The translations under genes were made by a program, and so were the position numbers. DNA of 64,000 nt from NCBI RefSeq assembly GCF_014132355.1, contig NZ_BLZO01000109.1, forward strand, positions 62,001 through 126,000, read 5' to 3'. The notes under the pieces were generated by a model. It saw only the letters and a program-made list of their open reading frames with translations. It was not told the DNA's origin and ran no database searches. Numbering within the stretch: position 1 is the first letter of the stretch; each line of letters begins with the position of its first letter. The DNA comes from Okeania sp. KiyG1 (lineage in GTDB: Bacteria > Cyanobacteriota > Cyanobacteriia > Cyanobacteriales > Microcoleaceae). This document shows positions 1 to 64,000 of the stretch, piece by piece.

Positions 1-3000
1 GTGTTGATGGTGATGGTGCCTCCTTTTCCTGTACCTGTGGTTTCTGTTAGTATTTGACCTTCTAGTTGGAATGTTTGAGTAGGGTTAATATTAATTCTGC
101 CTCCGTCTCCGCTATCGGATGTGGATGCTGATATTTCTGTGTTTTCTGCTATTGTTAGGTTTTCTGTTTGGATGTCGATGGTGCCAGCGTTGCCAGCTCC
201 TTCAGTTTCTACTGTTATTCTACCTTCACCGGAAATATTGATGTTTTCTGGAGCTTTGATGTTGATGTCGCCTCCGTTTCCAGTTGAGAAGGTGCGGGCG
301 GAGATGTAGCCGTTTTCTGTGAAAGTAATATTGAGGTCTGGGTCTCCATCTCCCCTCCTGGGAGGGGGAGGGGCGAGGGGTGGGTTTCCTTCCCTATAGG
401 GGTTGAGAGTAAGTGTTCCTGCTTTGGCTTTTCCTTCAGTTTCGGCAAATATTCCCAATTTTCCTGAGATTAATAAGTCGTTAGTGTTGATGGTGATGTT
501 GCCTCCTCCTTCATTGTTAGTTGCTTTTTCTCCTGCTGTGGCACTTATTTCTGTACCTTTACCTATGGTGACTGTTTGGGAGTTGATGTTGATGTCTCCT
601 GCTTTTCCGGCACTGTTGGTTTCTGCACTTATGGCTACTTGCTCTGATAGGTTAAGGTTTTCTGTTTGGATGTCGATAGTGCCTGCGTTGCCTTTACCTG
701 TGGTTTCGACTGAGATTTTTCCTTCTCCTGAAATGTTGATATTTTCTGGGGCAAATATATAGATGTTACCTCCGTCTCCTGTGGATGTGGTGCGGGCGGA
801 TATGAAGCCTTTTTCTGTGAATGTAATATTGAGGTCTGGGTCAAAATTTCCCCTCCTGGGAGGGGTTAGGGGTGGGTTCTCTCCGCTCCCAGGAGGGGTT
901 AGGGGTGGGTTCCCTTCCCTATATGGGTTGAGTGTGAGGGTTCCAGCAGGGCTTTCTCCTGCTGTTTCGGCGAATATTCCGAGTTTTCCTGAGATGAATA
1001 GTTCGTTGGCGTTGATGCTGATGTTGCCTCCTGCTTCTGTGTTGTTTGCTCCTTCTCTGGCGGTGGCACTTATTTGGGCGTTTTCGCCGATGGTGAGTTT
1101 TTCTGTGGTTATTTCTATGTCTCCTGCTTTGCCTGCGCTGTTGGTTTCGGTGGTGAGACTTGTGCCTTTTTCTAGGGTGAAGTTTGTGGTGTTTATATTG
1201 ATTTGACCTGCGTTACCTTTGTCTTCTGTGGAGGCGGATATGGCTACTCCATTCGATATGGTGAGGTTTTCTGTTTGGATGTCGATAATTCCGGCGTTGC
1301 CTGTGCCTGATGTTTCTACAGCAATGAAGCCTTCCCCTGAGATGTCTATGTTTTCTGGGGCTGAGATAAATATGTTGCCGCCGTTACCTGTGGAGGAAGT
1401 AGAGGCGGAGATGAAGCCATCATTGCTGAAGTTGATGTCTAGGTCTGGGTTGTCTTTGTAGGGTGAAAGGGTGAGGATACCTGCATTGGCGCTGGCTTCA
1501 GTTTCGGCGAATATTCCGAGTTTGCCTGTGATATTAAGTTCGTTGGTGTTGATGGTGATGTGGCCTCCGTCTCCAGTGCTGGTTGAGCCTATTAATACTG
1601 TGGCACTGATTTGGGCATCTTGCCCGATGTCTAGGGTTTGGGCTTCGATGGTTATGGAACCTGGGTTGCCTGCGCCTGTGGTTTCTGTAATTAGGCTGGT
1701 GTTTTGGTCTAGGTTGAGATTGTTGGCTTGGATGTTGATGGTTCCTGCGTTTCCGGTAGCTTCTGTGCTGGCTTGGAGTCTGCTGCTGTTAGTGAGTTGG
1801 ATGTTTTGGTCAGTTTCTAAGGTTATTTGGCCTGCATCACCTTGGGCGTTGGTGGTGCTGAGGATGTCGGTGTTGTCGAGGGTGATGTTGCCGAGGCTGT
1901 AGATGTTGACGTTTCCGGCGGGTTGGTCGCCTTTGGTGTCGCTTTCAATGGTGACATTGTTGAGGTTGATGTTGCCTGAACTGAGGATGGAGACGGGGCC
2001 TGATTGGCCTTGGGTTGCTCCTACGTCTATTTGTATTGTTTCATTTTCACTAAGTTTTATACTTACTTGTTTACTGGTAATGATAGATGAGTCACTAAGT
2101 AGAAGATTTCCTTGTGGTTGACTTTCTATTGTCACTTCCCCTGAATTGGAGTGGGTAGATAGGGTGAGTATTTCTGCGTTGCTGAGGTTGTTGGTGGTAA
2201 TGTTCACGTCTCCACCTTTCCCTGATTTATTTGTTCCGAATGAGAATGTTTTGATTGCTAGTCTAGTGATATCGCCTCCCGCAAACACAGAAATAGCTCC
2301 CCCATTCCCTGAATTGCCACTATTTGAAAAGGAATAAGAATTGAGCGATGTTGTAGAGGTATCGCCTCCCGCCTCTATAGAAATGGCTCCCCCATTTCCT
2401 GAATTGCCACTATTTGAAAAGGAATACGAAAAGGAATAAGAATTGAGCGATGCTGTAGAGGTATCGCCTCCCGCCTCTATAGAAATGGCTCCCCCATTCC
2501 CTGAATTGCTTGATGATACAGAATAAGAATTGAGCGATGCTGTAGAGGTATCGCCTCCCGCCTCTATAAAAATGGCTCCCCCATTTCCTGAATTGCTTGA
2601 TGATGCGGAAGAGGAATCAAGAAATTCTGTAGAAATGTCACCCCCTGCAGAAAGAGAAATGGCTCCACTATTCCCTGAATTGCTTGATGATACAGAAGAG
2701 GAATCAAGAAATTCTGTAGAAATGTCACCCCCTGCGGAAAGAGAAATGGCTCCCCCATTCTCTGAATTGCCAAGTGAATTAGAATAAGAATTGAGCGATC
2801 TTGTAGAGGTATCGCCTCCCGCCTCTATAGAAATGGCTCCCCCATTTCCTGAATTGCTTGATGATGCGGAAGAGGAATCAAGGGATGCTGTAGAGATATC
2901 GCCTTCTGCAAACACAGAAATGGCTCCCCCATTCCCTGAGTTGCCTCTCTGCGAATTGGAAAAGGAAGCAAGGGATGCTGTAGAGATATCGCCTCCTGCG

Positions 3001-5594
3001 GACACAGAGATGGCTCCCCCATTCCCTGAATTGCCTGGCAAGGAATTGGTGATGTTAGCTCCCATTGAAATGCTATTAACACTCACAGATAAAGAAACGA
3101 ATTTCCTATTGTTTTGCTTGACTCCATTTGAAAAGTTTGAAGAGGAATTTACACTGGAAGAGGAATTGAGAGATGCTGTAGTGATATCGCCTCCGGCCTC
3201 TATAGAAATGGCTCCCCCATTTCCTGAGTTGCCTCCCAAGGATAAGGAAAAGGAATTGAGGGATGTTGTAGTGATATCACCTCCGGCGTTCAGAGCAATA
3301 GTTCCACCATCCCCATCATAAGAAGAGGAATTAACAGATGCTATAGTCATATTACCTCCGGTAGTTATTGTGGTGTTCCCCCCGTCTACTAACCTATTAC
3401 TATCCAATGAAGTCTGTACCAAATAAGGTTTACCTTCAATATTAGCAATATAATAGGGTTCCCCTTCAATAATAATATTACCTTCGCTGTCAAGTTCAAC
3501 ATTAAACCCATAAACAGCATCTACTGGAATAAACATATCCCCACCAGAATAAACAGGCAACCAAGATGTATCAATATTCCCCAAAACAATACCAGCACCA
3601 GCAATAGTCAAATTCCGCCCATTGGTCTTAATAGTATCCGCCCCATTCTCAAAGGTATTCGGATCGCTCCCAACATCTACCTCATTATCCAACATCTCCA
3701 CAACACCTATTCCATCCCCATCCACATCCGCACGAAATTCTATCTCTCCCCCCCCAGACTTAAATTCCAACACATCATCCTCTATATCCTCCACAGTAAT
3801 ATCATTTCTCGCCTCCAACTTAACATCCGCATCCCCAGAAGTCTCCTCAAATTCATCATTTATCGTAATATTTTTCCCAGACAAAGAAACACTTTCACCA
3901 CCACCTTTTATTCCACTACCCGTAGCAACAATATCTCCCGTAGCTTCAATATTTATCGAACCACTTGTATCAGTAATTTCTGTATTTTCTGTCGCCTCAA
4001 CTGCTTCGATCCCCCCTAACCCCCCTTGCGAAGGGGGGGATATTTCTGCTTCTGAATTATTCTCCACTGTTTCAATAGTAGAAATAGTCTCCGTTAATGT
4101 CACATTTCCATCACTCTTAATATCTATATCTCCCCCAGCAGTAACAATACCATCCACATCCTCACTCACACTACCAATATTCACATTTCCTACATCAAAA
4201 AACACTCCTCCACTGCCACTAACTGCCTCTAAATTTTCTACATCCAACCGCAAAGGTGCATCAGTTAAACCTATTCCTCCATCCCCTGAAGTTTGAAATA
4301 AAACACTCCCCGCATTAATAATTGAACTATCAGAAACTCTCGCAATATTTCCCCCATTAGCATTAACTAAAACTTCTCCTGTTGTGGTTAAAGAAGCCAG
4401 ATTTATATCTCCTAAATCTCCTAAATTTCCCAACTCAATATTAATCGTGCCACTGCCAGCATTTAACGTTGTTCCATCTAATTGATTGATCGAAGCTTTC
4501 CCGTCAGAACGGTTAGTCAAATTCATCTCATCATTATTACCAAATATGTCAATATTGCTATTACCAATTGATGTGTTAATATCCCCATTTATATTAATAC
4601 TTTTACCTGCTGTTAATTCGACAAACCCAGCAGTTTCTATTAAATTATTAACTGTTATATCATTGTTAGCTAAAACAAGAAAATTACTTTCTGAATTTTG
4701 ATTTGATAAATCTATATTTCCCGATAAAAATACATTTCCTGGTGTATCGGCAATTATTGTATTATCTGTTAATACCAATTCACCATTATTATTAACAATT
4801 ATGGATGTGGCGTTTGTTTCGGCTCCACCTGTTAATAATTCTGGTAAAGATAAAGTGTCTAAATTAGAAATATCTTCTATTTTGGAGTCTATGTCTAAAC
4901 TTAATAAATGTCCTGGTTGAGATATTCTCAAGACACTACCGCCTTCTACTGCGGCAATGGTAATATTTCCATTTGTTGTAGAGAGTTCTCCTGTATTAAT
5001 AACCGTGCCGCCTAATAAGGTTAAATTTTCTCCAGAGTTTAAATTTCCTTCATTAACTATTGCGCCTGGGTTTGATACGTCAAATCTATAACCACTGGGG
5101 TTTCCGACTAAATTTGAATAGTCGTTTGTTCCCATAGCTTGAAACCAGAAGTTGTTGTTGTCAAAACCAATACCTGTGGCGGTAGTAACGCTGAATGAGG
5201 CGGGTATATTTAGCCTGGCGTTTGGGCCGAATATTATGCCTGCGGGGTTCATCAAGAAAAGGTTGGAGTTACCCCCGGTGACTTGAATTATACCGTTGAT
5301 AATGGAAGCATTTCCTCCTGTAACTCGCCCTAAAATGTTGCGGGTATCTGGGGTTGTCAGGAAATTTGCGGTTTGGCCAGAATTAACGTTGAATTGGTCA
5401 AAACTGTGGAAGAGGTTAGCGCCATTATGAGTGCCACCTTCGATGTTGAATTGATTGCCCTGTGGTGTGACAATTGTACCTGTACCATCGTTTGCCGGAG
5501 TTATGGGTTGAGAGAAAGCGGGTGTTATGGTAAATGAGCCTAAGATTAAACTTAGAGGTAGGATGCTGTAAGATTCTAATTTATTTGTTTTCAT
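1..5594 (-). CDS. Filamentous-haemagglutinin-type exoprotein (TpsA-like), 3' end outside window
   Basis: A single minus-strand frame stays open from an ATG at 5592-5594 to the window edge, about 1864 codons, with no stop. The protein starts MKTNKLESYSILPLSL, a signal-peptide-like segment ending near TPAFSQ. It continues with the haemagglutination-activity (TPS) domain: GNQFNIEGGTHNGANLFHSF, then LFLMNPAGIIFGPNARLN, both hallmarks of TpsA proteins secreted through an Omp85-type TpsB pore. The rest is a long beta-helix-like region of repeats such as GNGGAISIEAGGDTS and NAGTIDIQTENLTI. No TpsB gene is visible in the window. Many plus-strand open frames here are shadows of this gene. Odd: dispersed genomic repeats sit in frame at about 352-395, 846-917 and 4008-4041. 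Likely surface or secreted adhesin or structural protein; the substrate is unknown. Confidence 0.9.
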   Translation of the reverse strand, partial: MKTNKLESYSILPLSLILGSFTITPAFSQPITPANDGTGTIVTPQGNQFNIEGGTHNGANLFHSFDQFNVNSGQTANFLTTPDTRNILGRVTGGNASIINGIIQVTGGNSNLFLMNPAGIIFGPNARLNIPASFSVTTATGIGFDNNNFWFQAMGTNDYSNLVGNPSGYRFDVSNPGAIVNEGNLNSGENLTLLGGTVINTGELSTTNGNITIAAVEGGSVLRISQPGHLLSLDIDSKIEDISNLDTLSLPELLTGGAETNATSIIVNNNGELVLTDNTIIADTPGNVFLSGNIDLSNQNSESNFLVLANNDITVNNLIETAGFVELTAGKSININGDINTSIGNSNIDIFGNNDEMNLTNRSDGKASINQLDGTTLNAGSGTINIELGNLGDLGDINLASLTTTGEVLVNANGGNIARVSDSSIINAGSVLFQTSGDGGIGLTDAPLRLDVENLEAVSGSGGVFFDVGNVNIGSVSEDVDGIVTAGGDIDIKSDGNVTLTETISTIETVENNSEAEISPPSQGGLGGIEAVEATENTEITDTSGSINIEATGDIVATGSGIKGGGESVSLSGKNITINDEFEETSGDADVKLEARNDITVEDIEDDVLEFKSGGGEIEFRADVDGDGIGVVEMLDNEVDVGSDPNTFENGADTIKTNGRNLTIAGAGIVLGNIDTSWLPVYSGGDMFIPVDAVYGFNVELDSEGNIIIEGEPYYIANIEGKPYLVQTSLDSNRLVDGGNTTITTGGNMTIASVNSSSYDGDGGTIALNAGGDITTTSLNSFSLSLGGNSGNGGAISIEAGGDITTASLNSSSSVNSSSNFSNGVKQNNRKFVSLSVSVNSISMGANITNSLPGNSGNGGAISVSAGGDISTASLASFSNSQRGNSGNGGAISVFAEGDISTASLDSSSASSSNSGNGGAISIEAGGDTSTRSLNSYSNSLGNSENGGAISLSAGGDISTEFLDSSSVSSSNSGNSGAISLSAGGDISTEFLDSSSASSSNSGNGGAIFIEAGGDTSTASLNSYSVSSSNSGNGGAISIEAGGDTSTASLNSYSFSYSFSNSGNSGNGGAISIEAGGDTSTTSLNSYSFSNSGNSGNGGAISVFAGGDITRLAIKTFSFGTNKSGKGGDVNITTNNLSNAEILTLSTHSNSGEVTIESQPQGNLLLSDSSIITSKQVSIKLSENETIQIDVGATQGQSGPVSILSSGNINLNNVTIESDTKGDQPAGNVNIYSLGNITLDNTDILSTTNAQGDAGQITLETDQNIQLTNSSRLQASTEATGNAGTINIQANNLNLDQNTSLITETTGAGNPGSITIEAQTLDIGQDAQISATVLIGSTSTGDGGHITINTNELNITGKLGIFAETEASANAGILTLSPYKDNPDLDINFSNDGFISASTSSTGNGGNIFISAPENIDISGEGFIAVETSGTGNAGIIDIQTENLTISNGVAISASTEDKGNAGQININTTNFTLEKGTSLTTETNSAGKAGDIEITTEKLTIGENAQISATAREGANNTEAGGNISINANELFISGKLGIFAETAGESPAGTLTLNPYREGNPPLTPPGSGENPPLTPPRRGNFDPDLNITFTEKGFISARTTSTGDGGNIYIFAPENINISGEGKISVETTGKGNAGTIDIQTENLNLSEQVAISAETNSAGKAGDININSQTVTIGKGTEISATAGEKATNNEGGGNITINTNDLLISGKLGIFAETEGKAKAGTLTLNPYREGNPPLAPPPPRRGDGDPDLNITFTENGYISARTFSTGNGGDINIKAPENINISGEGRITVETEGAGNAGTIDIQTENLTIAENTEISASTSDSGDGGRININPTQTFQLEGQILTETTGTGKGGTITIN
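846..917. repeat. Dispersed palindromic repeat in frame inside the exoprotein gene
   Basis: Two copies of the genome-wide repeat CCCCTCCTGGGAGGGGTTAG lie in tandem here, a related copy lies at 352-395, and a different C/G-rich palindrome lies at 4008-4041. All keep the minus-strand frame and are translated as Pro/Gly/Arg-rich inserts such as NPPLTPPRRGN. The equivalent position of the repeat unit near 1440-1465 lacks the insert (SPYKDNPDLDINF), which gives an internal empty-site comparison. Confidence 0.8.
2264..3290 (-). repeat. Intragenic coding repeats in the exoprotein
   Basis: Roughly ten imperfect units of 75-110 bp encode variants of GGAISIEAGGDTSTASLNS followed by a Ser/Asn-rich linker of variable length (SSSNSGN). 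Unit identity at DNA level is high. This suggests recent recombination-driven copy-number change in the passenger domain. Confidence 0.8.
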
Positions 5595-6651
5595 TCAAAA
5601 TATGTAGATATCTACAGTTGTTGAGTGTTTGATTAATATAATAATTTCATATCTAGTCTCATTAATTAGCCATAATAAAAATTTTATTTTATCTCAAGAG
5701 AATATTCTTCAAATTTTCCCTTTCTCCCTTCCTTACCGAAATATTGTGGTTTAAAGTCTCCCCTTTTAAGGGGATAATAAATAAAAATTTTCCTGTTCGT
5801 CAATCCTCTCCTTGAAAAGAAGAGGTAATTCTAAATTCTAAATTCTTAATTCTAAATTCTTGAAAAAGTCTTTTTAAGGAGTAGGGGAGTGGGGGAGTAG
5901 GGGAGTAGGGGAGTAGTTAGTGGTACTTAGGGTTTGCTGAATAAATTGGTTGGTGGGGGTAGGACACGGAGACGCGGAGACGCGGGGACGCGGAGACGGG
6001 GGAACAGACAATGGTTTCGCCATTTTATGTGAATAAATTTTCTTGAATTTCAGCAGAAAATTTCAGCAAATTGATGCAAATAAGAGCCAATAACTTAGGA
6101 GATAAATTGAATATAAAAAGCTCCATTACCTTAACTAGCCTGATTTTTAGCTTTATTCAGCAAGCCCTACTTAGACATTTTTTGGTAGGAAAAATGCTTC
6201 AAAATCAGTCTAGATAAGGGAATTACGTCGATGTCTTAAAAATGCCTAGAACCCTTGTTCAATAATTGATAATTGATAATGGATAATTGATAATTACCTC
6301 TCCCTAAAAGGAAGAGGATTGAATAAAAGGAAAATTTTTTCTTGTTTCCCCTTGAAAGGGGAGGCTTTAAACCTAAATTATTTAATTATTTAATTATTTA
6401 ATTCTTAATTCTTCGGTAATTCAGGATTTATACCTTTTTGAGGTAAAAGCCTCTGCCCATCTATATTTAAGCCTATTTTCTGGCTTTATTTTGTGTAAGT
6501 CCCATTAGGAGAAACGAGGAATTTTGAGCATTTTAAACTGAAAAACAGACACTTTTTTAGATATAAAAAGGCTAAAGAATTTATCTGTCAATGGTTTTAG
6601 ATTTAATCAGCAAGCCCTAATTATTAATTATTAATTATTAATTATTAATTA
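5595..6651. other. Spacer of about 1 kb filled with dispersed repeats
   Basis: I see no gene. The spacer holds a hairpin repeat (about 5728-5840: TTTAAAGTCTCCCCTTTTAA plus a distal GAAGAGGTAATTC block), G-rich short tandem repeats (5880-6000), a 4-bp-TSD mini-transposon (5929-6168), an inverted copy of the hairpin repeat (about 6285-6420) and a truncated right end of the mini-transposon (about 6540-6620). Confidence 0.7.
5929..6168. mobile_element. Mini-transposon, AGGGTTTGCTGAAT family
   Basis: The left end AGGGTTTGCTGAATAAA and right end TTTATTCAGCAAGCCCT form inverted repeats. The direct repeat ACTT flanks both sides (5925-5928 and 6169-6172). No transposase is present. Related copies lie at 8011-8246 and 56446-56672, with a truncated right end at about 6598-6616. 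Confidence 0.75.
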
Positions 6652-7965
6652 TTATTCGTACCAAGCTTGTAATGCCATTTTCTGTACTTCCATCAAAGGA
6701 ATATTCTGCTGTCTAGCTAATATGGCACAATCTTCATATTCAGGTTGCACATTCACAATTTGATTTCCCATCTTTGCCACTTTTAACCGCACTGCTCCAT
6801 AGTCTGTCTGCACCTGATTAATTGTTCGCTCCAAAATAGCCCGTTTTTGAGTAGACCGACGAATACCCAGAGTTGTAGTCTCTCGAAATATTACCTCCTC
6901 ACAAACAGATAACTTTTCCGGTAGACAAACCACAGTAAGTAACACTCCTAACCTAGATTTTTTCATTGTCACAGGTTGGGTAAAAACATCTAATGCACCT
7001 ACTGCAAACAGAGCATCAAAAGTATAAGCGATCGCTTGAGGAGTACAATCATCTATTTGAGTTTCCAACACCATTACAGTTTCCAGGTGTGGATCTGGGG
7101 AACTGGGAGAATGATATTCTGTAAGTTGAGAATGTGGAGTATTAACCTCCCCTGCTCCGATCCACAAACGTAGAATATTAGGAATAGCTAAATCGCGAGA
7201 ACCCGCACCCAAACCCACACATTGTAGAGACATTGACGGTGGCGAGCAAAAATTACTGGCAAGAGTACAAGCGATCGCGCTACCTGTAGGAGTACACAAT
7301 TCTTTTTCAATGCCATTACTATAAATAGGAACCTGATGCAACTCCCAAAGTTTTAGCACTGCTGGTACAGGTACAGGTAACCGACCATGAGCCGCCCTCA
7401 CAGTACCCCCACCAGTGGGCAAAGGCGAACAATATAATTGGTCAATATTCAACCAATCTAATCCTAAACAAGTTCCCACAATATCAACAATGGCATCAGT
7501 TGCCCCTACTTCATGAAAATGTACCTTATCTGGGGCAATACCATGTACGGCACCTTCAGCTTCAGCCAATTTGTGAAATACAGCCAAACTCCAAGCTTCA
7601 GCACGTCGGGGCAATCCTGCTTTTTTGATTAATGCTTCAATTTCTGGCAAATGACGGTGGTGAGAATGATTGTGTTGTTCTGTACTTTGGTCATTATCTG
7701 AATGGTGAGAATGATGATGGTGGTGGTCAAAAGTCAGAGGTTCCCCATTTTCAGGATTTGCAGAAATTAGATTGACATGAAATTTCGTAGCTAGTAAACC
7801 ATTGCGATGCACTTTTTCAGTGCTTAACTGATATTCCTGGGAAATGCCGAGAAGATTGAGTTTTTCTATCAGATATTCTAGGGGAACACCCGCATGAACT
7901 AAAGCACCCAGACACATATCGCCTGCAATACCAGTGGGACATTCAAGGTAAGCTATTTTTTTCAT
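6652..7965 (-). CDS. larC: Nickel pincer cofactor biosynthesis protein LarC
   Basis: 437 aa of the LarC/UPF0272 (TIGR00299) family, the usual full length. LarC inserts nickel, in a CTP-dependent way, into the pyridinium dithiocarboxylate precursor made by LarB and LarE, giving the nickel-pincer cofactor of lactate racemase-type enzymes. Family signatures are the N-terminal YLECPTGIAGDMCLGALVHAG and the block FHEVGATDAIVDIVGTCLGL. A His-rich loop (DHHHHHSHHSDN, then HNHSHHRH, residues about 79-105) is the expected metal-binding linker. larB and larE are not in this window. The gene stands alone between repeat-filled spacers. Cytoplasmic. Confidence 0.93.
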   Translation of the reverse strand: MKKIAYLECPTGIAGDMCLGALVHAGVPLEYLIEKLNLLGISQEYQLSTEKVHRNGLLATKFHVNLISANPENGEPLTFDHHHHHSHHSDNDQSTEQHNHSHHRHLPEIEALIKKAGLPRRAEAWSLAVFHKLAEAEGAVHGIAPDKVHFHEVGATDAIVDIVGTCLGLDWLNIDQLYCSPLPTGGGTVRAAHGRLPVPVPAVLKLWELHQVPIYSNGIEKELCTPTGSAIACTLASNFCSPPSMSLQCVGLGAGSRDLAIPNILRLWIGAGEVNTPHSQLTEYHSPSSPDPHLETVMVLETQIDDCTPQAIAYTFDALFAVGALDVFTQPVTMKKSRLGVLLTVVCLPEKLSVCEEVIFRETTTLGIRRSTQKRAILERTINQVQTDYGAVRLKVAKMGNQIVNVQPEYEDCAILARQQNIPLMEVQKMALQAWYE

Positions 7966-8010
7966 GGATAAAAGTCAACACCAAAAAGTTTCAAGAATAT
8001 AGGTATAATT

Positions 8011-8246
8011 AGGGTTTGCTTATGGAAGTCTTTTAGTCAGGGGAGGAGTCAGGAGTCAGGAGTCAGGAGGAACGGGGAATTATAAAGGAGATAGTAGGAA
8101 GAATTGTTCTTTGATTTTTCTGTCCAACTCTTGACCAAAATCCGCTCCTAATTGAACCATTACCACCTAAAACCTCGCACTTTTTGATACTTAAAAAGGC
8201 TAAAACCTTTATATGTAAAGACTTTTATATTTAATCAGCAAACCCT
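8011..8246. mobile_element. Mini-transposon, AGGGTTTGCTGAAT family
   Basis: Ends AGGGTTTGCTTAT and AATCAGCAAACCCT are inverted, with AATT on both sides (8007-8010, 8247-8250). The interior resembles the 56446-56672 copy over most of its length, including the GGAGTCAGGAGTCAGG short repeats. No gene is present. Confidence 0.75.
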
Positions 8247-8261
8247 AATTATCTCTTAATC

Positions 8262-11200
8262 CTAACGCAACTTCTCTAATACCTCTAGTGTAAAGGGATT
8301 TTCTTCTTTTTGCAGCGACTCAACCCAAAGCGACCGTTGTACTTTTTGCTCTGAGTTTTCCACCTGCTGAATAAACACTTCAAAGTCTGCAACAGCACCC
8401 TGGAAATTATTAGTTAATCCTCTAGCTAAACCTCGACTATCCCTAAACTGGGGATTTTTTGGCTCAAGGTTTACTGCATTGTCACAAGCAAACAAGACAT
8501 CATTAGCATGACCATATAAACTACCATATCGACAAAGTATATCCCAATGCTTGCCAAGAATTTGTAATTTGGGATGGTACTCTTGAGCCACATTATAAGC
8601 ATCAATTGCTTCCTTGATTTTACCTTTTCTTGCTAATATTCCTCCTTCATCGCGCACACCTGGTGCTGCAATCATTTTGGCTTCTGTTAATGGGTCAAAT
8701 TTCAAGTTAGGATCTAGTTTTAATGCTTCTCGGTATTGAGCAGCAGCACCATCAACATTACCATTACTGGTAACTATTCTGTTACCTTTTTCTAGAAAAA
8801 GTTGGGCTGAAGGTTTAACATCATCACAGAGATGCTTGTTGGGGTAGTCTTCAGGTCTACTTTTGAGATAGTTATCCACCCAGTTGCAACTCCTTGCTAA
8901 TAGATCGTCAAGGTCTAAATTCCATAGTCTGATAGTTTTATCATCACTAATTGAAATTATCTGGTTACGGTTGGGGTTAAAAGCTAGACTCTCAACCTTC
9001 TGTTCATGGCCACTAAGGGTAAGTAGTGGAGTGCCATCAGGTTTCCAGACTCTGACTGTTTTATCGTTACTTGCTGTAGCAATTAAGTCTCCCTTGGAGC
9101 TAAAAGCAATACCAAGTACTGAACCAGTATGACCTATCAAGCTATGTTTGACAGTTCCGTTAGGTTTCCAGAGTTTGACAGTATTATCTCGACTGGCAGT
9201 AGCAATGAGGTCTCCCTTGGGACTGAAAGCAATACTGTAAATAGAGCCTCTATGTTCTTTAAATGTATTTACTAGCTTTCCATCAAATGTCCAGAGTTTA
9301 GCATCCCCGTCAAGACTAGCAGTAGCAATTAGGTCTCCTTTGGGACTGATGGCAACATCGGTAACTTCATGGCCATGTTTTGTGTCTATTTCTGTGATCA
9401 AACTACCATCAGCTTTCCATATTTTAATTTTTCTGTTTAGACCCGCAACAATTAGGTCTCCCTTGGGACTGAAGGTAATATTATAAGAGTTGCGATCGCG
9501 TAATTCTTGATCGGTCAGCTCAAGAACTTTTGTACCATCTGGTTTCCATAGTTGGGCTTTGCCGTTATGGGTGATAGTAGCGATCAACTCACCGTTAGGA
9601 CTAAAGGCAACATCTGTCACCCAATCATTGTGTGTGATGTTGGGCTGTATTATAGTACCATCAAGTTTTCGGAGTTGAAGTGTATTTTCGTAATAACAAC
9701 CCAAAGCAATGAGGTTGTTGGGACTAACGGCAACACGTCTACAATGATAATTATCAAGTTGGCTTTTTCCGAATGTGTGTTGATAAGGAAGAATGTTCCA
9801 AAGTCTTACTGTTTCGTCAGCACTAGCAGTAGCAATCAAATTTTCTTTAGGACTGAAAGCAATGCTATAAATTTTCTCCTTATGTCCTTCAAGAGTGTCT
9901 ACAAGAGTACCATCAGCCTGCCAAATTTTAACGGTATTATCATCACTAGCACTAGCTATTTGTTCGCCGTCGTTGCTGTACACAACACTATAGACTCGAT
10001 CGCTATGCTTAAGAGTTGTCGAGAGAGTACCGTCAGTGTTCCAGATTTTTACAGTGTTATCATAACCAGCAGAAGCAATTTGGTCTCCTTTAGGGCTGAA
10101 GGCAAGGTCTAAGACGAGTTTATTATTATGTCCTTCAAGGGTTTCTACTAAACTACCATCAGGTTTCCAGAGTTTAACTTTGCCATCACCGCCAGCAGTA
10201 GCAATGAGGTCTCCTTTGGGGCTGAATTCAATATCATATATATTACCGTTATGTTCCTTAAGAGTTGCTATTAGGCTACCATCAGATTTCCAGAGTTTGA
10301 CAGTGTTATCAAAACTACCAGTAGCAATGAGGTCTCCTTTGGGGCTGAATGCAATACTGCGAACCTCTTCTGTATGTCCTGTTAGAGTTTTTACGAAAGT
10401 ACCATCAGATTTCCAAATTTTGGCAGTGTTATCTTTACTTGCAGTGGCAACTAGGTCTCCTTTGGGGCTAAATACTACTCTGTTAACTTCCCGATCGTGA
10501 TTTAAGGTTTTTACTAAGCTACCATCAGAAGAATTCCAAATTTTGGCAGTATTATCTTGACTCGCAGTGGCAACTAGATCTCCTTTAGGACTAAAGACTG
10601 CTCTATAGACTCCTCTGCCATGTTCTAGGTTTGCAACTAAAGTACCATCTGGTTTCGATAGTTTAGTAATACCATCACCACCTGCAGTAGCAATGAGGTC
10701 TCCTTTGGGACTGAATACTACGCTAATCACTTCTCCGTCATGATTTAGGCGATTATATTCCATCTTCCCCTGCCAAGAAATTATCTGTCGTAACGTATCT
10801 GCACCTAATAGTCGAGTCTGAGCTTCTGCCCAACCAGCATTTTTTAATTTTTTCCCCTGTTTAATACCCTCAATCAGTGTATCCCAAGTTTGAGTGGAAT
10901 TGAAACTGGCTTTTAGATGCTCAAAGTCATTTTTCATTGTGATATTTGAGTTGCTAACAACAGCACGCCGCCATTGTAACCCAGCAAATCCTGACAGCCC
11001 TAATGCACCGATCAAGCCAGCAATTAGTCCAAAAAGAATACGTTTTCTTAAGCTTTCCCGTTCTTGTTCGAGGCGCTCAGTTTCTGCCACACTGGCATCA
11101 ATAAATTCATTTTCCTCCGATCTTAAGCCACCAACATTTTTAAACGAATCTTTCTTCCTCAGCTCAACAACCTGCTTTAATCTAGAGCCTTTTAACAGTT

Positions 11201-12665
11201 CTTGGCTTGCTTTGGACTCATCCGAGTCGCGAATTTTCTGCCATCGTCTTGTTTCACTCGCCAGCCAATTTTTGAGAAGAATAGTTTCCTTTTCCTCTTC
11301 AATCCAGCTTTTTAACTTATCCCAAGAAGAGATCAAAATCTCATGGCTAATTTCTACAGTTGCCGATTGTTTTGTGATTTTATTCTTAGTAATTTGTAAG
11401 TTTGTTGCGCTTAAATTTTCATCACTACTAACCAGCAAATTTTTATCAATAAACCTTAGAAGAGTATTATTTACTAATTCACCGACAAATTCACTACGAT
11501 TAGCTCTTCTGCTAACTGTTGTACTCCCCCAATCATTTTTAACAATGGTTACCAGTTTAATAAATATTTGTTTAGTGGCTGACTGTCCCTCTTGGTCCAG
11601 ATGATCATAAATACTATTGACTTGCTTTTGTAGTGCACCCCTTACTCCCCCCAATTTGGCATAAGTTGCTTTATTTAAAATGCGGTCTTTAATATTAGAA
11701 TAACCATCAGAACCAATAGTCAGACACTCACACCAGAGACAATCTAAAGTGTATTGTAATAAGGGAAGATAACCTTTTTGTCCTTTTACCTCTTTAATAA
11801 TTTGTTCAACTAACCCTTCTTCAAAAACTACTCCATTCTTGCTTGCTGGTTCTTCAATTGCCTGTCTTAGTTCATCTGGGTGCATATCTGTTACCAGATG
11901 AAGATTATTTTGATTGACAATTATCCCTAGTTTTGGATAAGAACTTAACTGCTCCAAAAAATCAGCCCTCATTGCCAATATAATCTTTACAGAATTATTT
12001 TGAGAGTTAGTAACATTAACAATATTTTCAATAAAATTATTTCGTTTTTCTAGGTCATGGCAACGGGTGAATAATTGCTCAAATTGGTCTATAAAAATTA
12101 GCCATTGTTCATCCTCTTTTTTTAAGATAGTAATAACTTCATTTAGTGTATTTACTTCGGATTTGCAAGCAATTTCTGCCTCATAACTGCTGAAACTATA
12201 GTCTTTTTCGTCATTGATAAGACAGCGATATAAAGATTCAAAAGGGTTTTTGTCCGGTGTGAAAATAAAATCATAAAATTTATTGTTTTGTTCTATAGAT
12301 TCCTTGAATTTAGGAATTACACCTGCACGAACTACTGATGATTTACCAGTTCCAGAAGCTCCCAAAAGCAAAGTCAAGCTACTTTGATTGACTGCTGTAA
12401 ATAATTTAGTAATTAAAGCATCCCGACCAAAAAAGTATTGTCTATCTTGAAAGTTAAATTTACTTAGTGCTTTATACGGGGATTTTTTAATCAGTGGTTG
12501 CTGAATAATCTTTTCAGAACTACCATAATTATGAGTAGATTGATCGATATTTACATTATTTGCTGAATTCACAAAATTAATATCATTTTCGTTACCAGAA
12601 ATCTCGATATTTCCAGTGGTTTGGCTTTGATTAGGTGGAGATTTCTTATTTTGTTCTACAATCAT
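8262..12665 (-). CDS. STAND NTPase with WD40 propeller and TPR-like C-terminus
   Basis: 1467 aa. Order: an Asn/Gly-rich leader (about 18-50, GNIEISGNENDINFVNSANN); an nSTAND1-type NTPase (about 62-540) with Walker A GASGTGKSS (about 102-110) and Walker B WLIFIDQFEQLF; a hydrophobic, probably membrane-spanning segment (RILFGLIAGLIGALGLSGFA, about 550-575); about 14 WD40 repeats (consensus FSPKGDLIATAS.DNTVKLWKPDG, about 650-1245); and a C-terminal TPR-like region (GALARG/AVADF type). STAND proteins are ATP-driven switches used in signalling, programmed death and anti-phage defence. The WD40 part would be the sensor and oligomerisation platform. No fused effector domain is obvious. The leader motif recurs in the small protein at 13628-14070, a likely partner. 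It is the only large gene in this region and is bounded by mini-transposons. Confidence 0.85.
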   Translation of the reverse strand: MIVEQNKKSPPNQSQTTGNIEISGNENDINFVNSANNVNIDQSTHNYGSSEKIIQQPLIKKSPYKALSKFNFQDRQYFFGRDALITKLFTAVNQSSLTLLLGASGTGKSSVVRAGVIPKFKESIEQNNKFYDFIFTPDKNPFESLYRCLINDEKDYSFSSYEAEIACKSEVNTLNEVITILKKEDEQWLIFIDQFEQLFTRCHDLEKRNNFIENIVNVTNSQNNSVKIILAMRADFLEQLSSYPKLGIIVNQNNLHLVTDMHPDELRQAIEEPASKNGVVFEEGLVEQIIKEVKGQKGYLPLLQYTLDCLWCECLTIGSDGYSNIKDRILNKATYAKLGGVRGALQKQVNSIYDHLDQEGQSATKQIFIKLVTIVKNDWGSTTVSRRANRSEFVGELVNNTLLRFIDKNLLVSSDENLSATNLQITKNKITKQSATVEISHEILISSWDKLKSWIEEEKETILLKNWLASETRRWQKIRDSDESKASQELLKGSRLKQVVELRKKDSFKNVGGLRSEENEFIDASVAETERLEQERESLRKRILFGLIAGLIGALGLSGFAGLQWRRAVVSNSNITMKNDFEHLKASFNSTQTWDTLIEGIKQGKKLKNAGWAEAQTRLLGADTLRQIISWQGKMEYNRLNHDGEVISVVFSPKGDLIATAGGDGITKLSKPDGTLVANLEHGRGVYRAVFSPKGDLVATASQDNTAKIWNSSDGSLVKTLNHDREVNRVVFSPKGDLVATASKDNTAKIWKSDGTFVKTLTGHTEEVRSIAFSPKGDLIATGSFDNTVKLWKSDGSLIATLKEHNGNIYDIEFSPKGDLIATAGGDGKVKLWKPDGSLVETLEGHNNKLVLDLAFSPKGDQIASAGYDNTVKIWNTDGTLSTTLKHSDRVYSVVYSNDGEQIASASDDNTVKIWQADGTLVDTLEGHKEKIYSIAFSPKENLIATASADETVRLWNILPYQHTFGKSQLDNYHCRRVAVSPNNLIALGCYYENTLQLRKLDGTIIQPNITHNDWVTDVAFSPNGELIATITHNGKAQLWKPDGTKVLELTDQELRDRNSYNITFSPKGDLIVAGLNRKIKIWKADGSLITEIDTKHGHEVTDVAISPKGDLIATASLDGDAKLWTFDGKLVNTFKEHRGSIYSIAFSPKGDLIATASRDNTVKLWKPNGTVKHSLIGHTGSVLGIAFSSKGDLIATASNDKTVRVWKPDGTPLLTLSGHEQKVESLAFNPNRNQIISISDDKTIRLWNLDLDDLLARSCNWVDNYLKSRPEDYPNKHLCDDVKPSAQLFLEKGNRIVTSNGNVDGAAAQYREALKLDPNLKFDPLTEAKMIAAPGVRDEGGILARKGKIKEAIDAYNVAQEYHPKLQILGKHWDILCRYGSLYGHANDVLFACDNAVNLEPKNPQFRDSRGLARGLTNNFQGAVADFEVFIQQVENSEQKVQRSLWVESLQKEENPFTLEVLEKLR

Positions 12666-12748
12666 AATCTAATTAGTTAAAATGTTTTTAGGATAATTAA
12701 ATAAGTAGATAATAAAATTTATAACTATGTCATTGCGTTAGCAATTTT

Positions 12749-12952
12749 GTAAGCATTCAACTATTAGCAGTCAGCTCTTCGGTGCGGAATACTGCGCAAA
12801 CAGCTTTAATGAATGAAGTAAAATTTTGTTTAACTCATACTACATTTTCTACCCATAAATTGAAAAATTTAAGCACCAGAAAGACTTGCTTTGAGTTTTT
12901 AATCTATACAATTCAAGCTAATGAAGCTGATAGCTGACGGCTGAATGCTTAC
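12749..12952. mobile_element. Mini-transposon, GTAAGCATTCAGC family
   Basis: Inverted ends GTAAGCATTCA and TGAATGCTTAC are about 204 bp apart. The interior resembles the 14128-14351 copy (GCTCTTCGGTGCGGAAT near the left end, GAAGCTGATAGCTGA near the right). Flanking octamers (GCAATTTT, GTTAGTTT) match poorly, so this copy is old or rearranged. Confidence 0.65.
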
Positions 12953-12989
12953 GTTAGTTTAATATTTGTTAAGGCTAAATTATATCCAA

Positions 12990-13470
12990 ACCTTCTAATT
13001 CGGTATCAAAAAATGTTCCATCTTCAACCATTACCAAATATTTCTCGATTTCCCCATTCACTAAAGTCAAAATTCAAAATTCATGCATTCAAAAGTTAGA
13101 AGTTATAAGTGATATTTTATATCAAATATCTCCCCATCCCTCCATCTCCCCATTCACTAAAGTCAAAAGTCATGCATTCAAAAGTTAAAAGTGATATTTT
13201 ATATCAAATCCGTTTAATTCGGTATCAAAAAATGTTCCATCTTCAACCATTACCAAATATTTCTCGATTTCCCCATTCACTAAAGTCAAAATTCATGCAT
13301 TCAAAAGTTAAAAGTGATATTTTATATTAAATCCGTTTAATTCGGTATCAAAAAATGTTCCATCTTCAACCATTACCAAATATTTCTCGATTTCCCCATT
13401 CACTAAAGTCAAAATTCATGCATTCAAAAGTTAGAAGTTAGAAGTTAGAAGTGATATTTTATATCAAATA
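12990..13470. repeat. Direct repeat array, unit about 125 bp
   Basis: Three to four copies of a unit starting GGTATCAAAAAATGTTCCAT, with TTTCTCGATTTCCCCATTC and ending near AAGTGATATTTTATATCAAA, begin near 13000, 13218 and 13342. A CCCATCTCCCCATCTCC pyrimidine-rich tract follows to about 13600. Unit length, adjacency and lack of spacers rule out CRISPR. No gene is seen. Confidence 0.8.
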
Positions 13471-13627
13471 TCTCCCCATCTCCCCATCCCTCCATCTCCC
13501 CATCTCCCTACCTCCCCATCCCCCCATCTCCCCATCTCCCCATCTCCCCATCTCCCCATCTCCCCATCTCCCCATCCCCCATCTCCCCATCCCCCATCTA
13601 ATTACACCGATGCTACCGGATTTGATA

Positions 13628-14070
13628 TTAAACCCAAACTTTAGCTAAAATTGCTGCAACTTTCATCACAGGTCCAGCTAGAACTTCGACACCTTCTAAT
13701 CCTTTTTTAGCGCTTCAACCGCTTCATCTATTAAACTTTTATTAGGTTGAGATTTCTGTAATTCTGTTTCTATCATTTTAACGGGAATCTCTGCTTGTTG
13801 TTTCTGAATTGAATTGAGAGAATTTGTTGCAGCAATTTCCTGTTTCAATTCTGTCAGTGCAGCTAATGCTGATGCTAATTCTGATTCGGTATTTTGCCCA
13901 ATAATTTCGGTGCGACTCTGGTTTATATTTACATCACCACTTACGCTATTTATTGGATTAAAATTATTACCTTTCCCACTAAAAGTGATATTGCCAAAAG
14001 ATTGAGATTGATTGGAAGATTGAGGATTTGATTCAGGTGATTGATTATCAGGTTTATCTTGAGAATTCAT
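13628..14070 (-). CDS. Small Asn/Gly-motif protein, possible STAND partner; frameshifted near the end
   Basis: The first 124 codons from 14070 hold an Asn/Gln-rich N-terminus, the motif GNITFSGKGNNFNPINSVSG (about 26-45) continuing DVNINQSRT, and a helical tail (ELASALAALTELKQEIAA). The motif parallels the leader of the STAND protein downstream on the same strand (GNIEISGNENDINFVNSANN). The frame stops at 13696 just after an A6 run (gene strand). One extra A restores a natural ending GLEGVEVLAGPVMKVAAILA and a stop at 13628, which matches the C-terminus I recall for this cyanobacterial small-protein family. The break may be a sequencing error, slippage or decay. Function unknown; co-location with a STAND protein suggests an adaptor or effector role (inference). 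Confidence 0.6.
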
Positions 14071-14127
14071 TGCTAATTTTTCCCCTCTAGGTTGATATTT
14101 TAGTTGCAGTTTATTTTTAAATCAATT

Positions 14128-14351
14128 GTAAGCATTCAGCTATTAGCGGTCAGCTCTTCGGTGCGGAATGCGCTCGCTTCAGCAATAAAAATGAATGAAC
14201 CAAGCACTTGCTTAACTTCTACTAGATTTTTAAACAAAGAATTGAAGCACAAGAATAACGAGCTTAAATTGTCAACTAAAGGTAATAAAGCTGATAGCTG
14301 ATAGCTGATAGCTGACTGCTGTTTGCGCAGCATTCCGCAGGAAATGCTTAC
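14128..14351. mobile_element. Mini-transposon, GTAAGCATTCAGC family, with exact 8-bp duplication
   Basis: Starts GTAAGCATTCAGC, ends GGAAATGCTTAC. The octamer AATCAATT is duplicated exactly at 14120-14127 and 14352-14359. It is 224 bp with no transposase. It fixes the family's target duplication at 8 bp. Confidence 0.85.
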
Positions 14352-14359
14352 AATCAATT

Positions 14360-14873
14360 AAAGTACAGTTTTATAGACAAACTCGACATACAAATACTGA
14401 TTGCGTGGTAATATTCTAAGTCATATTTGATAATTATCTTTTAGTCTGAAAAAATAATTGACGACCATAGTAGATACCACAATTTATTAGTTTATGGGAC
14501 TCGGAACCAAATAAACTTAAGTACTGATTTCAATTCGTTATTCGGGTTAATTAAATTTTGCTGACATCCATAAATAGGCATTCTGTATATCGCCCCCTCG
14601 AAAGATGCTATATATAAGTATACAAATATCTACTGTCTGACACAATGCCTTTCCGAAAAAAACATAAACTAGTGTTGTGTCAAGCCTTAAATGTTGTATT
14701 AGAATTTTGGACAAAAACGATATATATAAATTTTGCCATTTTCCTATTACCTTATTTTAAGCTTGACGCGCCACTAGGGTTTACTACTGGCACAAAGAAA
14801 TCTCTAACGACCACAGTCTGTTTCAAATTAGTATGACTTCATTCTTTATTTTCTAAAATCTAAAATAAAAATT
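14360..14873. other. AT-rich spacer, no gene recognised
   Basis: About 500 bp upstream of the Sua5/YciO gene. I see no convincing coding frame or repeat; the promoter of the downstream gene presumably lies here. Confidence 0.4.
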
Positions 14874-15530
14874 ATGGCAATATTCTATGAACTTCATCCT
14901 GATACACCCCAACAAAGACGTGTAGAACAAATTATTAGCGATCTGAAAAATGGGGCAGTGATGCTTTATCCCACGGATACCGTTTACGCAATAGGTTGCG
15001 ACCTCTATGCTAAATCTGCTGTGGAGCGAGTCAGACAAATTAAACAACTGTCTAATGATAAACCTCTGACATTCCTCTGTTCCTCTCTGTCCAATATCGC
15101 CAATTACGCTATTGTGAGTGACTCAGCCTACCGAATCATCAAACGTTTAATTCCTGGCCCTTACACATTTGTGTTGCCTGCCACAAAGTTAGTCCCACGA
15201 CTGGTGATGAGTCCTAAGCGAAAAACAACAGGTATTCGAGTTCCAGACAATCAATCTTGTTTGTCTTTGTTGGAAACTTTGGGCAATCCCATCATTTCAA
15301 CATCAGCTCACATTACCAGTGAAGCGGAAGGAATGGCCCCAGTAGATGTAGGAGCAGTTACTGGTAAAGCGGAATTATTTGATTGTCTAGAAAATGTAGT
15401 GGACATCATTGTTGATGACGGTTCTGACCCTGGATATCAAGTATCCACTATCCTGGAATTAACTGGCCAAGAGCCAAATCTGATTAGGCAAGGTCTTGGA
15501 GTTGAAACTGTCACAGCTCTGATTGGTTAA
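14874..15530 (+). CDS. Sua5/YciO/YrdC family protein (threonylcarbamoyl-AMP synthase type)
   Basis: 218 aa. The family binds dsRNA/ATP; TsaC/Sua5 members make threonylcarbamoyl-AMP from threonine, bicarbonate and ATP for t6A37 modification of tRNA. Visible motifs are VMLYPTDTVYAIGCD near the N-terminus, KPLTFLCSSLS, the PGPYTFVLPAT core, KTTGIRVPDN and PIISTSAHIT. The length fits the short, single-domain TsaC/YciO type rather than Sua5 with its extra C-terminal domain. Cyanobacteria often carry more than one paralogue, so t6A synthesis is likely but the YciO subgroup cannot be excluded. It is monocistronic; the ATG at 14874 is preceded by an AT-rich leader. Confidence 0.85.
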   Translation: MAIFYELHPDTPQQRRVEQIISDLKNGAVMLYPTDTVYAIGCDLYAKSAVERVRQIKQLSNDKPLTFLCSSLSNIANYAIVSDSAYRIIKRLIPGPYTFVLPATKLVPRLVMSPKRKTTGIRVPDNQSCLSLLETLGNPIISTSAHITSEAEGMAPVDVGAVTGKAELFDCLENVVDIIVDDGSDPGYQVSTILELTGQEPNLIRQGLGVETVTALIG

Positions 15531-16138
15531 TATAGCAGAAGGCAGGAGGCAGGAGGCAGAAGGCAGAAGGCAGAAGGCAAAATCTGGCTCTGTAAGGACG
15601 TCCCTACTCCCGGCTCCCTAATAAATGTTATTTGTGGTTATTCAAAGAGACATGATATTAGGTGGTAGGTCGTAAAATTTTTCCTTCTTCCTTCTTCCTT
15701 CTTCCCTCTTCTCTCTTCCTTACTTCCCTTCTTCCTTCTTCCTTCTTCCTTCTTCCATAAAACCTACAACCTAAAACCTACGACTGTGCCACTTGTGTTA
15801 TTGTTACACGGGTGGCACTGCCAATTTGAATATTGTCACAGTCTCTTTGAGTTGGATAATTTGGTAAGTAAAGTTCTGATTTTCAATCTATATCTAGCTT
15901 TCGTTGATTTTAGACCTAAATCCGGAAAATATACTTCTGATAGTGAATTGGAGAATTGGTTGTTAACAGAAAAACCACATCATAAAAGTGTAACCTTCCT
16001 CCACAAATAGTTGGGTGAACTTTCCTATAGTCGTAAGTGTAGAGGAAAGAAAGGAATCACACAGATTTCAACCAATACTTAATCGCTCTACATGATTACT
16101 TCGTACACCTACCGTGCATTATCCAAAGGTAAAATCAA
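15531..16138. other. Repeat-rich spacer upstream of hetZ
   Basis: Contains AGGCAGGAGGCAGAAGGCAG and TTCCTTCTTCCTTCTTCC short tandem repeats (15535-15770). A 74-codon frame at 15786-16010 has no recognisable features and was not called. 16020-16138 is the likely hetZ leader. Confidence 0.5.
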
Positions 16139-17380
16139 ATGACTGTTAAGACTGCTCACACCCCCAACTCCCTGAACACAAACACTGCTATCGCTCCAGA
16201 AGTTAACAATAACCAAGTTGAAAATGACACGACAGCGAATACTGTATTAGAAATGAATACTGAAACTTTAGCTGCTGTAGTTTTGAAAGAATTGCAAGGT
16301 ACTTTAAAAAGTAAGCCCGCAAAAGCTGAAACCGTAACTACTCGCATCGCCCAAGAAGTAGAGCGGATTTGCCAAAAGAGTAATAGAATTCAAAATTCTG
16401 GTGAAGTTCAATCTTGGCAACTTAGTTTGGCTCGTCATCGCTGGCAAAAGTGCGTACAATACTACAAACTTGGTTCTAAGCAAGGTCGGGTAGAATTACA
16501 CTCTCTGCTTGCTTCTATGATTTATCGTCATATTGCTTCTTTTAGAGCACAGTTAAGTTTCCAAGGTCGCTATAACTTGATTGAGGATTTTCTACAAGGT
16601 TTTTATATTGAGTCTCTAAGAGCTTTCCGCCGGGAACACGGCCTCGAACAAAACTATACTCCTAGAGTAAAGTTAGAATTGGCAGAATATATGGCATTTA
16701 CTGAACAGTACGCCAAGCGTCAAATTGGCTTGCCAGGCCGGAATCGTCAAAGATTGATTGTACTCCGCGCTCAAGGTTTTGCTAAGGGTCAACCTCCTGA
16801 AACTTCTCTTGATATTGAAATGGCAGTTGAGTCTCCTAAAGGTGAAGATGCAGAAGCTTTTAGTCGGTCTTCTGCTGTACAACAGGTACGGGAGCAAATG
16901 GTTTCTGAAGCTGTTGACCCTGCTGAAGCTGTATTGCGCGATCGCGTAGTTTCTGAATTAATCAATTACTTGGAAGCTCAAGGTCAAGACCAATGTATTG
17001 ATTATCTGCGTCTAAAATTGCAAGATTATCAAGCATCTGATATTGATAAGGAGCTAGGTATAACTTCTCGTCAACGGGATTATTTACAACAACGTTTTAA
17101 GTATCATGTTGAAAAATTTGCTTGTTCTAAAAATTGGAAGTTAGTACATCAATGGTTAGGTGCTGACATTGACCAAAAATTAGGTATGAATTCTAATAAA
17201 TGGGAAGCTTTCCAAGCAACTCTTTCTCCTGAACAACAGCAAATTTTACAACTCAAGCGCAATGGTGAAGATGAACAAGCGATCGCGAAGACTATTAAAT
17301 GTACTCCGAAACAGTTACAAAAACGTTGGGCAAAATTGTTGGATATGGCTTGGGTCTTTCGCAATAGCGACCAAAGTTAG
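16139..17380 (+). CDS. hetZ: HetZ-type developmental regulator
   Basis: 413 aa, close to the usual length of about 400. HetZ is a DNA-binding regulator needed early in heterocyst differentiation in Anabaena and is also kept in non-heterocystous filamentous cyanobacteria, where its role is less clear. Signature stretches are SGEVQSWQLSLARHRWQKC, GRVELHSLLASMIYRHI, LIEDFLQGFYIESLRAFRRE, LELAEYMAFTEQY and the C-terminal RQRDYLQQRFKYHVEKFA. The C-terminal third looks like sigma-region-4-type helices (SPEQQQILQLKRNGEDEQAI). The first 60 residues are Thr/Asn-rich and probably disordered. No patU gene follows; the next gene is a PHP protein 0.7 kb away. Family assignment is from recognised sequence; involvement in cell differentiation in this organism is inference. 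Confidence 0.82.
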   Translation: MTVKTAHTPNSLNTNTAIAPEVNNNQVENDTTANTVLEMNTETLAAVVLKELQGTLKSKPAKAETVTTRIAQEVERICQKSNRIQNSGEVQSWQLSLARHRWQKCVQYYKLGSKQGRVELHSLLASMIYRHIASFRAQLSFQGRYNLIEDFLQGFYIESLRAFRREHGLEQNYTPRVKLELAEYMAFTEQYAKRQIGLPGRNRQRLIVLRAQGFAKGQPPETSLDIEMAVESPKGEDAEAFSRSSAVQQVREQMVSEAVDPAEAVLRDRVVSELINYLEAQGQDQCIDYLRLKLQDYQASDIDKELGITSRQRDYLQQRFKYHVEKFACSKNWKLVHQWLGADIDQKLGMNSNKWEAFQATLSPEQQQILQLKRNGEDEQAIAKTIKCTPKQLQKRWAKLLDMAWVFRNSDQS

Positions 17381-18090
17381 TATGGTATTAAAAATGAAAC
17401 AGATTCTTTTTACTCATCCATCAATTAAAGTTTGCGATCTGGGTCATCCTGCTTCTGTCTAGGGTGGGCATTGCCCACCTTATAGAAGTCAGAAGTCAGA
17501 AGTCAAAAGTCAAAAGTTAGAAGTTAGAAGTGAAAGTTGATAGAGTTAAAGTATTAACGCTTAGAATAATTTCAGCCTATTATTCCACATCATTAGTTGC
17601 TGACTATTTGTGACATCCTCAGAGTTAATCGGTATTACATTCCGTCTGTTAAGGATTTTTATGTTATTTAAAATACAAATAAATTGGGACTAATATCATA
17701 TTCGGACGATCGATTATTATTATACTTACTAGCCAGTAGCCAGTTAGAGTAGCCGTCAAATTACAGAGATACAGTAGTCATTAACTATCTCAAATTTACT
17801 ATTAGCATTCCATAAACCAATAAAGCTGTTTGAACTATTACTAATTACTAATTGCCAATTACCTATTTTCACAGCTATTATTAACCATTCAACCGAAAAT
17901 AATTTAATCAGTATAAATACCCTCTTATTTTCTGATAGAAATTTTTCCCATCGTTCCCATAAAATTAATCATATTTAATCAATTAGATATTTTTAAATAT
18001 AAAATTTTAATATATTAGTTAGCTAGAGCTAATTAGCAGTTTTGGATAAAAATTAGATATATTAGATAAAGTAACGATTTATTAAAATAT
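17381..18090. other. Spacer, AT-rich, no gene recognised
   Basis: Contains a GGTGGGCATTGCCCACC palindrome (about 17462-17478) just after hetZ, short AAGTCAAAAGTCAAAAGTT repeats (17485-17535) and about 450 bp of AT-rich sequence before the PHP gene. Confidence 0.5.
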
Positions 18091-18804
18091 ATGTCTATCA
18101 ATATAGCTTTGGCTCCTGATGTGACTAATCGAGTGGCCTATAACTACTCTCAAATTAAGCAAATCTTTGAAACTATTGATGCTCATAGCTGTCCATACTC
18201 TTATAACTTTCATATGCATACAATTCACTCGGATGGACAGTTAAAACCTGAGAGTTTGATAGAACAAGTAATTGCGATCGGCCTTAAAGGTTTGGCCATT
18301 ACCGATCATCATACTGTTGCTGGTTATCAAGTAGCTAAAAATTGGTTAGAAAACTGGAAATCTACTAATGGAGATTGCGAGCGTTTAGCGCCAATTCTGT
18401 GGAGTGGAGTAGAAATTAACGCCAACTTAATTAATATTGAGGTACATATTTTAGGATATGGCTTTAACCCAGAACACCCAAGTCTAGAGCCTTATTTGAC
18501 AGGAAAAGCTACTAAAGGTCAAGAATATCAAGCGGATAATGTTATTGCTGCTATTCAACAAGCTGGTGGTTTAGCGGTGCTTGCTCATCCCTGTCGTTAT
18601 AAGCGTTCTGCCACCGATCTAATCAAAGCAGCAGCTAATTTAGGTATTGATGGTGTAGAAACCTACTACGGTTATACTCACACTAAACCCTGGTGTCCTA
18701 GCCCAAAACAAACTGAACAAGTGAAAAAACTCAGTGCTACTTATGGCCTACTTAATACCTGTGGCACTGATACTCATGGAAAAAATCTTTTAGTACGTTT
18801 ATAG
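18091..18804 (+). CDS. PHP-domain metal-dependent phosphoesterase
   Basis: 237 aa. PHP proteins hydrolyse phosphate esters with a di- or trinuclear metal centre; this stand-alone type resembles small phosphoesterases acting on nucleotides or 3',5'-bisphosphates. Metal-binding motifs are HMHTIHSDG (about 47-55), AITDHHTVAGY (about 73-83), a distal VLAHPCRY and the terminal CGTDTHG. Long non-coding DNA separates it from both neighbours. The substrate is not predictable. The last residues (KNLLVRL) follow the final metal ligand closely, so the C-terminus may be slightly shortened. Confidence 0.82.
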   Translation: MSINIALAPDVTNRVAYNYSQIKQIFETIDAHSCPYSYNFHMHTIHSDGQLKPESLIEQVIAIGLKGLAITDHHTVAGYQVAKNWLENWKSTNGDCERLAPILWSGVEINANLINIEVHILGYGFNPEHPSLEPYLTGKATKGQEYQADNVIAAIQQAGGLAVLAHPCRYKRSATDLIKAAANLGIDGVETYYGYTHTKPWCPSPKQTEQVKKLSATYGLLNTCGTDTHGKNLLVRL

Positions 18805-18844
18805 GGTGGGAATACCTCTACCCCACCCCAATAATTAAAGCTGT

Positions 18845-18960
18845 ATTGATATACTCTCGATGTTGCGCTTAGGCGACACCGCAGGATTAAACTCCCACAC
18901 GGAATTGAATTGAATCGCCAGACCTCTTTATTTTACTTAGAGGGGTCTATTGTTTTTTTT
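18845..18960. other. IS605-type end remnant and probable terminator
   Basis: GATATACTCTCGATGTTGCG (about 18848) matches the terminal sequence of the mini-element at 30776 (GACATACTCCCGACGTTGCG), so it is a relic right end. It is followed by a stem AGACCTCT/AGAGGGGTCT and a T8 run (about 18921-18959), a good candidate rho-independent terminator. Confidence 0.55.
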
Positions 18961-19792
18961 AACTTCCATTTGCTATCATAATTGTTGTCACAAGCATTAC
19001 CCCAACGCTCATTAGCAACAAAACAATTCCTAGAGATATTGACTGGCCTAGATGTAAGGGTGATTTTGATACTCTCATAATTTTTATCACAGTTTTTTAA
19101 ATTGATGTATTTAGGATAACAAGTGTTGTAAGAGTTCGAGGCAAATATTAATATTTTGTGATTAAACGTATATTTTCTTGATATTAGACATCTCCAGATA
19201 AAGAGGGAGTAGGAAATAGAATTAGCACGCTATTTAGCATTAATTATTATATTTAGGACTTAGGTATGAACGCTATTGATAGTGGACTGACACAGCTAAA
19301 ACTGTGCAATAGATTTTTGTTTCTAGTGTCTTTTTCTCCCCACCCTCCCCACACTTCCCACACTCCCCACACTTCCCACACTTCCCACACTCCCCACCCT
19401 CTCCATCTAATGCACCATTTAAGCTGTGTCGGTCCAGTAGTGGATTGTTTCACCTAAAATAGTGCAGAGCGCTTTTTCGTCACCCCATCCCCCCATCACC
19501 CCATCCCCCCATCACCCCATTTTCTAATGCAACATTTAAGATGAAACAGTCCAGTAGGGTGTGTTGGCAGTAGCGTAACGTACAAAACCCTATATATATT
19601 GTCAGTGGGTAAGTCCTGATATTATTATGTTTACTTCTCCCCACTCCCCACTCCCCCACTCCCCCACTCCCCTACTCCCTTGCTCAATAAAATGTAGAGC
19701 AGTGGGAGCATCTTGCTCCCTTGCTAGTATCTTGCTACCATGAAGCGCTGTTGTTCATCCTCTTCTACCATTACGCGAGCAGGACTATCATA
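18961..19792. repeat. Spacer with pyrimidine-rich short tandem repeats
   Basis: Holds CCCACACTTCCCACACTCC (19340-19400), CCCCATCACCCCATCCCCC (19480-19520) and CCCCACTCCCCCACTCCC (19635-19680) repeat tracts. Two inverted half-sites, AGTGGACTGACACAGCTAAA and AAGCTGTGTCGGTCCAGTAG (about 19281-19440), flank one tract like a mini-transposon. No gene is recognised. Confidence 0.5.
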
Positions 19793-20536
19793 CTATTTAG
19801 TTAATCCATGTTCTAGAGCATAACGAACTAATTCTGTGCGGCTGTTTGTACCAGTTTTAGTGAATAATCTACTTACATACTTTTCTACATTGCGAACACT
19901 GGTATTTAGGTCTCTAGCTATTTCTTTATTCATTAGTCCTCTAGCTACTAAATCTAAAACACTTTGTTCTCTTGGGGTTAAGTCTATTTTAATTGGTGAT
20001 GGGGTTTGAGCGATCGCATTTTTCCCCATTAACATTGCTTTAATTTCAGCAATTTGACTTGCTAAAACAGCAATATCTGGAGTATTTTCCCCTTCATTTT
20101 GGCTTGTTGCTACCACTCTACGTTCTAACAAATTTTCGACTATAGCTACTAACTCTTCAGGATCGAAGGGTTTAGAAAGGTAAGCATCACAACCTGCTTG
20201 ATAACCTTGAATGCGGTCTGTAGTCATTCCTTTAGCTGTCAAGAATACTACTGGTAAAGCTTTAAATCTTGGATCTTCTCGTAATTTTTGCAGAAATTGA
20301 TAGCCATCTATTTGAGGCATCATAATATCTGTAATTACTAAGTCCGGTAAATATGATTGTAGGATATCCCATCCTTGATTAGCATTACTGGCAACGTTTA
20401 CATCAAATCCACTATCTTCTAAGTAAGCTTGTACAGCTTCCCGTAATCCTGGTTCATCATCTACTAATAGTATTTTTCCTGATATTTTTAATTTTTCTTG
20501 GCTGTCGTTTTCGGCTTGAATCATTTGAGATATCAT
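19793..20536 (-). CDS. NarL/LuxR-type response regulator, Rre1/Ycf29-like
   Basis: 247 aa. The N-terminal receiver domain (about 20-140) has the acidic pocket ILLVDDEPGLREA, phospho-Asp in PDLVITDIMMPQIDGYQF, Thr in VVFLTAKG and Lys in AYLSKPFDP. The C-terminal LuxR-type HTH (about 183-245) is LTPREQSVLDLVARGLMNKE. The linker is cyanobacterial. Architecture and HTH sequence resemble Rre1 (plastid Ycf29), the conserved partner of Hik2/Hik34 in redox and stress control; the orthology is recalled, not tested. No histidine kinase gene is adjacent, which is normal for Rre1. Cytoplasmic DNA-binding regulator. Confidence 0.85.
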   Translation of the reverse strand: MISQMIQAENDSQEKLKISGKILLVDDEPGLREAVQAYLEDSGFDVNVASNANQGWDILQSYLPDLVITDIMMPQIDGYQFLQKLREDPRFKALPVVFLTAKGMTTDRIQGYQAGCDAYLSKPFDPEELVAIVENLLERRVVATSQNEGENTPDIAVLASQIAEIKAMLMGKNAIAQTPSPIKIDLTPREQSVLDLVARGLMNKEIARDLNTSVRNVEKYVSRLFTKTGTNSRTELVRYALEHGLTK

Positions 20537-20646
20537 AAATTATTTTAATTTTACTACTGTTTATAATTTAGCTAATTTTCATTATTAAAGGGGTGAAAAT
20601 AATATAAGGTTAACAATACTTGATTAAAATTTGTTTTTGTGGTATT

Positions 20647-20961
20647 CAGGACTTACGCAAAATACGAAATAATATGATGTCCGTTGGGGCGCGTTTGTGT
20701 ATAGGGGCAAGGCAACAGGGAAATACATTTGGGTTTGCTGCTTCTATTCATGTCAAACACCTTAATGCCTAATGCTATAAAAGCTAGGGAAATATCTACC
20801 ATATTTAAGGTTTTTCCTTCTTCTTTCTTGCTTCTTCTTTCTTCCTTCTTCCTTACTTTAGCTATACAATACCGATGCTACCGGACATGATATAATGCAC
20901 CGTTTGTAGGGGTTAACGGCCGTTAACCCCTACAAGATGTGGTGGTTATGCGTGAGTCCTG
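20647..20961. mobile_element. Mini-transposon, CAGGACTTACGCA family, enlarged copy
   Basis: Ends CAGGACTTACGCA and TGCGTGAGTCCTG are inverted. Flanks GTATT and GTATA agree at 4 of 5 positions, consistent with a 5-bp duplication. The interior is enlarged by other short repeats, including an inner palindrome TAGGGGTTAACGGCCGTTAA. Confidence 0.7.
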
Positions 20962-21081
20962 GTATAGCAAGGAATGAGTTAGTGTTTGACTTATGTTGAT
21001 GATGAACCGTAAGACACCAGAAATACTTTTCCCACTGTTCCCTGTTCCCTGCTATAAATTAGCTGAAAACTACTGTAATAC

Positions 21082-21939
21082 CTAACATCTAATTTGGGAG
21101 CGATCGGTCAAAATTTCATAACCAGTATTTGTTACCAAGACTGTATGCTCAAACTGAGCTGAAAGAGAATTATCAACAGTAACGGCAGTCCATTTATCGG
21201 ATAAAATTCGTGTAAACCTAGAACCAGCATTCAGAATTGGTTCAATAGCTAAAGTCATGCCTGCTCTTAGTTTTACATTTGGCAAACTTTTAGTTCTAGA
21301 GTTAAAAACTGAAGGTTCTTCATGTAAATTTCTTCCCACACCGTGACCTGTAAATTCTTCGACTACACGAAAACCATTTGCTTCTACATGATCTTGAATA
21401 GCTCCTGCAAGATCGAGTAGATAAGCACCAGCTTTTACTTGTTCGATACCTTTATACATTGCTTCTTCTGCTACACGAATTAGTTTGGCTGCTTCAGGAG
21501 CAACTTCAACTACGCCAATGGTAATACAAGAGTCTCCATGAAATTCTTGATAGTAAGCTCCTGTATCTACTTTTAAAACATCGCCAACTCGAATAACTTT
21601 TTTCTTACTGGGAATGCCATGGACAACTTCGTTATTTATGCAAGCACAAATAGAACCAGGAAAACCATGATAACCTTTAAAACTTGGCGTTGCGCCCATT
21701 TCTCGAATGCGTTTTTCTGCATAAGCATCTAGGTCAGCAGTTGTCATTCCTGGTTTAACGATCTGAGAAATTTCTTTGAGTACGGTTGCGACTATTTTAC
21801 AGGATTGTCGCATAATTTCTATTTCTCGTTGAGATTTGATTTCTATTCCTCGACGTTGTTTTTTCTTAACAGTAGGACGTGGTTTGGGTTTTGCTGGAGC
21901 TGCAAGTAGATTACTAAAAATGTTCATGTTTTCTGACAA
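21082..21939 (-). CDS. map: Methionine aminopeptidase, type I
   Basis: 285 aa. Removes the initiator Met from nascent proteins using a dinuclear metal site. The five metal ligands are seen in order: two Asp in [19 protein letters not shown], His in [12 protein letters not shown], Glu in AIEPILNAG and Glu in [10 protein letters not shown]. The catalytic-side His lies in [21 protein letters not shown] basic N-terminal extension of about 35 residues ([17 protein letters not shown]) precedes the catalytic core ([14 protein letters not shown]) and may aid ribosome or membrane association. Full length, monocistronic and likely housekeeping. Confidence 0.95.
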
Positions 21940-22262
21940 GTTGTTAAATATTATCTATGATATCTTAAAGTTTAGGTATAACTAAAGTCAAATGTCAAAT
22001 ATATACCTTAACTGAGACAAGATAAATTGAGGATATTTTAACTCAACTTGGAATTGATAGATTTATTTTTTTGACTAAAATATCATGAAATTATTGGTTT
22101 ACTTATTTTTTTGATGCTATAGTGTTTTCAAATTAGTATAAATCTAGATGGAGGTTTTTTGATGATAAAAAAGCTAGCTGATTGATTACTTTATATCCTT
22201 GTATTTACTACTATTTAATGCTATTTTCCCTCCTCTACTATTCCCTATTCTCTTTTTAATTG

Positions 22263-22395
22263 TATAGCAGAAGAAATAAGGAAGAAGAAAGAAGGAAGAA
22301 GGAAGAAGGAAGAAGGAAGAAGGAAGAAGGAAAAGTATTACTTTGTCTGAGTTTTAAGCTTTTTATCTGTCCTAACTTTTGCTTCGACTGCTATA
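22263..22395. mobile_element. Mini-transposon, TATAGCAG family
   Basis: Left end TATAGCAGAAGAAA, right end CTTCGACTGCTATA, with a GAAGGAAGAAGGAAGAAGG tract inside. The right half (TTGTCTGAGTTTTAAGCTTT) matches the copy at 51535-51639. Ends beginning TA suggest a TA-targeting (IS630/Tc1-like) transposase in trans (inference). Confidence 0.65.
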
Positions 22396-22484
22396 CTTGA
22401 TTTTCACATCTCAGATAAAAATGCTATAGCGTTTCTTAGTAAGCTTGAGGTACACTCTTGTCTTTACTTCACTATTACCTGTTA

Positions 22485-22680
22485 CCGAAAAATTGTGGTA
22501 TAAAGCCTCCCCTTTTAAGGGGATAAAAGCGGTCGTAGCGGAGCTTCCCGTAGGGTGGGATAGCTCGGAAACCTGCGCCATATCCAATCGACCAAGAGAA
22601 GAAAAAATTTCATGATTAGTCAATCCTATCCGTTTTAAAGGAGAGGTAATTCTAAATTCGCGCATTCTAAATTCTAAATT
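22485..22680. repeat. Composite hairpin repeat (GGTTTAAAGCCTCCCC family), intact copy
   Basis: Begins TTACCGAAAAATTGTGGTAT, has the hairpin CCTCCCCTTTTAAGGGG, then GATTAGTCAATCCTATCCG and ends at AGGAGAGGTAATTC. An extra GC-rich block (about 22535-22600) is unique to this copy. Inverted, variant or partial copies occur near 5728, 6285, 23445, 50484, 51930 and 55150. The first 40 bp resemble the left ends of the IS605-type elements at 34140 and 47834. Confidence 0.65.
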
Positions 22681-22922
22681 ATTGAACTGTTGCCTAGAGT
22701 TTTGTACCTCACTCTTTTTGGGAATTTATATATATCTACTCTGAATTTTTAATAATTCTAATGTTTGTTTCATAATTTCCTTTAAAGTTTAAAATTACCA
22801 GGAATGAAGTAAAGTATGTGACGCTTTGCTTTATAGTATTTTTTTCTGGAAACAAGACTGTCACATACCACAATAATTAAATGCTGTATTTTTAAAATTT
22901 TCAGAGCATTGTGCAATTTACT

Positions 22923-23360
22923 CTAAGGATTTAACTTTCTAATAAATTCTAGAGGTAAACCATCACAGTCAGCAATAAAAGCAACTTCATAAACATTATT
23001 TCCAATCATTTGTTGAGTCGGTTCTAAAAGAATTTTCAATGGTTGAAAAATTTCTGGTTGTGATGCTGCTGTCGCAGCAAATTGCTGTTTTAAATCATTT
23101 AGCCAACCAGGTAAATCTGTAGTCTTTTGAGTCAAATCAAACGATAAATGATAATATCCAACATAATGCTCATCCCCAAAAGTATCAGGAGCAGGTTTTG
23201 GTTGAGGAATTTCAATTAGTTCAATTCTGCCATTTAATCCCTCCATCCAACAAGCTAAAGTATAGCCTGTAGTAAAGCGCTCGCAGACCGTAAAACCTAG
23301 TTTTTCATAGAAAGCGATCGCTCGATGAATATTGGCTGTCCGAATCGAGGCATGGTGCAT
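22923..23360 (-). CDS. VOC (glyoxalase/dioxygenase fold) protein
   Basis: 145 aa, one complete pair of beta-alpha-beta-beta-beta modules of the vicinal-oxygen-chelate superfamily. Module 1 starts MHHASIRTANIHRAIAFYEKLGF; module 2 includes HYVGYYHLSFDL and ends YEVAFIADCDGLPLEFIRKL. Potential metal ligands are His (HHASIR), Glu (RIELIEIP), His (YYHLSFD) and Glu (PLEFI). The spacing suits a lactoylglutathione lyase or dioxygenase-like enzyme, but the substrate cannot be named. It is flanked by repeat-rich spacers and probably transcribed alone. Confidence 0.8.
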   Translation of the reverse strand: MHHASIRTANIHRAIAFYEKLGFTVCERFTTGYTLACWMEGLNGRIELIEIPQPKPAPDTFGDEHYVGYYHLSFDLTQKTTDLPGWLNDLKQQFAATAASQPEIFQPLKILLEPTQQMIGNNVYEVAFIADCDGLPLEFIRKLNP

Positions 23361-23429
23361 TCTAGTTTAATATTTTTAACTTGATTTTCAGCATTAATTT
23401 TACACCAAATATAACTAGGTTCAATAATT

Positions 23430-23775
23430 AAGAATTAAGAATTTAGAATTACCTCTCCTTTAAAACCGATAGGTAAGCATTCAGCTATTAGCCATCAGCT
23501 ATCAGCAATAAGACCCTGTGCTTAAGGACGAGGTCTAAATGAATATAAACTTTGGAGCTGACTTTTATAGCAAGATTTTTCTAGCTCAATTAAATATTAC
23601 TTTTATCACTCACTAAAAGCAATAGCTGAAGTTCGCAGTTCCTCCGATAGGAGGCTAGCTGATAGCTGACGGCTGAATGCTTACACGGATAGGATTGACT
23701 AATCATGAAAATTTTTATTTATTATCCCCTTAAAAGGGGAGGCTTTAAACCACAATATTTCGGTAAAACCCATTT
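23430..23775. repeat. Nested repeat: hairpin repeat split by a mini-transposon
   Basis: An inverted copy of the 22485-22680 repeat starts TTACCTCTCCTTTAAAACC (about 23450) and resumes at GGATAGGATTGACTAATC (23687), ending CACAATATTTCGGTAAAA (about 23773). The 212-bp element at 23473-23684 interrupts it exactly, giving a relative age order for the two families. Confidence 0.8.
23473..23684. mobile_element. Mini-transposon, GTAAGCATTCAGC family, inserted in another repeat
   Basis: Ends GTAAGCATTCAGC and GCTGAATGCTTAC are perfect inverted repeats. Flanks ACCGATAG (23465-23472) and ACGGATAG (23685-23692) differ at one base, matching the 8-bp duplication of this family. Confidence 0.85.
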
Positions 23776-23990
23776 ATTTTGGCAATAAAAAAGATAACTT
23801 TTCAACAGAAAAGGGAAATACTTTTCAGCTATCAACCATATTCAATAAATCAATATTTAGGGTTTGCTGAATAGCTTAGACATCTCCATAAAAGAGGGAG
23901 TAGGCAGTAGGCAGTAGTAGGCAGTAGGGAGAAATAATTGATAATTTCTATGTGAGAATTGATTTTATTTTGGATTTTTGGAGATGTCTC

Positions 23991-24515
23991 TTATTCAAAC
24001 AATCGAAAATAGGGATATCGAACGGGTACTCCTGCTTCTTTGTCCAATTGAAAATTGATTACTTCCCAGCAAGGCTCATCCTTGGGGTCGGGACTAAATT
24101 CTACAGGTAAACCATAAAGCTTGGGCTTACAGGAAGAATCAGAATTAGAACGCCAGGGGGTATTACGTTCCAAATAAGTACTAACCAACTCCTGATATCT
24201 TTGAGCAATAATCACACGAGTGGCTCTATATCCTTTAGTATAAAGTCGATCTAGAGCTTCATGGATTTCAAACCTAATACCGTCGGGATGAGTATGTTGC
24301 CTATACCACTCATCATTCCATAAACGCCAGTGACGGCCAGACTGAAGATGATACAACTCACCAGTATTTGGATTGGCTTCAAAAGCCCCATGACGAGGAC
24401 ACAAATAAGTATCTGTCAAGGTGAGAGCTGGTATGGTCTGACGACAGTGGGGACACTGAATTTCAGGGCCAAACATTGGGTATTGGAGGGCAGGATTGAT
24501 AGAGAATTGGGTCAT
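23991..24515 (-). CDS. TIGR02652 family protein, cyanobacterial
   Basis: 174 aa. It matches the description of the cyanobacteria-specific TIGR02652 family: about 170 residues with an N-terminal C-x2-C-x14-C-x2-H motif. Here the motif is CPHC, fourteen residues, then CPRH (about residues 21-42), probably a small zinc-binding treble-clef or ribbon. The rest is mixed alpha/beta with many aromatics (HWRLWNDEWYRQHTHPDGI, VPVRYPYFRLFE). No enzymatic motif is visible and the function is unknown. Conserved single-copy occurrence in cyanobacteria suggests a core role. The start is the ATG at 24515. Confidence 0.85.
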   Translation of the reverse strand: MTQFSINPALQYPMFGPEIQCPHCRQTIPALTLTDTYLCPRHGAFEANPNTGELYHLQSGRHWRLWNDEWYRQHTHPDGIRFEIHEALDRLYTKGYRATRVIIAQRYQELVSTYLERNTPWRSNSDSSCKPKLYGLPVEFSPDPKDEPCWEVINFQLDKEAGVPVRYPYFRLFE

Positions 24516-24822
24516 AGTTTCTAGAGAGTTGTGGTGACTTAAATTATAGTTAGCTTGGTCAAAGAATCTGAGCCTAATAGCTATAGAGTTGTTACTAAAG
24601 TACTACATCAAACTCTTAACTTATATTATGGGGTAAAAACTTTGCTGGGTCGTACCACTATTGACAATTATGATGTTCTATGCAGTTTACTATGTAGCTG
24701 TAATTTGTGAGTAACTTCAATAATTTCTAGGTTTAATTTTGTAGGTTGCCGACAGTTTCCTAGCTGAATTCTTTTTTGATAAAATTCCAATCGAGCAAAC
24801 ATCACTAATATTAACGAAGATA
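24516..24822. other. Divergent intergenic region, no gene
   Basis: 307 bp between the TIGR02652 gene (minus) and the carbonic anhydrase-like gene (plus). It must carry both promoters. No repeat or strong hairpin was noticed. Confidence 0.5.
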
Positions 24823-25350
24823 ATGTCAAATCAGCCCTCTTTTTGGTCTCCTCCAGATTTGTCCCAAGCTGCTTTTGTGGCAGATAACGCTGTGGTTATG
24901 GGTGTCGTTGAAGTAGGAGTTGGAGCTAGTATTTGGTATGGAGCTGTTGTCCGGGGGGATGTAGAAAAGATTGCGATCGGAGACCATAGTAATGTCCAGG
25001 ATGGGGCTGTGCTTCATGGAGACCCAGGTTTAGTAACTGTGTTGGAAGACCATGTGACAATTGGACATCGAGCTGTGATTCACTCGGCTCATATAGAAAA
25101 AGGTTGTTTGATTGGCATTGGAGCTGTAATTTTGGATGGCGTGCGGGTAGGGGCAGGTAGTATTGTGGGAGCTGGGTCTATTGTCACTAAGGATATACCG
25201 CCTTTGTCTCTGGTTGTGGGAGTACCTGCGAAAAAAGTTAGGAATATTTCAGAAGCAGAGGCTGCTAATTTGATTGAACACGCCCAACGTTATGAAAAGT
25301 TAGCTTTAGTCCACGCTGGCAAGGGAACCGATGTTGGATTTACCGAGTAA
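24823..25350 (+). CDS. Gamma-class carbonic anhydrase-like left-handed beta-helix protein
   Basis: 175 aa of hexapeptide repeats forming a left-handed beta-helix trimer. Conserved elements are YGAVVRGDVEKIAIGDHSNV with the Arg/Asp pair near the active site, QDGAVLHGD, and IGHRAVIHSAHIEKGCLIGI carrying the three His positions expected for the Zn/Fe/Co site. It is related to archaeal Cam, to the N-terminal domain of CcmM and to YrdA/PaaY. It is much shorter than CcmM and lacks RbcS-like repeats, so a carboxysome scaffold role is unlikely. Carbonic anhydrase activity is plausible, not shown. A C-terminal helix (SEAEAANLIEHAQRYEKLA) closes the fold. Confidence 0.88.
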   Translation: MSNQPSFWSPPDLSQAAFVADNAVVMGVVEVGVGASIWYGAVVRGDVEKIAIGDHSNVQDGAVLHGDPGLVTVLEDHVTIGHRAVIHSAHIEKGCLIGIGAVILDGVRVGAGSIVGAGSIVTKDIPPLSLVVGVPAKKVRNISEAEAANLIEHAQRYEKLALVHAGKGTDVGFTE

Positions 25351-25925
25351 AGTCAAAAGTGTATTTGAAGTCAAAAGTCAAAAGTTAAAAGTCAAAAGTT
25401 AAAAGTTAAAAGTCAAAAGTTAAAAGTTAAAAGTCAAAAGTTAAAAGTTATTTGAATAGTTGTGAAGTCAAAAGTGTATTTGAAGTCAAAAGTCAAAAGT
25501 TAAAAGTTAATTGAAGATCGTATAAAATTGAGTCAACAGTTAATTGAAGCTTACTTATAAGTAGTCAAACAAAATTAATTGTATATTTGATGGTCAGGTT
25601 AAATGGGTAAGAAAAATGATTTTTAGATCGACTGCTCAAGTACACAAATATTTTTTATCAAAATAATTAAGTCTAAAACCTCGCCTTTTAAGGCGAAATA
25701 TTTTTGGAGCGAAGTTCAAATCCTCTACTTCCCTCCTGGGAGGGGAGGGGCGAGGGGTGGGTTGGGAGGGGTTAGGGGTGGGTTAACTTCTAACTTCTGA
25801 CTTTTGACTTTTGACTTCTGACTTCGTTAATCCCTATTCCCTATTAAAATTTTGCTCAAAAACTTAATTTTAGATTAAGATTATAAGAAATGATAAATCT
25901 TTAAAAATCTTTAGGAGGGGAGTAA
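25351..25925. repeat. Spacer with AAAAGTCAAAAGTTAAAAGT tandem repeats and a composite repeat
   Basis: 25355-25520 is a run of short AAGTCAAAAGTTAAAAGTC repeats. A composite element (about 25660-25830) begins AAATAATTAAGTCTAAAACC, contains CTCGCCTTTTAAGGCG and the CCTCCTGGGAGGGG palindrome and ends in CTTCTGACTTTTGAC repeats. The same composite breaks hicA at about 30595-30728. The last 80 bp are the psbY promoter region. Confidence 0.7.
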
Positions 25926-26051
25926 ATGGAATTTGACTTTCGTTTGTTAATTGTTCTATTACCTATAATTGCTGCTGGTGGTTGGGCAGTATTCAATATT
26001 GGAGCTTTAGCCATTCAACAAGTGCAAAAGTTCTTAAACAAAGAAAATTAG
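25926..26051 (+). CDS. psbY: Photosystem II protein PsbY
   Basis: 41 aa. One transmembrane helix with the conserved sequence [20 protein letters not shown] followed by [15 protein letters not shown], the length and pattern of cyanobacterial PsbY (Ycf32). It is a small peripheral subunit of photosystem II near cytochrome b559, in the thylakoid membrane. A strong ribosome-binding site, AGGAGGGG, lies at about 25913-25920, 6 nt before the ATG. A terminator-like hairpin follows at 26078-26118. It is transcribed alone. Confidence 0.93.
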
Positions 26052-26077
26052 ATTCAACCTTAACTCTTTACTTAAAA

Positions 26078-26118
26078 GCCGACTGTTTCTTGCACTCAGA
26101 TAACAGTCGGTATTTTAT
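26078..26118 (+). terminator. Rho-independent terminator of psbY
   Basis: Inverted arms CCGACTGTT and AACAGTCGG are separated by a short loop and followed by TATTTTATT, 27 bp after the psbY stop codon. Confidence 0.75.
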
Positions 26119-26151
26119 TGATTAATTTTATACCAAATTTAGGGGTAATAT

Positions 26152-27723
26152 ATGGCTTTAGAAACTGCTGTAACTGAAACAGTTATTGAGCAAAATATAG
26201 AACAATTTCTGTTAGTTCTTTCTGTTTCTCTGAGCGTAGCAACTATCTCACGAGTTTTTAGCTTGTTCCGTCGAATTCCGTTTACTTTATTATTAGTAAT
26301 TGCCGGATTAGTTCTGGCATTCATTGATGTGAGATTAGTTAATTTATCTCCTGAATTAATCCTCGAAATTTTCTTGCCTCCCCTATTATTTGAGGCAGCT
26401 TGGAATTTGAATTGGCGAAACTTAAAAAGAGATTTAGTTCCCGTGGGATTATCTGCAATTATTGGTGTAATTATTTCAGTAGTTGGTATTGCTTATGGTT
26501 TGAATTTTTTCACCGGAATTCCCTTAGCGATCGCCTTTCTCGTCGGAGCTAGTTTATCAGCAACAGACCCTATTTCTGTAGTAGCTTTATTAAAAGAATT
26601 AGGAGCAAGTAAACGCCTACGCACCTTAATGGAAGGAGAAAGTTTATTTAATGATGGGGTGGCGGTTGTTGCCTTTACTTTGCTAGTAGGAATTCCATTA
26701 GGAACAGTCGATAAATTTTCTATTTCTGACTCTCTATCCACTTTTCTTAGTTTTGTTGGCATCGGTGTTGGTATCGGTTGCTTAATTGGTTTTGGCATTT
26801 CTTACCTCACTCAACGTTTTGACTTACCTTTGGTGGAACAGTCACTAACTTTAGTTTCTGCTTATGGCACCTATGTAATAGTAGAAAAATTTGGGGGTTC
26901 GGGAGTTATTGGGGTTGTCACCGTTGGTTTAATTTTAGGTAACTTCGGTTCCCGCATTGGAATGAACCCCCGCACTCGGTTAATAGTTAGTGAGTTTTGG
27001 GAATTTGTGGCATTTTTTGTCAATTCTATAGTGTTTCTGTTAATAGGCGATCAAATTCGATATTCGATTCTGGCAGATAATATAGTATTGATAGTAGTAG
27101 CTATTGGAGCAGTTCTGGGCACGCGAGCAATTTCGGTTTATAGTTTGAGTGCTTTGAGTAATTTGGTAGTCAAGTCAAATATTGGTTTAAAGGAACAAAC
27201 GTTACTTTGGTGGGGAGGTTTACGGGGTTCTGTTTCTATTGCTCTAGTGTTGAGTGTACCTGTGGTTTTGCCGGGACGAGATGAAATTACCGCAGTTGTG
27301 TTTGGGGTGGTATTGTTTACATTGTTGGTGCAAGGTTTAACAACTCAGTCAATGTTGAAAGTATTGGGTTTAATAGGCGACCAACCGTTGCGTCAGGAAT
27401 ATATGGAAACGACCGCTCGTCGTGTAGCTTTAAAACGAGTGCTGAATTATGTGTCTGAGTTGGTCAGGTTGCAAGAAATTGACCCAGAATATTATCGCTA
27501 TCAGGCAGAATTTTTGCAAAACGAATTGAAACAGTTGCAGGAGAAAATTGATAAAATGCAGGCGGAACATTCTCAGTTAGTGGCGCTGGATATGGAGTTA
27601 TTACGGGAAGAGTTGGTAGATATTGAGGCGGAAACTTACGCTGAATTTATTCGAGCAGGTAAGTTGAATAGTAATGTATCACCATTGTTAGCAGAAGTAT
27701 TTGCAGAAAAGGAACATGAATAA
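26152..27723 (+). CDS. CPA1-family Na+/H+ antiporter
   Basis: 523 aa, about 11-12 membrane helices (about 20-415) and a C-terminal cytoplasmic coiled-coil tail (about 430-515, RYQAEFLQNELKQLQEKIDK). CPA1 motifs are IFLPPLLFEAAWNLNW, GASLSATDPISVVALLKELG with the functional ATDP, and GESLFNDGVAVVAF with the paired acidic residue. NhaP-type exchangers move Na+ (or K+) out in return for H+ in pH and salt homeostasis at the plasma or thylakoid membrane. It resembles the NhaS antiporters of Synechocystis but the subgroup is not assigned. It is complete and monocistronic, 100 bp after psbY and probably independent because of the terminator between them. Confidence 0.9.
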   Translation: MALETAVTETVIEQNIEQFLLVLSVSLSVATISRVFSLFRRIPFTLLLVIAGLVLAFIDVRLVNLSPELILEIFLPPLLFEAAWNLNWRNLKRDLVPVGLSAIIGVIISVVGIAYGLNFFTGIPLAIAFLVGASLSATDPISVVALLKELGASKRLRTLMEGESLFNDGVAVVAFTLLVGIPLGTVDKFSISDSLSTFLSFVGIGVGIGCLIGFGISYLTQRFDLPLVEQSLTLVSAYGTYVIVEKFGGSGVIGVVTVGLILGNFGSRIGMNPRTRLIVSEFWEFVAFFVNSIVFLLIGDQIRYSILADNIVLIVVAIGAVLGTRAISVYSLSALSNLVVKSNIGLKEQTLLWWGGLRGSVSIALVLSVPVVLPGRDEITAVVFGVVLFTLLVQGLTTQSMLKVLGLIGDQPLRQEYMETTARRVALKRVLNYVSELVRLQEIDPEYYRYQAEFLQNELKQLQEKIDKMQAEHSQLVALDMELLREELVDIEAETYAEFIRAGKLNSNVSPLLAEVFAEKEHE

Positions 27724-27754
27724 TATCATGTATAGATCGAGCGATCGCTTTTTA

Positions 27755-27856
27755 CAGCGGTTTTCATTTCAGTAGACCACAGTAGGGACGTTGCATGCAA
27801 CGTCCCTACAGGGTTTTGGTTATGGCGATGTGGTTCATCAAGAGCGAAAAGCGCTG
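27755..27856. mobile_element. Mini-transposon, CAGCGGTTTTCA family (TA target)
   Basis: Ends CAGCGGTTTTCATTTCAGTA and CGAAAAGCGCTG, flanked by TA on both sides (27753-27754, 27857-27858). The interior carries the palindrome GGGACGTTGCATGCAACGTC. Other copies are at 28356-28478 and 48121-48243. Confidence 0.75.
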
Positions 27857-27919
27857 TAGATAATTCTCGAACATCTGAAGCAGTTGAGGGCAAATAACAA
27901 TTCTAACGTCACTTCCCTA

Positions 27920-28623
27920 TTATTCCTCTACTCCCTCCAAAACTACGTCCTCATAAAGCATCTCGATGGGAAAGCTAAAATCTACGGAAGTTAAAGTTAC
28001 TTCATCGCCTTCCCCATAATTATAAAGTCCCTAAACACCATTTTCGTTAGATCGAAAACACTCCACCGCCATCTCTCGCGCATCAATTAAAACGTATTCT
28101 TTTAAAGTAGAAATGCGGCGATAATTTTTAAACTTTTTGCCCCTGTCAAAAGCTTCGGTTCCCGGAGATAAAACCTCAACGACTAAGCAAGGATGATAAA
28201 TAACTTTAATCGCGCGTCGGTCTCTTTCATCGCAAGTTACCATCACATCGGGATAATAAAAAGACCCTTTTTCCGATACCCCTAGTTTGGCATCTGCCAT
28301 TAATACTTTACACCCTTGACCGCGCAGATGAATTTTTAAAGCTGTCGCCAAATTATAGCGGTTTTCAAATAGATAGAGTACAGTGGCCAAAGCATTTTTC
28401 TACTCTCTACTGCCTACTCCCTACTGCCTACTCCCTAAGCAAAAAGAATTTTGTAGTCTACTTAAATGAAAACCGCTGTAAGAGCAATGTCATTATGAGG
28501 AATAGTTCCCCCAGTCATGGCAAAAACTCGACCGTTCATATATTCATATTTAATTGGTTGTTTCTCCTCCCAGTCGAGATATTCTTGGGGAGTCATTTTT
28601 TCGGGTTTGGGAGCTGCTACCAT
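27920..28623 (-). pseudogene. Uma2-family (PD-(D/E)XK-like) gene broken by a mini-transposon and a nonsense codon
   Basis: The 5' part from the ATG at 28621-28623 reads MVAAPKPEKMTPQEYLDWEE and reaches PHNDIAL. It is interrupted by a 123-bp element (28356-28478). The frame resumes as NLATALKIHLRGQGCKVLMA and continues through FYYPDVMVTCDERD and VEVLSPGTEAFDRGKKF, the acidic core of Uma2/DUF820 proteins. A TAG at 28031-28033 (after FRSNENGV) stops it, but the same frame continues GLYNYGEGDEVTLTSVDF to a natural stop at 27920. Removing the element with one TA copy restores HNDIAL-NLATALK exactly. Uma2 proteins are very numerous in cyanobacteria and of poorly known function. Confidence 0.88.
28356..28478. 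mobile_element. Mini-transposon, CAGCGGTTTTCA family, inside the Uma2 gene
   Basis: TAGCGGTTTTCA on the left and TGAAAACCGCTG on the right, with duplicated TA at 28354-28355 and 28479-28480. The interior contains CTACTGCCTACTCCCTACTG short repeats. Confidence 0.85.
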
Positions 28624-28822
28624 TGTTTGTATCCTGGCGGTCTAGGTTCGATCTAATTTTAACATATTGGGGTTGCCTCTTGCTTTCTGTATGGGGATCG
28701 CCCTATTTTCTAGTAAATAGATAAAGCGATCGCTTCTTTCTCAAAACTGTTGACAATCTGGGGAAGAAGAGGTAAAATATAGAAATTGTTATGTTCAAAA
28801 ATCGTTAAATAGGTGAAGTATT

Positions 28823-29098
28823 ATGTCAGCAACAACAAATACTAAGAAAACAACCATAACTTTAACTCTAGAACCAGAACAAAAACAACTTTTAGAGCAG
28901 GCGGCTGCCTTGAGATGTTTGACTGTCAGCGAATATTTGCTACAACTTGCTTTAGAGACTGCGAGTGAGGAAACAGCAGAGCCAGAAGTTATTGTAGCCA
29001 GCGATCGCGACTGGGAAATAATAGAATCGGCAATTTTGAATCTACCCCCTGCTAAGGAAGCTTTGAAGGCAGCAATTAACGAGAATCAGCAAGAGTAA
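28823..29098 (+). CDS. DUF1778 (TacA-type) ribbon-helix-helix antitoxin, toxin absent
   Basis: 91 aa. The N-terminal RHH DNA-binding part (KKTTITLTLEPEQKQLLEQA, then LTVSEYLLQLALETA) and the C-terminal toxin-wrapping segment VASDRDWEIIESAILNLPPA are typical of DUF1778 antitoxins, which normally precede a GNAT acetyltransferase toxin that modifies aminoacyl-tRNA. No GNAT gene follows; the next gene is xisH. It may be an orphan regulator or the survivor of a lost pair. It likely binds its own promoter. Confidence 0.82.
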   Translation: MSATTNTKKTTITLTLEPEQKQLLEQAAALRCLTVSEYLLQLALETASEETAEPEVIVASDRDWEIIESAILNLPPAKEALKAAINENQQE

Positions 29099-29171
29099 GG
29101 AGAGGCTTTAAACCTTAATTATTCGGTAAACTATAAGAGCTGTTTTATTTTATTGTTGGCACTTTTCATTA

Positions 29172-29591
29172 ATGTCTAGACGGGATGATTTACATTTACC
29201 ACTACGTCATACTTTAGAAAAAGACGGGTGGATTATTACAAAAGACCCATTAATCTTAGTGTTAGAACAAACAGCATTAAAAGTAGATTTAGGAGCTGAA
29301 AAGTTTTTTGCTGCAGAAAAAGAAGGACGGAAAATTGCTGTGGAAATAAAAGACTTTGATTCTCCTTCACCTATTAGCGAATTGGAAAAAACAATAGGAC
29401 AGCTTCAGCTTTACCAATTAGCTCTCGAGGTTCAAGAACCAGAAAGACAGCTATTCCTAGCGATTAGTCAAGCCAAATACCTTGAACACTTCCAAAAACC
29501 AATTTTTCAGCTAGTTGTCCGGCGTAATAGAATTAATTTATTAATTTATGAACCAGAACAGGAGATTATTGTTCGATGGATTCTTCACTAA
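29172..29591 (+). CDS. xisH: XisH-family protein (fdxN-element excision control factor type)
   Basis: 139 aa. The family pattern is clear: [60 protein letters not shown] and QLYQLALE. XisH with XisI was defined as needed for excision of the 55-kb fdxN element in Anabaena, yet many paralogous pairs occur across cyanobacteria without such elements. The D-x(n)-E-x-K arrangement ([16 protein letters not shown]) suggests a PD-(D/E)XK nuclease-like fold (inference). It overlaps xisI by 16 bp, so the two are co-translated. No xisF recombinase is present here. Confidence 0.9.
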
Positions 29592-29905
29592 ATTATCTAG
29601 ATATCCTCAAAAAAACTGTGCAAGAAGCAACTCGCGACCAACCAAGTTTACAACAGATAAAGCTATATCCTGTCTGCGATTTTGATTCTGGTCACTTCCT
29701 TGTAGTAGGGACAGGTTTAGATAAGCAAGGCTGGATCGACTTTATTCTCTTTCATGCTCGTGTGGTCGATCGCCAAGTTATAATTGAAATGGATAACTTT
29801 GAGGATGGGTTAACTTCTTCTCTGATTGACGCTGGTATCCGAGCGGAGGATATTATCTCTGGTTTTAATTATCATAGAAGCAAAGAGGTTCTAAACTTCA
29901 ACTGA
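29576..29905 (+). CDS. xisI: XisI-family protein
   Basis: 109 aa, the standard partner of XisH. Conserved blocks are [40 protein letters not shown] and [15 protein letters not shown]. The start overlaps the end of xisH by 16 bp. A heteromeric complex with XisH is expected from constant co-occurrence. The biochemical role is unknown, and some authors view such pairs as toxin-antitoxin-like or nuclease/inhibitor pairs, which would fit the TA-rich surroundings (inference). Confidence 0.9.
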
Positions 29906-29962
29906 TATCATGTTCGGTTGAATACTTACAGTTTGAAAAAGTGTTTTGTCACAAGAGAAATT

Positions 29963-30196
29963 ATGGAAACTATTCGGAAAGTAGTCTATGTCGGGAGCGA
30001 TCGCCAACTGGAAATTAGTCTACCTGATACTGTATAACCAGGTTTAGTAGAAGTTGTGGTGGTAGTACAATCTTTACCGCCAGTAGGAGAAATTTCGCCA
30101 GAAAAGGAGGAAGTTTTAGACCTTTTTGGTTTTTTGCCAAAACGCATAGATCCTCTAGAATTTCAACAAGCGTTAAGAGCGGAGTGGGATGACTAA
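29963..30196 (+). pseudogene. Antitoxin-like small gene with an internal stop
   Basis: The frame METIRKVVYVGSDRQLEISL runs to a TAA after LPDTV, then continues in frame as PGLVEVVVVVQSLPP and ends LEFQQALRAEWDD at a stop overlapping the next start (ATGACTAA). The pattern is that of a small VapB-like antitoxin of cyanobacteria, followed directly by a PIN-domain start. One substitution (Lys AAA to TAA) explains the break. Confidence 0.6.
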
Positions 30197-30293
30197 ATAC
30201 TTGCTAGATACTAACATCTTTATCTGTTATTTTAATAGGATAGGAATAAACCATGATTCAAGAATATTTACAAAAAGCAATGCAGGCAGCTAA
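30189..30293 (+). pseudogene. VapC-type PIN toxin remnant (first codons only)
   Basis: ATG at 30189 overlaps the antitoxin stop and reads MTKYLLDTNIFICYF, the canonical PIN-domain start with its first catalytic Asp (LLDTN). After about 15 codons the homology ends and the frame runs into the hicB leader. The remaining 110 or so codons of the toxin are gone. Confidence 0.65.
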
Positions 30294-30495
30294 CTACGAT
30301 ATCCTGGAGGAGGATCAAGGTTTTTATGGGTCGATTTCTGGTGCTGCTGGGGTATGGGCAACGGGTAGCACCCTCGAAGAATGTCGCCAGGAATTATTGG
30401 AAGTTTTGGAGGAGTGGGTACTTATTGGTGTTGCAATGGGTCACGAACTCCCAGAGTTTGATGGGGTTAGTTTGAAAGTGGAGTCTGTTGCCTAA
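30253..30495 (+). CDS. hicB: HicB-family antitoxin
   Basis: 80 aa. HicB antitoxins carry a partial RNase-H-like fold that occludes the HicA toxin. Visible core: DILEEDQGFYGSISGAAGVW followed by STLEECRQELLEVLEEWVL and the tail HELPEFDGVSLKVES. This short form has no C-terminal DNA-binding domain, which is common in cyanobacteria. The stop overlaps the hicA ATG by one base (TAATG), so the pair is translationally coupled in the usual cyanobacterial B-A order. Confidence 0.85.
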   Translation: MIQEYLQKAMQAANYDILEEDQGFYGSISGAAGVWATGSTLEECRQELLEVLEEWVLIGVAMGHELPEFDGVSLKVESVA

Positions 30496-30772
30496 TGCCA
30501 GTTTTTGGTTTTATATCTCGTCGAGAGTTAGTTGCTGCATTGAGAGCGGGTGGTTTTTCCGGTCCTTACTCTAGAGGAAAGCATCAAATTATCAAAATAA
30601 TTGGGTCTAATACCACGCCTTTTAAGGCGAAATATTTTTGGAGCCAAGCTCAAATACCCTACTTCCCCTCCTGGGAGGGGTTAGGGGTGGGTTAACTTCT
30701 GACTTCTGACTTCTGACTTCTGACTTCATTAAGGTGCGCGATAGTTTGCGAGTTCGCATTCCCAACTACTTC
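30495..30772 (+). pseudogene. hicA: HicA-family toxin, interrupted by a composite repeat
   Basis: The 5' part encodes MPVFGFISRRELVAALRAGG and continues FSGPYSRGKHQIIK, including the catalytic His of the dsRNA-binding-like fold. At about 30595 a composite dispersed repeat enters and stops the frame at 30693. After it, 30729-30760 reads KVRDSLRVRIPN, the next conserved HicA block. The sequence then runs into a second mini-element, so the last 20 or so residues are lost. The toxin is almost certainly inactive. Confidence 0.85.
30595..30728. repeat. Composite dispersed repeat inserted in hicA
   Basis: Matches 25660-25830 in order: AATAATTGGGTCTAATACCA, CGCCTTTTAAGGCG, AAATATTTTTGGAGCCAAGC, the CCTCCTGGGAGGGGTTAG palindrome and a CTTCTGACTTCTGACTT run. 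The hicA codons on either side would join directly if it were removed. Confidence 0.8.
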
Positions 30773-30775
30773 AAT

Positions 30776-31025
30776 ATGGCAGTATTGACATACTCCCGAC
30801 GTTGCGCTTACGCGAAAACGCGGGATTCTTCAGTCAGCAAAAACTGACCGCTGTTTTAACAGAGGTGATGTCCTCCCCCTGTGATGACGCTTATAATAAC
30901 AAAATCCTCCTAGCTTGTCAAGGGCTTATGAACGTTTAGCTTATGGAGGTATCCGAATCTTGGCCCTGGCTTTCATCCCGACGCTCCCCTGCGGGAGAGC
31001 GCGGGACTTCCCGCCAGGGAAGTTA
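30776..31025. mobile_element. IS605-like mini-element without transposase
   Basis: One end is TATTGACATACTCCCGACGT followed by a GCGCTTACGCG stem and CGGGATTCTTCAGTC; the other is CGACGCTCCCCTGCGGGAGA followed by GCGGGACTTCCCGCCAGGG. These are stem-loop ends of tnpB-type elements with the gene removed. A relic of the same right end lies at 18848. Confidence 0.6.
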
Positions 31026-31054
31026 AATTTTACAAACAAAAACAAGAGGTACAC

Positions 31055-31285
31055 ATGAACGTTCGCGAAGAAACGATTGCTAAGATTAATCAACTTCCTG
31101 AAGAACTTGTGGGTGAGGTCAATGATTTTGTCAGTTTCTTGTTGATGAAACACGATAGCAACCGCTGGCAGTTGTGGGAGTTATTTGCCGAGGGTAAAAA
31201 ATTAGCCGAATCTGACTTTTCTGATTATTTATCTAATTTGGAAGAGTACGAGGAACGTTTAGCTAGTGGAGAAATTCAATGGTAA
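31055..31285 (+). CDS. Putative MazE-position antitoxin (DUF2281-like)
   Basis: 76 aa. Starts MNVREETIAKINQLPEELVG with EVNDFVSFLLMKH, resembling the small DUF2281-type antitoxins of cyanobacteria, and ends in an acidic Leu-rich tail (SDYLSNLEEYEERLASGEIQ) suited to wrapping a toxin. It overlaps the downstream mazF-like gene by 7 bp, so translation is coupled. Function is inferred mainly from position and size. No AbrB or RHH motif is evident. Confidence 0.7.
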   Translation: MNVREETIAKINQLPEELVGEVNDFVSFLLMKHDSNRWQLWELFAEGKKLAESDFSDYLSNLEEYEERLASGEIQW

Positions 31286-31629
31286 ATGTTATCCGGGGCG
31301 ATGTGGTATTATGCGATCTTAATCCGGTAATTGGGACTGAACAAGCAGGGATAAGACCTGTAGCGATCGTACAAATAGACCGGGTTAATGCAGTGAGTCC
31401 TCACACAATTATTGCACCCTTTACGAGTAAGATTAATCGGGCACTTTTGCCTTCTCATGTATTTGTTTCTGCTGGTGTAGGTGGTTTAAGTTTAGATTCT
31501 GTGATTTTGTGCGAGCAGGTTAGAGTAATAGATAAATCTCGAATTATGAGAAAGCTGGGTCATCTAGATGATCCCTATCTGGAAGAATTAGCAAGAGCAT
31601 TGAGTATAATATTGGGGTTGTCGCTATAG
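31279..31629 (+). CDS. mazF: PemK/MazF-family mRNA interferase toxin
   Basis: 116 aa, full length. The SH3-like barrel signatures are all present: IRGDVVLCDLNPVIGTEQAG with RPVAIVQ, the TIIAPFTSKI strand, LDSVILCEQVRVIDKSRI and a C-terminal helix ELARALSIILGL. MazF/PemK toxins cleave mRNA at short sequence motifs. It is the only toxin-antitoxin pair in this cluster that looks intact, together with the overlapping upstream antitoxin. Autoregulation by the complex is expected from the family. Confidence 0.9.
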   Translation: MVNVIRGDVVLCDLNPVIGTEQAGIRPVAIVQIDRVNAVSPHTIIAPFTSKINRALLPSHVFVSAGVGGLSLDSVILCEQVRVIDKSRIMRKLGHLDDPYLEELARALSIILGLSL

Positions 31630-31801
31630 GTAACAGCGATCGCTGTTTTCAGGAGTTTTAAAGTAGGCGATCGCTGTTGTTTTGACTATTCTACAAAAAA
31701 AACTAATACTGTCGGCAGCGAGGAAGCAGGGAACACAATTAATTTTTGTTGATATCTCCTTGATAACTGATAACTGATAACTGATAACTGATAACTGAAA
31801 C

Positions 31802-34138
31802 CTAACTCTCCATCTGCGAGATAATCTGCAAACTCTTTTCATCAGATAACTCCCCTTGCCGATTTTCGCTCGCAACTTTCTGTAAAAAATTTTGATAGTT
31901 CTGCCGAACTTTCTGAGTATTAGGATGCTCTTCTCCTAGTTTTGAAACAAAAATAGTTACAGCTTCCAGATACAGCAGTTCTGCTTCAGCATATCGCCCC
32001 AGAGAGTTGTAGAGCTGGGCTAAGTTATAGAGGCTGGCTGCCATATTTGGATGTGTCGATCCTAGCAGTTGCCTATTAATCTCCAAAGCTTGGAGATAAA
32101 TCGGTTCAGCTTCACTGTATCGTTCTTGAAAGTAGTAGAGAACTGCCAGGTTGTTAAGACTTTGGGCAACATCTGGATGTACAGAACCTAGCAGTTGTTT
32201 TCTGATCTCCAATGCTTCGAGATGTAGAGGCTCGGATTCCCTGTATCGCCCTTGAGAGTCGTAGAGAACTCCTAGGTGGTTGAGACTATCAGCAACATCT
32301 GGATGTGCGGAACCTAATAGTTGCTTTCTCATCTCCAAAGCTTCCAGATACATGGGTTCAGCTTCAGTGTATCGCCCTTGACGCTTGTAGAGAACCCCCA
32401 GGTTGCTAAGACTTAGCGCAACACCTGGATGTGCGGAACCTAACAGTTGCTTTCTCATCTCCAAAGCTTCCAGATGCAGAGGTTCGGACTCAGTGTATCG
32501 CCCTTGAAAGTCGTAGAGAACCCCCAGGTTACTAAGACTTTGAGCAACATCTTCATGTATAGATCCTAGCAGTTGCTTTCTGATATCCAAAGCTTCCAGA
32601 TGCAAGGGTTCAGCTTCGTTGTATCGCCCTTGAGACTCATAGAGCTTTGCCAAATTATTAAGACTTTGGGCAACATATAGATTTGTAGAGCCTAACAGTT
32701 GCTTTCTGGTATCTAAAGCTTTCAGATACAGAGATTCTGCTTGGCTATATCGTCCTTGATACTTGTAGAGGTATGCCAGGTTGTTGAGACTTAGAGCAAA
32801 ATTTTGGTGTGTAGGCTTCAGACGTCTTTGAGCAATGTTTACACATTGTTGATACCAAGGTTCGGCTTGGTCATAAAATCCCTGACCTATATAGAATTTA
32901 CCTAAACCAGCGAAAGGCTCGATTAGATTATCATCGGTCAACCAGTCCGTCAGGTTGTCCACAACTTCGGCAAGATGGGGAATCGCCGACTCAAACATTA
33001 AAATATCCTCGCGAGTAGGTGTATAGGGAATTTCCTTTGCCTCTGCTACCATCACCCGACAAATACCTTGTTTCATCTCCTCAACCGAGTTCGACTCTGA
33101 CAACTTCCCTCTAAAAAATTCTCGAATCAGTGGATGCAATTCATAACTCCCCTCACCCACCCGTTGCAACAGACTTAAATTCACTAACCCATCATCTCGC
33201 CAATCCTCCAAATCTTCCTCATCCACTTCTAGCAAACACCCTGTCACCAAAGACCAAGGAATAGCTGCCGGAGCAAACAGACTCAACAACCGCCCCAACT
33301 CCCGCTTATCTTCATTCAACTCTTGCCAACTCAACTCAAAAGCAGTAGCAACCCCCCGCTCCGCAGTCATATCTTGAGAAAATCGTTCTAGAGATTTATG
33401 CTCTAACCATTTTGACTTTAACCGTTGCCTTGCTTTTGCCACAGATAAATCCGGTTTCCGCTCCAAATAACGCGCCACCAACTCCAACCCCAAGGGCAAA
33501 AATCCCAGATCGACACACAACGCTTTTGCCTCTTCCAGCTCCTGTTGTATCCGAGTCTCCCCAACAAAAGAAACCAACAATTCCAAAGCTGCATCCTCAT
33601 CCAGCACCTCTAACTCTAACCTATGGAAAAATTGCCCCAAGTATTTTTGACGGGTAGTTATCAACACCTTAAACCGAGCTTCCCCAGGAGGTAGAAAATC
33701 CGAAATCTCCTGATAATCAACCACATCATCAAAAATTACCAGCACATCACCCTGCAACCAGTTACGCCAACAGTAAGCCACTTGAGTCTGCAAGTTATCA
33801 TCTTTTGAAGGATTTAAGTTAAATTGCGACTTAGCAAAATTAACAATCTGAATTCCTACATCCACACCACGCCCCTCCAACCAACAAACCCCGCTAGGAT
33901 AAGTCTTTTGCTGAAGGTGATGGTGAGCATATTGGAGAGCAAGTTCAGTTTTACCGATACCACCCATACCAGTAATAGAAGTAATTGCTACTCGTTCGGT
34001 TGTTTGTAACTGTTGGTGTAGGATATCCATTACCTCATCCCGACCAACAAAATTCTTAGCGCCACTCCGGCGACTAAAATTTTCAGGAATGCCTTCTGGC
34101 AGTTGGGTACTTTCCTTTGTCGGTGCCCATCCCGACGA
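31802..34138 (-). pseudogene. NB-ARC/TPR signalling ATPase, 3' part of a gene split by an IS
   Basis: The longest Met-started stretch is 742 aa from 34030, but the coding frame runs further upstream as GWAPTKESTQLPEGIPENFS and RRSGAKNFVGRDEV before a TGA near 34143. Domains: NB-ARC with P-loop ITGMGGIGKTELALQYA and Walker B DVLVIFDDVVDY, GLPL-like FLPLGLELVARYL, winged-helix region, then seven 42-residue kinesin-light-chain TPRs (consensus SLNNLGVLY..QGRY.EAEPLHLEALEIRKQLLG). The N-terminal part lies beyond the inserted element at 35536-35955. STAND ATPases of this kind act as switchable sensors in signalling or defence. TPR units are very similar at DNA level, so copy number may vary. Confidence 0.85.
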
Positions 34139-35535
34139 CTGCAGTCAAAAGTGATTACCACCTTGACCGAAAAAATGGGTCTCAAGCCTCGCCCATAAGC
34201 GGGCGACTTTTTATTGCGGGTTGATTTTTTTCAATAAATATGTTAACCTATATGTTAGTTTGATGCGTCAAGTTATGAAAGCTAGATTTAAGTACCGTAT
34301 ATATCCAACGCCGGGACAAAAATACCGATTAGCCAAGCTATTTGGCTGTGTCCGTGTGGCGAGTGAATGATAGTCTAGCTTTCTGCCAACAGAGGTATAG
34401 ATCAGGAGAAAAGAAATCTACTAATTCAGAATTACAAAAGCTTTTTATTACTCAAGCTAAAAAGACTGAAGAAAGAGAATGGTTGTCAGAGGTTTCTAAC
34501 ATACCATTGCAGCAATCATTGAATGACTTAAACCAGGCGTTGCTCTAACTTTTTTAAATCAACTCAAGGGAAGAGAAAAGGTAGACCTGTTAGACCTCCT
34601 AAATTTAAAAGTAGGAAATCAAAGCAAACTGCTAGGTTTAGAAAGGGTGGCTTTAAGATTGGTCAGCATAAAGTTTATTTAGCTAAGATTGGAAAACTAA
34701 AAATAGTTTGGTCAAGGGAGTTACCTGCTGCTCCATCATCAGTAACAGTAATCAAAGATTCCGCCCATAGATATTTCTTGAGTTTTGTAGTAGAAATACA
34801 ACCAGAAATCTTACCTCAAACTGATAATTCAGTAGGCATAGATTTAGGTATTAAAACCTTTGCTACATTGAGCGACGGTACAAAGGTTGATGCTCCTAAG
34901 CCACTGAAGAAACGAATTAAGAAGTATATAAAGTTAAGTAAGTCATTATCTCATAAAACTAAAGGGTCTAAAAGGTATGAAAAAGCCAGGGTTAGAGTGG
35001 CTAAATTCCATGCCAAACTGAAAGATACAAGGACAGATTTTCTACATAAATTATCTACTAAAATAATTCGTGAAAACCAAACAATTGTTTTAGAAGATTT
35101 AAACGTTTCTGGAATGGTTAAAAACCGTAAATTATCCAGAGCAATTTCTGATTTAGCTTGGAGAACGTTCAGGACTTTTTTAGAAGGAAAAGCAGAAAAA
35201 TATGGTCGCGATTTCAGAGTAATTAGTCGCCCTTGAGCCAACATCCCAAGTTTGCTCAAATTGTGGCTTTAAAGGTGGGAAGCTAGACCTTCAGGTTCGA
35301 GAATGGGAGTGTCTCAACTGTGGTGCAAAACATGATAGAGACGAGAATGCAGCGATAAATATATTAGTCGCGGGCGGGCAGTCCGAGACATTAAACGGAC
35401 GTGGAGGTAAGCGTAAGACTAGCGTCAAGGTAGCAGCAGCCAGTGTTAGCGGCAGCTATGCGAAGCAAAACGTCAACCCGCCGAGGAGTTACGGCTCGGT
35501 AGGAATCCCCGCGCCTTTAGGCCGGGGAGGATGTC
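34139..35535 (+). mobile_element. IS200/IS605-type element (tnpB only) inserted in the NB-ARC/TPR gene
   Basis: Left end about ACCGAAAAAATGGGT with a CTCGCCCATAAGCGGGCGAC stem-loop; right end a GTAGGAATCCCCGCGCCTTT hairpin ending GGGGAGGATGTC. Taking the left flank up to CCACCTTG(A) and the right flank from (A)ACACCATAAAAGG rejoins the host gene as NTFYG-VQGGNHF, as expected for insertion without target duplication. No tnpA (Y1 transposase) is present. The same ends bound the gene-less element at 47595-47834. Confidence 0.85.
34275..35470 (+). pseudogene. tnpB: TnpB (RNA-guided nuclease, IS605 OrfB), frameshifted
   Basis: Homology runs MKARFKYRIYPTPGQKYRLA, NDSLAFCQQRYRSGEKK, FKIGQHKVYLAKIGKLKIVW, the RuvC-I motif VGIDLGIKTFATLSDG (catalytic Asp), RuvC-II IVLEDLNVSGMVKNR (catalytic Glu), the zinc ribbon CSNCGF...CLNCGA and Ruv[16 protein letters not shown] (Asp). 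All catalytic residues are still present, but the frame shifts near 34360, 34545 and 35230. None of these shifts sits at a long homopolymer, so this is real decay. The region from about 35320 to 35535 would encode the omega-RNA scaffold. Confidence 0.88.
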
Positions 35536-35955
35536 AACACCATAAAAGGTATTTCCTTGAATCACATTTCTAATTGTTTCCGCTAGCTTGCCATAATTGT
35601 GTACAGTGGGCCCTTGAGACTTAATTTTTTCAATCTCAGACTCAAGATTTTTAACATATTCTGAATTTTCCTGTTTTGCGACTTCAACTACATCAATAAC
35701 AGCTTGCTTAACTTCCTGGTCTTCATTAGCAGCAGCTTCCAACTCTTTTATGGCCTGATTAATATATACAGGAAAAACTTCTGTTTCAGCAGACTTCAAA
35801 GCAGGTAAACTTCCCGCAGGCTTTCGTTGTATGAGTTGCCACAACTTACCCGCTTGCTCCAAAGTCTTTTCCCCTAAACCTTCCCCTGTCTTTTCTACAT
35901 ATTTAGTGAGGAAAGAAGTGGCGATCACTGCTAGGCTCAATTCTATAGGTTCCAT
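35536..35955 (-). pseudogene. N-terminal part of the split NB-ARC/TPR protein
   Basis: Starts at the ATG at 35953-35955: MEPIELSLAVIATSFLTKYV and EKTGEGLGEKTLEQAGKLWQ, a leader I recognise from many cyanobacterial NB-ARC/TPR proteins, then a helical region (FPVYINQAIKELEAAANEDQ) and a Gly/Asn-rich end ([20 protein letters not shown]). The remainder of the 160-codon open frame ([20 protein letters not shown]) is read-through into the IS end. Joining across the element gives [16 protein letters not shown], then a TGA, then LQSSGWAPTKES in the same frame, so one nonsense codon exists besides the insertion. Confidence 0.8.
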
Positions 35956-35999
35956 TTTCTATACTCCTTGTTGAAATATTGATAATTATAAATTATATA

Positions 36000-36314
36000 G
36001 AATTTCTCAGTAAGTGTGAGGTCTACTATTGGAGATCCCCCCTAACCCCCCTTGACAAGGGGGGAAACTGGAAGTCCCCCTTAAAAAGGGGGATTTAGGG
36101 GGATCGTTCATCTACCTCACTCTTGACAAGGGGGGAAACCGGAAGTCCCCCTTTTTAAGGGAGATTTAGGGGGATCGTTCATCTACCTCACCAGGAGATC
36201 CCCCCTAACCCCCCTTGATAAGGGGGGAAACGGAAGTCCCCCTTAAAAAGGGGGATTTAGGGGGATCGTTCATCTACCTCACCAGGAGATCCCCCCTAAC
36301 CCCCCTTGATAAGG
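36000..36314. repeat. Tandem repeat, about 90-bp unit, three copies
   Basis: Unit: GATCCCCCCTAACCCCCCTT, GATAAGGGGGGAAA, TCCCCCTTAAAAAGGGGGAT, TTAGGGGGATCGTTCATCTA, then CCTCACC. Each unit contains two strong hairpins. The array resumes after the ISAs1-type element (37752-37822), so the element inserted into it. Confidence 0.85.
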
Positions 36315-37751
36315 CAGGGCTAATTCATTGTCGCCAGAGAAAAATATTGAGGAGTACAATGATTGTTGTCAAGTATTGAGTTAAGCTAACTATTCTCAAT
36401 ATTAGGGCTTAGATAGAAATGAACTTATTACAAATATTGGCCCAATTACCAGATTTTCGAGCTGCTAGAGGGAGACGTTATCCATTATGGTTAGTATTAC
36501 TGTTAGTAATTATGGGTACAATGAGCGGTTGTTTCTCCTATTGTGCCCTAGAAGATTTTGCTCGTCGTCATCATCTGGCATTACAGCAACAACTAGAGCT
36601 ATCGCCTTTGAGTTTTCCAACTGAAGTCTACATTTCGGCGAATTATGACCAGAATTGATTTTGCTCAATTAGCTCAAGTATTCAATCAATGGGCTCAACA
36701 CCAAATAACAATTCAAGAGGCCGAATGGTTAGCAGTGGACGGTAAGAGTATTAGGTCTACTGTCAGTGACTGTTATGGTTCTTACCAAGACTTTGTCAAT
36801 GTTGTTTCTGTGTTCAGTAATTGTCAAGGAGTACCTGTAGCCATAGAACAATTTCACGTGGGAAGAAAGTAGTGAAATTGCTGTTGTCCAAGCCATATTG
36901 GCTAGTTTAAACCTTGAAGGAGTAGTTTTTAGTTGCGATGCTTTACATTGTCAAAAAAAACCGTCAAGTTAATCATTGACAGAGGTAACCATTACACAAT
37001 AGCAGTCAAGGGTAATCAAAAAAAACTGTACCAGCAAGTACAACTAACAACTGAACAAACACAACCAAGTAGTGTTGATATATCAGAAGATAGATCTAGA
37101 AATCGTGTGGTTTGTAGAACAGTGTCTGTGTTTAATAATCTGTTGGGAATTAGCTCTGAGTGGGAAGGAATTAAGTCTGTGATTAGAGTTGAGCGTCAGG
37201 GTACACGAGCAAGTGTTGACTATTATCAAACAGCTTACTACATTAGCAGTCTGAAATTAAGTGCAGCAGAATTTGCAGTAGGAATTCAGGGACATTGGGG
37301 AATTGAGAATCGACTACATTGGGTTAAAGATGTAGTGTTTCGAGAGGACACAAGTCTAATTCGGCACTCTCAAGCTGCTGCTAATTTTTCTGTGATTCGT
37401 CAGTTGGCGATCGCTATCTGTCGCCTTCATGGTTATTCTTCCCTCACTACTGCGATTCGTACCATTGCTCACGATTTGGAGCAGATTTTTCTGATGATTA
37501 TAAATCTAGAACTGTAGTCATTGAGAATTGAAATTGGCCCATACACAGAACCTCACTCCCCCCTAGTTTTCGATTTCAATAGTTCTGGTATTGGCGATCG
37601 CGACTGATATTAGCGATCGCGACTGAGTCTGTGACATAAATTTTTCCTGTATAAGTATGATAATTTAGGGGAAAAGACTATGAAATACTTGACAATATGG
37701 CCAAACTTGTACTCCTCAATATTTTTCTCTGGCGACAATGAATTAGCCCTG
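36315..37751 (+). mobile_element. ISAs1-family insertion sequence
   Basis: 1437 bp with terminal inverted repeats identical over about 45 bp, beginning CAGGGCTAATTCATTGTCGC. The 11-bp direct repeat CCTTGATAAGG (36304-36314 and 37752-37762) flanks it; because this site is itself palindromic, the true duplication may be 8-11 bp. The transposase gene inside is frameshifted. Perfect ends with a broken gene suggest recent decay or mobilisation in trans. Confidence 0.9.
36419..37517 (+). pseudogene. ISAs1-family DDE transposase, frameshifted
   Basis: Starts MNLLQILAQLPDFRAARGRR with the family N-terminus (YPLWLVLLLVIMGTMSG), continues in other frames as MTRIDFAQLAQVFNQWAQ, EWLAVDGKSIRSTV (first catalytic Asp), VVFSCDALHCQKK (second Asp region) and finally GIENRLHWVKDVVFREDTS (catalytic Glu). 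Frame changes occur before 36640, near 36865 and at an A8 run (36953-36960), where one added A restores the frame. The C-terminal 194 codons are open. Confidence 0.88.
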
Positions 37752-37875
37752 CCTTGATAAGGGGGGAAACTGGAAGTCCCCCTTAAAAAGGGGGATTTAG
37801 GGGGATCGTTCATCTACCTCTATCCCACTCTTATTCATCAATTCTTTCTCCCTCTTCCTTCTTTCTTCTTCCGAT
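37518..37875. other. IS end, tandem-repeat remainder and spacer
   Basis: Contains the right inverted repeat of the ISAs1-type element (to 37751), the rest of the interrupted tandem unit (to about 37822) and a TTCCTTCTTTCTTCTTCC tract before the intron. No gene. Confidence 0.7.
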
Positions 37876-38640
37876 GTAGTCGATGAGGATATCGCTATCC
37901 CTCACCTCTACTCCAAAACCGTACATGAGAGTTTCCATCTCATACGGCTCCTAACATTGCAGGATTCTTCAAGGTTGGTTACACCTATTCTCGCACCTAA
38001 TATTTCAAGGTTTGTCAACGCTTGTTGGCCTCGGTTTTCACTACTCTTTGGCTTGGATACCTGGAGATTTTTCACGGGCATGAGTCTCCTACTCTCGACT
38101 TGAGCCTACTTACCCCGGCGAATGCGTTTTGGCTTAATACAATTTCGGTTTCACGGCTACCTGCAGTGCCTCCCCACGTCTGCATATCCTGAACATTACT
38201 CCAGGCTTGCTTCGCAGGAGTTTCCTTATCCCTAAAAGACATTGGTTAAACTTTTCCTACTCAGAGGTTAAGGTCTGAGAGTCTTAAGGGGTTACTTCGT
38301 TCCCTAGTATCATTTCTCGTTACATTTAGGCTCCTAGTGTCGTCCGACCTCCAACTAGATGTGATAACGCCGAAGAACTACGTTACCAGTTATGTGAGGT
38401 TTCCCGTTTTGGGTTTGGTGTATCAGGCTTAATTTCACCAATCGAAGATGACGAGCGGTTATACTAGATTGACTGTGCGTTAACCTTATGTAACTCCCTT
38501 GGCCACGATAACCAGAAAAAACCTTCTAGTTTTAAGGCTTTAAGTCCATGCACTGAGAGACCAAGTTGTTACCTTGGAATCCTGAACTTCAGAGTCACTC
38601 TACATCCCAGAGGGCAGGAATTCAACCTGCATGACTACTA
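37876..38640 (-). ncRNA. Group II intron RNA without an intact reverse transcriptase gene
   Basis: On the minus strand, domain V is clear at 37917-37950: GAGCCGTATGAGATGG, then AAACTCTCATGTACGGTT, 34 nt with the AGC triad. Domain VI follows as a GAGGGATA-GCGA-TATCCTC hairpin (about 37885-37905). Upstream lie domain I-like blocks such as AACCTCACATAACTGGTAAC and GCAGGTTGAATTCCTGCCC near 38615. A short frame MSFRDKETPAKQAWSNVQDM (about 38240 downwards) looks like the start of an intron-encoded protein, the rest of which is deleted. Exact ends are uncertain. The intron lies in non-coding repeat DNA rather than a gene, so splicing has no obvious coding consequence. It could be mobilised by an intact relative elsewhere. 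Confidence 0.8.
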
Positions 38641-38730
38641 GAGTTATCCCTTTTTTGAGACTGGCTAACTTACATAGAAGCTTGTTTAGCCAAACGAATC
38701 GCACTTCTTCCTTCTTCCCTCTTCCTTCTA

Positions 38731-39819
38731 CTACACAAATAAATTTTCAACAGCTTGAAGCAACTGACCTTGACTCCAATCTTGATATAAATGAGCCGCG
38801 ATCGCACATCCTCCACAACCCACACCTTCTTTAACATATCCCTGTTCATAAGCTCGTAGTTGAGGATAACAAGACTCCGCAAAACTAAGTTGTGTTGCCA
38901 TCAAAGGCACAAAACCAATTTCTCTAGCCAACCCCACAGTATCTCCCGTCGGGTCTTCAGCAACCCATCGAGTTGTTCCCACTACAATATTCTCAGGTAG
39001 CCAAGATATAGAATATTTTGCTGCTAATGCTTGCATCAAAGCATAAACAGCCAACATTTGTGTACCACCAGCTAACATCACCCCAACTTTGAGACTTGCT
39101 GTCATTGCCATTCCTGCTACTACTATTTGCATCGGGTCTCCCACCGCAGCAACCAATTTTAGAGGTTGTGAAAGCGGAGGTAAAGAATTCAAACCAGAAG
39201 CTTGTAAACCCTGTTGCACCACAGCCAATTTTTGAGTATGATTACATTGAGGATGACTGCTATTCACTTTACCCGCAGCAGCAATACCTAAACCCAACAA
39301 AATTGCTAAAGCAGTAGTTGTACCTCCAACCACACATTCTCCTAAAATTAAATAGCTATCCTTTGCTTCCGCAGCTAACTTATATCCCCAACTCTTGCCA
39401 ACTTCTAGTAAATGTTCAACAGTTGCCATATCTAAAGCACGACCAGAAGTTAAACAACGAGCTGGAGTACCTCCCAAATCAATTGTTGGTACAGTGGGTT
39501 GATGAGTTAAACCAGCATTGAATAAGTAGAGAGGGATATTCAGAGCATCAACAATTGCTTTTGTGATTAAAACTGGAGAAGCACCAGCATCAAGGGGTGG
39601 TAATGGATATTTGGGTTGTGGTTGAAAACCATTGTATAAAAATTCTACATCTGCCAAACAAGTATATTGGCGGTCTTTTGGAGTCGCCCCTGCTGCAGAA
39701 ATTCCCGGTATTAGACCTGTATCTGTAAATCCTAATATACAGGCAAAAATTGGTTGGCGTCTCCGATACCTTTGCAGCCAATTTTTTCCCTGTTGCACCT
39801 GAGTATAAACACGAATCAT
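38731..39819 (-). CDS. cobT: Nicotinate mononucleotide-dependent phosphoribosyltransferase CobT (TIGR00303 type)
   Basis: 362 aa of the UPF0284/TIGR00303 group, the form of CobT found in cyanobacteria and archaea. CobT transfers phosphoribose from nicotinate mononucleotide to the lower-ligand base in (pseudo)cobalamin assembly. Conserved parts are the N-terminal FACILGFTDTGLIPGISAAG, FNAGLTHQPTVPTIDLGG, the Gly-rich LGECVVGGTTTALAILLGLG and VGDPMQIVVAGMAMTASLKV, and a C-terminal GVGCGGCAIAAHLY. Many cyanobacteria make pseudocobalamin with adenine as lower ligand, which may be the base used here. The DUF2232 gene upstream lies on the same strand 0.6 kb away. Cytoplasmic. Confidence 0.9.
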   Translation of the reverse strand: MIRVYTQVQQGKNWLQRYRRRQPIFACILGFTDTGLIPGISAAGATPKDRQYTCLADVEFLYNGFQPQPKYPLPPLDAGASPVLITKAIVDALNIPLYLFNAGLTHQPTVPTIDLGGTPARCLTSGRALDMATVEHLLEVGKSWGYKLAAEAKDSYLILGECVVGGTTTALAILLGLGIAAAGKVNSSHPQCNHTQKLAVVQQGLQASGLNSLPPLSQPLKLVAAVGDPMQIVVAGMAMTASLKVGVMLAGGTQMLAVYALMQALAAKYSISWLPENIVVGTTRWVAEDPTGDTVGLAREIGFVPLMATQLSFAESCYPQLRAYEQGYVKEGVGCGGCAIAAHLYQDWSQGQLLQAVENLFV

Positions 39820-40425
39820 TATTATTAGTAAGTTTAGGTAATAGATTATTTAGATATCTTCAGAAAAGAGGGAATAGGAAAAAATAAAAAATAATTGATA
39901 ATTGATGGATAAAATTGATTTTATTTTTGATTTTTGGAGATGTCTATTAGAGGTTATCTGAGAAGTCCCATTTGCTACATCCAAGCCCCCTAAATCCCCC
40001 AATTTTGGGGGACTTAAAAGCAAATAGACTCTTGTTCCCCCCAAAGTTGGGGGGCTAGGGGGGCAAAATATAGACTCTTTTTCCCCCCAAAGTTAGGGTG
40101 CTAGGGGGGCAAAATTCAGTATCAAAAAACTTTTCAGATATCCTCTTAGAAATCAGAAAAGTTTACTTATAGCACTACGCAAATAGGGCGCGGAAATTTA
40201 TAAATCAGGACTTACGCAAATTTTTAGACAATACGCTATCCCTGGAGGGCGTTAGCGGAGCTTTGCGTTAGCAAATGCCATTCGCCCCTACTAGATATGA
40301 CGGTTCTGCGTAAGTCCTGTAAATGCTCAAACTCAGTCAGATATTACTTTTAACTTTTAACTTTTAACTTTTAACTTTTAACTTTTGACTTTTAACTTTT
40401 GACTTTTGACTTCCGCGTAGCGGCA
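39820..40425. other. Repeat-filled spacer
   Basis: Holds inverted halves GATATCTTCAGAAAAGAGGG and GATTTTTGGAGATGTCTATT (39850-39950), tandem C/G-rich units CCCCCCAAAGTTGGGGGGCT (40035-40110), a mini-transposon (40206-40319) and an AACTTTTAACTTTTAACTTT run (40345-40410). No gene. Confidence 0.65.
40206..40319. mobile_element. Mini-transposon, CAGGACTTACGCA family
   Basis: Ends CAGGACTTACGCA and TGCGTAAGTCCTG are in perfect inversion. TAAAT is duplicated exactly at 40201-40205 and 40320-40324. The interior contains the common GCAAATGCCATTCGCCCCTA block. Confidence 0.88.
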
Positions 40426-41085
40426 CTACTCATAATCAAGCAAAACTCTTACCCATTTAGGAGGTCTAGGAATAGGGTTGCCGATGCGGTCTAGTAATAA
40501 TAAAGCTACCAAATGTACAACAAATAAATACACAAAATTATTCACAAATACCATGACTAAAGCAAGTGCTTGAATTAAAGGCAAACTAGGTTGAGCTAAT
40601 AATCCCAATTTGATAAATACCCATTCTAGGAATTCTGTAACTTGTGTAGTTAAATATATCCAGAGGTCTTGTCCCAACAAAAGTGAAAGTAACCAAAATC
40701 GAAAAAAGAAACCAATTGAGCCGAGTATAGAACCTAAACCTATAGAAGTTAACCAATTTCCTCCTCGTTTCCATACTCCCCCTAACATTACTCCCATGAA
40801 ACCAAAAGGAATGACAAATAAAATACTACGAGTTGGCCCCATAAGCACAGATAAAAGTAATCCTGATACTGCTGCGCCCATCCAAGCTGCACGGTTTCCC
40901 CATCGTAAATATAGTAAAGCAATTGGTACTGGGAAGAAAACTCTTAATAAGGGTCCCAAGGGAAAGTAATAATTGATAAACCAAATTAAACTAGCTGTAC
41001 TGGCCAGAAAAGCTGTTTCTACCAGAACTATTGGTTTATCTTCTTTGCTGGTGGATGATGGTATTGGATCTGAAGTTGTTTTCAC
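40426..41085 (-). CDS. DUF2232 (YybS-like) integral membrane protein
   Basis: 219 aa, six or so membrane helices from about residue 20 to 200 (ETAFLASTASLIWFINYYFP, AAWMGAAVSGLLLSVLMGPT, SILFVIPFGFMGVMLGGVWK, SLPLIQALALVMVFVNNFVY). The pattern fits DUF2232, related to energy-coupling-factor S components and YybS, of unknown substrate. The N-terminus is short and charged (MKTTSDPIPSSTSKEDKP). It lies on the same strand as, and upstream of, cobT, so a cobalamin link is possible but rests on proximity only. Confidence 0.8.
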   Translation of the reverse strand: MKTTSDPIPSSTSKEDKPIVLVETAFLASTASLIWFINYYFPLGPLLRVFFPVPIALLYLRWGNRAAWMGAAVSGLLLSVLMGPTRSILFVIPFGFMGVMLGGVWKRGGNWLTSIGLGSILGSIGFFFRFWLLSLLLGQDLWIYLTTQVTEFLEWVFIKLGLLAQPSLPLIQALALVMVFVNNFVYLFVVHLVALLLLDRIGNPIPRPPKWVRVLLDYE

Positions 41086-41553
41086 AGAATTGGTTTGGCC
41101 TTATAAGTTTTGGCTAGTGCCGCTACGCGGAAGTCAAAAGTCGTAGGGGCGTTAACGATAGTTATGCGAAGCAAATGGCATTCGCCCTCAAAAGTATTGA
41201 TTGGTAAAGTTTTTAAGATTTTGTAATTGACTTTTAATTTACTCCTTAGATTAAACGGCGTTGCTGATTATTCAATTAGTGGTAAATTTTCACCCAAAAC
41301 AATAGTGGGAATATATTTATATTCTGACTCTAAAGTCACCGAAAAACTCTTTTCTGACTCCTGACTCCTATCTCCTGACTTATGACAAAAAATAAGGTCT
41401 CAAGCCTCCCCTTTTAAGGGGATGAAAAAAAATAAGGTTCAATATTTCAATCCCAATACTTCAGGTAGAGGTACTGATAACTGATAACTGATAACTGATA
41501 ACTGAAATGACTCCTGACTCCTGTGAAATCATACACTTAATCAGTAACCCTGA
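41086..41553. other. Spacer with repeats, no gene
   Basis: Contains a CTAACG/GGCATTCGCCC-type repeat (41145-41190), a short CTCAAGCCTCCCCTTTTAAG hairpin (41398-41420) and GATAACTGATAACTGATAAC runs (41475-41505). Confidence 0.6.
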
Positions 41554-42258
41554 CTAAACAAGTGTACGTTCCAGTGCGTGTATATCAGGAATACATAATG
41601 TATCGCGATCGCGTTTGATTAATGACTTTTTTTCTAACTTGCTTAAGACTCTGGTAACAGTCTCTCTGGCCAACCCACTTAAACTACTTAGCTCTCTATG
41701 AGGTAAATTAGGAATTTCTTTTCCTTGTTGAGAGTCTATACCTTGCCCTTCTGCTAAAAATAGTAAAATATCTGCTACCCTAGCCTGAGCATCTGCTTCT
41801 CGTAGTCTAAGTCGTCGATTCACTTGTCGTAAACGTCTGGCCATTAATTGGGCTAATCTAATTCCTGCTGTGGGTTCAGTATGAATTAGATGAGCAAAAT
41901 CTTGAGCTGGCATATTACCAATTAATGTGGGGGCTAAGGTAATTACGTCAGTAGAGCGAGGTACTTCATCTAAAGCGGCCATTTCTCCAAATAATTCGCC
42001 TTTACCCAAAATATTCAGCGTTACTTCTTTACCATCCAAGTTATAGGTGCGAATTTTTACCCACCCATCCAGAATGAAGTATACAGATGTCCCCCAATCA
42101 TTCTCTAGTAAGATTACCTGATTTGGTGGATGTTGACGACTGACCACATGAATTACTGCTTTTTCTAATGCTTCTTGTGGTAAACCCTCAAAAAATGAGG
42201 TAGAAAGCATTAATTCTTTAATATTTAATTGGGGGTCGCGATTATACCTTTCTTCCAT
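41554..42258 (-). CDS. CRP/FNR-family transcription regulator
   Basis: 234 aa. Cyclic-nucleotide-binding domain (about 14-130) with QVILLENDWGTSVYFILDGW and the phosphate-binding cassette FGEMAALDEVPRSTDV, which keeps the Glu and Arg-Ser of cAMP binders. Then a dimer helix (IRLAQLMARRLRQVNRRLRL) and a winged HTH with recognition helix LSSLSGLARETVTRVLSKLE. It is distinct from NtcA, whose cassette differs, and closest in layout to cyanobacterial cAMP-type CRPs such as SyCRP1 (inference). It is monocistronic. The targets are unknown. Confidence 0.87.
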   Translation of the reverse strand: MEERYNRDPQLNIKELMLSTSFFEGLPQEALEKAVIHVVSRQHPPNQVILLENDWGTSVYFILDGWVKIRTYNLDGKEVTLNILGKGELFGEMAALDEVPRSTDVITLAPTLIGNMPAQDFAHLIHTEPTAGIRLAQLMARRLRQVNRRLRLREADAQARVADILLFLAEGQGIDSQQGKEIPNLPHRELSSLSGLARETVTRVLSKLEKKSLIKRDRDTLCIPDIHALERTLV

Positions 42259-42839
42259 AAAGTTATTTTTTCAATATTAATCGGGCAGTATATTTAGCCC
42301 ACAAAGCAACTATAAATTAATAATTAAAATTAATACATATTATATTATTAGCCAATTGGCCGACTTTAAATATCCTGAAAGTCAACAACTTTGTGGAATC
42401 TATGATAGGGCTTTTACAGTATGGTAGTACATAGGTATCAGTACAGGATTTGTCAAAAACCCAAAATATCAATAATAAATCCGGAAACTTTTACTACTGC
42501 TTCCAGTTAAGCGCTCCTTGACGGGTTAAACATCCACAGGGTCATAATACTATTTCCTAATCCTAAAAAATTTTCTAAACAGCTCAATTTTAGGACTATT
42601 TATGACTATTATAGTTAATAAATATTATTATGTATGTAGTAGGTATAGAAAGTAAAAGTACTTAAATTATTAATTTAATAATATCGTGCTATTGCCACAT
42701 CAGGCTATACATTAGACTAAAGAGTCTGAAAAAACTTTAAGACTGTTAATCCAATCTATCTCTAATTTGTACATCTTGTGTGAAAGAGTAATTTTAAAGT
42801 CAGTTATGCTCTCATCAGTTTTATAATTCTTAATGATGA
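42259..42839. other. Divergent AT-rich intergenic region
   Basis: 580 bp between the CRP-family gene (minus) and the acidic coiled-coil gene (plus). I see no repeats of the families found elsewhere. Promoters for both genes are expected here. Confidence 0.45.
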
Positions 42840-44594
42840 GTGACAAAGGTGAAACTCTTGAATTTCCAGAATAAGCAAATCAAATCAATAATCAGTGAAA
42901 TAGATGAGGTGCTAAATCAGCCTAGCACTAAAAATTATCCTAAAGTCTTAGAAAAAACACTCAGAAAATCTCAAAAGACACTACAGCAGGTGCTGAACTA
43001 TCTGAGTCAGAATGTGGATACAACCTCAAGTCTACAGCTACTCTCTGTTGACCCACCTTCAAATTCGGAAAATGTTATTGACCAGACGACTAAGGAACAT
43101 CCACAACAGCTAGAAGAGTTTTTGACTCCTATTAATCGATATTTACAAGAAGATTTTCAAGTTCTTAAAGAACAACGACAAGCTTTGCAAGAAGAAATTA
43201 GACAACTTGAGAAGCAAAGACAAGATAATTATTCCCTAGCTCAACAATATGCTAAACAGGAGCAAATTATTTCTGAGTTTTCTCAGGCTTTACTTGGCCC
43301 AGTGCAAGAAACATTGGTGGAACATTTGTCTCAGTTAACCAACCAACATTCATATCCAAGTCAGAGCGCTTTACCTATTGAGCAAAATCTCGATCCACAG
43401 ACTTCTAAGAATATTGAACCTTCTGAAATGGGGACAAATTCAGAGGGTATACTGAAAGAAGACGATAACTTGGACCACTCATTTATTGATGAGTTCAATA
43501 CAGAAGATAATGAAGAAACACAGCCAGATCCAGAAAATTTTATAGCATCCTCTCATGTTAGTCCTCAAAATATTCAAAATCCAAAACTATCTCCTCAAAT
43601 AAATGAATTACATGAGCCTAACAATACAGATGTATTTCCTTATCCAGGATATGAGTTTGTTTCTAAAGTAAATACAGAATCAAAAACAACTGAAACAGAT
43701 AATTCAAGCCCTCAAGAATCATCTATTCAAAATGAACTTAATCTTGATGAAGAGCAAGATTTAGAAGTTATTAAAAGTCAAAATGAGCAAGATAAAACTT
43801 TTGTTCAACTAGAAGCTCCTAGTTTTGAAGAGGAGAATACAGAGTGGCAAGAATCTCAAAATTATACTGCTAAAATAGAAGATGCAGAAATAGCAAATAC
43901 GATTGAATCACCACTAAATTATGAGTTAAAGTTAGACAATTCAGAAAATGTAGAAAACACTGAAATTATCGAATCTCTCAGTAATCTCTTTGGTGAATTA
44001 GAGATAAATGAAGCAGAAACTAATCAATTAATTGCTTCTCTAGAACCTAAGCAAGAAAAAACAAATTGCAGCAATAAATCAGAAGAAGAAGAGTATCTTC
44101 AGGCATCTGCTAAAGAAAGTCTCTTGCCAGTACAAGAATCAGATGAAACACAAGATATAGAATTATTATTAGATACTAATATCCTCAATAATTTGCGTTC
44201 TGATTTAGAAAATTTAGAAGAATTTGACTTAGATGAATTAGCAGAAGATCCGCAACAAACTGAGCTTCAATTAGGAGAATATTCACCTGTATCTTTAGAA
44301 GAAAGTAGTCTTGAATCGACTGATGTTTCTGCTACTTCGACTTCAGAAGCAGAAATTACTAACTTAGAAAGTTTATTTATAGATATTGGTGATGCTTCAG
44401 AAAAATCAAATCTAACGAACCAAGAAAATACTTACAATTCAGCAGAAAATATAGAAAATGAACACATTCTAGAAGATATTTTAGATAACTTAACATCTTC
44501 AACAGAAGTAGAATCAACAGATACAAATGAGCGAGAAATTTTACCTCTAGAAACCCTACTTCAAGACTCTCCAGAGACAGAAAAAAAAAATTGA
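42840..44594 (+). CDS. Acidic coiled-coil protein, unknown function
   Basis: 584 aa, GTG start. Residues about 5-170 are predicted coiled coil (EDFQVLKEQRQALQEEIRQL, EKQRQDNYSLAQQYAKQEQI). The rest is low-complexity and strongly acidic, rich in Glu, Asp, Ser and Asn (NTEDNEETQPDPENF; LENLEEFDLDELAEDPQ), probably disordered. The end overlaps the start of the Hsp70-like gene by 4 bp (TTGA) next to an A10 run, so the two are co-translated, or are fused when one A is added. An adaptor or substrate-presenting partner of the chaperone-like ATPase is the simplest guess. I do not recognise a named family. Confidence 0.7.
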   Translation: MTKVKLLNFQNKQIKSIISEIDEVLNQPSTKNYPKVLEKTLRKSQKTLQQVLNYLSQNVDTTSSLQLLSVDPPSNSENVIDQTTKEHPQQLEEFLTPINRYLQEDFQVLKEQRQALQEEIRQLEKQRQDNYSLAQQYAKQEQIISEFSQALLGPVQETLVEHLSQLTNQHSYPSQSALPIEQNLDPQTSKNIEPSEMGTNSEGILKEDDNLDHSFIDEFNTEDNEETQPDPENFIASSHVSPQNIQNPKLSPQINELHEPNNTDVFPYPGYEFVSKVNTESKTTETDNSSPQESSIQNELNLDEEQDLEVIKSQNEQDKTFVQLEAPSFEEENTEWQESQNYTAKIEDAEIANTIESPLNYELKLDNSENVENTEIIESLSNLFGELEINEAETNQLIASLEPKQEKTNCSNKSEEEEYLQASAKESLLPVQESDETQDIELLLDTNILNNLRSDLENLEEFDLDELAEDPQQTELQLGEYSPVSLEESSLESTDVSATSTSEAEITNLESLFIDIGDASEKSNLTNQENTYNSAENIENEHILEDILDNLTSSTEVESTDTNEREILPLETLLQDSPETEKKN

Positions 44595-46619
44595 ATCCCT
44601 TGAAAGAGACAGATAGAATACCAGAGAAAAAACCTTCACTATGGTATTTAGGAATTGACTTTAGTACTACAGGTATTTCTGCCGCATTATTTAATCGTAG
44701 CAGCAGTGAAATTTATCCTATATATTGGGAAAGGGGAGCAACTAAACAAGGGTTAGATATTACTGAAACAAATCAAGAATTTGCTCTATCAACAAAAATA
44801 GCTCAAACAACATTAAGTTCTACTACAAAAACAAAAATATATAAGCTACCATCAACTTTATATATATATCAAAAATCATCTAAACAGAAAACTATAGAAG
44901 AAAAACCCTTATTAGTACAAAACTTGAAGCCTGCTTTAAAAGTTACTATTCCTTACATTTCGATTAAATTTGAAAAACAACAATTTCAGGAAAACCAGAT
45001 AAATCTTTTCTTCTAGATTCTAACTTTGTTGCTACAACTGCCCATGAACCAATTTTACAGTTGTCTGAACATCAACAAATTCCTCTTAATTTAGTTAAGC
45101 AAGGATTAGTAACTTTATTAACTACCCTTCAGACCCAAGCTGTTGTCCAAGACTCTATTTCTCTAACTGATGGAGAAACTCAAACAATAATTACTTTACC
45201 TCATGATTATACTTGTGGCGCAGTAGGATTAGACCAAGAAACATTTGTTTCCGCTTTGGCACAATTAAAATGTGTGTTGATAGGTAGTCCAACTAATTGG
45301 CCAGAAGCCTATCATTTCAATCTCAGAGAAGCAGTTTTAGAAGCAGGTCTTGTCCAAGGTGTCAGTCAAGTAATTGTAGTTGAGGAGGCGATCGCTACTG
45401 CCCTATCAGAATTAACTTCAGTAACAGAAGATCCAAAAACATCTACTATCTCAGAATTTAGAAAGGGCAAAATTTTAATTGTGAATGTGGGAGCAACTAC
45501 AACAGAAATGGCCTTAGTAGATTTTCCTGATGATGGCCAAAATTTAACTTACTCTCACTTCCATTGCCATAGTTTTGCTTATGGGGGTCAGGCCCTAGAT
45601 CAAGATATTGTTTGTCAACTTTTATTAAAAAACGAAAATCTTTCGCCCCAGACCCAGAAAGAAAAGAATCAAGAACAATCTACTCAATCATGGCCACGGC
45701 CAGGCTATCCAGATTTATCAATTAGGTATCAACTACAGCAATGGTTACAAAGTTCATCCTACAGACAAGAATTATTAGCAGCAGCTCGTAATTTAAAAGT
45801 AATTCTGCCATCGGAAAAAGAATTTATTTTGAATATAGGCGATCGCCAATGGAATTTACAACAACAAGATTTAGAAAAAAAGTATTAGGACCTTTTATAC
45901 AACAATTAAATCAGGAGTTAAATAATTTTTTGAGTAGGGTGGGAATATCTCCGGTGGGAATTAACCGTGCTTTATGTACTGGAGGTAGTGGGAGTTGGAG
46001 CGGGATATCTCGTTGGTTACGTCAAAAATTATCTAACGCAATTATTGTTCAAGATACAAAAGTTAATTCTGAAAATATAGAGTTAGAGCAAGAAAAGTCG
46101 CAGGGATCGGATAATTATTTATCTGAGATTGAAGATATTAAACTAACTATCGGTAGGGTTGCTTATGGTTTAGCTATCTTACCTCTTTATCCACAAATTA
46201 TAGATATACCTCAACAACAGTACAACGACTATTTTTTACTGTGGGAAATACTGCGAGTTTTTCCTGACCGTCCTTTATCTCTAAAGGAAGTTTATCAATT
46301 ATTAGAGGAACAAGGAATAAATACTCGTGTTTGTCAGGAGAACATTAAGACTATTTTAGACAGTAAACTACCTCCTGGTTTAATGCCTTCGGAAGAAGAT
46401 GTAATGCTATTAAGTGAAGCTTCTCGACAAAATTCTGACTATCAAAGTTTGAGAGCAAAGCCACTTTTTTGCCAAGAAACTGATGGTAGTGGATATCGTT
46501 TGAGTGGGGAACAAGCAGAATATTTAAGAGAATACTTAAATAAGTTAGTGGCTAATACTAGGCAAAAATTTGAGGAACCCACAGTGAGAACTGGGATAAA
46601 ACTTATTAATTATGACTAA
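44591..46619 (+). pseudogene. Hsp70/actin-fold ATPase-like protein with two frameshifts at A-runs
   Basis: Three frames together make one protein. Part 1 (TTG 44591) carries the phosphate-1 loop WYLGIDFSTTGISAALFNRS. Part 2 carries PDKSFLLDSNFVATTAHEPI, the helix LNLREAVLEAGL and phosphate-2 ILIVNVGATTTEMALVDF. Part 3 has the adenosine loop ALCTGGSGSWSGISRWLRQK and a C-terminal domain ending TGIKLINYD. The frames join if one A is added to the A5 run at 44973-44977 and one to the A7 run at 45875-45881. Hsp70-like proteins of this divergent cyanobacterial type often lack a classical peptide-binding domain. Because both breaks are single-base changes in A-runs, sequencing error or slippage is as likely as true inactivation. 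Confidence 0.7.
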
Positions 46620-46620
46620 T

Positions 46621-46734
46621 CAGGACTTACGCAGAGACTCTATATATAGAGAGGGCGAATGCCATTTGTTAGCGCAAAGCTCCGAATTGCGCCCCTACAG
46701 ATGGTGGTTTGACAGTCAATTTGCGTAAGTCCTG
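46621..46734. mobile_element. Mini-transposon, CAGGACTTACGCA family
   Basis: Perfect inverted ends. CTAAT is duplicated at 46616-46620 and 46735-46739. The left duplication includes the stop codon of the Hsp70-like gene, so the insertion lies directly at the gene end without altering the protein. Confidence 0.88.
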
Positions 46735-46851
46735 CTAATTTTGATTTGTGCTACTCACTTCTGCGATAAATCAATTCAATATCTGAAATCAACAATTTTA
46801 TCTCCCTATTCCCTATTCCCTCACAGCAGTGCGCATCCCATCTCTTGGTCG

Positions 46852-46975
46852 CAGGGCTAATTCTTTGTCATCAGAGAATATTTACAACTCTATATTTTTG
46901 GTTAACTAATTCTAGCAAGATGTACGAAATTTCAAAATTTCAAAGGATACAGTTTTTCTCTAGTGACGATAAATT
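46852..46975. mobile_element. Degenerate ISAs1-related mini-element
   Basis: Starts CAGGGCTAATTCTTTGTCAT, similar to the end of the IS at 36315, and has a degenerate inverted partner TTTTTCTCTAGTGACGATAA near 46947-46966. No coding capacity. Confidence 0.5.
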
Positions 46976-47230
46976 GACTTTTGTAAAACTCCCCCACTCC
47001 CTTTTTCTCTAGTGATATCAAATCCGTTTTATTGAACATAACAAAATTCTCCAATCGTCATAACTACCCTCATCTTTGTAATTCTCTCTCCTCCTGACTC
47101 CTGACTCCTGACTTCCCCTCCCCTCCTCGGAGGGGTTAGGGGTGGGTTGACTCCTCCTGACTTAACTATTCTATGGCTGTTTAACCGGATTTGATATGAC
47201 AATAAATTGACTGATAACTGATAACTAATA

Positions 47231-47346
47231 CAGGACTTACGCAAAATGTGAAATTATACACCAATTGTAGTGGGCGCCATTCGGAGCTTTGCGGAACGCA
47301 AATGCCATTCGCCCCTACTAGATATGGTGGTTATGCGTAAGTCCTG
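47231..47346. mobile_element. Mini-transposon, CAGGACTTACGCA family
   Basis: Perfect inverted ends with TAATA duplicated at 47226-47230 and 47347-47351. The interior GC block is inverted relative to the 46621 copy. Confidence 0.88.
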
Positions 47347-47594
47347 TAATAACTGAAATGACCCTGCTCTCTTGGTCGGCGTTCCCATGGCGAGGATACC
47401 TCAATGGGTTCCGACCGCTTGCGTATGTCGCGTCCCGCAGGGTAACACCGCTATTCCTTGACTTCTACAAGGAGTCTATTAGACATCTGGTAAAAATAAA
47501 AAATTCAATCAATTCTTATCCATAAATTATCAATTAATTCTTCCTGTTCCTTGTTCCCTCTTTTTTGTTCCCTCTTTTTTAGAGAGGTCTATTG

Positions 47595-47834
47595 TTGACA
47601 TCCTCCCCGGCCTAAAGGCACGGGGATTCCTACCGAGCCTTAGCTCCTCGGTGGGTTGACGTCTCACAGGCTGCTGCTACTTTGGCAGTAGTCTGACGCT
47701 TGCCTCCACGTCCGTTTAGAGTTTCCGAGTGCCCCCGGCAACTAATAACACTATAGCATATATTCAATTCACTTAACATAAAAATAAAAAGTCGCCCTAC
47801 AAGGGCGAGGCTTTAAACCCAATTTTTCGGTAAA
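47595..47834 (-). mobile_element. tnpB-less IS605-type element retaining an omega-RNA-like end
   Basis: On the minus strand it starts ACCGAAAAATTGGGTTTAAA with the GCCCTTGTAGGGC stem, then keeps only the last stretch of tnpB-like sequence (AACGGACGTGGAGGCAAGCG) and the right-end hairpins (GGCTCGGTAGGAATCCCCGT, then GCCGGGGAGGATGTC). It matches the element at 34139-35535 at both ends but is only about 240 bp. It may still produce an omega-RNA-type transcript (inference). Confidence 0.7.
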
Positions 47835-48120
47835 AAACATCTCAGGATTTCTAATTACAAGTACTTGTGCTAAATTATACTATATTTTTGTGATTTTAAT
47901 TACATGATGTCTAAAAACTCCATAACAAACAAAAAGCACAATTTTAAATTATACACAATATTTTTTAGAGATAAAAAAATAATAATAAATTTGGTAAAAC
48001 AACACAGAAACTTTAAAAAACAGCTAAAATTTGTGAAGATTCAGTAAAGTTGACTAGATAACTCTACCACTCTGAACTTAGCTACTCTAGAATATAGGTA
48101 TAAAAGTTTTCCATAGATTA

Positions 48121-48243
48121 CAGCGGTTTTCATTTCAGTAGACCACAGTAGGGGCGAATGGCATTTGCTAGCGCAGAGCTCCGAATTGCGCCCTTATAGA
48201 TTTTTGGTTATGACGATGTGGTTTATCAATCTGAAAAGGGCTG
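48121..48243. mobile_element. Mini-transposon, CAGCGGTTTTCA family (TA target)
   Basis: Starts CAGCGGTTTTCATTTCAGTA and ends CTGAAAAGGGCTG, with TA on both sides (48119-48120, 48244-48245). It carries the GGGCGAATGGCATTTGCTAG block. It lies only about 28 bp before the sugar transferase start and could influence its leader. Confidence 0.75.
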
Positions 48244-48271
48244 TAAAACATGATTTCAGAGTGCAAATCTT

Positions 48272-48970
48272 ATGAATACCTCTAACTTATCAGTCTCCTC
48301 AGATATGAATTCTCTATTAGTTCTAGAACACAAATACTCAGCTAACTTATACAAACAAGTAGCTCATCCCTCTGTCAATAGTCCAATCAAACGCCTGATT
48401 GATATTTTAGGAGCCTTAGTCGGGTTAGCGATCGCAGGGATACTTGCAATTCCTGTACTTATATTCATGCAATTTGATGGTCCTGGCCCGCTATTTTTCA
48501 GTCAGGTTCGCTGTGGTTTTAAGGGTCAAACTTTTTGGATCGTGAAGTTTCGTTCAATGGTTGTTGATGCAGAAAAACTGAAGCACCTAGTCAAAAACGA
48601 AGCAAAAGGTAACATCTTTAAAAATGAGAAAGATCCTAGAATAACTCGTATAGGCCGCTTTCTGCGTCGGACTAGCTTAGACGAGCTACCTCAATTCTGG
48701 AATGTTCTCAAGGGAGATATGAGTTTAGTGGGAACTCGCCCCCCCACTGTCGATGAAGTTAAAAATTATGAAGCTCATCACTGGCACAGACTAAATGTCA
48801 AACCTGGTATAACTGGAGAATGGCAGGTTAATGGTCGTTCTAGTGTGAAAGACTTTGAAGATATAGTGCGTATGGATATTGACTATCAGCAAAAATGGTC
48901 TATCGCATACGATCTCAAGTTAATATGGAAAACTATTTGGGTGGTATTTAATAAATCAGGTGCGTGTTAG
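48272..48970 (+). CDS. Bacterial sugar transferase (polyprenyl-phosphate glycosyl-1-phosphate type)
   Basis: 232 aa. One membrane segment (about 46-68, IDILGALVGLAIAGILAIPV) followed by the catalytic domain: GPGPLFFSQVRCGFKGQTFW, IVKFRSMVVDAEKL, DPRITRIGRFLRRTSLDELP with the Asp-Glu pair, QFWNVLKGDMSLVGTRPP and KPGITGEWQVNGRS. These enzymes load the first sugar-1-phosphate onto undecaprenyl phosphate for exopolysaccharide or envelope polysaccharide. This is the short monotopic form without the long N-terminal membrane domain. No other polysaccharide gene lies nearby. A relation to the heterocyst-envelope hep transferases is possible but unsupported. Confidence 0.9.
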   Translation: MNTSNLSVSSDMNSLLVLEHKYSANLYKQVAHPSVNSPIKRLIDILGALVGLAIAGILAIPVLIFMQFDGPGPLFFSQVRCGFKGQTFWIVKFRSMVVDAEKLKHLVKNEAKGNIFKNEKDPRITRIGRFLRRTSLDELPQFWNVLKGDMSLVGTRPPTVDEVKNYEAHHWHRLNVKPGITGEWQVNGRSSVKDFEDIVRMDIDYQQKWSIAYDLKLIWKTIWVVFNKSGAC

Positions 48971-49388
48971 TTATACTATTTTATTAGGAGTTCAATGATG
49001 CATTTCTCAAAAATAAGTAGGTGGTAAAATTTACAAGTATTTCCGTAAAGTGGAAGGTTTGCGTAGCATTTCGGACCGAAAGCAATATAAAGGGTATTAG
49101 GTGCATCAACATTTCGTTATTATAGTTAGATTTATTCACGCCTACCTACTTAGATTTGAAATGTTGTTTAATGCTACTAGAAGTAGGATAAGAAAAAATT
49201 CTGATTATTTAATGCAAAATTAGATTTAATTAGTTATTAGTTACCAATAAAGATTAAATAATACTGGAAAATAGAGAAGTTTGTGGTTGAGCAGAGCTTT
49301 GTTTCATGAAAGTTGCGATTCGCTCCGCCCGTTCTGAAATCGCAAATTACTCCCACTAGAGGGGGAGACTAGATGTCTAATAATTCTC
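48971..49388. other. Spacer, no gene recognised
   Basis: 418 bp of AT-rich sequence between convergent genes. No terminator hairpin or known repeat is evident apart from short GC-rich patches near 49060 and 49325. Confidence 0.4.
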
Positions 49389-50057
49389 TTATTTTTGACT
49401 ATGAAATGGGCAACCACCAGCGGTTAAGTTTTTGATAAATTTACTATTATCAAAATAATGTTCTACAGACAAAATTTTTAAATCTTCAGTTAATCTAGCA
49501 ATACTCATACCAATAATTTCTATTGTTTCGCCAGTAGGTTGATAGTCTTTAAAATTACCTTGAAAAGTCCCCCAATGTCTCCATTTAAAAGTAACATTTG
49601 GCGGTCCAGAAAGCACTTCTATTACTTCCCAGAGAAACCCTTTTGGAAAAGCTTTATTAAAGGTTTTAAAGGATGATTCAAAAGTTTCTTCCTCAGGGTT
49701 ATAATGTTTGTTTTTACTAATAAAAAGATTATATGTTCCGTGTTCTCCTGCTTCCTCAGCAGTATATTCTTTTCCTCCATTACTACTCATACGAAACTTA
49801 TCGGCAACAACAGATAACCACTGTTCAGGATTAGTTTTATTAGATGCTTCCATCTCAAAAGTTCTGACTAGGTTATGAGCGATCGCTTCTAAAGACCCTT
49901 CTGGATGATGATATTTACTCTCTTGTTCAAAAACTCGATCGTTGTGAGAATAATCTGGTCGTTTTCCGCCTCGCCATTCCACACCGATATCATTAGAAAT
50001 TACTTTTTCTCGGTCCTGCACCCATAGGGGTAGATTTTTAGAATTAGTATTACTCAT
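49389..50057 (-). CDS. SnoaL/NTF2-like fold protein, unknown substrate
   Basis: About 222 aa from ATG 50057 (MSNTNSKNLPLWVQDREKVI), chosen because AGGA precedes it; an in-frame ATG at 50108 would add 17 residues. The C-terminal half has an NTF2/SnoaL-like pattern (FPKGFLWEVIEVLSGPPNVT, FKWRHWGTFQGNF, ETIEIIGMSIARLTED, LSVEHYFDNSKFIKNLTAGG) typical of ester-cyclase or polyketide-cyclase relatives. The end CPFHSQ is unusual. No biosynthetic neighbours exist, so a stress or lipid-related role cannot be told. The fold assignment is moderate. Confidence 0.65.
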   Translation of the reverse strand: MSNTNSKNLPLWVQDREKVISNDIGVEWRGGKRPDYSHNDRVFEQESKYHHPEGSLEAIAHNLVRTFEMEASNKTNPEQWLSVVADKFRMSSNGGKEYTAEEAGEHGTYNLFISKNKHYNPEEETFESSFKTFNKAFPKGFLWEVIEVLSGPPNVTFKWRHWGTFQGNFKDYQPTGETIEIIGMSIARLTEDLKILSVEHYFDNSKFIKNLTAGGCPFHSQK

Positions 50058-50108
50058 ATAATTTTTATTCCTAGGATGAAGTACAAAATTTTTGATTTTA
50101 GAGAACAT

Positions 50109-50648
50109 ACAACAGGATAAAAAAAGTATAATCCTTTACTTTATCTGCCATAAAAATGCTATATTTGTTCTCAACTATCTGAGTCGATTCAAACTTTGAT
50201 TAATTTACTCGATGATTTTTGGCAACCATAACTTATTACATAATGATTTAATTTTTTGATGATGAGTCATTTCAGTTATCAGTTATCAGTTATCAGTTAC
50301 CAGTTGTCAACGAGAATAAAAAAATTGGGGTTGGTTAATCAACATAATAATTAAGATATTTGGGCAAACCGTAATTTAAGATATGAATTATAAATACCCC
50401 TTTCACTACTTGCTCCTGAACAACATAAGAACGAACTAATCTGTACGGACGTTGCATACAACTCTCTATTCCCTATTCCCTATTACCGAATAATTAATAA
50501 TTAATAATTAAATAATTTTGGTTTAAAGCCTCCCCTTTTAAGGGGAAAAAAAGTGCTAGGATATTTCCTGATATTCAATTCCGTAACGGTTAAAACCCGA
50601 GGTAATTATCAATTATCCATTATCAATTATCCATTAATGAACTATTCC
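50109..50648. other. Spacer with repeats, no gene
   Basis: Contains CAGTTATCAGTTATCAGTTA runs (50270-50300) and a GGTTTAAAGCCTCCCCTTTT hairpin-repeat copy with TTAATAATTAATAATTAAAT (50484-50620). Confidence 0.6.
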
Positions 50649-51218
50649 CTAAGCACAAAAATCATCTTGACTCAAACTATATTTAACACCTTGTTGCTGA
50701 GATTCTAAATAAACAAAATTTCGCTCAAATTTTAATCCCACTTTTTCCATCACTCGAATAGATGCTTTATTTTCTAACAATGCACTTGCTGCTACTTGCT
50801 GTATTTTCAACTCTAAAAAACCTTTCTGAATTAAAGCTTTTGAACCTTCAGTTGCATATCCTTTTCCCCAAACTTTTCTTTGTAACCGATAACCAAGTTC
50901 AATATCATTCTCTTGATACAATGCTGCCCCCATATAACTATCTAAACCTGGTCGAAAATGAAACCAACCAACAAATTTATTACTTAACTTTTCAATAGCT
51001 GCCCAAAAACCATAACTCTGATATTGTTGGTAATACCTGAAAACTTTAGGCAAAAATCCATTTTTAATCTCATCGTAGCTTGTAGGTGTTCCTGAGCGAT
51101 CGCCTAACTTTGTATATCGAGTTACTTCTGGATCGCTATCCAACTCAAATAATAATTCCGTGTCAGCTTCAGTAAACTGTCGTAAAACTAATCTTTCTGT
51201 CTCTAGAAAAATCTTCAT
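50649..51218 (-). CDS. GNAT N-acetyltransferase (RimJ/RimL-like)
   Basis: 189 aa. Begins with the typical ETERLVLRQFTEADTELLFE. The acetyl-CoA pyrophosphate loop region is ELGYRLQRKVWGKGYATEGS (R/Q-x-x-G-x-G/A motif GKGYAT), followed by ALIQKGFLELKIQQVAASAL and the conserved NKASIRVMEKVGLKFERNF. This group acetylates N-terminal or side-chain amines of proteins or small molecules. The substrate is not predictable. Monocistronic. Confidence 0.88.
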   Translation of the reverse strand: MKIFLETERLVLRQFTEADTELLFELDSDPEVTRYTKLGDRSGTPTSYDEIKNGFLPKVFRYYQQYQSYGFWAAIEKLSNKFVGWFHFRPGLDSYMGAALYQENDIELGYRLQRKVWGKGYATEGSKALIQKGFLELKIQQVAASALLENKASIRVMEKVGLKFERNFVYLESQQQGVKYSLSQDDFCA

Positions 51219-52083
51219 TATTTTATATATAGCAATATGATTTGAGTTGTGAGATATTGGAAACTTTTAGGGAAAAGGGAACACTGGATCTAGGAACAGA
51301 GAAGAAGAAAAAAACGTATCATATGAATATAGCAATTATTATATTCTATAACTTTTAAGGAACACCTCAATTCTCACAACTGATTCCTGATTGCTATATT
51401 AGAACAAAATAACTCCATCAATACCGACAAAATTTCAATTGTTTCAGTAGACATCTGTTCAGCAACTAATAATTAATAATTAGTAATTAATAATTAATTA
51501 TTAATAATTATATCATGTTCGGACGGGTCAGTTATATAGCAGAAGAAAGAAGGAAGAAGGAAGAAGGAAGAAGGAAAAGTATTACGTTGTCTGAGTTTTA
51601 AGCTTTTGACCTGTCCTAACCTTTACTTCGACTGCTATAAATAAAATTTAAGGACTGACAGTACGGACGGTAGCAAAGAAATACTGAAATTATCAATACC
51701 CAATCTCCAATATTTCCTCTTTTTCTCCTTTCTTCCCCTCCTGGGAGGGGCGAGGGGTGGGTTGACTCCTGACTCCCTCCCCTCCAGGGAGGGGTTAGGG
51801 TGGGTTGGGAGGGGTTAGGGGTGGGTTGACTCCTGACTCCTCACAAAATTTATTTATAAGTATTCAACCGAACATAATATTACCTATCCTTGAAAAGAAG
51901 AAAATTGACGCTTAAGAGAAATTTGTTCTCATTTAAAGGAGAAGCTTCAAACCTTAATTATTCGGTAAAACTCAAAAATCAAATCAATTATTATCCATAG
52001 ATTATCAATTACTCCCCTCCTGGGAGGGGTTAGGGTGGGTTCCCTGTTCCCTGTTCCCTGTTCCCTGTTCCCTCTTCCCTCTT
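51219..52083. other. Repeat-rich spacer
   Basis: Contains a mini-transposon (51535-51639), TTAATTATTAATAATTA runs (51465-51510), tandem CCTCCTGGGAGGGG- and GGGAGGGGTTAGGG-type repeats (51735-51830), a hairpin-repeat fragment (51930-51975) and a TTCCCTGTTCCCTGTTCCC tract (52040-52080). No gene. Confidence 0.65.
51535..51639. mobile_element. Mini-transposon, TATAGCAG family
   Basis: TATAGCAGAAGAAAGAAGG at the left and CTTTACTTCGACTGCTATA at the right. Similar over its length to 22263-22395, differing mainly in the number of GAAGGAAG repeats. Confidence 0.65.
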
Positions 52084-52797
52084 CTAAATAAAACCGTTTT
52101 CACTCAAAAATTGTGGTGTAATATCTTGGAAACTATTAACATGAGAATTTCCTACCAAAACTGAATGGTTATTAGAGTTCTGATGTAGAAACTTAGCCAC
52201 ATATTTACCAAGAATATCTACCTCAATATTCACTAAACTACTTGCTTTTAAATGACACAAATTTGTTTCATTAAAACTGTGGGGAATAACTGCTACCTCA
52301 AACCAATTGCCATCCACATCACAATCTGCCACAGTTAAACTAATGCCATTAACTGCTACACTCCCTTTAGACACAATATAGGGAGCTATCTGACGTTGCC
52401 ACCTGTCGTCCCTTATTTGTGAAGCAGTAAATCTCATTTCCCAGGCATTAATAGTTTCCACAGAGCTTTCCAAGCGTCCAACCCCGTCAATATGACCAGT
52501 AACAAAATGGCCTCCTAACTTACTACCTGCTCGTAATGAAGTCTCAAGATTCACATACCTATCCGATATTTGGCCTAATGTACTACGTTTTAAGGTCTCA
52601 GGTGATACGATCGCCACAAATCCTTGAGCTAAAATGTCTATTACTGTTAGACAAACACCATCTACAGCGACACTATCACCAATGGCCAAATCTTCCAAGA
52701 TGATTTTACTGCTACTAGATGATGCCAGAGAAACTAAAATTTGGCTTTCTTCTAAAAGCTTAATTTTTCCTAAAGCTTGAATCAATCCTGTAAACAC
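52084..52797 (-). CDS. ribE: Riboflavin synthase, alpha subunit
   Basis: 237 aa. Dismutates two 6,7-dimethyl-8-ribityllumazine molecules to riboflavin, the last step of the pathway. Two tandem lumazine-binding barrels are seen: MFTGLIQALGKI with GDSVAVDGVCLTVIDI in the first and GHFVTGHIDGVGRLESSVET with GSVAVNGISLTVAD in the second, and a C-terminal trimerisation helix NIEVDILGKYVAKFL. The C-terminus carries about 30 extra residues (SVLVGNSHVNSFQDITPQFL). The gene name follows common usage for the alpha-type synthase (ribE/ribC). No other rib gene is close. Confidence 0.95.
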   Translation of the reverse strand: MFTGLIQALGKIKLLEESQILVSLASSSSSKIILEDLAIGDSVAVDGVCLTVIDILAQGFVAIVSPETLKRSTLGQISDRYVNLETSLRAGSKLGGHFVTGHIDGVGRLESSVETINAWEMRFTASQIRDDRWQRQIAPYIVSKGSVAVNGISLTVADCDVDGNWFEVAVIPHSFNETNLCHLKASSLVNIEVDILGKYVAKFLHQNSNNHSVLVGNSHVNSFQDITPQFLSENGFI

Positions 52798-53093
52798 TGT
52801 TTTTCCTCTGATTAATTAATTAAATATTAGTTAAATTTTATGAACACAAACTCTATTCATATTCTATGAGCAGCAATGCTAGTCTTGAAATTACACGGTT
52901 TGTATATCATGGTGAGCCATTAGTCAAGGTAGACACCATACTCTCAAAGATCGAAGATAATAAATGAATGTAAAAATGACTCATATAGGTAAATATCAAG
53001 TAATACTAAAAATTACTCGATCCCGATCTATATCTATACTCACTTACATTCTATACAGCTTGACAAAAATTACTATAAAATGAGGCCGAGCCA

Positions 53094-53600
53094 ATGATTG
53101 AAATGAAAGTAGCAGGAATAGCTTTGGATGCATCAACACGCAATCCAATTGTGTTATTAAGAGATGGTACGGAGAGACGTGCTCTACCTATCTATATAGG
53201 TCAAGACCAGGCCAAAGCAATTATTAGCGCTCTGGAAAACCATCAGCCACCACGTCCATTGACTCACGACCTCACAGTCAGTATTTTAGAATCACTAAGT
53301 GGGGTCTTGGAAAAGGTGGTAATTCATTCATTGCAAGATAACACCTTCTATGCGGCGCTGATTATGAAGCAAGGAGAAACTAAAAAAGAAATTGATGCTA
53401 GGCCCAGTGATGCGATCGCTATTGCTCTCCGTACAAATAGTCCCATCTGGGTAATGGAAGAAGTTGTAGCAGATGCCTCAATTCCAGTAGACCGAGATGC
53501 AGATGAGGCAGAAAGGCAAGCTTTTAGGGACTTTATATCAAAACTTCGCCCTGAAGATTTAATCAAACGTGGTGGTTCTAGCACTGGTGGATTATCATAA
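53094..53600 (+). CDS. Bifunctional nuclease family protein (DUF151)
   Basis: 168 aa, full length. Typical sequence: MIEMKVAGIALDASTRNPIV, LRDGTERRALPIYIGQDQAK, AIISALENHQPPRPLTHDL, and the conserved DARPSDAIAIALRTNSPIWV. Members show wound-induced DNase/RNase activity in plants and occur as single genes in bacteria. The C-terminal tail (EAERQAFRDFISKLRPEDLI) is the usual cyanobacterial extension. Preceded by about 295 bp of non-coding sequence with no repeats noticed. Confidence 0.92.
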   Translation: MIEMKVAGIALDASTRNPIVLLRDGTERRALPIYIGQDQAKAIISALENHQPPRPLTHDLTVSILESLSGVLEKVVIHSLQDNTFYAALIMKQGETKKEIDARPSDAIAIALRTNSPIWVMEEVVADASIPVDRDADEAERQAFRDFISKLRPEDLIKRGGSSTGGLS

Positions 53601-53972
53601 TACTATTTTAATAGAATTGAAAATGCAAAAGTAAAAGAAGATTTATTTAGCTGAAAACTTTCTGAAAGTTTATTTGAACCGAAAAATTTGGGTCTGAAGT
53701 CTGCTCTTTTAAGAGGATAAAAAAGGAAGATTTCATATTTTCCATCCCAATGCTTTCCTAGGTCATGCTGCGCAAACAGCTAGAGGTGCTGATAACTGAA
53801 ATAACCTTGGCCAACTAATAAATATTAGTTAGGACTCAGGTATTGCCTATGGCAGATTCTATTATATTGTTTGATTCACTTAAACTTATAGGCATTATAG
53901 GCGAACTGCTATATTAAAATACCTAGGGAGAAGCGACCACTAAATAGCAAAACTAAAAACTAAAGTATATAG
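53601..53972. other. Spacer, no gene
   Basis: Contains one degenerate GTCTGCTCTTTTAAGAGGAT hairpin repeat (53699-53718) and otherwise plain AT-rich DNA. Confidence 0.5.
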
Positions 53973-55088
53973 GTGCACTACCGCAGGTTTGGCAAAACGA
54001 ACTTAAACCTCTCAGTTTTTTCTTTGGGAACTATGCGATACTTGGTATCTCAGGAAAATGCTGTAGAAACGATCAAGCAAGCTGTGAATATGGGAATTAA
54101 CCATATAGAAACAGCTAGAGGTTATGGTAAAAGTGAAAAATATTTGGGTGCGGCGTTGGTCTGTGAGCTGCAGCGTACCCAACTTTATATCACTACAAAA
54201 ATTACACCCACAAAAGATGTCGGTTTGATAGAGCGCTATATAAATGAATCTCTAGAAAACCTAAATACAGACTATTTAGACTTTTTGGCTATTCACGGCA
54301 TTAACACTTGGGAACATTTAGAAATTACCCTTCATGGAATTAAAGCAATACATAAAATGCTTGATGATGGGCGAGTTAGACACATTGGTTTTTCTACTCA
54401 TGGCCCTTTAGATGTAATCTTAGCAACTATTAATACTGACTTTTTCCAATTTATTAACTTACATTACTACTACTTTTTCCAACGTAATGCTCCTGCAATA
54501 GAGTTAGCTAAACAAAAAGATATGGGCATTTTTATTATTTCTCCAGCAGATAAAGGTGGGCAATTATATACACCATCTCCTACCCTTGAGAAATTATGTC
54601 AACCTTTTTCTCCATTAGAATTAAATTATCGATTTTTGTTAAGTGACCCAAGAATAACAACCCTCAGTGTGGGTGCTGCTAGGCCACAAGAATTAGAATG
54701 GCCTTTGAGTCTTAGCGATCGCACACAACCTCTCACTCCTCAAGAAATTGAAATATTTCAGCGTTTGGAAACTCAGGCTTTAACAAGGTTAGGCACAGAA
54801 AAATGTAGTCAATGTTATGCTTGTTTGCCATGCCCAGAAAATATTCACATTCCAGAAGTTTTGAGATTAAGAAATTTGACTGTAGCTTATGATATGACGG
54901 AATTCGGTAAGTATCGATATGGGATGTTTGAAAATGCAGGTCATTGGTTTCCAGGTAATAAAGGAAGTCGATGTACTGAATGTGGCGAATGTTTACCCAG
55001 GTGTCCAGAAAATTTAGATATACCGAGTTTGTTGAAAGATACCCATCAAAAACTTAAAGGTTCCTCTGGTCGTCGCTTATGGGAATAA
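53973..55088 (+). CDS. Aldo/keto reductase with C-terminal [4Fe-4S]-type domain
   Basis: 371 aa, GTG start (MHYRRFGKTNLNLSVFSLGT). The N-terminal TIM-barrel AKR domain (about 1-270) has INHIETARGYGKSEKYLG with the Tyr-containing active site, YLDFLAIHGIN and HIGFSTHGP. The C-terminal part (about 283-360) carries two Cys clusters, CSQCYACLPCP and CTECGECLPRCP, as in ferredoxin-like domains, so an iron-sulphur centre is expected. Such fused reductases are common in cyanobacteria; the substrate is unknown. Usual AKR tetrad residues may be partly altered. It is monocistronic, with no strong ribosome-binding site upstream. Confidence 0.88.
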   Translation: MHYRRFGKTNLNLSVFSLGTMRYLVSQENAVETIKQAVNMGINHIETARGYGKSEKYLGAALVCELQRTQLYITTKITPTKDVGLIERYINESLENLNTDYLDFLAIHGINTWEHLEITLHGIKAIHKMLDDGRVRHIGFSTHGPLDVILATINTDFFQFINLHYYYFFQRNAPAIELAKQKDMGIFIISPADKGGQLYTPSPTLEKLCQPFSPLELNYRFLLSDPRITTLSVGAARPQELEWPLSLSDRTQPLTPQEIEIFQRLETQALTRLGTEKCSQCYACLPCPENIHIPEVLRLRNLTVAYDMTEFGKYRYGMFENAGHWFPGNKGSRCTECGECLPRCPENLDIPSLLKDTHQKLKGSSGRRLWE

Positions 55089-55541
55089 TCTAATTATGGC
55101 AGAAGGAAGAATTCATTAATTGATAATTGATAATGGATAATTGATAATTACCTCAGGTTTTAACCGTTATGGAATTGAATATAAGGAAATATCCTAGCAC
55201 TTTTTTTCCCCTTAAAAGGGGAGACTTTAAACCAGAATTATTTAATTATTAATTATTAATTATTAATCATTAATTATTCGGTAAGACTGAAATGACTACT
55301 CCCCCACTCCCCACTCCCTACTCCCCTACTCCCCACTCCCTCACTCCCTACTCCCCTACTCCCCACTCCCCCAATCCCCCACTCCCCCACTCCCCACAGT
55401 CCATCCTAGATAAAAACGCTATATTGTGCAAAATCTAACAGAAAAAACTATCAAACATTCTGCACAATTGAATGTATAAGCTCGAATAAAATCTGTTTTT
55501 CTAGACATCTATTAACTCAGAGTTTCAAATCAATAACTAAG
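55089..55541. other. Spacer with repeats
   Basis: A hairpin-repeat copy (about 55130-55290: GGATAATTGATAATTACCTC and AAAAGGGGAGACTTTAAACC) and a CCCCACTCCCTACTCCCCTA tandem tract (55300-55395). No gene. Confidence 0.6.
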
Positions 55542-56093
55542 ATGAACAAGCAGACTTCTACAGAGAAAAAGTTTTACTACTTTGCCTATGGATCTTGTAT
55601 GTGTCCTGTAGACTTAAAACGAACCTTGGGAGAAAATACCCATCCTTACGTCATCGGTCCGGCTACACTTAAAGGATATAGAATTGGATTTTATCGTTAT
55701 TCAGAAAAGCGTAATTGTGGAGCATTAGATGTAGTAAAAGACCCGAATTCTAATGTAGAAGGAGTGCTTTATCATTTACCTTTAAGGTTACGCCCTCGCC
55801 TAGATGAAAGAGAAACTGTAAAATTCGATTTTATTAAACAAATTCACTGCGGTGGTTATCGACCAGAAATAATTAAGGTGTATAGTCAGGGGAAATTATA
55901 TAGCGAGGTTTGTACCTATACTGTTATAGATAAATTACCCCAGGAATTAGCTCCTAACGATTGGTATCTTAATGTTGTACTTAGAGGAGCTATAACTTGT
56001 GGACTTTCTGAAGAATATTGTTGGAAATTGTTTGAACACATGCATAATTTACAGCATCAGAAAAGACAGCAATATTTCTTGTCAGCAGCTTAG
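55542..56093 (+). CDS. Gamma-glutamylcyclotransferase-fold protein
   Basis: 183 aa. The fold signature YFAYGSCMCPVDLKRTLGEN replaces the usual YGSNM/L with YGSCM, and the downstream acidic position lies in RPRLDERETVKFD. Family enzymes release 5-oxoproline from gamma-glutamyl peptides or amines. Conserved core: PATLKGYRIGFYRYSEKRNC, GALDVVKDPNSNVEGVLYHL and EVCTYTVIDKLPQELAPNDW. The C-terminal tail is basic and helical (EHMHNLQHQKRQQYF). Substrate unknown; monocistronic. Confidence 0.83.
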   Translation: MNKQTSTEKKFYYFAYGSCMCPVDLKRTLGENTHPYVIGPATLKGYRIGFYRYSEKRNCGALDVVKDPNSNVEGVLYHLPLRLRPRLDERETVKFDFIKQIHCGGYRPEIIKVYSQGKLYSEVCTYTVIDKLPQELAPNDWYLNVVLRGAITCGLSEEYCWKLFEHMHNLQHQKRQQYFLSAA

Positions 56094-56846
56094 ATATCAA
56101 AATTCAAAATTCAAAAGTCAAAAGTCAGTAGGGGCGAATGGCCATTCGCCCCTACAAAAGCGAGTGCTAATTGGCGAGGTTTCTATTTCCTGCGGAAAGG
56201 CTACGTCAACAGAATGTAAGACGCACTAAAGACAGTCAAAAGTAATCTCTGACTTACTTTCACCATTTAGTATTGCCCTAACCTAATTGTGTAGTGCCAC
56301 ATATCTCTGGGTTAAAAAAGGCTAAAGATGAAAATTTATCAAGAAATTTAGGGGGTTTTTAACGACCCTCTAAATTCTGGCGCTTCACGTTTTGATTGAG
56401 ATTTAAATTGAGATTCTTTTTTTCTTCTCTGATATCAATCTAATTAGGGTTTACTGAATTAAAGTCTTTTGGTAGGGGTAGGAGTCAGGAGTCAGGAGAA
56501 ATGGAAATTATAGAGGAGGTAGTCGGAAAAATTGTCTCTTGATTTTTCTGCTATAATCGTCCCAAAATACTAGCTTTTTGAGTTTTTTCCACTGAAAAGC
56601 TGGCACTTTTTGAAACAAAAAAATGCTACAACCTCTACCTGTCAATGGTTTGATATTTAATTAGCAAGCCCTAATTACTCTATAGCAAATAATGGGTTCG
56701 TTAGTACATAGAATGAGAATAAACCGTAAGACAGGAAAATATTTCCCACCGTTCCCTGTTCCCTGTTCTCTGCTATAACAATTATTCCTCCTTCCTACTC
56801 CTGATAACTGATAACTGATAACTGATAACTGAAATTACTCCTTCTT
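56094..56846. other. Spacer with repeats, no gene
   Basis: Contains the palindrome GGGGCGAATGGCCATTCGCC (56131-56150), the 4-bp-TSD mini-transposon (56446-56672) and GATAACTGATAACTGATAAC repeats (56804-56830). Confidence 0.65.
56446..56672. mobile_element. Mini-transposon, AGGGTTTGCTGAAT family
   Basis: Left end AGGGTTTACTGAATTAAAG, right end TTTAATTAGCAAGCCCT. AATT flanks both sides (56442-56445, 56673-56676). The interior is closely related to 8011-8246. Confidence 0.75.
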
Positions 56847-57692
56847 CTATTGATGAAATAACATAGTTATTAAAGGGAAAAAATTTAACAATACCCAACT
56901 CCAAAACCAGTAATTATTTTGTTGTATAGAAAAATCTGGTTCCGCTAACAACGCATCAATTCTTTCCGTCAAACGGTTAGGGGGAGTGGTACAACTAAAT
57001 GCCGCAGCAAAATTAGCTGTCTGAGTTAAACGATCGCTCACCATTAACAACAAAGTCTCCGCCAATAATAATCCATCAACTTGTTTTCTTGCCCACCGAT
57101 CGGCACGAACTTCTCGAAGAGTCAAAAGTTCATGCCACAACATTTCAGTCTTTGGTAAAAAAGGCGCAATTTTTCCTAACCAACCTAACCAAAAAAAACA
57201 AAAATTATCTCGATAATAATAATGTGCTTGTTCGTGATTTAAAACTGCATAAAGTTGATCGGAATTTAATCTTTCTACAAGTCCTTTACTAACTACTAAC
57301 TGAGAATTCCAAAAGCCTATTTGGGCACTAAATAAAATAGGATTATCCAGTAAACGCACTGATTTACCCTCAATAATTATCTGAGGATAATTATTCACCT
57401 TTTGTACAGACCGCCAACCTTGATAACCTAAAATCAAACCTAAAATAGCTGTCCATCCACAAAAGCTCCAGGCCAATAAATAACTAAACCATCCAGTAGA
57501 TAGTCCAAGCATTTCTCCTTGATGACCCATACAAATAACTGCAATGGCCGTTGTAATCAATATTATGGGAGGAGAAATAAATAACAGCAGCGATCGCTCC
57601 CAACGTTGGCCCCAATTAGATGGAGCAAAAAAGTCAGCTTTTCTGAGACCATAAGATAGGCCAATAGCTGCCAAAATAATAATGAGGTGCAT
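56847..57692 (-). CDS. petP: BlaR1-type (M56) membrane metalloprotease, PetP-like
   Basis: 281 aa. Two N-terminal membrane spans (HLIIILAAIGLSYGLRKADF; LLLFISPPIILITTAIAVIC), a third near 75-95 and a C-terminal span (NYWFWSWVLLNFFPLITMLF) surround a zinc-protease domain with HEQAHYYYRDN (HEXXH motif) and a downstream EVRADRWA glutamate. It lacks the penicillin-sensor domain of BlaR1. In Synechocystis, PetP degrades the BlaI-type regulator PetR when copper is present. The start overlaps the petR stop (TAATG), so it is the second gene of a petR-petP operon divergent from petE. Assignment as PetP rests on family plus this context. Confidence 0.85.
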   Translation of the reverse strand: MHLIIILAAIGLSYGLRKADFFAPSNWGQRWERSLLLFISPPIILITTAIAVICMGHQGEMLGLSTGWFSYLLAWSFCGWTAILGLILGYQGWRSVQKVNNYPQIIIEGKSVRLLDNPILFSAQIGFWNSQLVVSKGLVERLNSDQLYAVLNHEQAHYYYRDNFCFFWLGWLGKIAPFLPKTEMLWHELLTLREVRADRWARKQVDGLLLAETLLLMVSDRLTQTANFAAAFSCTTPPNRLTERIDALLAEPDFSIQQNNYWFWSWVLLNFFPLITMLFHQ

Positions 57693-58114
57693 TATGGTTT
57701 CTCCTCCCTAACTTTGCGTATAGCTTTTAGCTTTTCGGCGATCGCTTCTATTTGTTTGATACTAGCAGAATCTAGACTATCCGCAAAAGAGGCCACCAAA
57801 TCTGGGTTTCCCACTTCCAGAAATTTATTTAATTGTTGATGCGCTTTTAACATTTGAGCTTCTCGACGAGAAATTAAAGGTCGCCACACAAAAGCACGCT
57901 CACTTTCATCACAAACTAACCAACCCTTTTGAGTCAGGCGACGTAGCACTGTAGTTACTGAAGTATAAGCTAGTTCTCGGTCAGGGTCAGCCAGAATATT
58001 TTCATGTACCTGTTTAACTGTGGCACAACCTAATTTCCAAACAATATTCAAAATCTCTGTTTCCAGAGGGCCTAAAGACATTTGTTGTGGACGGTGATCT
58101 GGTAAAGAACTCAT
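57692..58114 (-). CDS. petR: BlaI/CopY-family regulator, PetR-like
   Basis: 140 aa. Winged-helix DNA-binding domain: GPLETEILNIVWKLGCATVK, VHENILADPDRELAYTSVTT, VLRRLTQKGWLVCDESERAF, then a C-terminal dimerisation helix region with the likely protease-sensitive linker (LDSASIKQIEAIAEKLKAI). In Synechocystis, PetR represses plastocyanin and activates cytochrome c6 when copper is scarce, and is destroyed through PetP when copper is available. Here petR lies head-to-head with petE (215-bp spacer) and overlaps petP, which strongly supports the same role. Confidence 0.87.
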   Translation of the reverse strand: MSSLPDHRPQQMSLGPLETEILNIVWKLGCATVKQVHENILADPDRELAYTSVTTVLRRLTQKGWLVCDESERAFVWRPLISRREAQMLKAHQQLNKFLEVGNPDLVASFADSLDSASIKQIEAIAEKLKAIRKVREEKP

Positions 58115-58188
58115 TATTTTTTATTTCTTAGATTTTGACAACACAGTAGGTAAAATTTATCCTTTTTTCTGGTAAATTATTTAAGTAT

Positions 58189-58199
58189 GACAATCTGTC
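58189..58199. promoter_or_regulatory. Candidate PetR operator in the petR-petE spacer
   Basis: GACAATCTGTC, followed by GTTT: arms GACA/TGTC around three bases. It lies 75 bp upstream of petR and 130 bp upstream of petE. The same element (one centre base different) occurs at the petJ promoter. PetR as the binder is inference. Confidence 0.65.
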
Positions 58200-58281
58200 G
58201 TTTTACGATTAAAAATCTCCAGAAATTAGATTTTCACCCTGAGATAATCAGGGTTTCAGGTTTTTTCGGAGATATCTATTG

Positions 58282-58287
58282 TATAAT
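58282..58287 (+). promoter_or_regulatory. Likely petE -10 box
   Basis: TATAAT lies 42 bp before the petE ATG, with a weak TTTTTT-type -35 region near 58259-58265. A ribosome-binding site AGGAG (58320-58324) precedes the ATG. Confidence 0.55.
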
Positions 58288-58329
58288 GACCCGTGAATAC
58301 ATAATCATCTTAAAAAAACAGGAGTAAAA

Positions 58330-58731
58330 ATGCGTTTTATTTCTTCACTTTCTAAGTCTGTAGCACTACTAGCTTCTGTAGCAATGCTAGTTATTGGTAG
58401 TCTAGTATTTTCTCATCCAGCACAAGCCGCAAACTATGAAGTAACAATGGGTGCTGGTGGACTACAATTTAGTCCCAGGAAAATAGCTGTTAAACCAGGT
58501 GATACAGTTACATTTAAAAATGGTATGCTCGCACCTCATAATGTAATGTTCAATTCTGGTAACTCACCAGATTCAGATCTAGCCAAATCACTTTCCCACA
58601 AAAACTTGGCCTATAAAGCTGGAGAAAGCTTTGATGTAAATATTCCAGCAGATGCTGAGTCTGGTGATTACGAATTTTTCTGTACTCCTCACCGTGGAGC
58701 AGGAATGGTGGGCCATATGGTTGTAGAATAA
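58330..58731 (+). CDS. petE: Plastocyanin precursor
   Basis: 133 aa. Signal peptide of about 34 residues (LSKSVALLASVAMLVIGSLV, cleavage after HPAQA) directs it to the thylakoid lumen. The mature type-1 copper protein has ligands His in LAPHNVMFNSG, then Cys, His and Met in FFCTPHRGAGMVGHMVVE. It carries electrons from cytochrome b6f to photosystem I (and to cytochrome oxidase) when copper is available. It is divergent from petR-petP, and the alternative carrier gene petJ lies 1.9 kb downstream beyond an inserted tnpB element. Confidence 0.97.
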   Translation: MRFISSLSKSVALLASVAMLVIGSLVFSHPAQAANYEVTMGAGGLQFSPRKIAVKPGDTVTFKNGMLAPHNVMFNSGNSPDSDLAKSLSHKNLAYKAGESFDVNIPADAESGDYEFFCTPHRGAGMVGHMVVE

Positions 58732-58823
58732 TCGCAGAACTTAAGTGTGAGAAACTACTTTAAATTTGCTTTACTGTAGTTTATCAAGGTAATCACAAGA
58801 ATACTTGTTCTTGTGCAAATTAG

Positions 58824-60120
58824 TGACATACTCCCACACTAAGCAGGCGCTATAGTGTGGGCTTCTCGTTTCGCAGCCCCGGTATCCCGTCGGGCAAGCG
58901 CGTGCTTTAAGGACGGAATGCCCTGCCGCCCTATTTTTGATATTGATCGCCGCGTTCAAATCGCGGTCTATTACAATACCGCAATGTGGGCAACAATGAG
59001 TTCGCATGTTTAATTCTTTATCGACTTTTTCACCACAATTTGAGCAATCTTGGCTAGTATTTTTGGGGTTTACTGCTATAGTCTTCTGTCCAGCATTTGC
59101 CTCCTGCGGAGGAGCTGCGCTAACAGCTTTGACATTTAAAATAGACAGGAATTGTCCCCATCCAGCATCGTTAATTGATTTACTCAAACGAGTCTTTGTT
59201 AGCCCTTTAATGTTTAAGTTTGCCTCCGGCACGCCGCGCTCCGCGTCTACATGGGCGATAACTTCTGCTTTTGATAACAATTCATTGGCTGTTTTGAAAT
59301 GAAAATCTTTACGTTTATCGGCAACCTTTTTATGTTGTTTAGCTACAGCTAGAAGAGCTTTGAGCCACCTTTTACTTCCTTTTTTCTTTCGAGATAAACG
59401 TTTCTGTAGAATCTTTAATCGCTGCTGAGAAGAGCGATAGTATTGAGGGATGGGAACAGATTCTCCTTCACTTGTTACTAAGAATTCCTTCAGTCCCATA
59501 TCAATTCCCAGAGTGTTTTTTAATGTAGGTTCAACTTCACAACTCAAAGCTGGAACTGATTTTTCTTCTAGGGATAAAGTCAGATAATAACCATCTGCTT
59601 TACGACTAATCGTCACAGTTTAAGAGTGAAAACCATCAGGTAACGGCCGATGTTGAATCAACTTTATCTTGCCTATTTTGGGCAAGTTGATCTTGTTTTC
59701 TTGAATGCAGTCTTGCTTGATTTGAGGATAAGTAAAACTGCGGTAACGCCCTTTTCCCTTAAACCTTGGTTTCCCTAATTTATGTCCATTTTTGTCTGCC
59801 TTAAACCATCTATCAAAGGCAAGTTTTACCCGTTTTATGCAATCCTGTAAAACCTGAGAATGTATCAACTTGTACTCAGGAAACTTGTCTTTGGTATTGA
59901 CCAAATCTTTTTTTTGAGAGTAATAATCTGGATTATCTCTGAGTTGAGGAATTGGCACCACCAAGGGACAAGCGTTAACCGGACAGCGATTTTCTGACCA
60001 CCATGAGAACCGCTCGCCTAACCGATAGTTGTACTGCCGACGCAACAATTCCAACCACATTTCTATGATGGCTATTTGTTCTTTGTTGGGCCTTAATTTA
60101 TATTGGTAGCCAGTGCGCAT
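58824..60120 (-). pseudogene. tnpB: TnpB (IS605 OrfB) with a nonsense codon and in-frame repeat inserts
   Basis: From ATG 60120 (MRTGYQYKLRPNKEQIAIIE) the frame runs 166 codons to a TAA at 59617-59619, then continues in the same frame as [20 protein letters not shown]. RuvC-I is [18 protein letters not shown] (Asp), the zinc ribbon [12 protein letters not shown]...CPHCG and Ruv[16 protein letters not shown]. The RuvC-II Glu motif, normally V-E-D/N-L-N-I-K-G-L, is broken up as [18 protein letters not shown] by an insert of about 27 bp (59221-59250). A second 27-bp insert (59098-59124) adds VSAAPPQEA after NVKA. Inactive as a nuclease is the likely state. Confidence 0.85.
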
Positions 60121-60290
60121 GGTGGAAAATTTCCAGGGCTATTGCAAGATAATCATACAAGTTTTTCAACTAGGGCGAAAGCTTCTGCTGGGATAGTATG
60201 CAAATTGAATGGGCATCGAACCCATTCAATTGGCCACCTATTCATCTCACACTTTTCTTTAAAATTATGGTGTGAGATGAATCGGCGGTT
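58824..60290 (-). mobile_element. IS200/IS605-type element (tnpB only) between petE and petJ
   Basis: The right end on the minus strand finishes in AGCCCACACTATAGCGCCTG and TAGTGTGGGAGTATGTCAC. The left end contains the long hairpin ATTCATCTCACAC/GTGTGAGATGAAT (60239-60282). No tnpA is present. Ends are approximate. Confidence 0.7.
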
Positions 60291-60671
60291 TAGCTAAAAA
60301 TTTCTCTGCCACAAGTGTTAATAAATTCCACAATTAATTCTTGTGATTTAGATATTTTAGAGGGAGAATAATTATTTTTATTATTAATAAAGCAGTGGCA
60401 GGAAAGGTGAGGGCAGTTCAAAAGTTCAAAACTCAGACATCGTTAAGAATTTTCCTTATTCCTTCTTTCTTCTTCCTTAGTTCCTTCTACTATAAAGCAC
60501 ATTAAAGCATCAGTACAAATTAAAAATGTAGCATTCAAAACTATTCGATCGTGATTAATTTTATTTTTATGTTTGACAAGCTGTCGTTTGACTTAATATA
60601 AAGGTGCAATTTACAATCTACAACGCAGATTTAATAATTTTCTGTATTTGTATTCAGAGAGGAGAACTAAA
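60291..60671. other. petJ upstream region
   Basis: Contains a TTCCTTCTTTCTTCTTCCTT tract (60450-60490) and the petJ promoter. No gene. Confidence 0.6.
60573..60602 (+). promoter_or_regulatory. petJ promoter with candidate PetR operator
   Basis: TTGACA (60573-60578), 18-bp spacer, TATAAA (60597-60602). The palindrome GACAAGCTGTC (60575-60585), followed by GTTT, overlaps the -35 box and matches the petR-petE spacer element except for the central base. Confidence 0.65.
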
Positions 60672-61016
60672 TTGAAAAAATTACTATCAATTGTGGTATT
60701 GGCCATAGCTTTCTTTGTTGTTGCTGTACAACCCCCCGCTTTAGCTGCAGACTTAGCTCATGGAAAGCAGATATTTGGAGCTAATTGTAACGCTTGCCAT
60801 TTGGGAGGTAAGAATACAATCATGCCAATGAAAAATCTGAAAAAGGAAGCCTTAGTAAAATACCTTAAGGACTTTGAAGCAAAAGGTGTAGAAGCGATCG
60901 CCTATCAAGTAACAAATGGTAATGGAGGAATGCCAGCTTTCAAAGGTCGTCTCAAACCTAAGGACATTGAAGATGTTGCAGCTTATGTTCTAGATCAAGC
61001 TGATAAATGGAAATAA
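60672..61016 (+). CDS. petJ: Cytochrome c6 precursor
   Basis: 114 aa from the TTG at 60672, chosen because AGAGAGGAG lies 8 nt upstream and the N-terminus is then a clean signal peptide ([20 protein letters not shown], cleavage after PALAA); an in-frame TTG at 60648 would add eight charged residues. The mature protein has the haem motif CNACH and axial Met in [12 protein letters not shown]. It is the iron-containing alternative to plastocyanin, carrying electrons from cytochrome b6f to photosystem I in the lumen when copper is short. It shares a candidate operator with petE/petR. Confidence 0.95.
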
Positions 61017-62031
61017 TTTAGGTAAAAAATTAGCTTCATCTTGAAATAAGTTGGACTGGACTTGTTCGGTTAATATCAACTGCCGTAAACACAAGGTAAT
61101 TATTGGTTAGTCAAAAATTGCTTATGTTTCTCAGAAAGTTCTGACCATCTTCAAAAAGTATCAAAAGTCTACACAGATGCACCAGTTTTCTGTGTATGTA
61201 ATTCATTAAACTATCAAAAATGTTGAAAGAGGACTCCCGTTATAATCGCGCTGATTTAACGGCGAGATGAATTTCAAAGTAGTAAGTTAATTGAGGGCTT
61301 GCAAATTAATCCAGCATCAGTTATCGTAATTAATAGCCGTGGGGCACACGGTTAGAGAAAAGCGCACCGCCTGCGCTGATGTTTCCTCAGCGTAAAGACG
61401 GAGCAAGAAAGCTTGTGGAGATGGTAGTAGCGGGGGTACAACTCAACTTGTTTGATTTGTTACCAAGCTTACGAATCTGGGAAACAAGAATCTCCCGTTA
61501 TAATCTTTGATTTAACGGTGAGAGTGTCAATAGCGAGAATAATTTTCTACTTCACAATTGAAAATTTTCTCGTCTTCATAAATTTTTCTTTAATAGTTAG
61601 TTGGGGTGAAAATTTAGAGCGAAAGAAACTGTTGAGTTAGCTCTATAATTTTACCCCAATATTAATATTGGGCGTTAGTGAATCAACATAAGAATTAAGA
61701 TATTTGGACTAACCGTAATCAACATAATAATTATGAATACTCCTTTCATTACTTGCTCCCGAGCAACCCGTAAACGAAATAATCTGTAGGGACTTTGTAT
61801 TCAAAGTCTCTACCTATTCCCTATTCCCTATTCCCTATTCCCTATTCCCTATTCCCTAAGCACTAAAATCATAGCTAAATTCACCAACGCCTAATATTGA
61901 AATAAATATAATAAATTTAGATAGAACTCGAATAATCAGTTGTAATAAAAACTATTGGAGGCTGATTAGCATTTAATGTAAAAGCCATAGCTTATTATCG
62001 CCAATAACTATTATCAATCTTCACAGATATT
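61017..62031. other. Spacer with a probable transposon relic
   Basis: About 1 kb. 61225-61510 shows two copies of ACTCCCGTTATAATC/TCTCCCGTTATAATC with TTTAACGG, separated by GC-rich patches and a stretch resembling a degraded transposase tail (VINSRGAHG, then stops). 61795-61855 is a CCCTATTCCCTATTCCCTAT tract. No intact gene is recognised. Confidence 0.5.
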
Positions 62032-62961
62032 ATGAACAACTTTTATCGATTTCTATTAAGCATTGGCATAGTTTTTGCAGTAATCTTTTTTTCATTCTCC
62101 CCACCAATGAAAACTGCAACTGCTATCTCACAGAGCGGAATTTATAAAAAATTTTTCACCGAAGGTATAGCTAATACTCAAGATAAAAACTATGAAGAAG
62201 CAGTTCATAATTTCACCAAAGCAATAGAGCTTAATTCTAACTTTGCCAGTGCTTATAGTAATAGATGTTTAGTCTATCTTCAACAGGAAAAGTACCAGCA
62301 AGCGATCGCTGACTGTACCCAAGCTATTAAACTCAACCCAGAAAATCTAGAAGCAAATCTTAATCTAGGTTTAGCCTACTACAAAATTGGTAATTACCAA
62401 CAAGCTATTGCAGAATATACCAAAGTCCTTAATCAAAATCATAATGATTTTCGTGCTTTATACAATCGAGGTTTAGCTAATTTTGAACTGAAAAATTATC
62501 AGAAAGCTGTAGTTGACTATAACCTAGCTTTAGCAAATACCAAGCAAGACAATAATTTTAATCAAGCAGATATCTATAACGAGCGAGGTTTAGCATATTT
62601 AATGTCAAAAAAAATGCACAAGGCAATGGCAGATTTTTCTTATGCTATTAATATTGATGCTAATAACTCCAGAGCTTATTTAAACCGAGGTTGTGTCTGT
62701 AGCAAGATGGGAAATATAGAAGGAGCAATGGAAGATTTTAGCAAGACTCTACAACTTAATCCCCATGAAGCTCAAGCTTATTTAAACCGAGGACTATTAC
62801 ACCACCACCAGGGACTTTATCAAGCAGCAATTGAAGACTGGCAAGCTGCAGCAAAATGTTTCTGCGATGGAGGGGATATGATAGCTTATCATCACACTCA
62901 AGCTTTAATCGATCAACTACAAGCATGGCTCCTATCATCTAATCAAACTGCTATTGCTTGA
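62032..62961 (+). CDS. Secreted or membrane-anchored TPR protein
   Basis: 309 aa. An N-terminal hydrophobic segment (FLLSIGIVFAVIFFSFSPPM) is a signal peptide or anchor, so the protein is periplasmic, lumenal or extracytoplasmic. Then six to seven TPR units (about 40-290), e.g. YEEAVHNFTKAIELNSNFAS, YQQAIADCTQAIKLNPENLE, YQQAIAEYTKVLNQNHNDF. TPRs mediate protein-protein contacts, and partners cannot be predicted. It is a common family in cyanobacteria, some members aiding photosystem or pilus assembly. It is monocistronic between repeat-rich spacers. Confidence 0.85.
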   Translation: MNNFYRFLLSIGIVFAVIFFSFSPPMKTATAISQSGIYKKFFTEGIANTQDKNYEEAVHNFTKAIELNSNFASAYSNRCLVYLQQEKYQQAIADCTQAIKLNPENLEANLNLGLAYYKIGNYQQAIAEYTKVLNQNHNDFRALYNRGLANFELKNYQKAVVDYNLALANTKQDNNFNQADIYNERGLAYLMSKKMHKAMADFSYAINIDANNSRAYLNRGCVCSKMGNIEGAMEDFSKTLQLNPHEAQAYLNRGLLHHHQGLYQAAIEDWQAAAKCFCDGGDMIAYHHTQALIDQLQAWLLSSNQTAIA

Positions 62962-63333
62962 TAAACTACCGAATTTTTCATGGTCTAACCTTGATTTTTC
63001 AACCTCTATCTCTATAGAAACCTCACAAAATTCACCCCAGAAATAGAAAAAATAATCGCCTCAGCCTCCAATTCATCATTTTATGAAGCTCCAAGAAAGG
63101 TGGCGCAAGTTTTTTTTGTCTTGCATCTCCCAAAAAATTGTGAGATAATTTATATATTGGGAGTCGTTCGCCCCTACACATGACTTTTTATTCAACGCAA
63201 AAACCGGATTTTCTCCTGACCATCATCAAAAGAAAACTATCCACTTTGACAAAAAGACAAACAGGGTTTCTATAGAATGCTAGGCTCACCGCTCAACTAA
63301 ACTTACTCAAACTGAACGAGAAGGTCTGAAAGT
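62962..63333. other. Spacer downstream of convergent genes
   Basis: 372 bp that should include the right end of the IS605-type element whose tnpB begins at 63334 on the minus strand. A ATCTCCCAAAAAATTGTGAG patch near 63126 is unremarkable. No gene. Confidence 0.4.
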
Positions 63334-64000
63334 CTAGTCAAACGCAAGTGGATCAACCACTACAGGGTTAAACGGCAAACCCTTTATTCCTTGGTCCAAG
63401 ACATCAGGAATTACTTTTCTAATTATATTAAATGACCCATTTACATCTGCATTTAATAATTTATTTTCCCTGGTTTTATACAATCCCCTCGTTACTCTTT
63501 TTCCACTAAATTTCGGTTTTTTATCTCCATATTTTGGTAAATTATCCCCATCTAAGCAGCTTGATTGAGATGTATAGGATTCTTCTGTAATTATTACTTT
63601 TATTCCTCTTAGTTGGGCTTTATATGTTAACATCTCTATTAACCTATAGTGAGGGATGTTCACAAATTGTTGATTGTTCTTTTTACCTAATTTTATCTCT
63701 TGTTTCCAAGTCTGATTATGCCCAATAATTAAGGTTCCTATTTCATGGTTTACACACCAGTCTATTACTCTTTTACTTGCTGTATGGAGATAGTTTTCTA
63801 CTCGACAATTTCTTTTGTGAGTTAATTTTTTTAACCGATGAGAATTACTTTGATTGTGGCTATTTAATTGAGATTGTAAACAAGAGCGCTGTTTATTATA
63901 AAAGGTGTTAATTGCTTTTAATGGTCTGCCTTTAATCAAAATAGGTGATATTCCTGTTTGATTTGTCGTTACAGCTATTAAGTTATTTACTCCTAAATCT
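63334..64000 (-). CDS. tnpB: TnpB-family RNA-guided nuclease, 5' part outside window
   Basis: The frame runs to the window edge, where it reads DLGVNNLIAVTTNQTGISPI; the first codon shown, Asp, is the RuvC-I catalytic residue. Downstream: LIKGRPLKAINTFYNKQRSC, the TLIIGHNQTWKQEIKLGKKN block at the RuvC-II position, VIITEESYTSQSSCLDGDNL and RuvC-III LLNADVNGSFNIIRK. This is the IS1341-like branch in which the usual E-D-L-N motif is replaced by a G-x-N-x-x-W-K block and Glu is kept in EESYTS, suggesting a relocated catalytic Glu (inference). No stops or frameshifts appear in the visible 222 codons, so unlike the other two tnpB copies it may be functional. Confidence 0.85.
   Translation of the reverse strand, partial: DLGVNNLIAVTTNQTGISPILIKGRPLKAINTFYNKQRSCLQSQLNSHNQSNSHRLKKLTHKRNCRVENYLHTASKRVIDWCVNHEIGTLIIGHNQTWKQEIKLGKKNNQQFVNIPHYRLIEMLTYKAQLRGIKVIITEESYTSQSSCLDGDNLPKYGDKKPKFSGKRVTRGLYKTRENKLLNADVNGSFNIIRKVIPDVLDQGIKGLPFNPVVVDPLAFD

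Follow-up and report, generated by a model that had tools for sequence, protein, structure and literature searches.

A candidate PetR operator whose position may set the sign of copper control in cyanobacteria

We studied the petP-petR-petE-petJ locus of Okeania sp. KiyG1 in a stretch of DNA of 64,000 nucleotides, analysed whole and called the window here. A palindromic motif stands upstream of both petE and petJ; we consider it likely that PetR uses this motif as its operator and that where the motif stands with respect to the promoter decides between activation and repression. This reading is based on the sites themselves, on their polarity and constant spacing, on their dependence on PetR and on their recurrence before the same gene families. 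In petJ and other copper-starvation genes the palindrome would lie just upstream of a -35 formed by a TTTGAC tail, with its centre near -44, and from there PetR would activate in the class II manner; in petE it would overlap the -35 or fall between the two promoter elements, and PetR would repress. With copper present, PetP would remove PetR, so that petE is on and petJ and the other genes are off; with copper absent, PetR would stay, with petE off and petJ and the other genes on. According to a 2021 commentary (PMC7896320) and reviews, PetR has opposite effects, with petE repressed and petJ activated, and is degraded by PetP when copper is present; the commentary called the basis of these effects unknown. 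A box at an activator position in petJ and at a repressor position in petE could explain them. The positional rule offers a direct and cheap test of how PetR switches petE off and petJ on. PetR also looks like a broad copper-starvation regulator, and an extended form of the box at a strict promoter distance probably marks further copper-starvation genes besides the four in the published regulon (see below).

ORFs and family matches placed petP and petR beside petE, with petJ following, as a sequence-only reading of the window had proposed. The petP gene (56847-57692, negative strand) encodes a BlaR-type membrane protease with an HEQAH motif (HExxH type) and a weak Peptidase_M48 match (5.1e-06); it overlaps petR (57692-58114, negative strand), which encodes a BlaI/CopY-family regulator of the PetR group (Penicillinase_R, 4.9e-30). 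A single PetR match was found in this genome at E 1e-5, and orthologues in the PetR-positive cyanobacteria searched were strong (49-74% identical). In ten relatives (L233-L242) PetP was 76-94% identical over 281 aa and adjoined petR. Plastocyanin gene petE (58330-58731, positive strand) and cytochrome c6 gene petJ (60672-61016, positive strand) matched TIGR02656 and the PetJ equivalog NF045930, respectively, above cut-off; petJ starts with TTG in the window and with ATG in L238-L242. The locus had been called compact, and the four genes are indeed together. A TnpB-like transposase gene that the earlier reading did not mention separates petE from petJ (58771-60120, negative strand). It has an in-frame stop at 59620-59622, and its two pieces, searched separately, matched OrfB_IS605, Cas12f1-like_TNB and HTH_OrfB_IS605. 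The petP-petR-petE-petJ arrangement is ordinary for the clade (Okeania, Trichodesmium, Hydrocoleum).

The candidate PetR box core in the petR-petE spacer, GACAATCTGTC (58189-58199), is 85 bp from the petR start, and its near edge is 131 bp from the petE start; it was exact in 8 of the 10 relatives, with one core change each in L241 and L242. The core upstream of petJ, GACAAGCTGTC (60575-60585, positive strand), likewise has a fixed place in relatives. With the adjoining GTTT, the sites at 58189-58203 and 60575-60589 read GACA-N3-TGTC-GTTT and differ at 1 of 15 bases, in agreement with the earlier reading; the GTTT tail of the petE box was present in L233-L237 and absent in L238-L242. Predicted PetR operators thus stand at both petE and petJ, the petE site being displaced by an insert of the clade (see below).

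In other cyanobacteria we found an extended, polar box, TTGACA-N3-TGTC-N-TTTGAC. Exact copies in the 145 genomes of the class set numbered 53, against 1 site for the backwards control, and fell in 42 genomes, all with a PetR match, whereas 94 of the 145 have PetR (Fisher 2.5e-10; because the genomes are related, this and the Fisher value below overstate independence). G353, which is among these 42, carries a stop within its petR frame. The order set gave 106 of 243 genomes with the exact extended box and a control of 1, PetR presence having been examined in a minority of these. The following counts cover genomes whose regions were read, and those for petJ are among the petJ matches listed. Motif enrichment, proposed earlier as a check, was evident: the exact core lay within 300 bp of petE in 43/78 PetR-positive vs 0/21 PetR-negative genomes, and of petJ in 49/78 vs 0/29. 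The one-mismatch core at petE had a high background (64/78 PetR-positive genomes but also 7/21 PetR-negative). With up to 3 mismatches in 16, the extended box preceded petJ in 72 of 78 PetR-positive genomes (38 exact), always oriented toward petJ, vs 2 of 29 PetR-negative ones; these two, G060 and G070, retain degenerate boxes, and the petJ upstream region of G207 was cut by a contig end. Recurrence of the exact core in PetR-positive and not in PetR-negative genomes supports the shared operator that had been suggested. Among PetR-positive genomes with petJ, the petJ box was absent in 4 of 5 without a petE match vs 2 of 73 with petE (Fisher 5e-5).

The petE promoter was read by comparison with the relatives. 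The five insert-free ones have ATGAC[AG] 16 bp from TATAAT (L238, L239, L241 and L242) or TCTAAT (L240), pointing to ATGACA (58187-58192, positive strand) as a candidate -35 that overlaps the box. The likely -10 from the alignment is TATAAT (58282-58287, positive strand), where relatives have TATAAT, TAGAAT, TAAAAT or TCTAAT. Between box and -10 the window carries a hairpin-forming insert of about 75 bp (approximate limits 58206-58278, positive strand; hairpin z -3.8), present also in L233-L237, absent in L238-L242, found in the window and 5 of 6 Okeania records, and matched in part at three more places in this genome (73-90% identity). The petE box lies in the spacer, as first read; because of the insert, 93 bp separate its start from the conserved -10 downstream, and this site departs from the positional rule for petE. 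Since the insert moved the box off the -10, petE control in the window's clade has probably changed. Possibly, though we think it the less probable course, the box there now serves autoregulation of petR instead of petE: in 9 of 10 relatives its distance to petR is 83-89 bp, and that to petE grew from 58-61 bp to 131-132 bp with the insert, but a petE start under PetR control could still arise from a sequence near 58210-58216 that resembles a -10. As a general role of the box we rejected petR autoregulation, and with it the petR upstream region as a regular target, since an extended box (up to 3 mismatches) occurred in 9 of 36 petR upstream regions and none was oriented toward petR.

Extended boxes stand before further genes in this genome and in other cyanobacteria, so the earlier description of a self-contained regulon was wrong. 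A His-rich gene on contig C97 has such a box. The same layout of box and promoter precedes genes for TonB receptors, DsbD_2/ferric-reductase-like proteins, PepSY_TM proteins, MbnP and a His-rich family. TonB receptors accounted for 18 of the 101 boxes examined, the commonest target other than petJ, and 16 boxes lacked a recognised target; for five of these, no ORF of at least 60 aa lay closer than 450 bp. Target labels were assigned with reference proteins drawn from the same set, the petJ label is weak at L268 (a 64-aa ORF at 39%) and at L274 (a 35-aa match), and the ExbB, TonB, MbnH-like and slr0601-type labels were read from the sequences without a family search. In PetR-positive genomes a box was near 16 of the 26 orthologues of the His-rich family and near 13 of the 28 for DsbD_2, with L338 (G048) counted as a miss although L285 shows its box. 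One box-linked protein matched MbnP/TIGR04052 above cut-off, and the CydA gene of L258 begins about 317 bp from its box. A PDB sequence search with the His-rich family gave a single match, at E 0.89. A box-linked TonB receptor matched Cir and BtuB chains.

Two genomes, G076 and G093, belong to a genus that we take to be Synechocystis because its 897-aa DnaE ends with a split intein. Each has two exact extended boxes, one at petJ and one 69 bp before a gene pair that, judged by its neighbours, is presumably slr0601-slr0602. That pair, which had no part in defining the motif and so is a held-out check, is a published PetR target (PMC12382314 and PMC7896320). G014 and G080, of the same genus, had no exact extended box and one-mismatch boxes at petJ only. 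PetR might control only petE, petJ and slr0601-slr0602, with all other boxes due to chance or to another BlaI-type regulator, which we consider improbable. The published Synechocystis regulon of four genes (PMC7896320), the two exact boxes each of G076 and G093, the 16 boxes without a recognised target and further BlaI-type genes in some genomes fit such a narrow range; against it, the backwards control gave 1 site in each genome set, none of the 42 box-bearing genomes in the class set lacked PetR, target families recur, the other targets share the -10 spacing of petJ (see below), and box-linked genes adjoin petR in several genomes (e.g., G295, G312, G319 and G306). We lean toward the view that PetR is the general regulator of copper starvation in cyanobacteria, acting through one operator that is read by position. 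It would repress plastocyanin and activate copper-free substitutes (cytochrome c6 and perhaps, in one genome, cytochrome bd oxidase) and a copper-scavenging set (TonB receptors, ExbB/TonB, PepSY_TM proteins, a DsbD_2/ferric-reductase fusion, MbnP, YcnI and the secreted His-rich family), the copper response of these added genes being predicted; where plastocyanin is absent, petJ would exit the regulon and PetR would be kept for scavenging. The wider regulon names candidate copper-uptake genes and predicts a PetR role beyond the petE/petJ pair, whose promoters serve as copper-controlled tools. The literature searched, as far as available, gave neither a sequence for the PetR box nor a regulon beyond the published one; a 2021 PNAS article may already show the box.

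The site had been placed over the petJ -35; we place the box just upstream, its tail starting the likely -35. The conserved third element of the extended box, TTTGAC (60587-60592, positive strand), coincides with that predicted -35 (TTGACT, 60588-60593); TTTGA occurred in 48 of 50 exact-core petJ sites and TTTGAC in all 9 aligned relatives. The likely -10, TACAAT (60612-60617, positive strand), 18 bp from the -35, follows from the alignment and from offset counts. The second-position A and sixth-position T of a -10 occurred at offset 36/37 in 30/30 non-redundant petJ promoters (best other pair, 11/30), a test of two bases only with offsets picked after an earlier profile had been viewed. In the wider petJ set they were at the offset of the window's petJ -10 or one less in 64/72 promoters. 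Non-petJ targets gave 24/27 at 36/37 (best other pair, 9), these sequences having been viewed beforehand and loci without an assigned target omitted. With the -10 17/18 bp on from the tail, the box centre would be near -44, an activator position, and the petJ start of the window is predicted about 7 bp beyond 60617. Class II sites are centred near -41 to -44 and abut the -35, and the spacing to these predicted elements fits that in the 30/30 petJ and 24/27 other promoters; PetR would bind there with class II contact. Offset 36/37 fitted only 3 of 24 petE promoters, with peaks at 22/23 (18/24) and 32/33 (15/24); with -10 positions of two kinds, the repressor layout is less uniform. It is very unlikely that the petJ box is instead a repressor site where PetR covers a -35 TTGACA (60573-60578) paired with TATAAA (60597-60602), a reading implied by the earlier placement of the site: this near-consensus pair with a spacer of 18 can be drawn in the window, but its TATAAA is lost in L238-L242, while the downstream pair is kept in 9/9 aligned relatives despite a 1-base spacer change and fits 30/30 petJ promoters, and Synechocystis PetR activates petJ (PMC7896320). 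The upstream pair was rejected from the relatives' alignment.

From counts in this genome alone, the likeness of the two sites is compatible with chance: GACANNNTGTC occurred 2 times in the window vs 0.57 expected, with 11 of 100 shuffles reaching 2, and the 15-base pattern 3 times in the 11-Mb genome vs 2 for the backwards control. Coincidence is nevertheless hardly credible, since two of the three genomic copies fall in a span of 2.4 kb, one before petE and one before petJ, both sites hold fixed places in relatives, and the core recurs before petE/petJ in distant PetR-positive, not PetR-negative, genomes. The third copy, on contig C53 (L001), was rejected as a target, having no convincing neighbouring gene, and two-mismatch counting in this genome was dropped (6 matches vs 4 for the control).

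The closest known system is PetR/PetP (slr0240/slr0241), the Synechocystis copper switch of Garcia-Canas et al. 2021 (via PMC7896320 and reviews). The protein pair and both photosynthetic targets are the same, petE and petJ are oppositely controlled there, and in two Synechocystis-like genomes the box also stands at the remaining published targets. The regulon described there has four genes, whereas here the box marks more genes in other cyanobacteria, its position is linked to the sign of control, and petE of the window carries an insert. In Trichodesmium erythraeum, iron changes the transcripts of plastocyanin and c6 in opposite directions (PMC12090762). IacT, an Anabaena TonB-dependent iron and copper transporter raised in copper shortage (Nicolaisen et al. 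2010, via PMC8141849), is comparable in class to the TonB receptors at our boxes, the commonest non-petJ targets; the available account has no PetR link. By its match, the box-linked MbnP/TIGR04052 protein resembles the copper-binding MbnP family. CopY/TcrY and BlaI/MecI systems are repressors with a short palindromic operator. PetR shares with CopY/TcrY and BlaI/MecI-BlaR1/MecR1 the Penicillinase_R family and a membrane protease partner, and has a weak sequence match to MecI structures; its best NCBIfam match, CopY_TcrY, stayed below the cut-off (44.1 vs 121.95 bits). Unlike those repressor systems, the box described here is polar, has a third element, TTTGAC, and stands in a predicted activator layout.

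The petP-petR-petE-petJ locus belongs to a cyanobacterial genome of 11 Mb, and its PetR is 83-94% identical to that of ten named Okeania, Trichodesmium and Hydrocoleum records (L233-L242). petP (56847-57692) and petR (57692-58114) are read leftwards, petE (58330-58731) and petJ (60672-61016) rightwards, with concordant family searches. Clustering of petP, petR and petE was seen in all ten records and petJ was on the far side of petE in nine, the exception (L235) being a short contig; therefore, the compact locus is a property of the clade. A TnpB-type transposase gene in the negative strand (58771-60120), with one in-frame stop at 59620-59622, occupies most of the petE-petJ spacer; the same spacer of Trichodesmium L241 holds a different TnpB gene, 45-52% identical across the longer matched stretches. 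In Hydrocoleum L238, petR was seen again as a partial copy, along with a long insertion next to the box between petR and petE. The petJ start codon (60672-60674) is TTG in the window, L233, L234, L236 and L237, and ATG in L238-L242. Downstream of petP there is a short tandem repeat with a GATAACT unit (56800-56835).

The two copies of the candidate PetR operator GACA-N3-TGTC (the core) were located where the sequence-only reading had placed them, in the petR-petE spacer (58189-58199) and upstream of petJ (60575-60585). Within-genome counts by themselves prove little, since the 15-base pattern occurred three times in this genome vs two for its backwards control (the reversed motif, as a chance estimate). 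We searched for PetR, petE and petJ in 292 genomes of the phylum and then retrieved the upstream regions. The expected enrichment was borne out: among genomes with a PetR match, 43 of 78 had the exact core no more than 300 bp from petE and 49 of 78 no more than 300 bp from petJ, vs 0/21 and 0/29, respectively, of the genomes read without one. The petJ sites were longer than the core, AAGTTTGACA-N3-TGTC-N-TTTGAC, and this extended box (up to three mismatches in 16 fixed bases) preceded petJ in 72/78 genomes with PetR, always oriented toward petJ, vs 2/29 without it. Those two genomes (G060 and G070) have both petE and petJ and may have lost PetR recently. Near petE, extended boxes were found in 13/78 genomes, 12 of them oriented away from the gene.

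Exact extended boxes in 145 genomes of the class amounted to 53 sites in 42 genomes (control, 1 site). All 42 had a PetR match vs 94/145 overall (Fisher 2.5e-10), the petR frame of one of them, G353, holding a stop. Among 243 genomes of the order, 106 had the box (control, 1); it was found in none of the eight known to be without a PetR match. Targets were read for 101 distinct boxes from the class set, this genome and the order set (the latter only in part), with family searches on single members: petJ (26), TonB receptors (18), DsbD_2/ferric-reductase-like (8), His-rich (7) and PepSY_TM (6), more rarely MbnP (3), YcnI (2; a single gene with two boxes), DUF2231 (2) and L269-like genes (2), and once each CydA and an ABC ATPase. 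Nine of the 25 unlabelled boxes were read as slr0601-type (5), ExbB (2), TonB (1) and MbnH-like (1), and 16 of the 101 were left without an assigned target. In the genome of the window, extended boxes other than that of petJ, exact or with one mismatch, lie ~157 bp before an ABC ATPase gene (contig C142), ~61 bp before a 157-aa His-rich gene (C97) and in C130, where a search for an ORF found none. The petR-petE box has two mismatches to the extended form; at this level the control was nearly as frequent (4 vs 6), so no further boxes were counted in this genome.

The His-rich and DsbD_2 families were originally found via boxes, and only their previously unseen members are independent evidence. 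Orthologues were present in 44 and 92 of 145 genomes, respectively, the DsbD_2 gene often being linked to a PetR box, and 30 loci of each were read. Boxes within 700 bp and with up to three mismatches accompanied 16/26 His-rich genes in genomes with PetR vs 0/4 without, and 13/28 vs 0/2 DsbD_2 genes; all 29 were oriented toward the gene. The best match in resampled sequences averaged 5.0-6.3 mismatches, individual minima going down to 2 or 3. A Pfam/NCBIfam search of the His-rich family gave no match above cut-off; three His (H102, H104 and H141 in the L304 frame) are invariant in 26/26 aligned members, which fits metal binding and does not prove it. The family is secreted and has a GHAHLYIN-type motif, one member being L280:965-1438. 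The His-rich gene adjoins petR, petJ or the DsbD_2 gene in several genomes, and DsbD_2-like and ferric-reductase-like membrane domains are fused in L253, L284, L285 and L292.

The petJ promoters presented a -10-like hexamer 17 or 18 bp past the TTTGAC tail. When the only requirement was an A as the second and a T as the sixth base of the hexamer, offsets 36/37 from the box were satisfied by 30/30 non-redundant petJ promoters, thinned from 48 genomes (other pairs tried, at most 11/30), by 64/72 of all petJ sites with up to three mismatches, and by 24/27 box-linked non-petJ genes (other pairs, at most 9). The petE promoters gave 3/24 at 36/37, but 18/24 at 22/23 and 15/24 at 32/33. In the window, the box geometry predicts the petJ -35 at 60588-60593 and the -10 at 60612-60617 (positive strand), a pair kept in nine relatives, in some with a spacer differing by one base; the box centre would thus be near -44. 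An alternative -10, TATAAA at 60597, was discarded, being absent from L238-L242. The petE box likely overlaps the -35: in the five relatives L238-L242, ATGAC[AG] within the box is 16 bp from TATAAT (TCTAAT in L240). These five, including the sixth Okeania record L239, lack an insert of ~75 bases that separates the petE box from TATAAT in the window and in L233-L237, which are the other five records labelled Okeania. Folding of the insert (58206-58278) gives a hairpin of -25.2 kcal/mol (z -3.8), and three other sites in the genome, on contigs C103, C72 and C131, match it in part at 73-90% identity. Here petE may have been uncoupled from PetR, or it may be transcribed from upstream of the insert with a structured leader.

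Five genomes with PetR and petJ had no petE match (G039, G129, G131, G197 and G203), and 4/5 had no petJ box, vs 2/73 of those with petE (Fisher 5e-5). In those four, PetR boxes are found at other loci: a DsbD_2 gene in G039, a TonB receptor in G129, the spacer beside petR in G197 (oriented toward a PepSY_TM-like gene), and two sites in G203.

A second box in G076 and G093, with TAGGAT at the -10 offset, lies 69 bp upstream of two consecutive genes, encoding 126 and then 138 aa. The pair is flanked by a thioredoxin-reductase-like gene (326 aa) and by dnaE, lepA being next; the terminal stretch of DnaE (897 aa in L398) matches split-intein structures 1zd7 and 1zde. From gene order, we take this neighbourhood to be that of Synechocystis slr0600, slr0601-slr0602, slr0603 and slr0604. 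The genome search gave no exact extended box in G014 and G080, of the same genus, which have one-mismatch boxes at petJ. The slr0601-slr0602 pair, which had no role in defining the motif, is a published PetR target according to PMC12382314, and PMC7896320 reports two proteins of unknown function as targets, naming Slr0602.

From the geometry we infer a rule in which the position of the box relative to the promoter would set the sign of PetR control. According to PMC7896320, PMC13421787, PMC12292863, PMC10141476 and PMC13183708, PetR is a repressor of petE and an activator of petJ, and PetP removes it with copper; the reason for the opposite outcomes at both genes is called unknown in PMC7896320, and box position could supply it.
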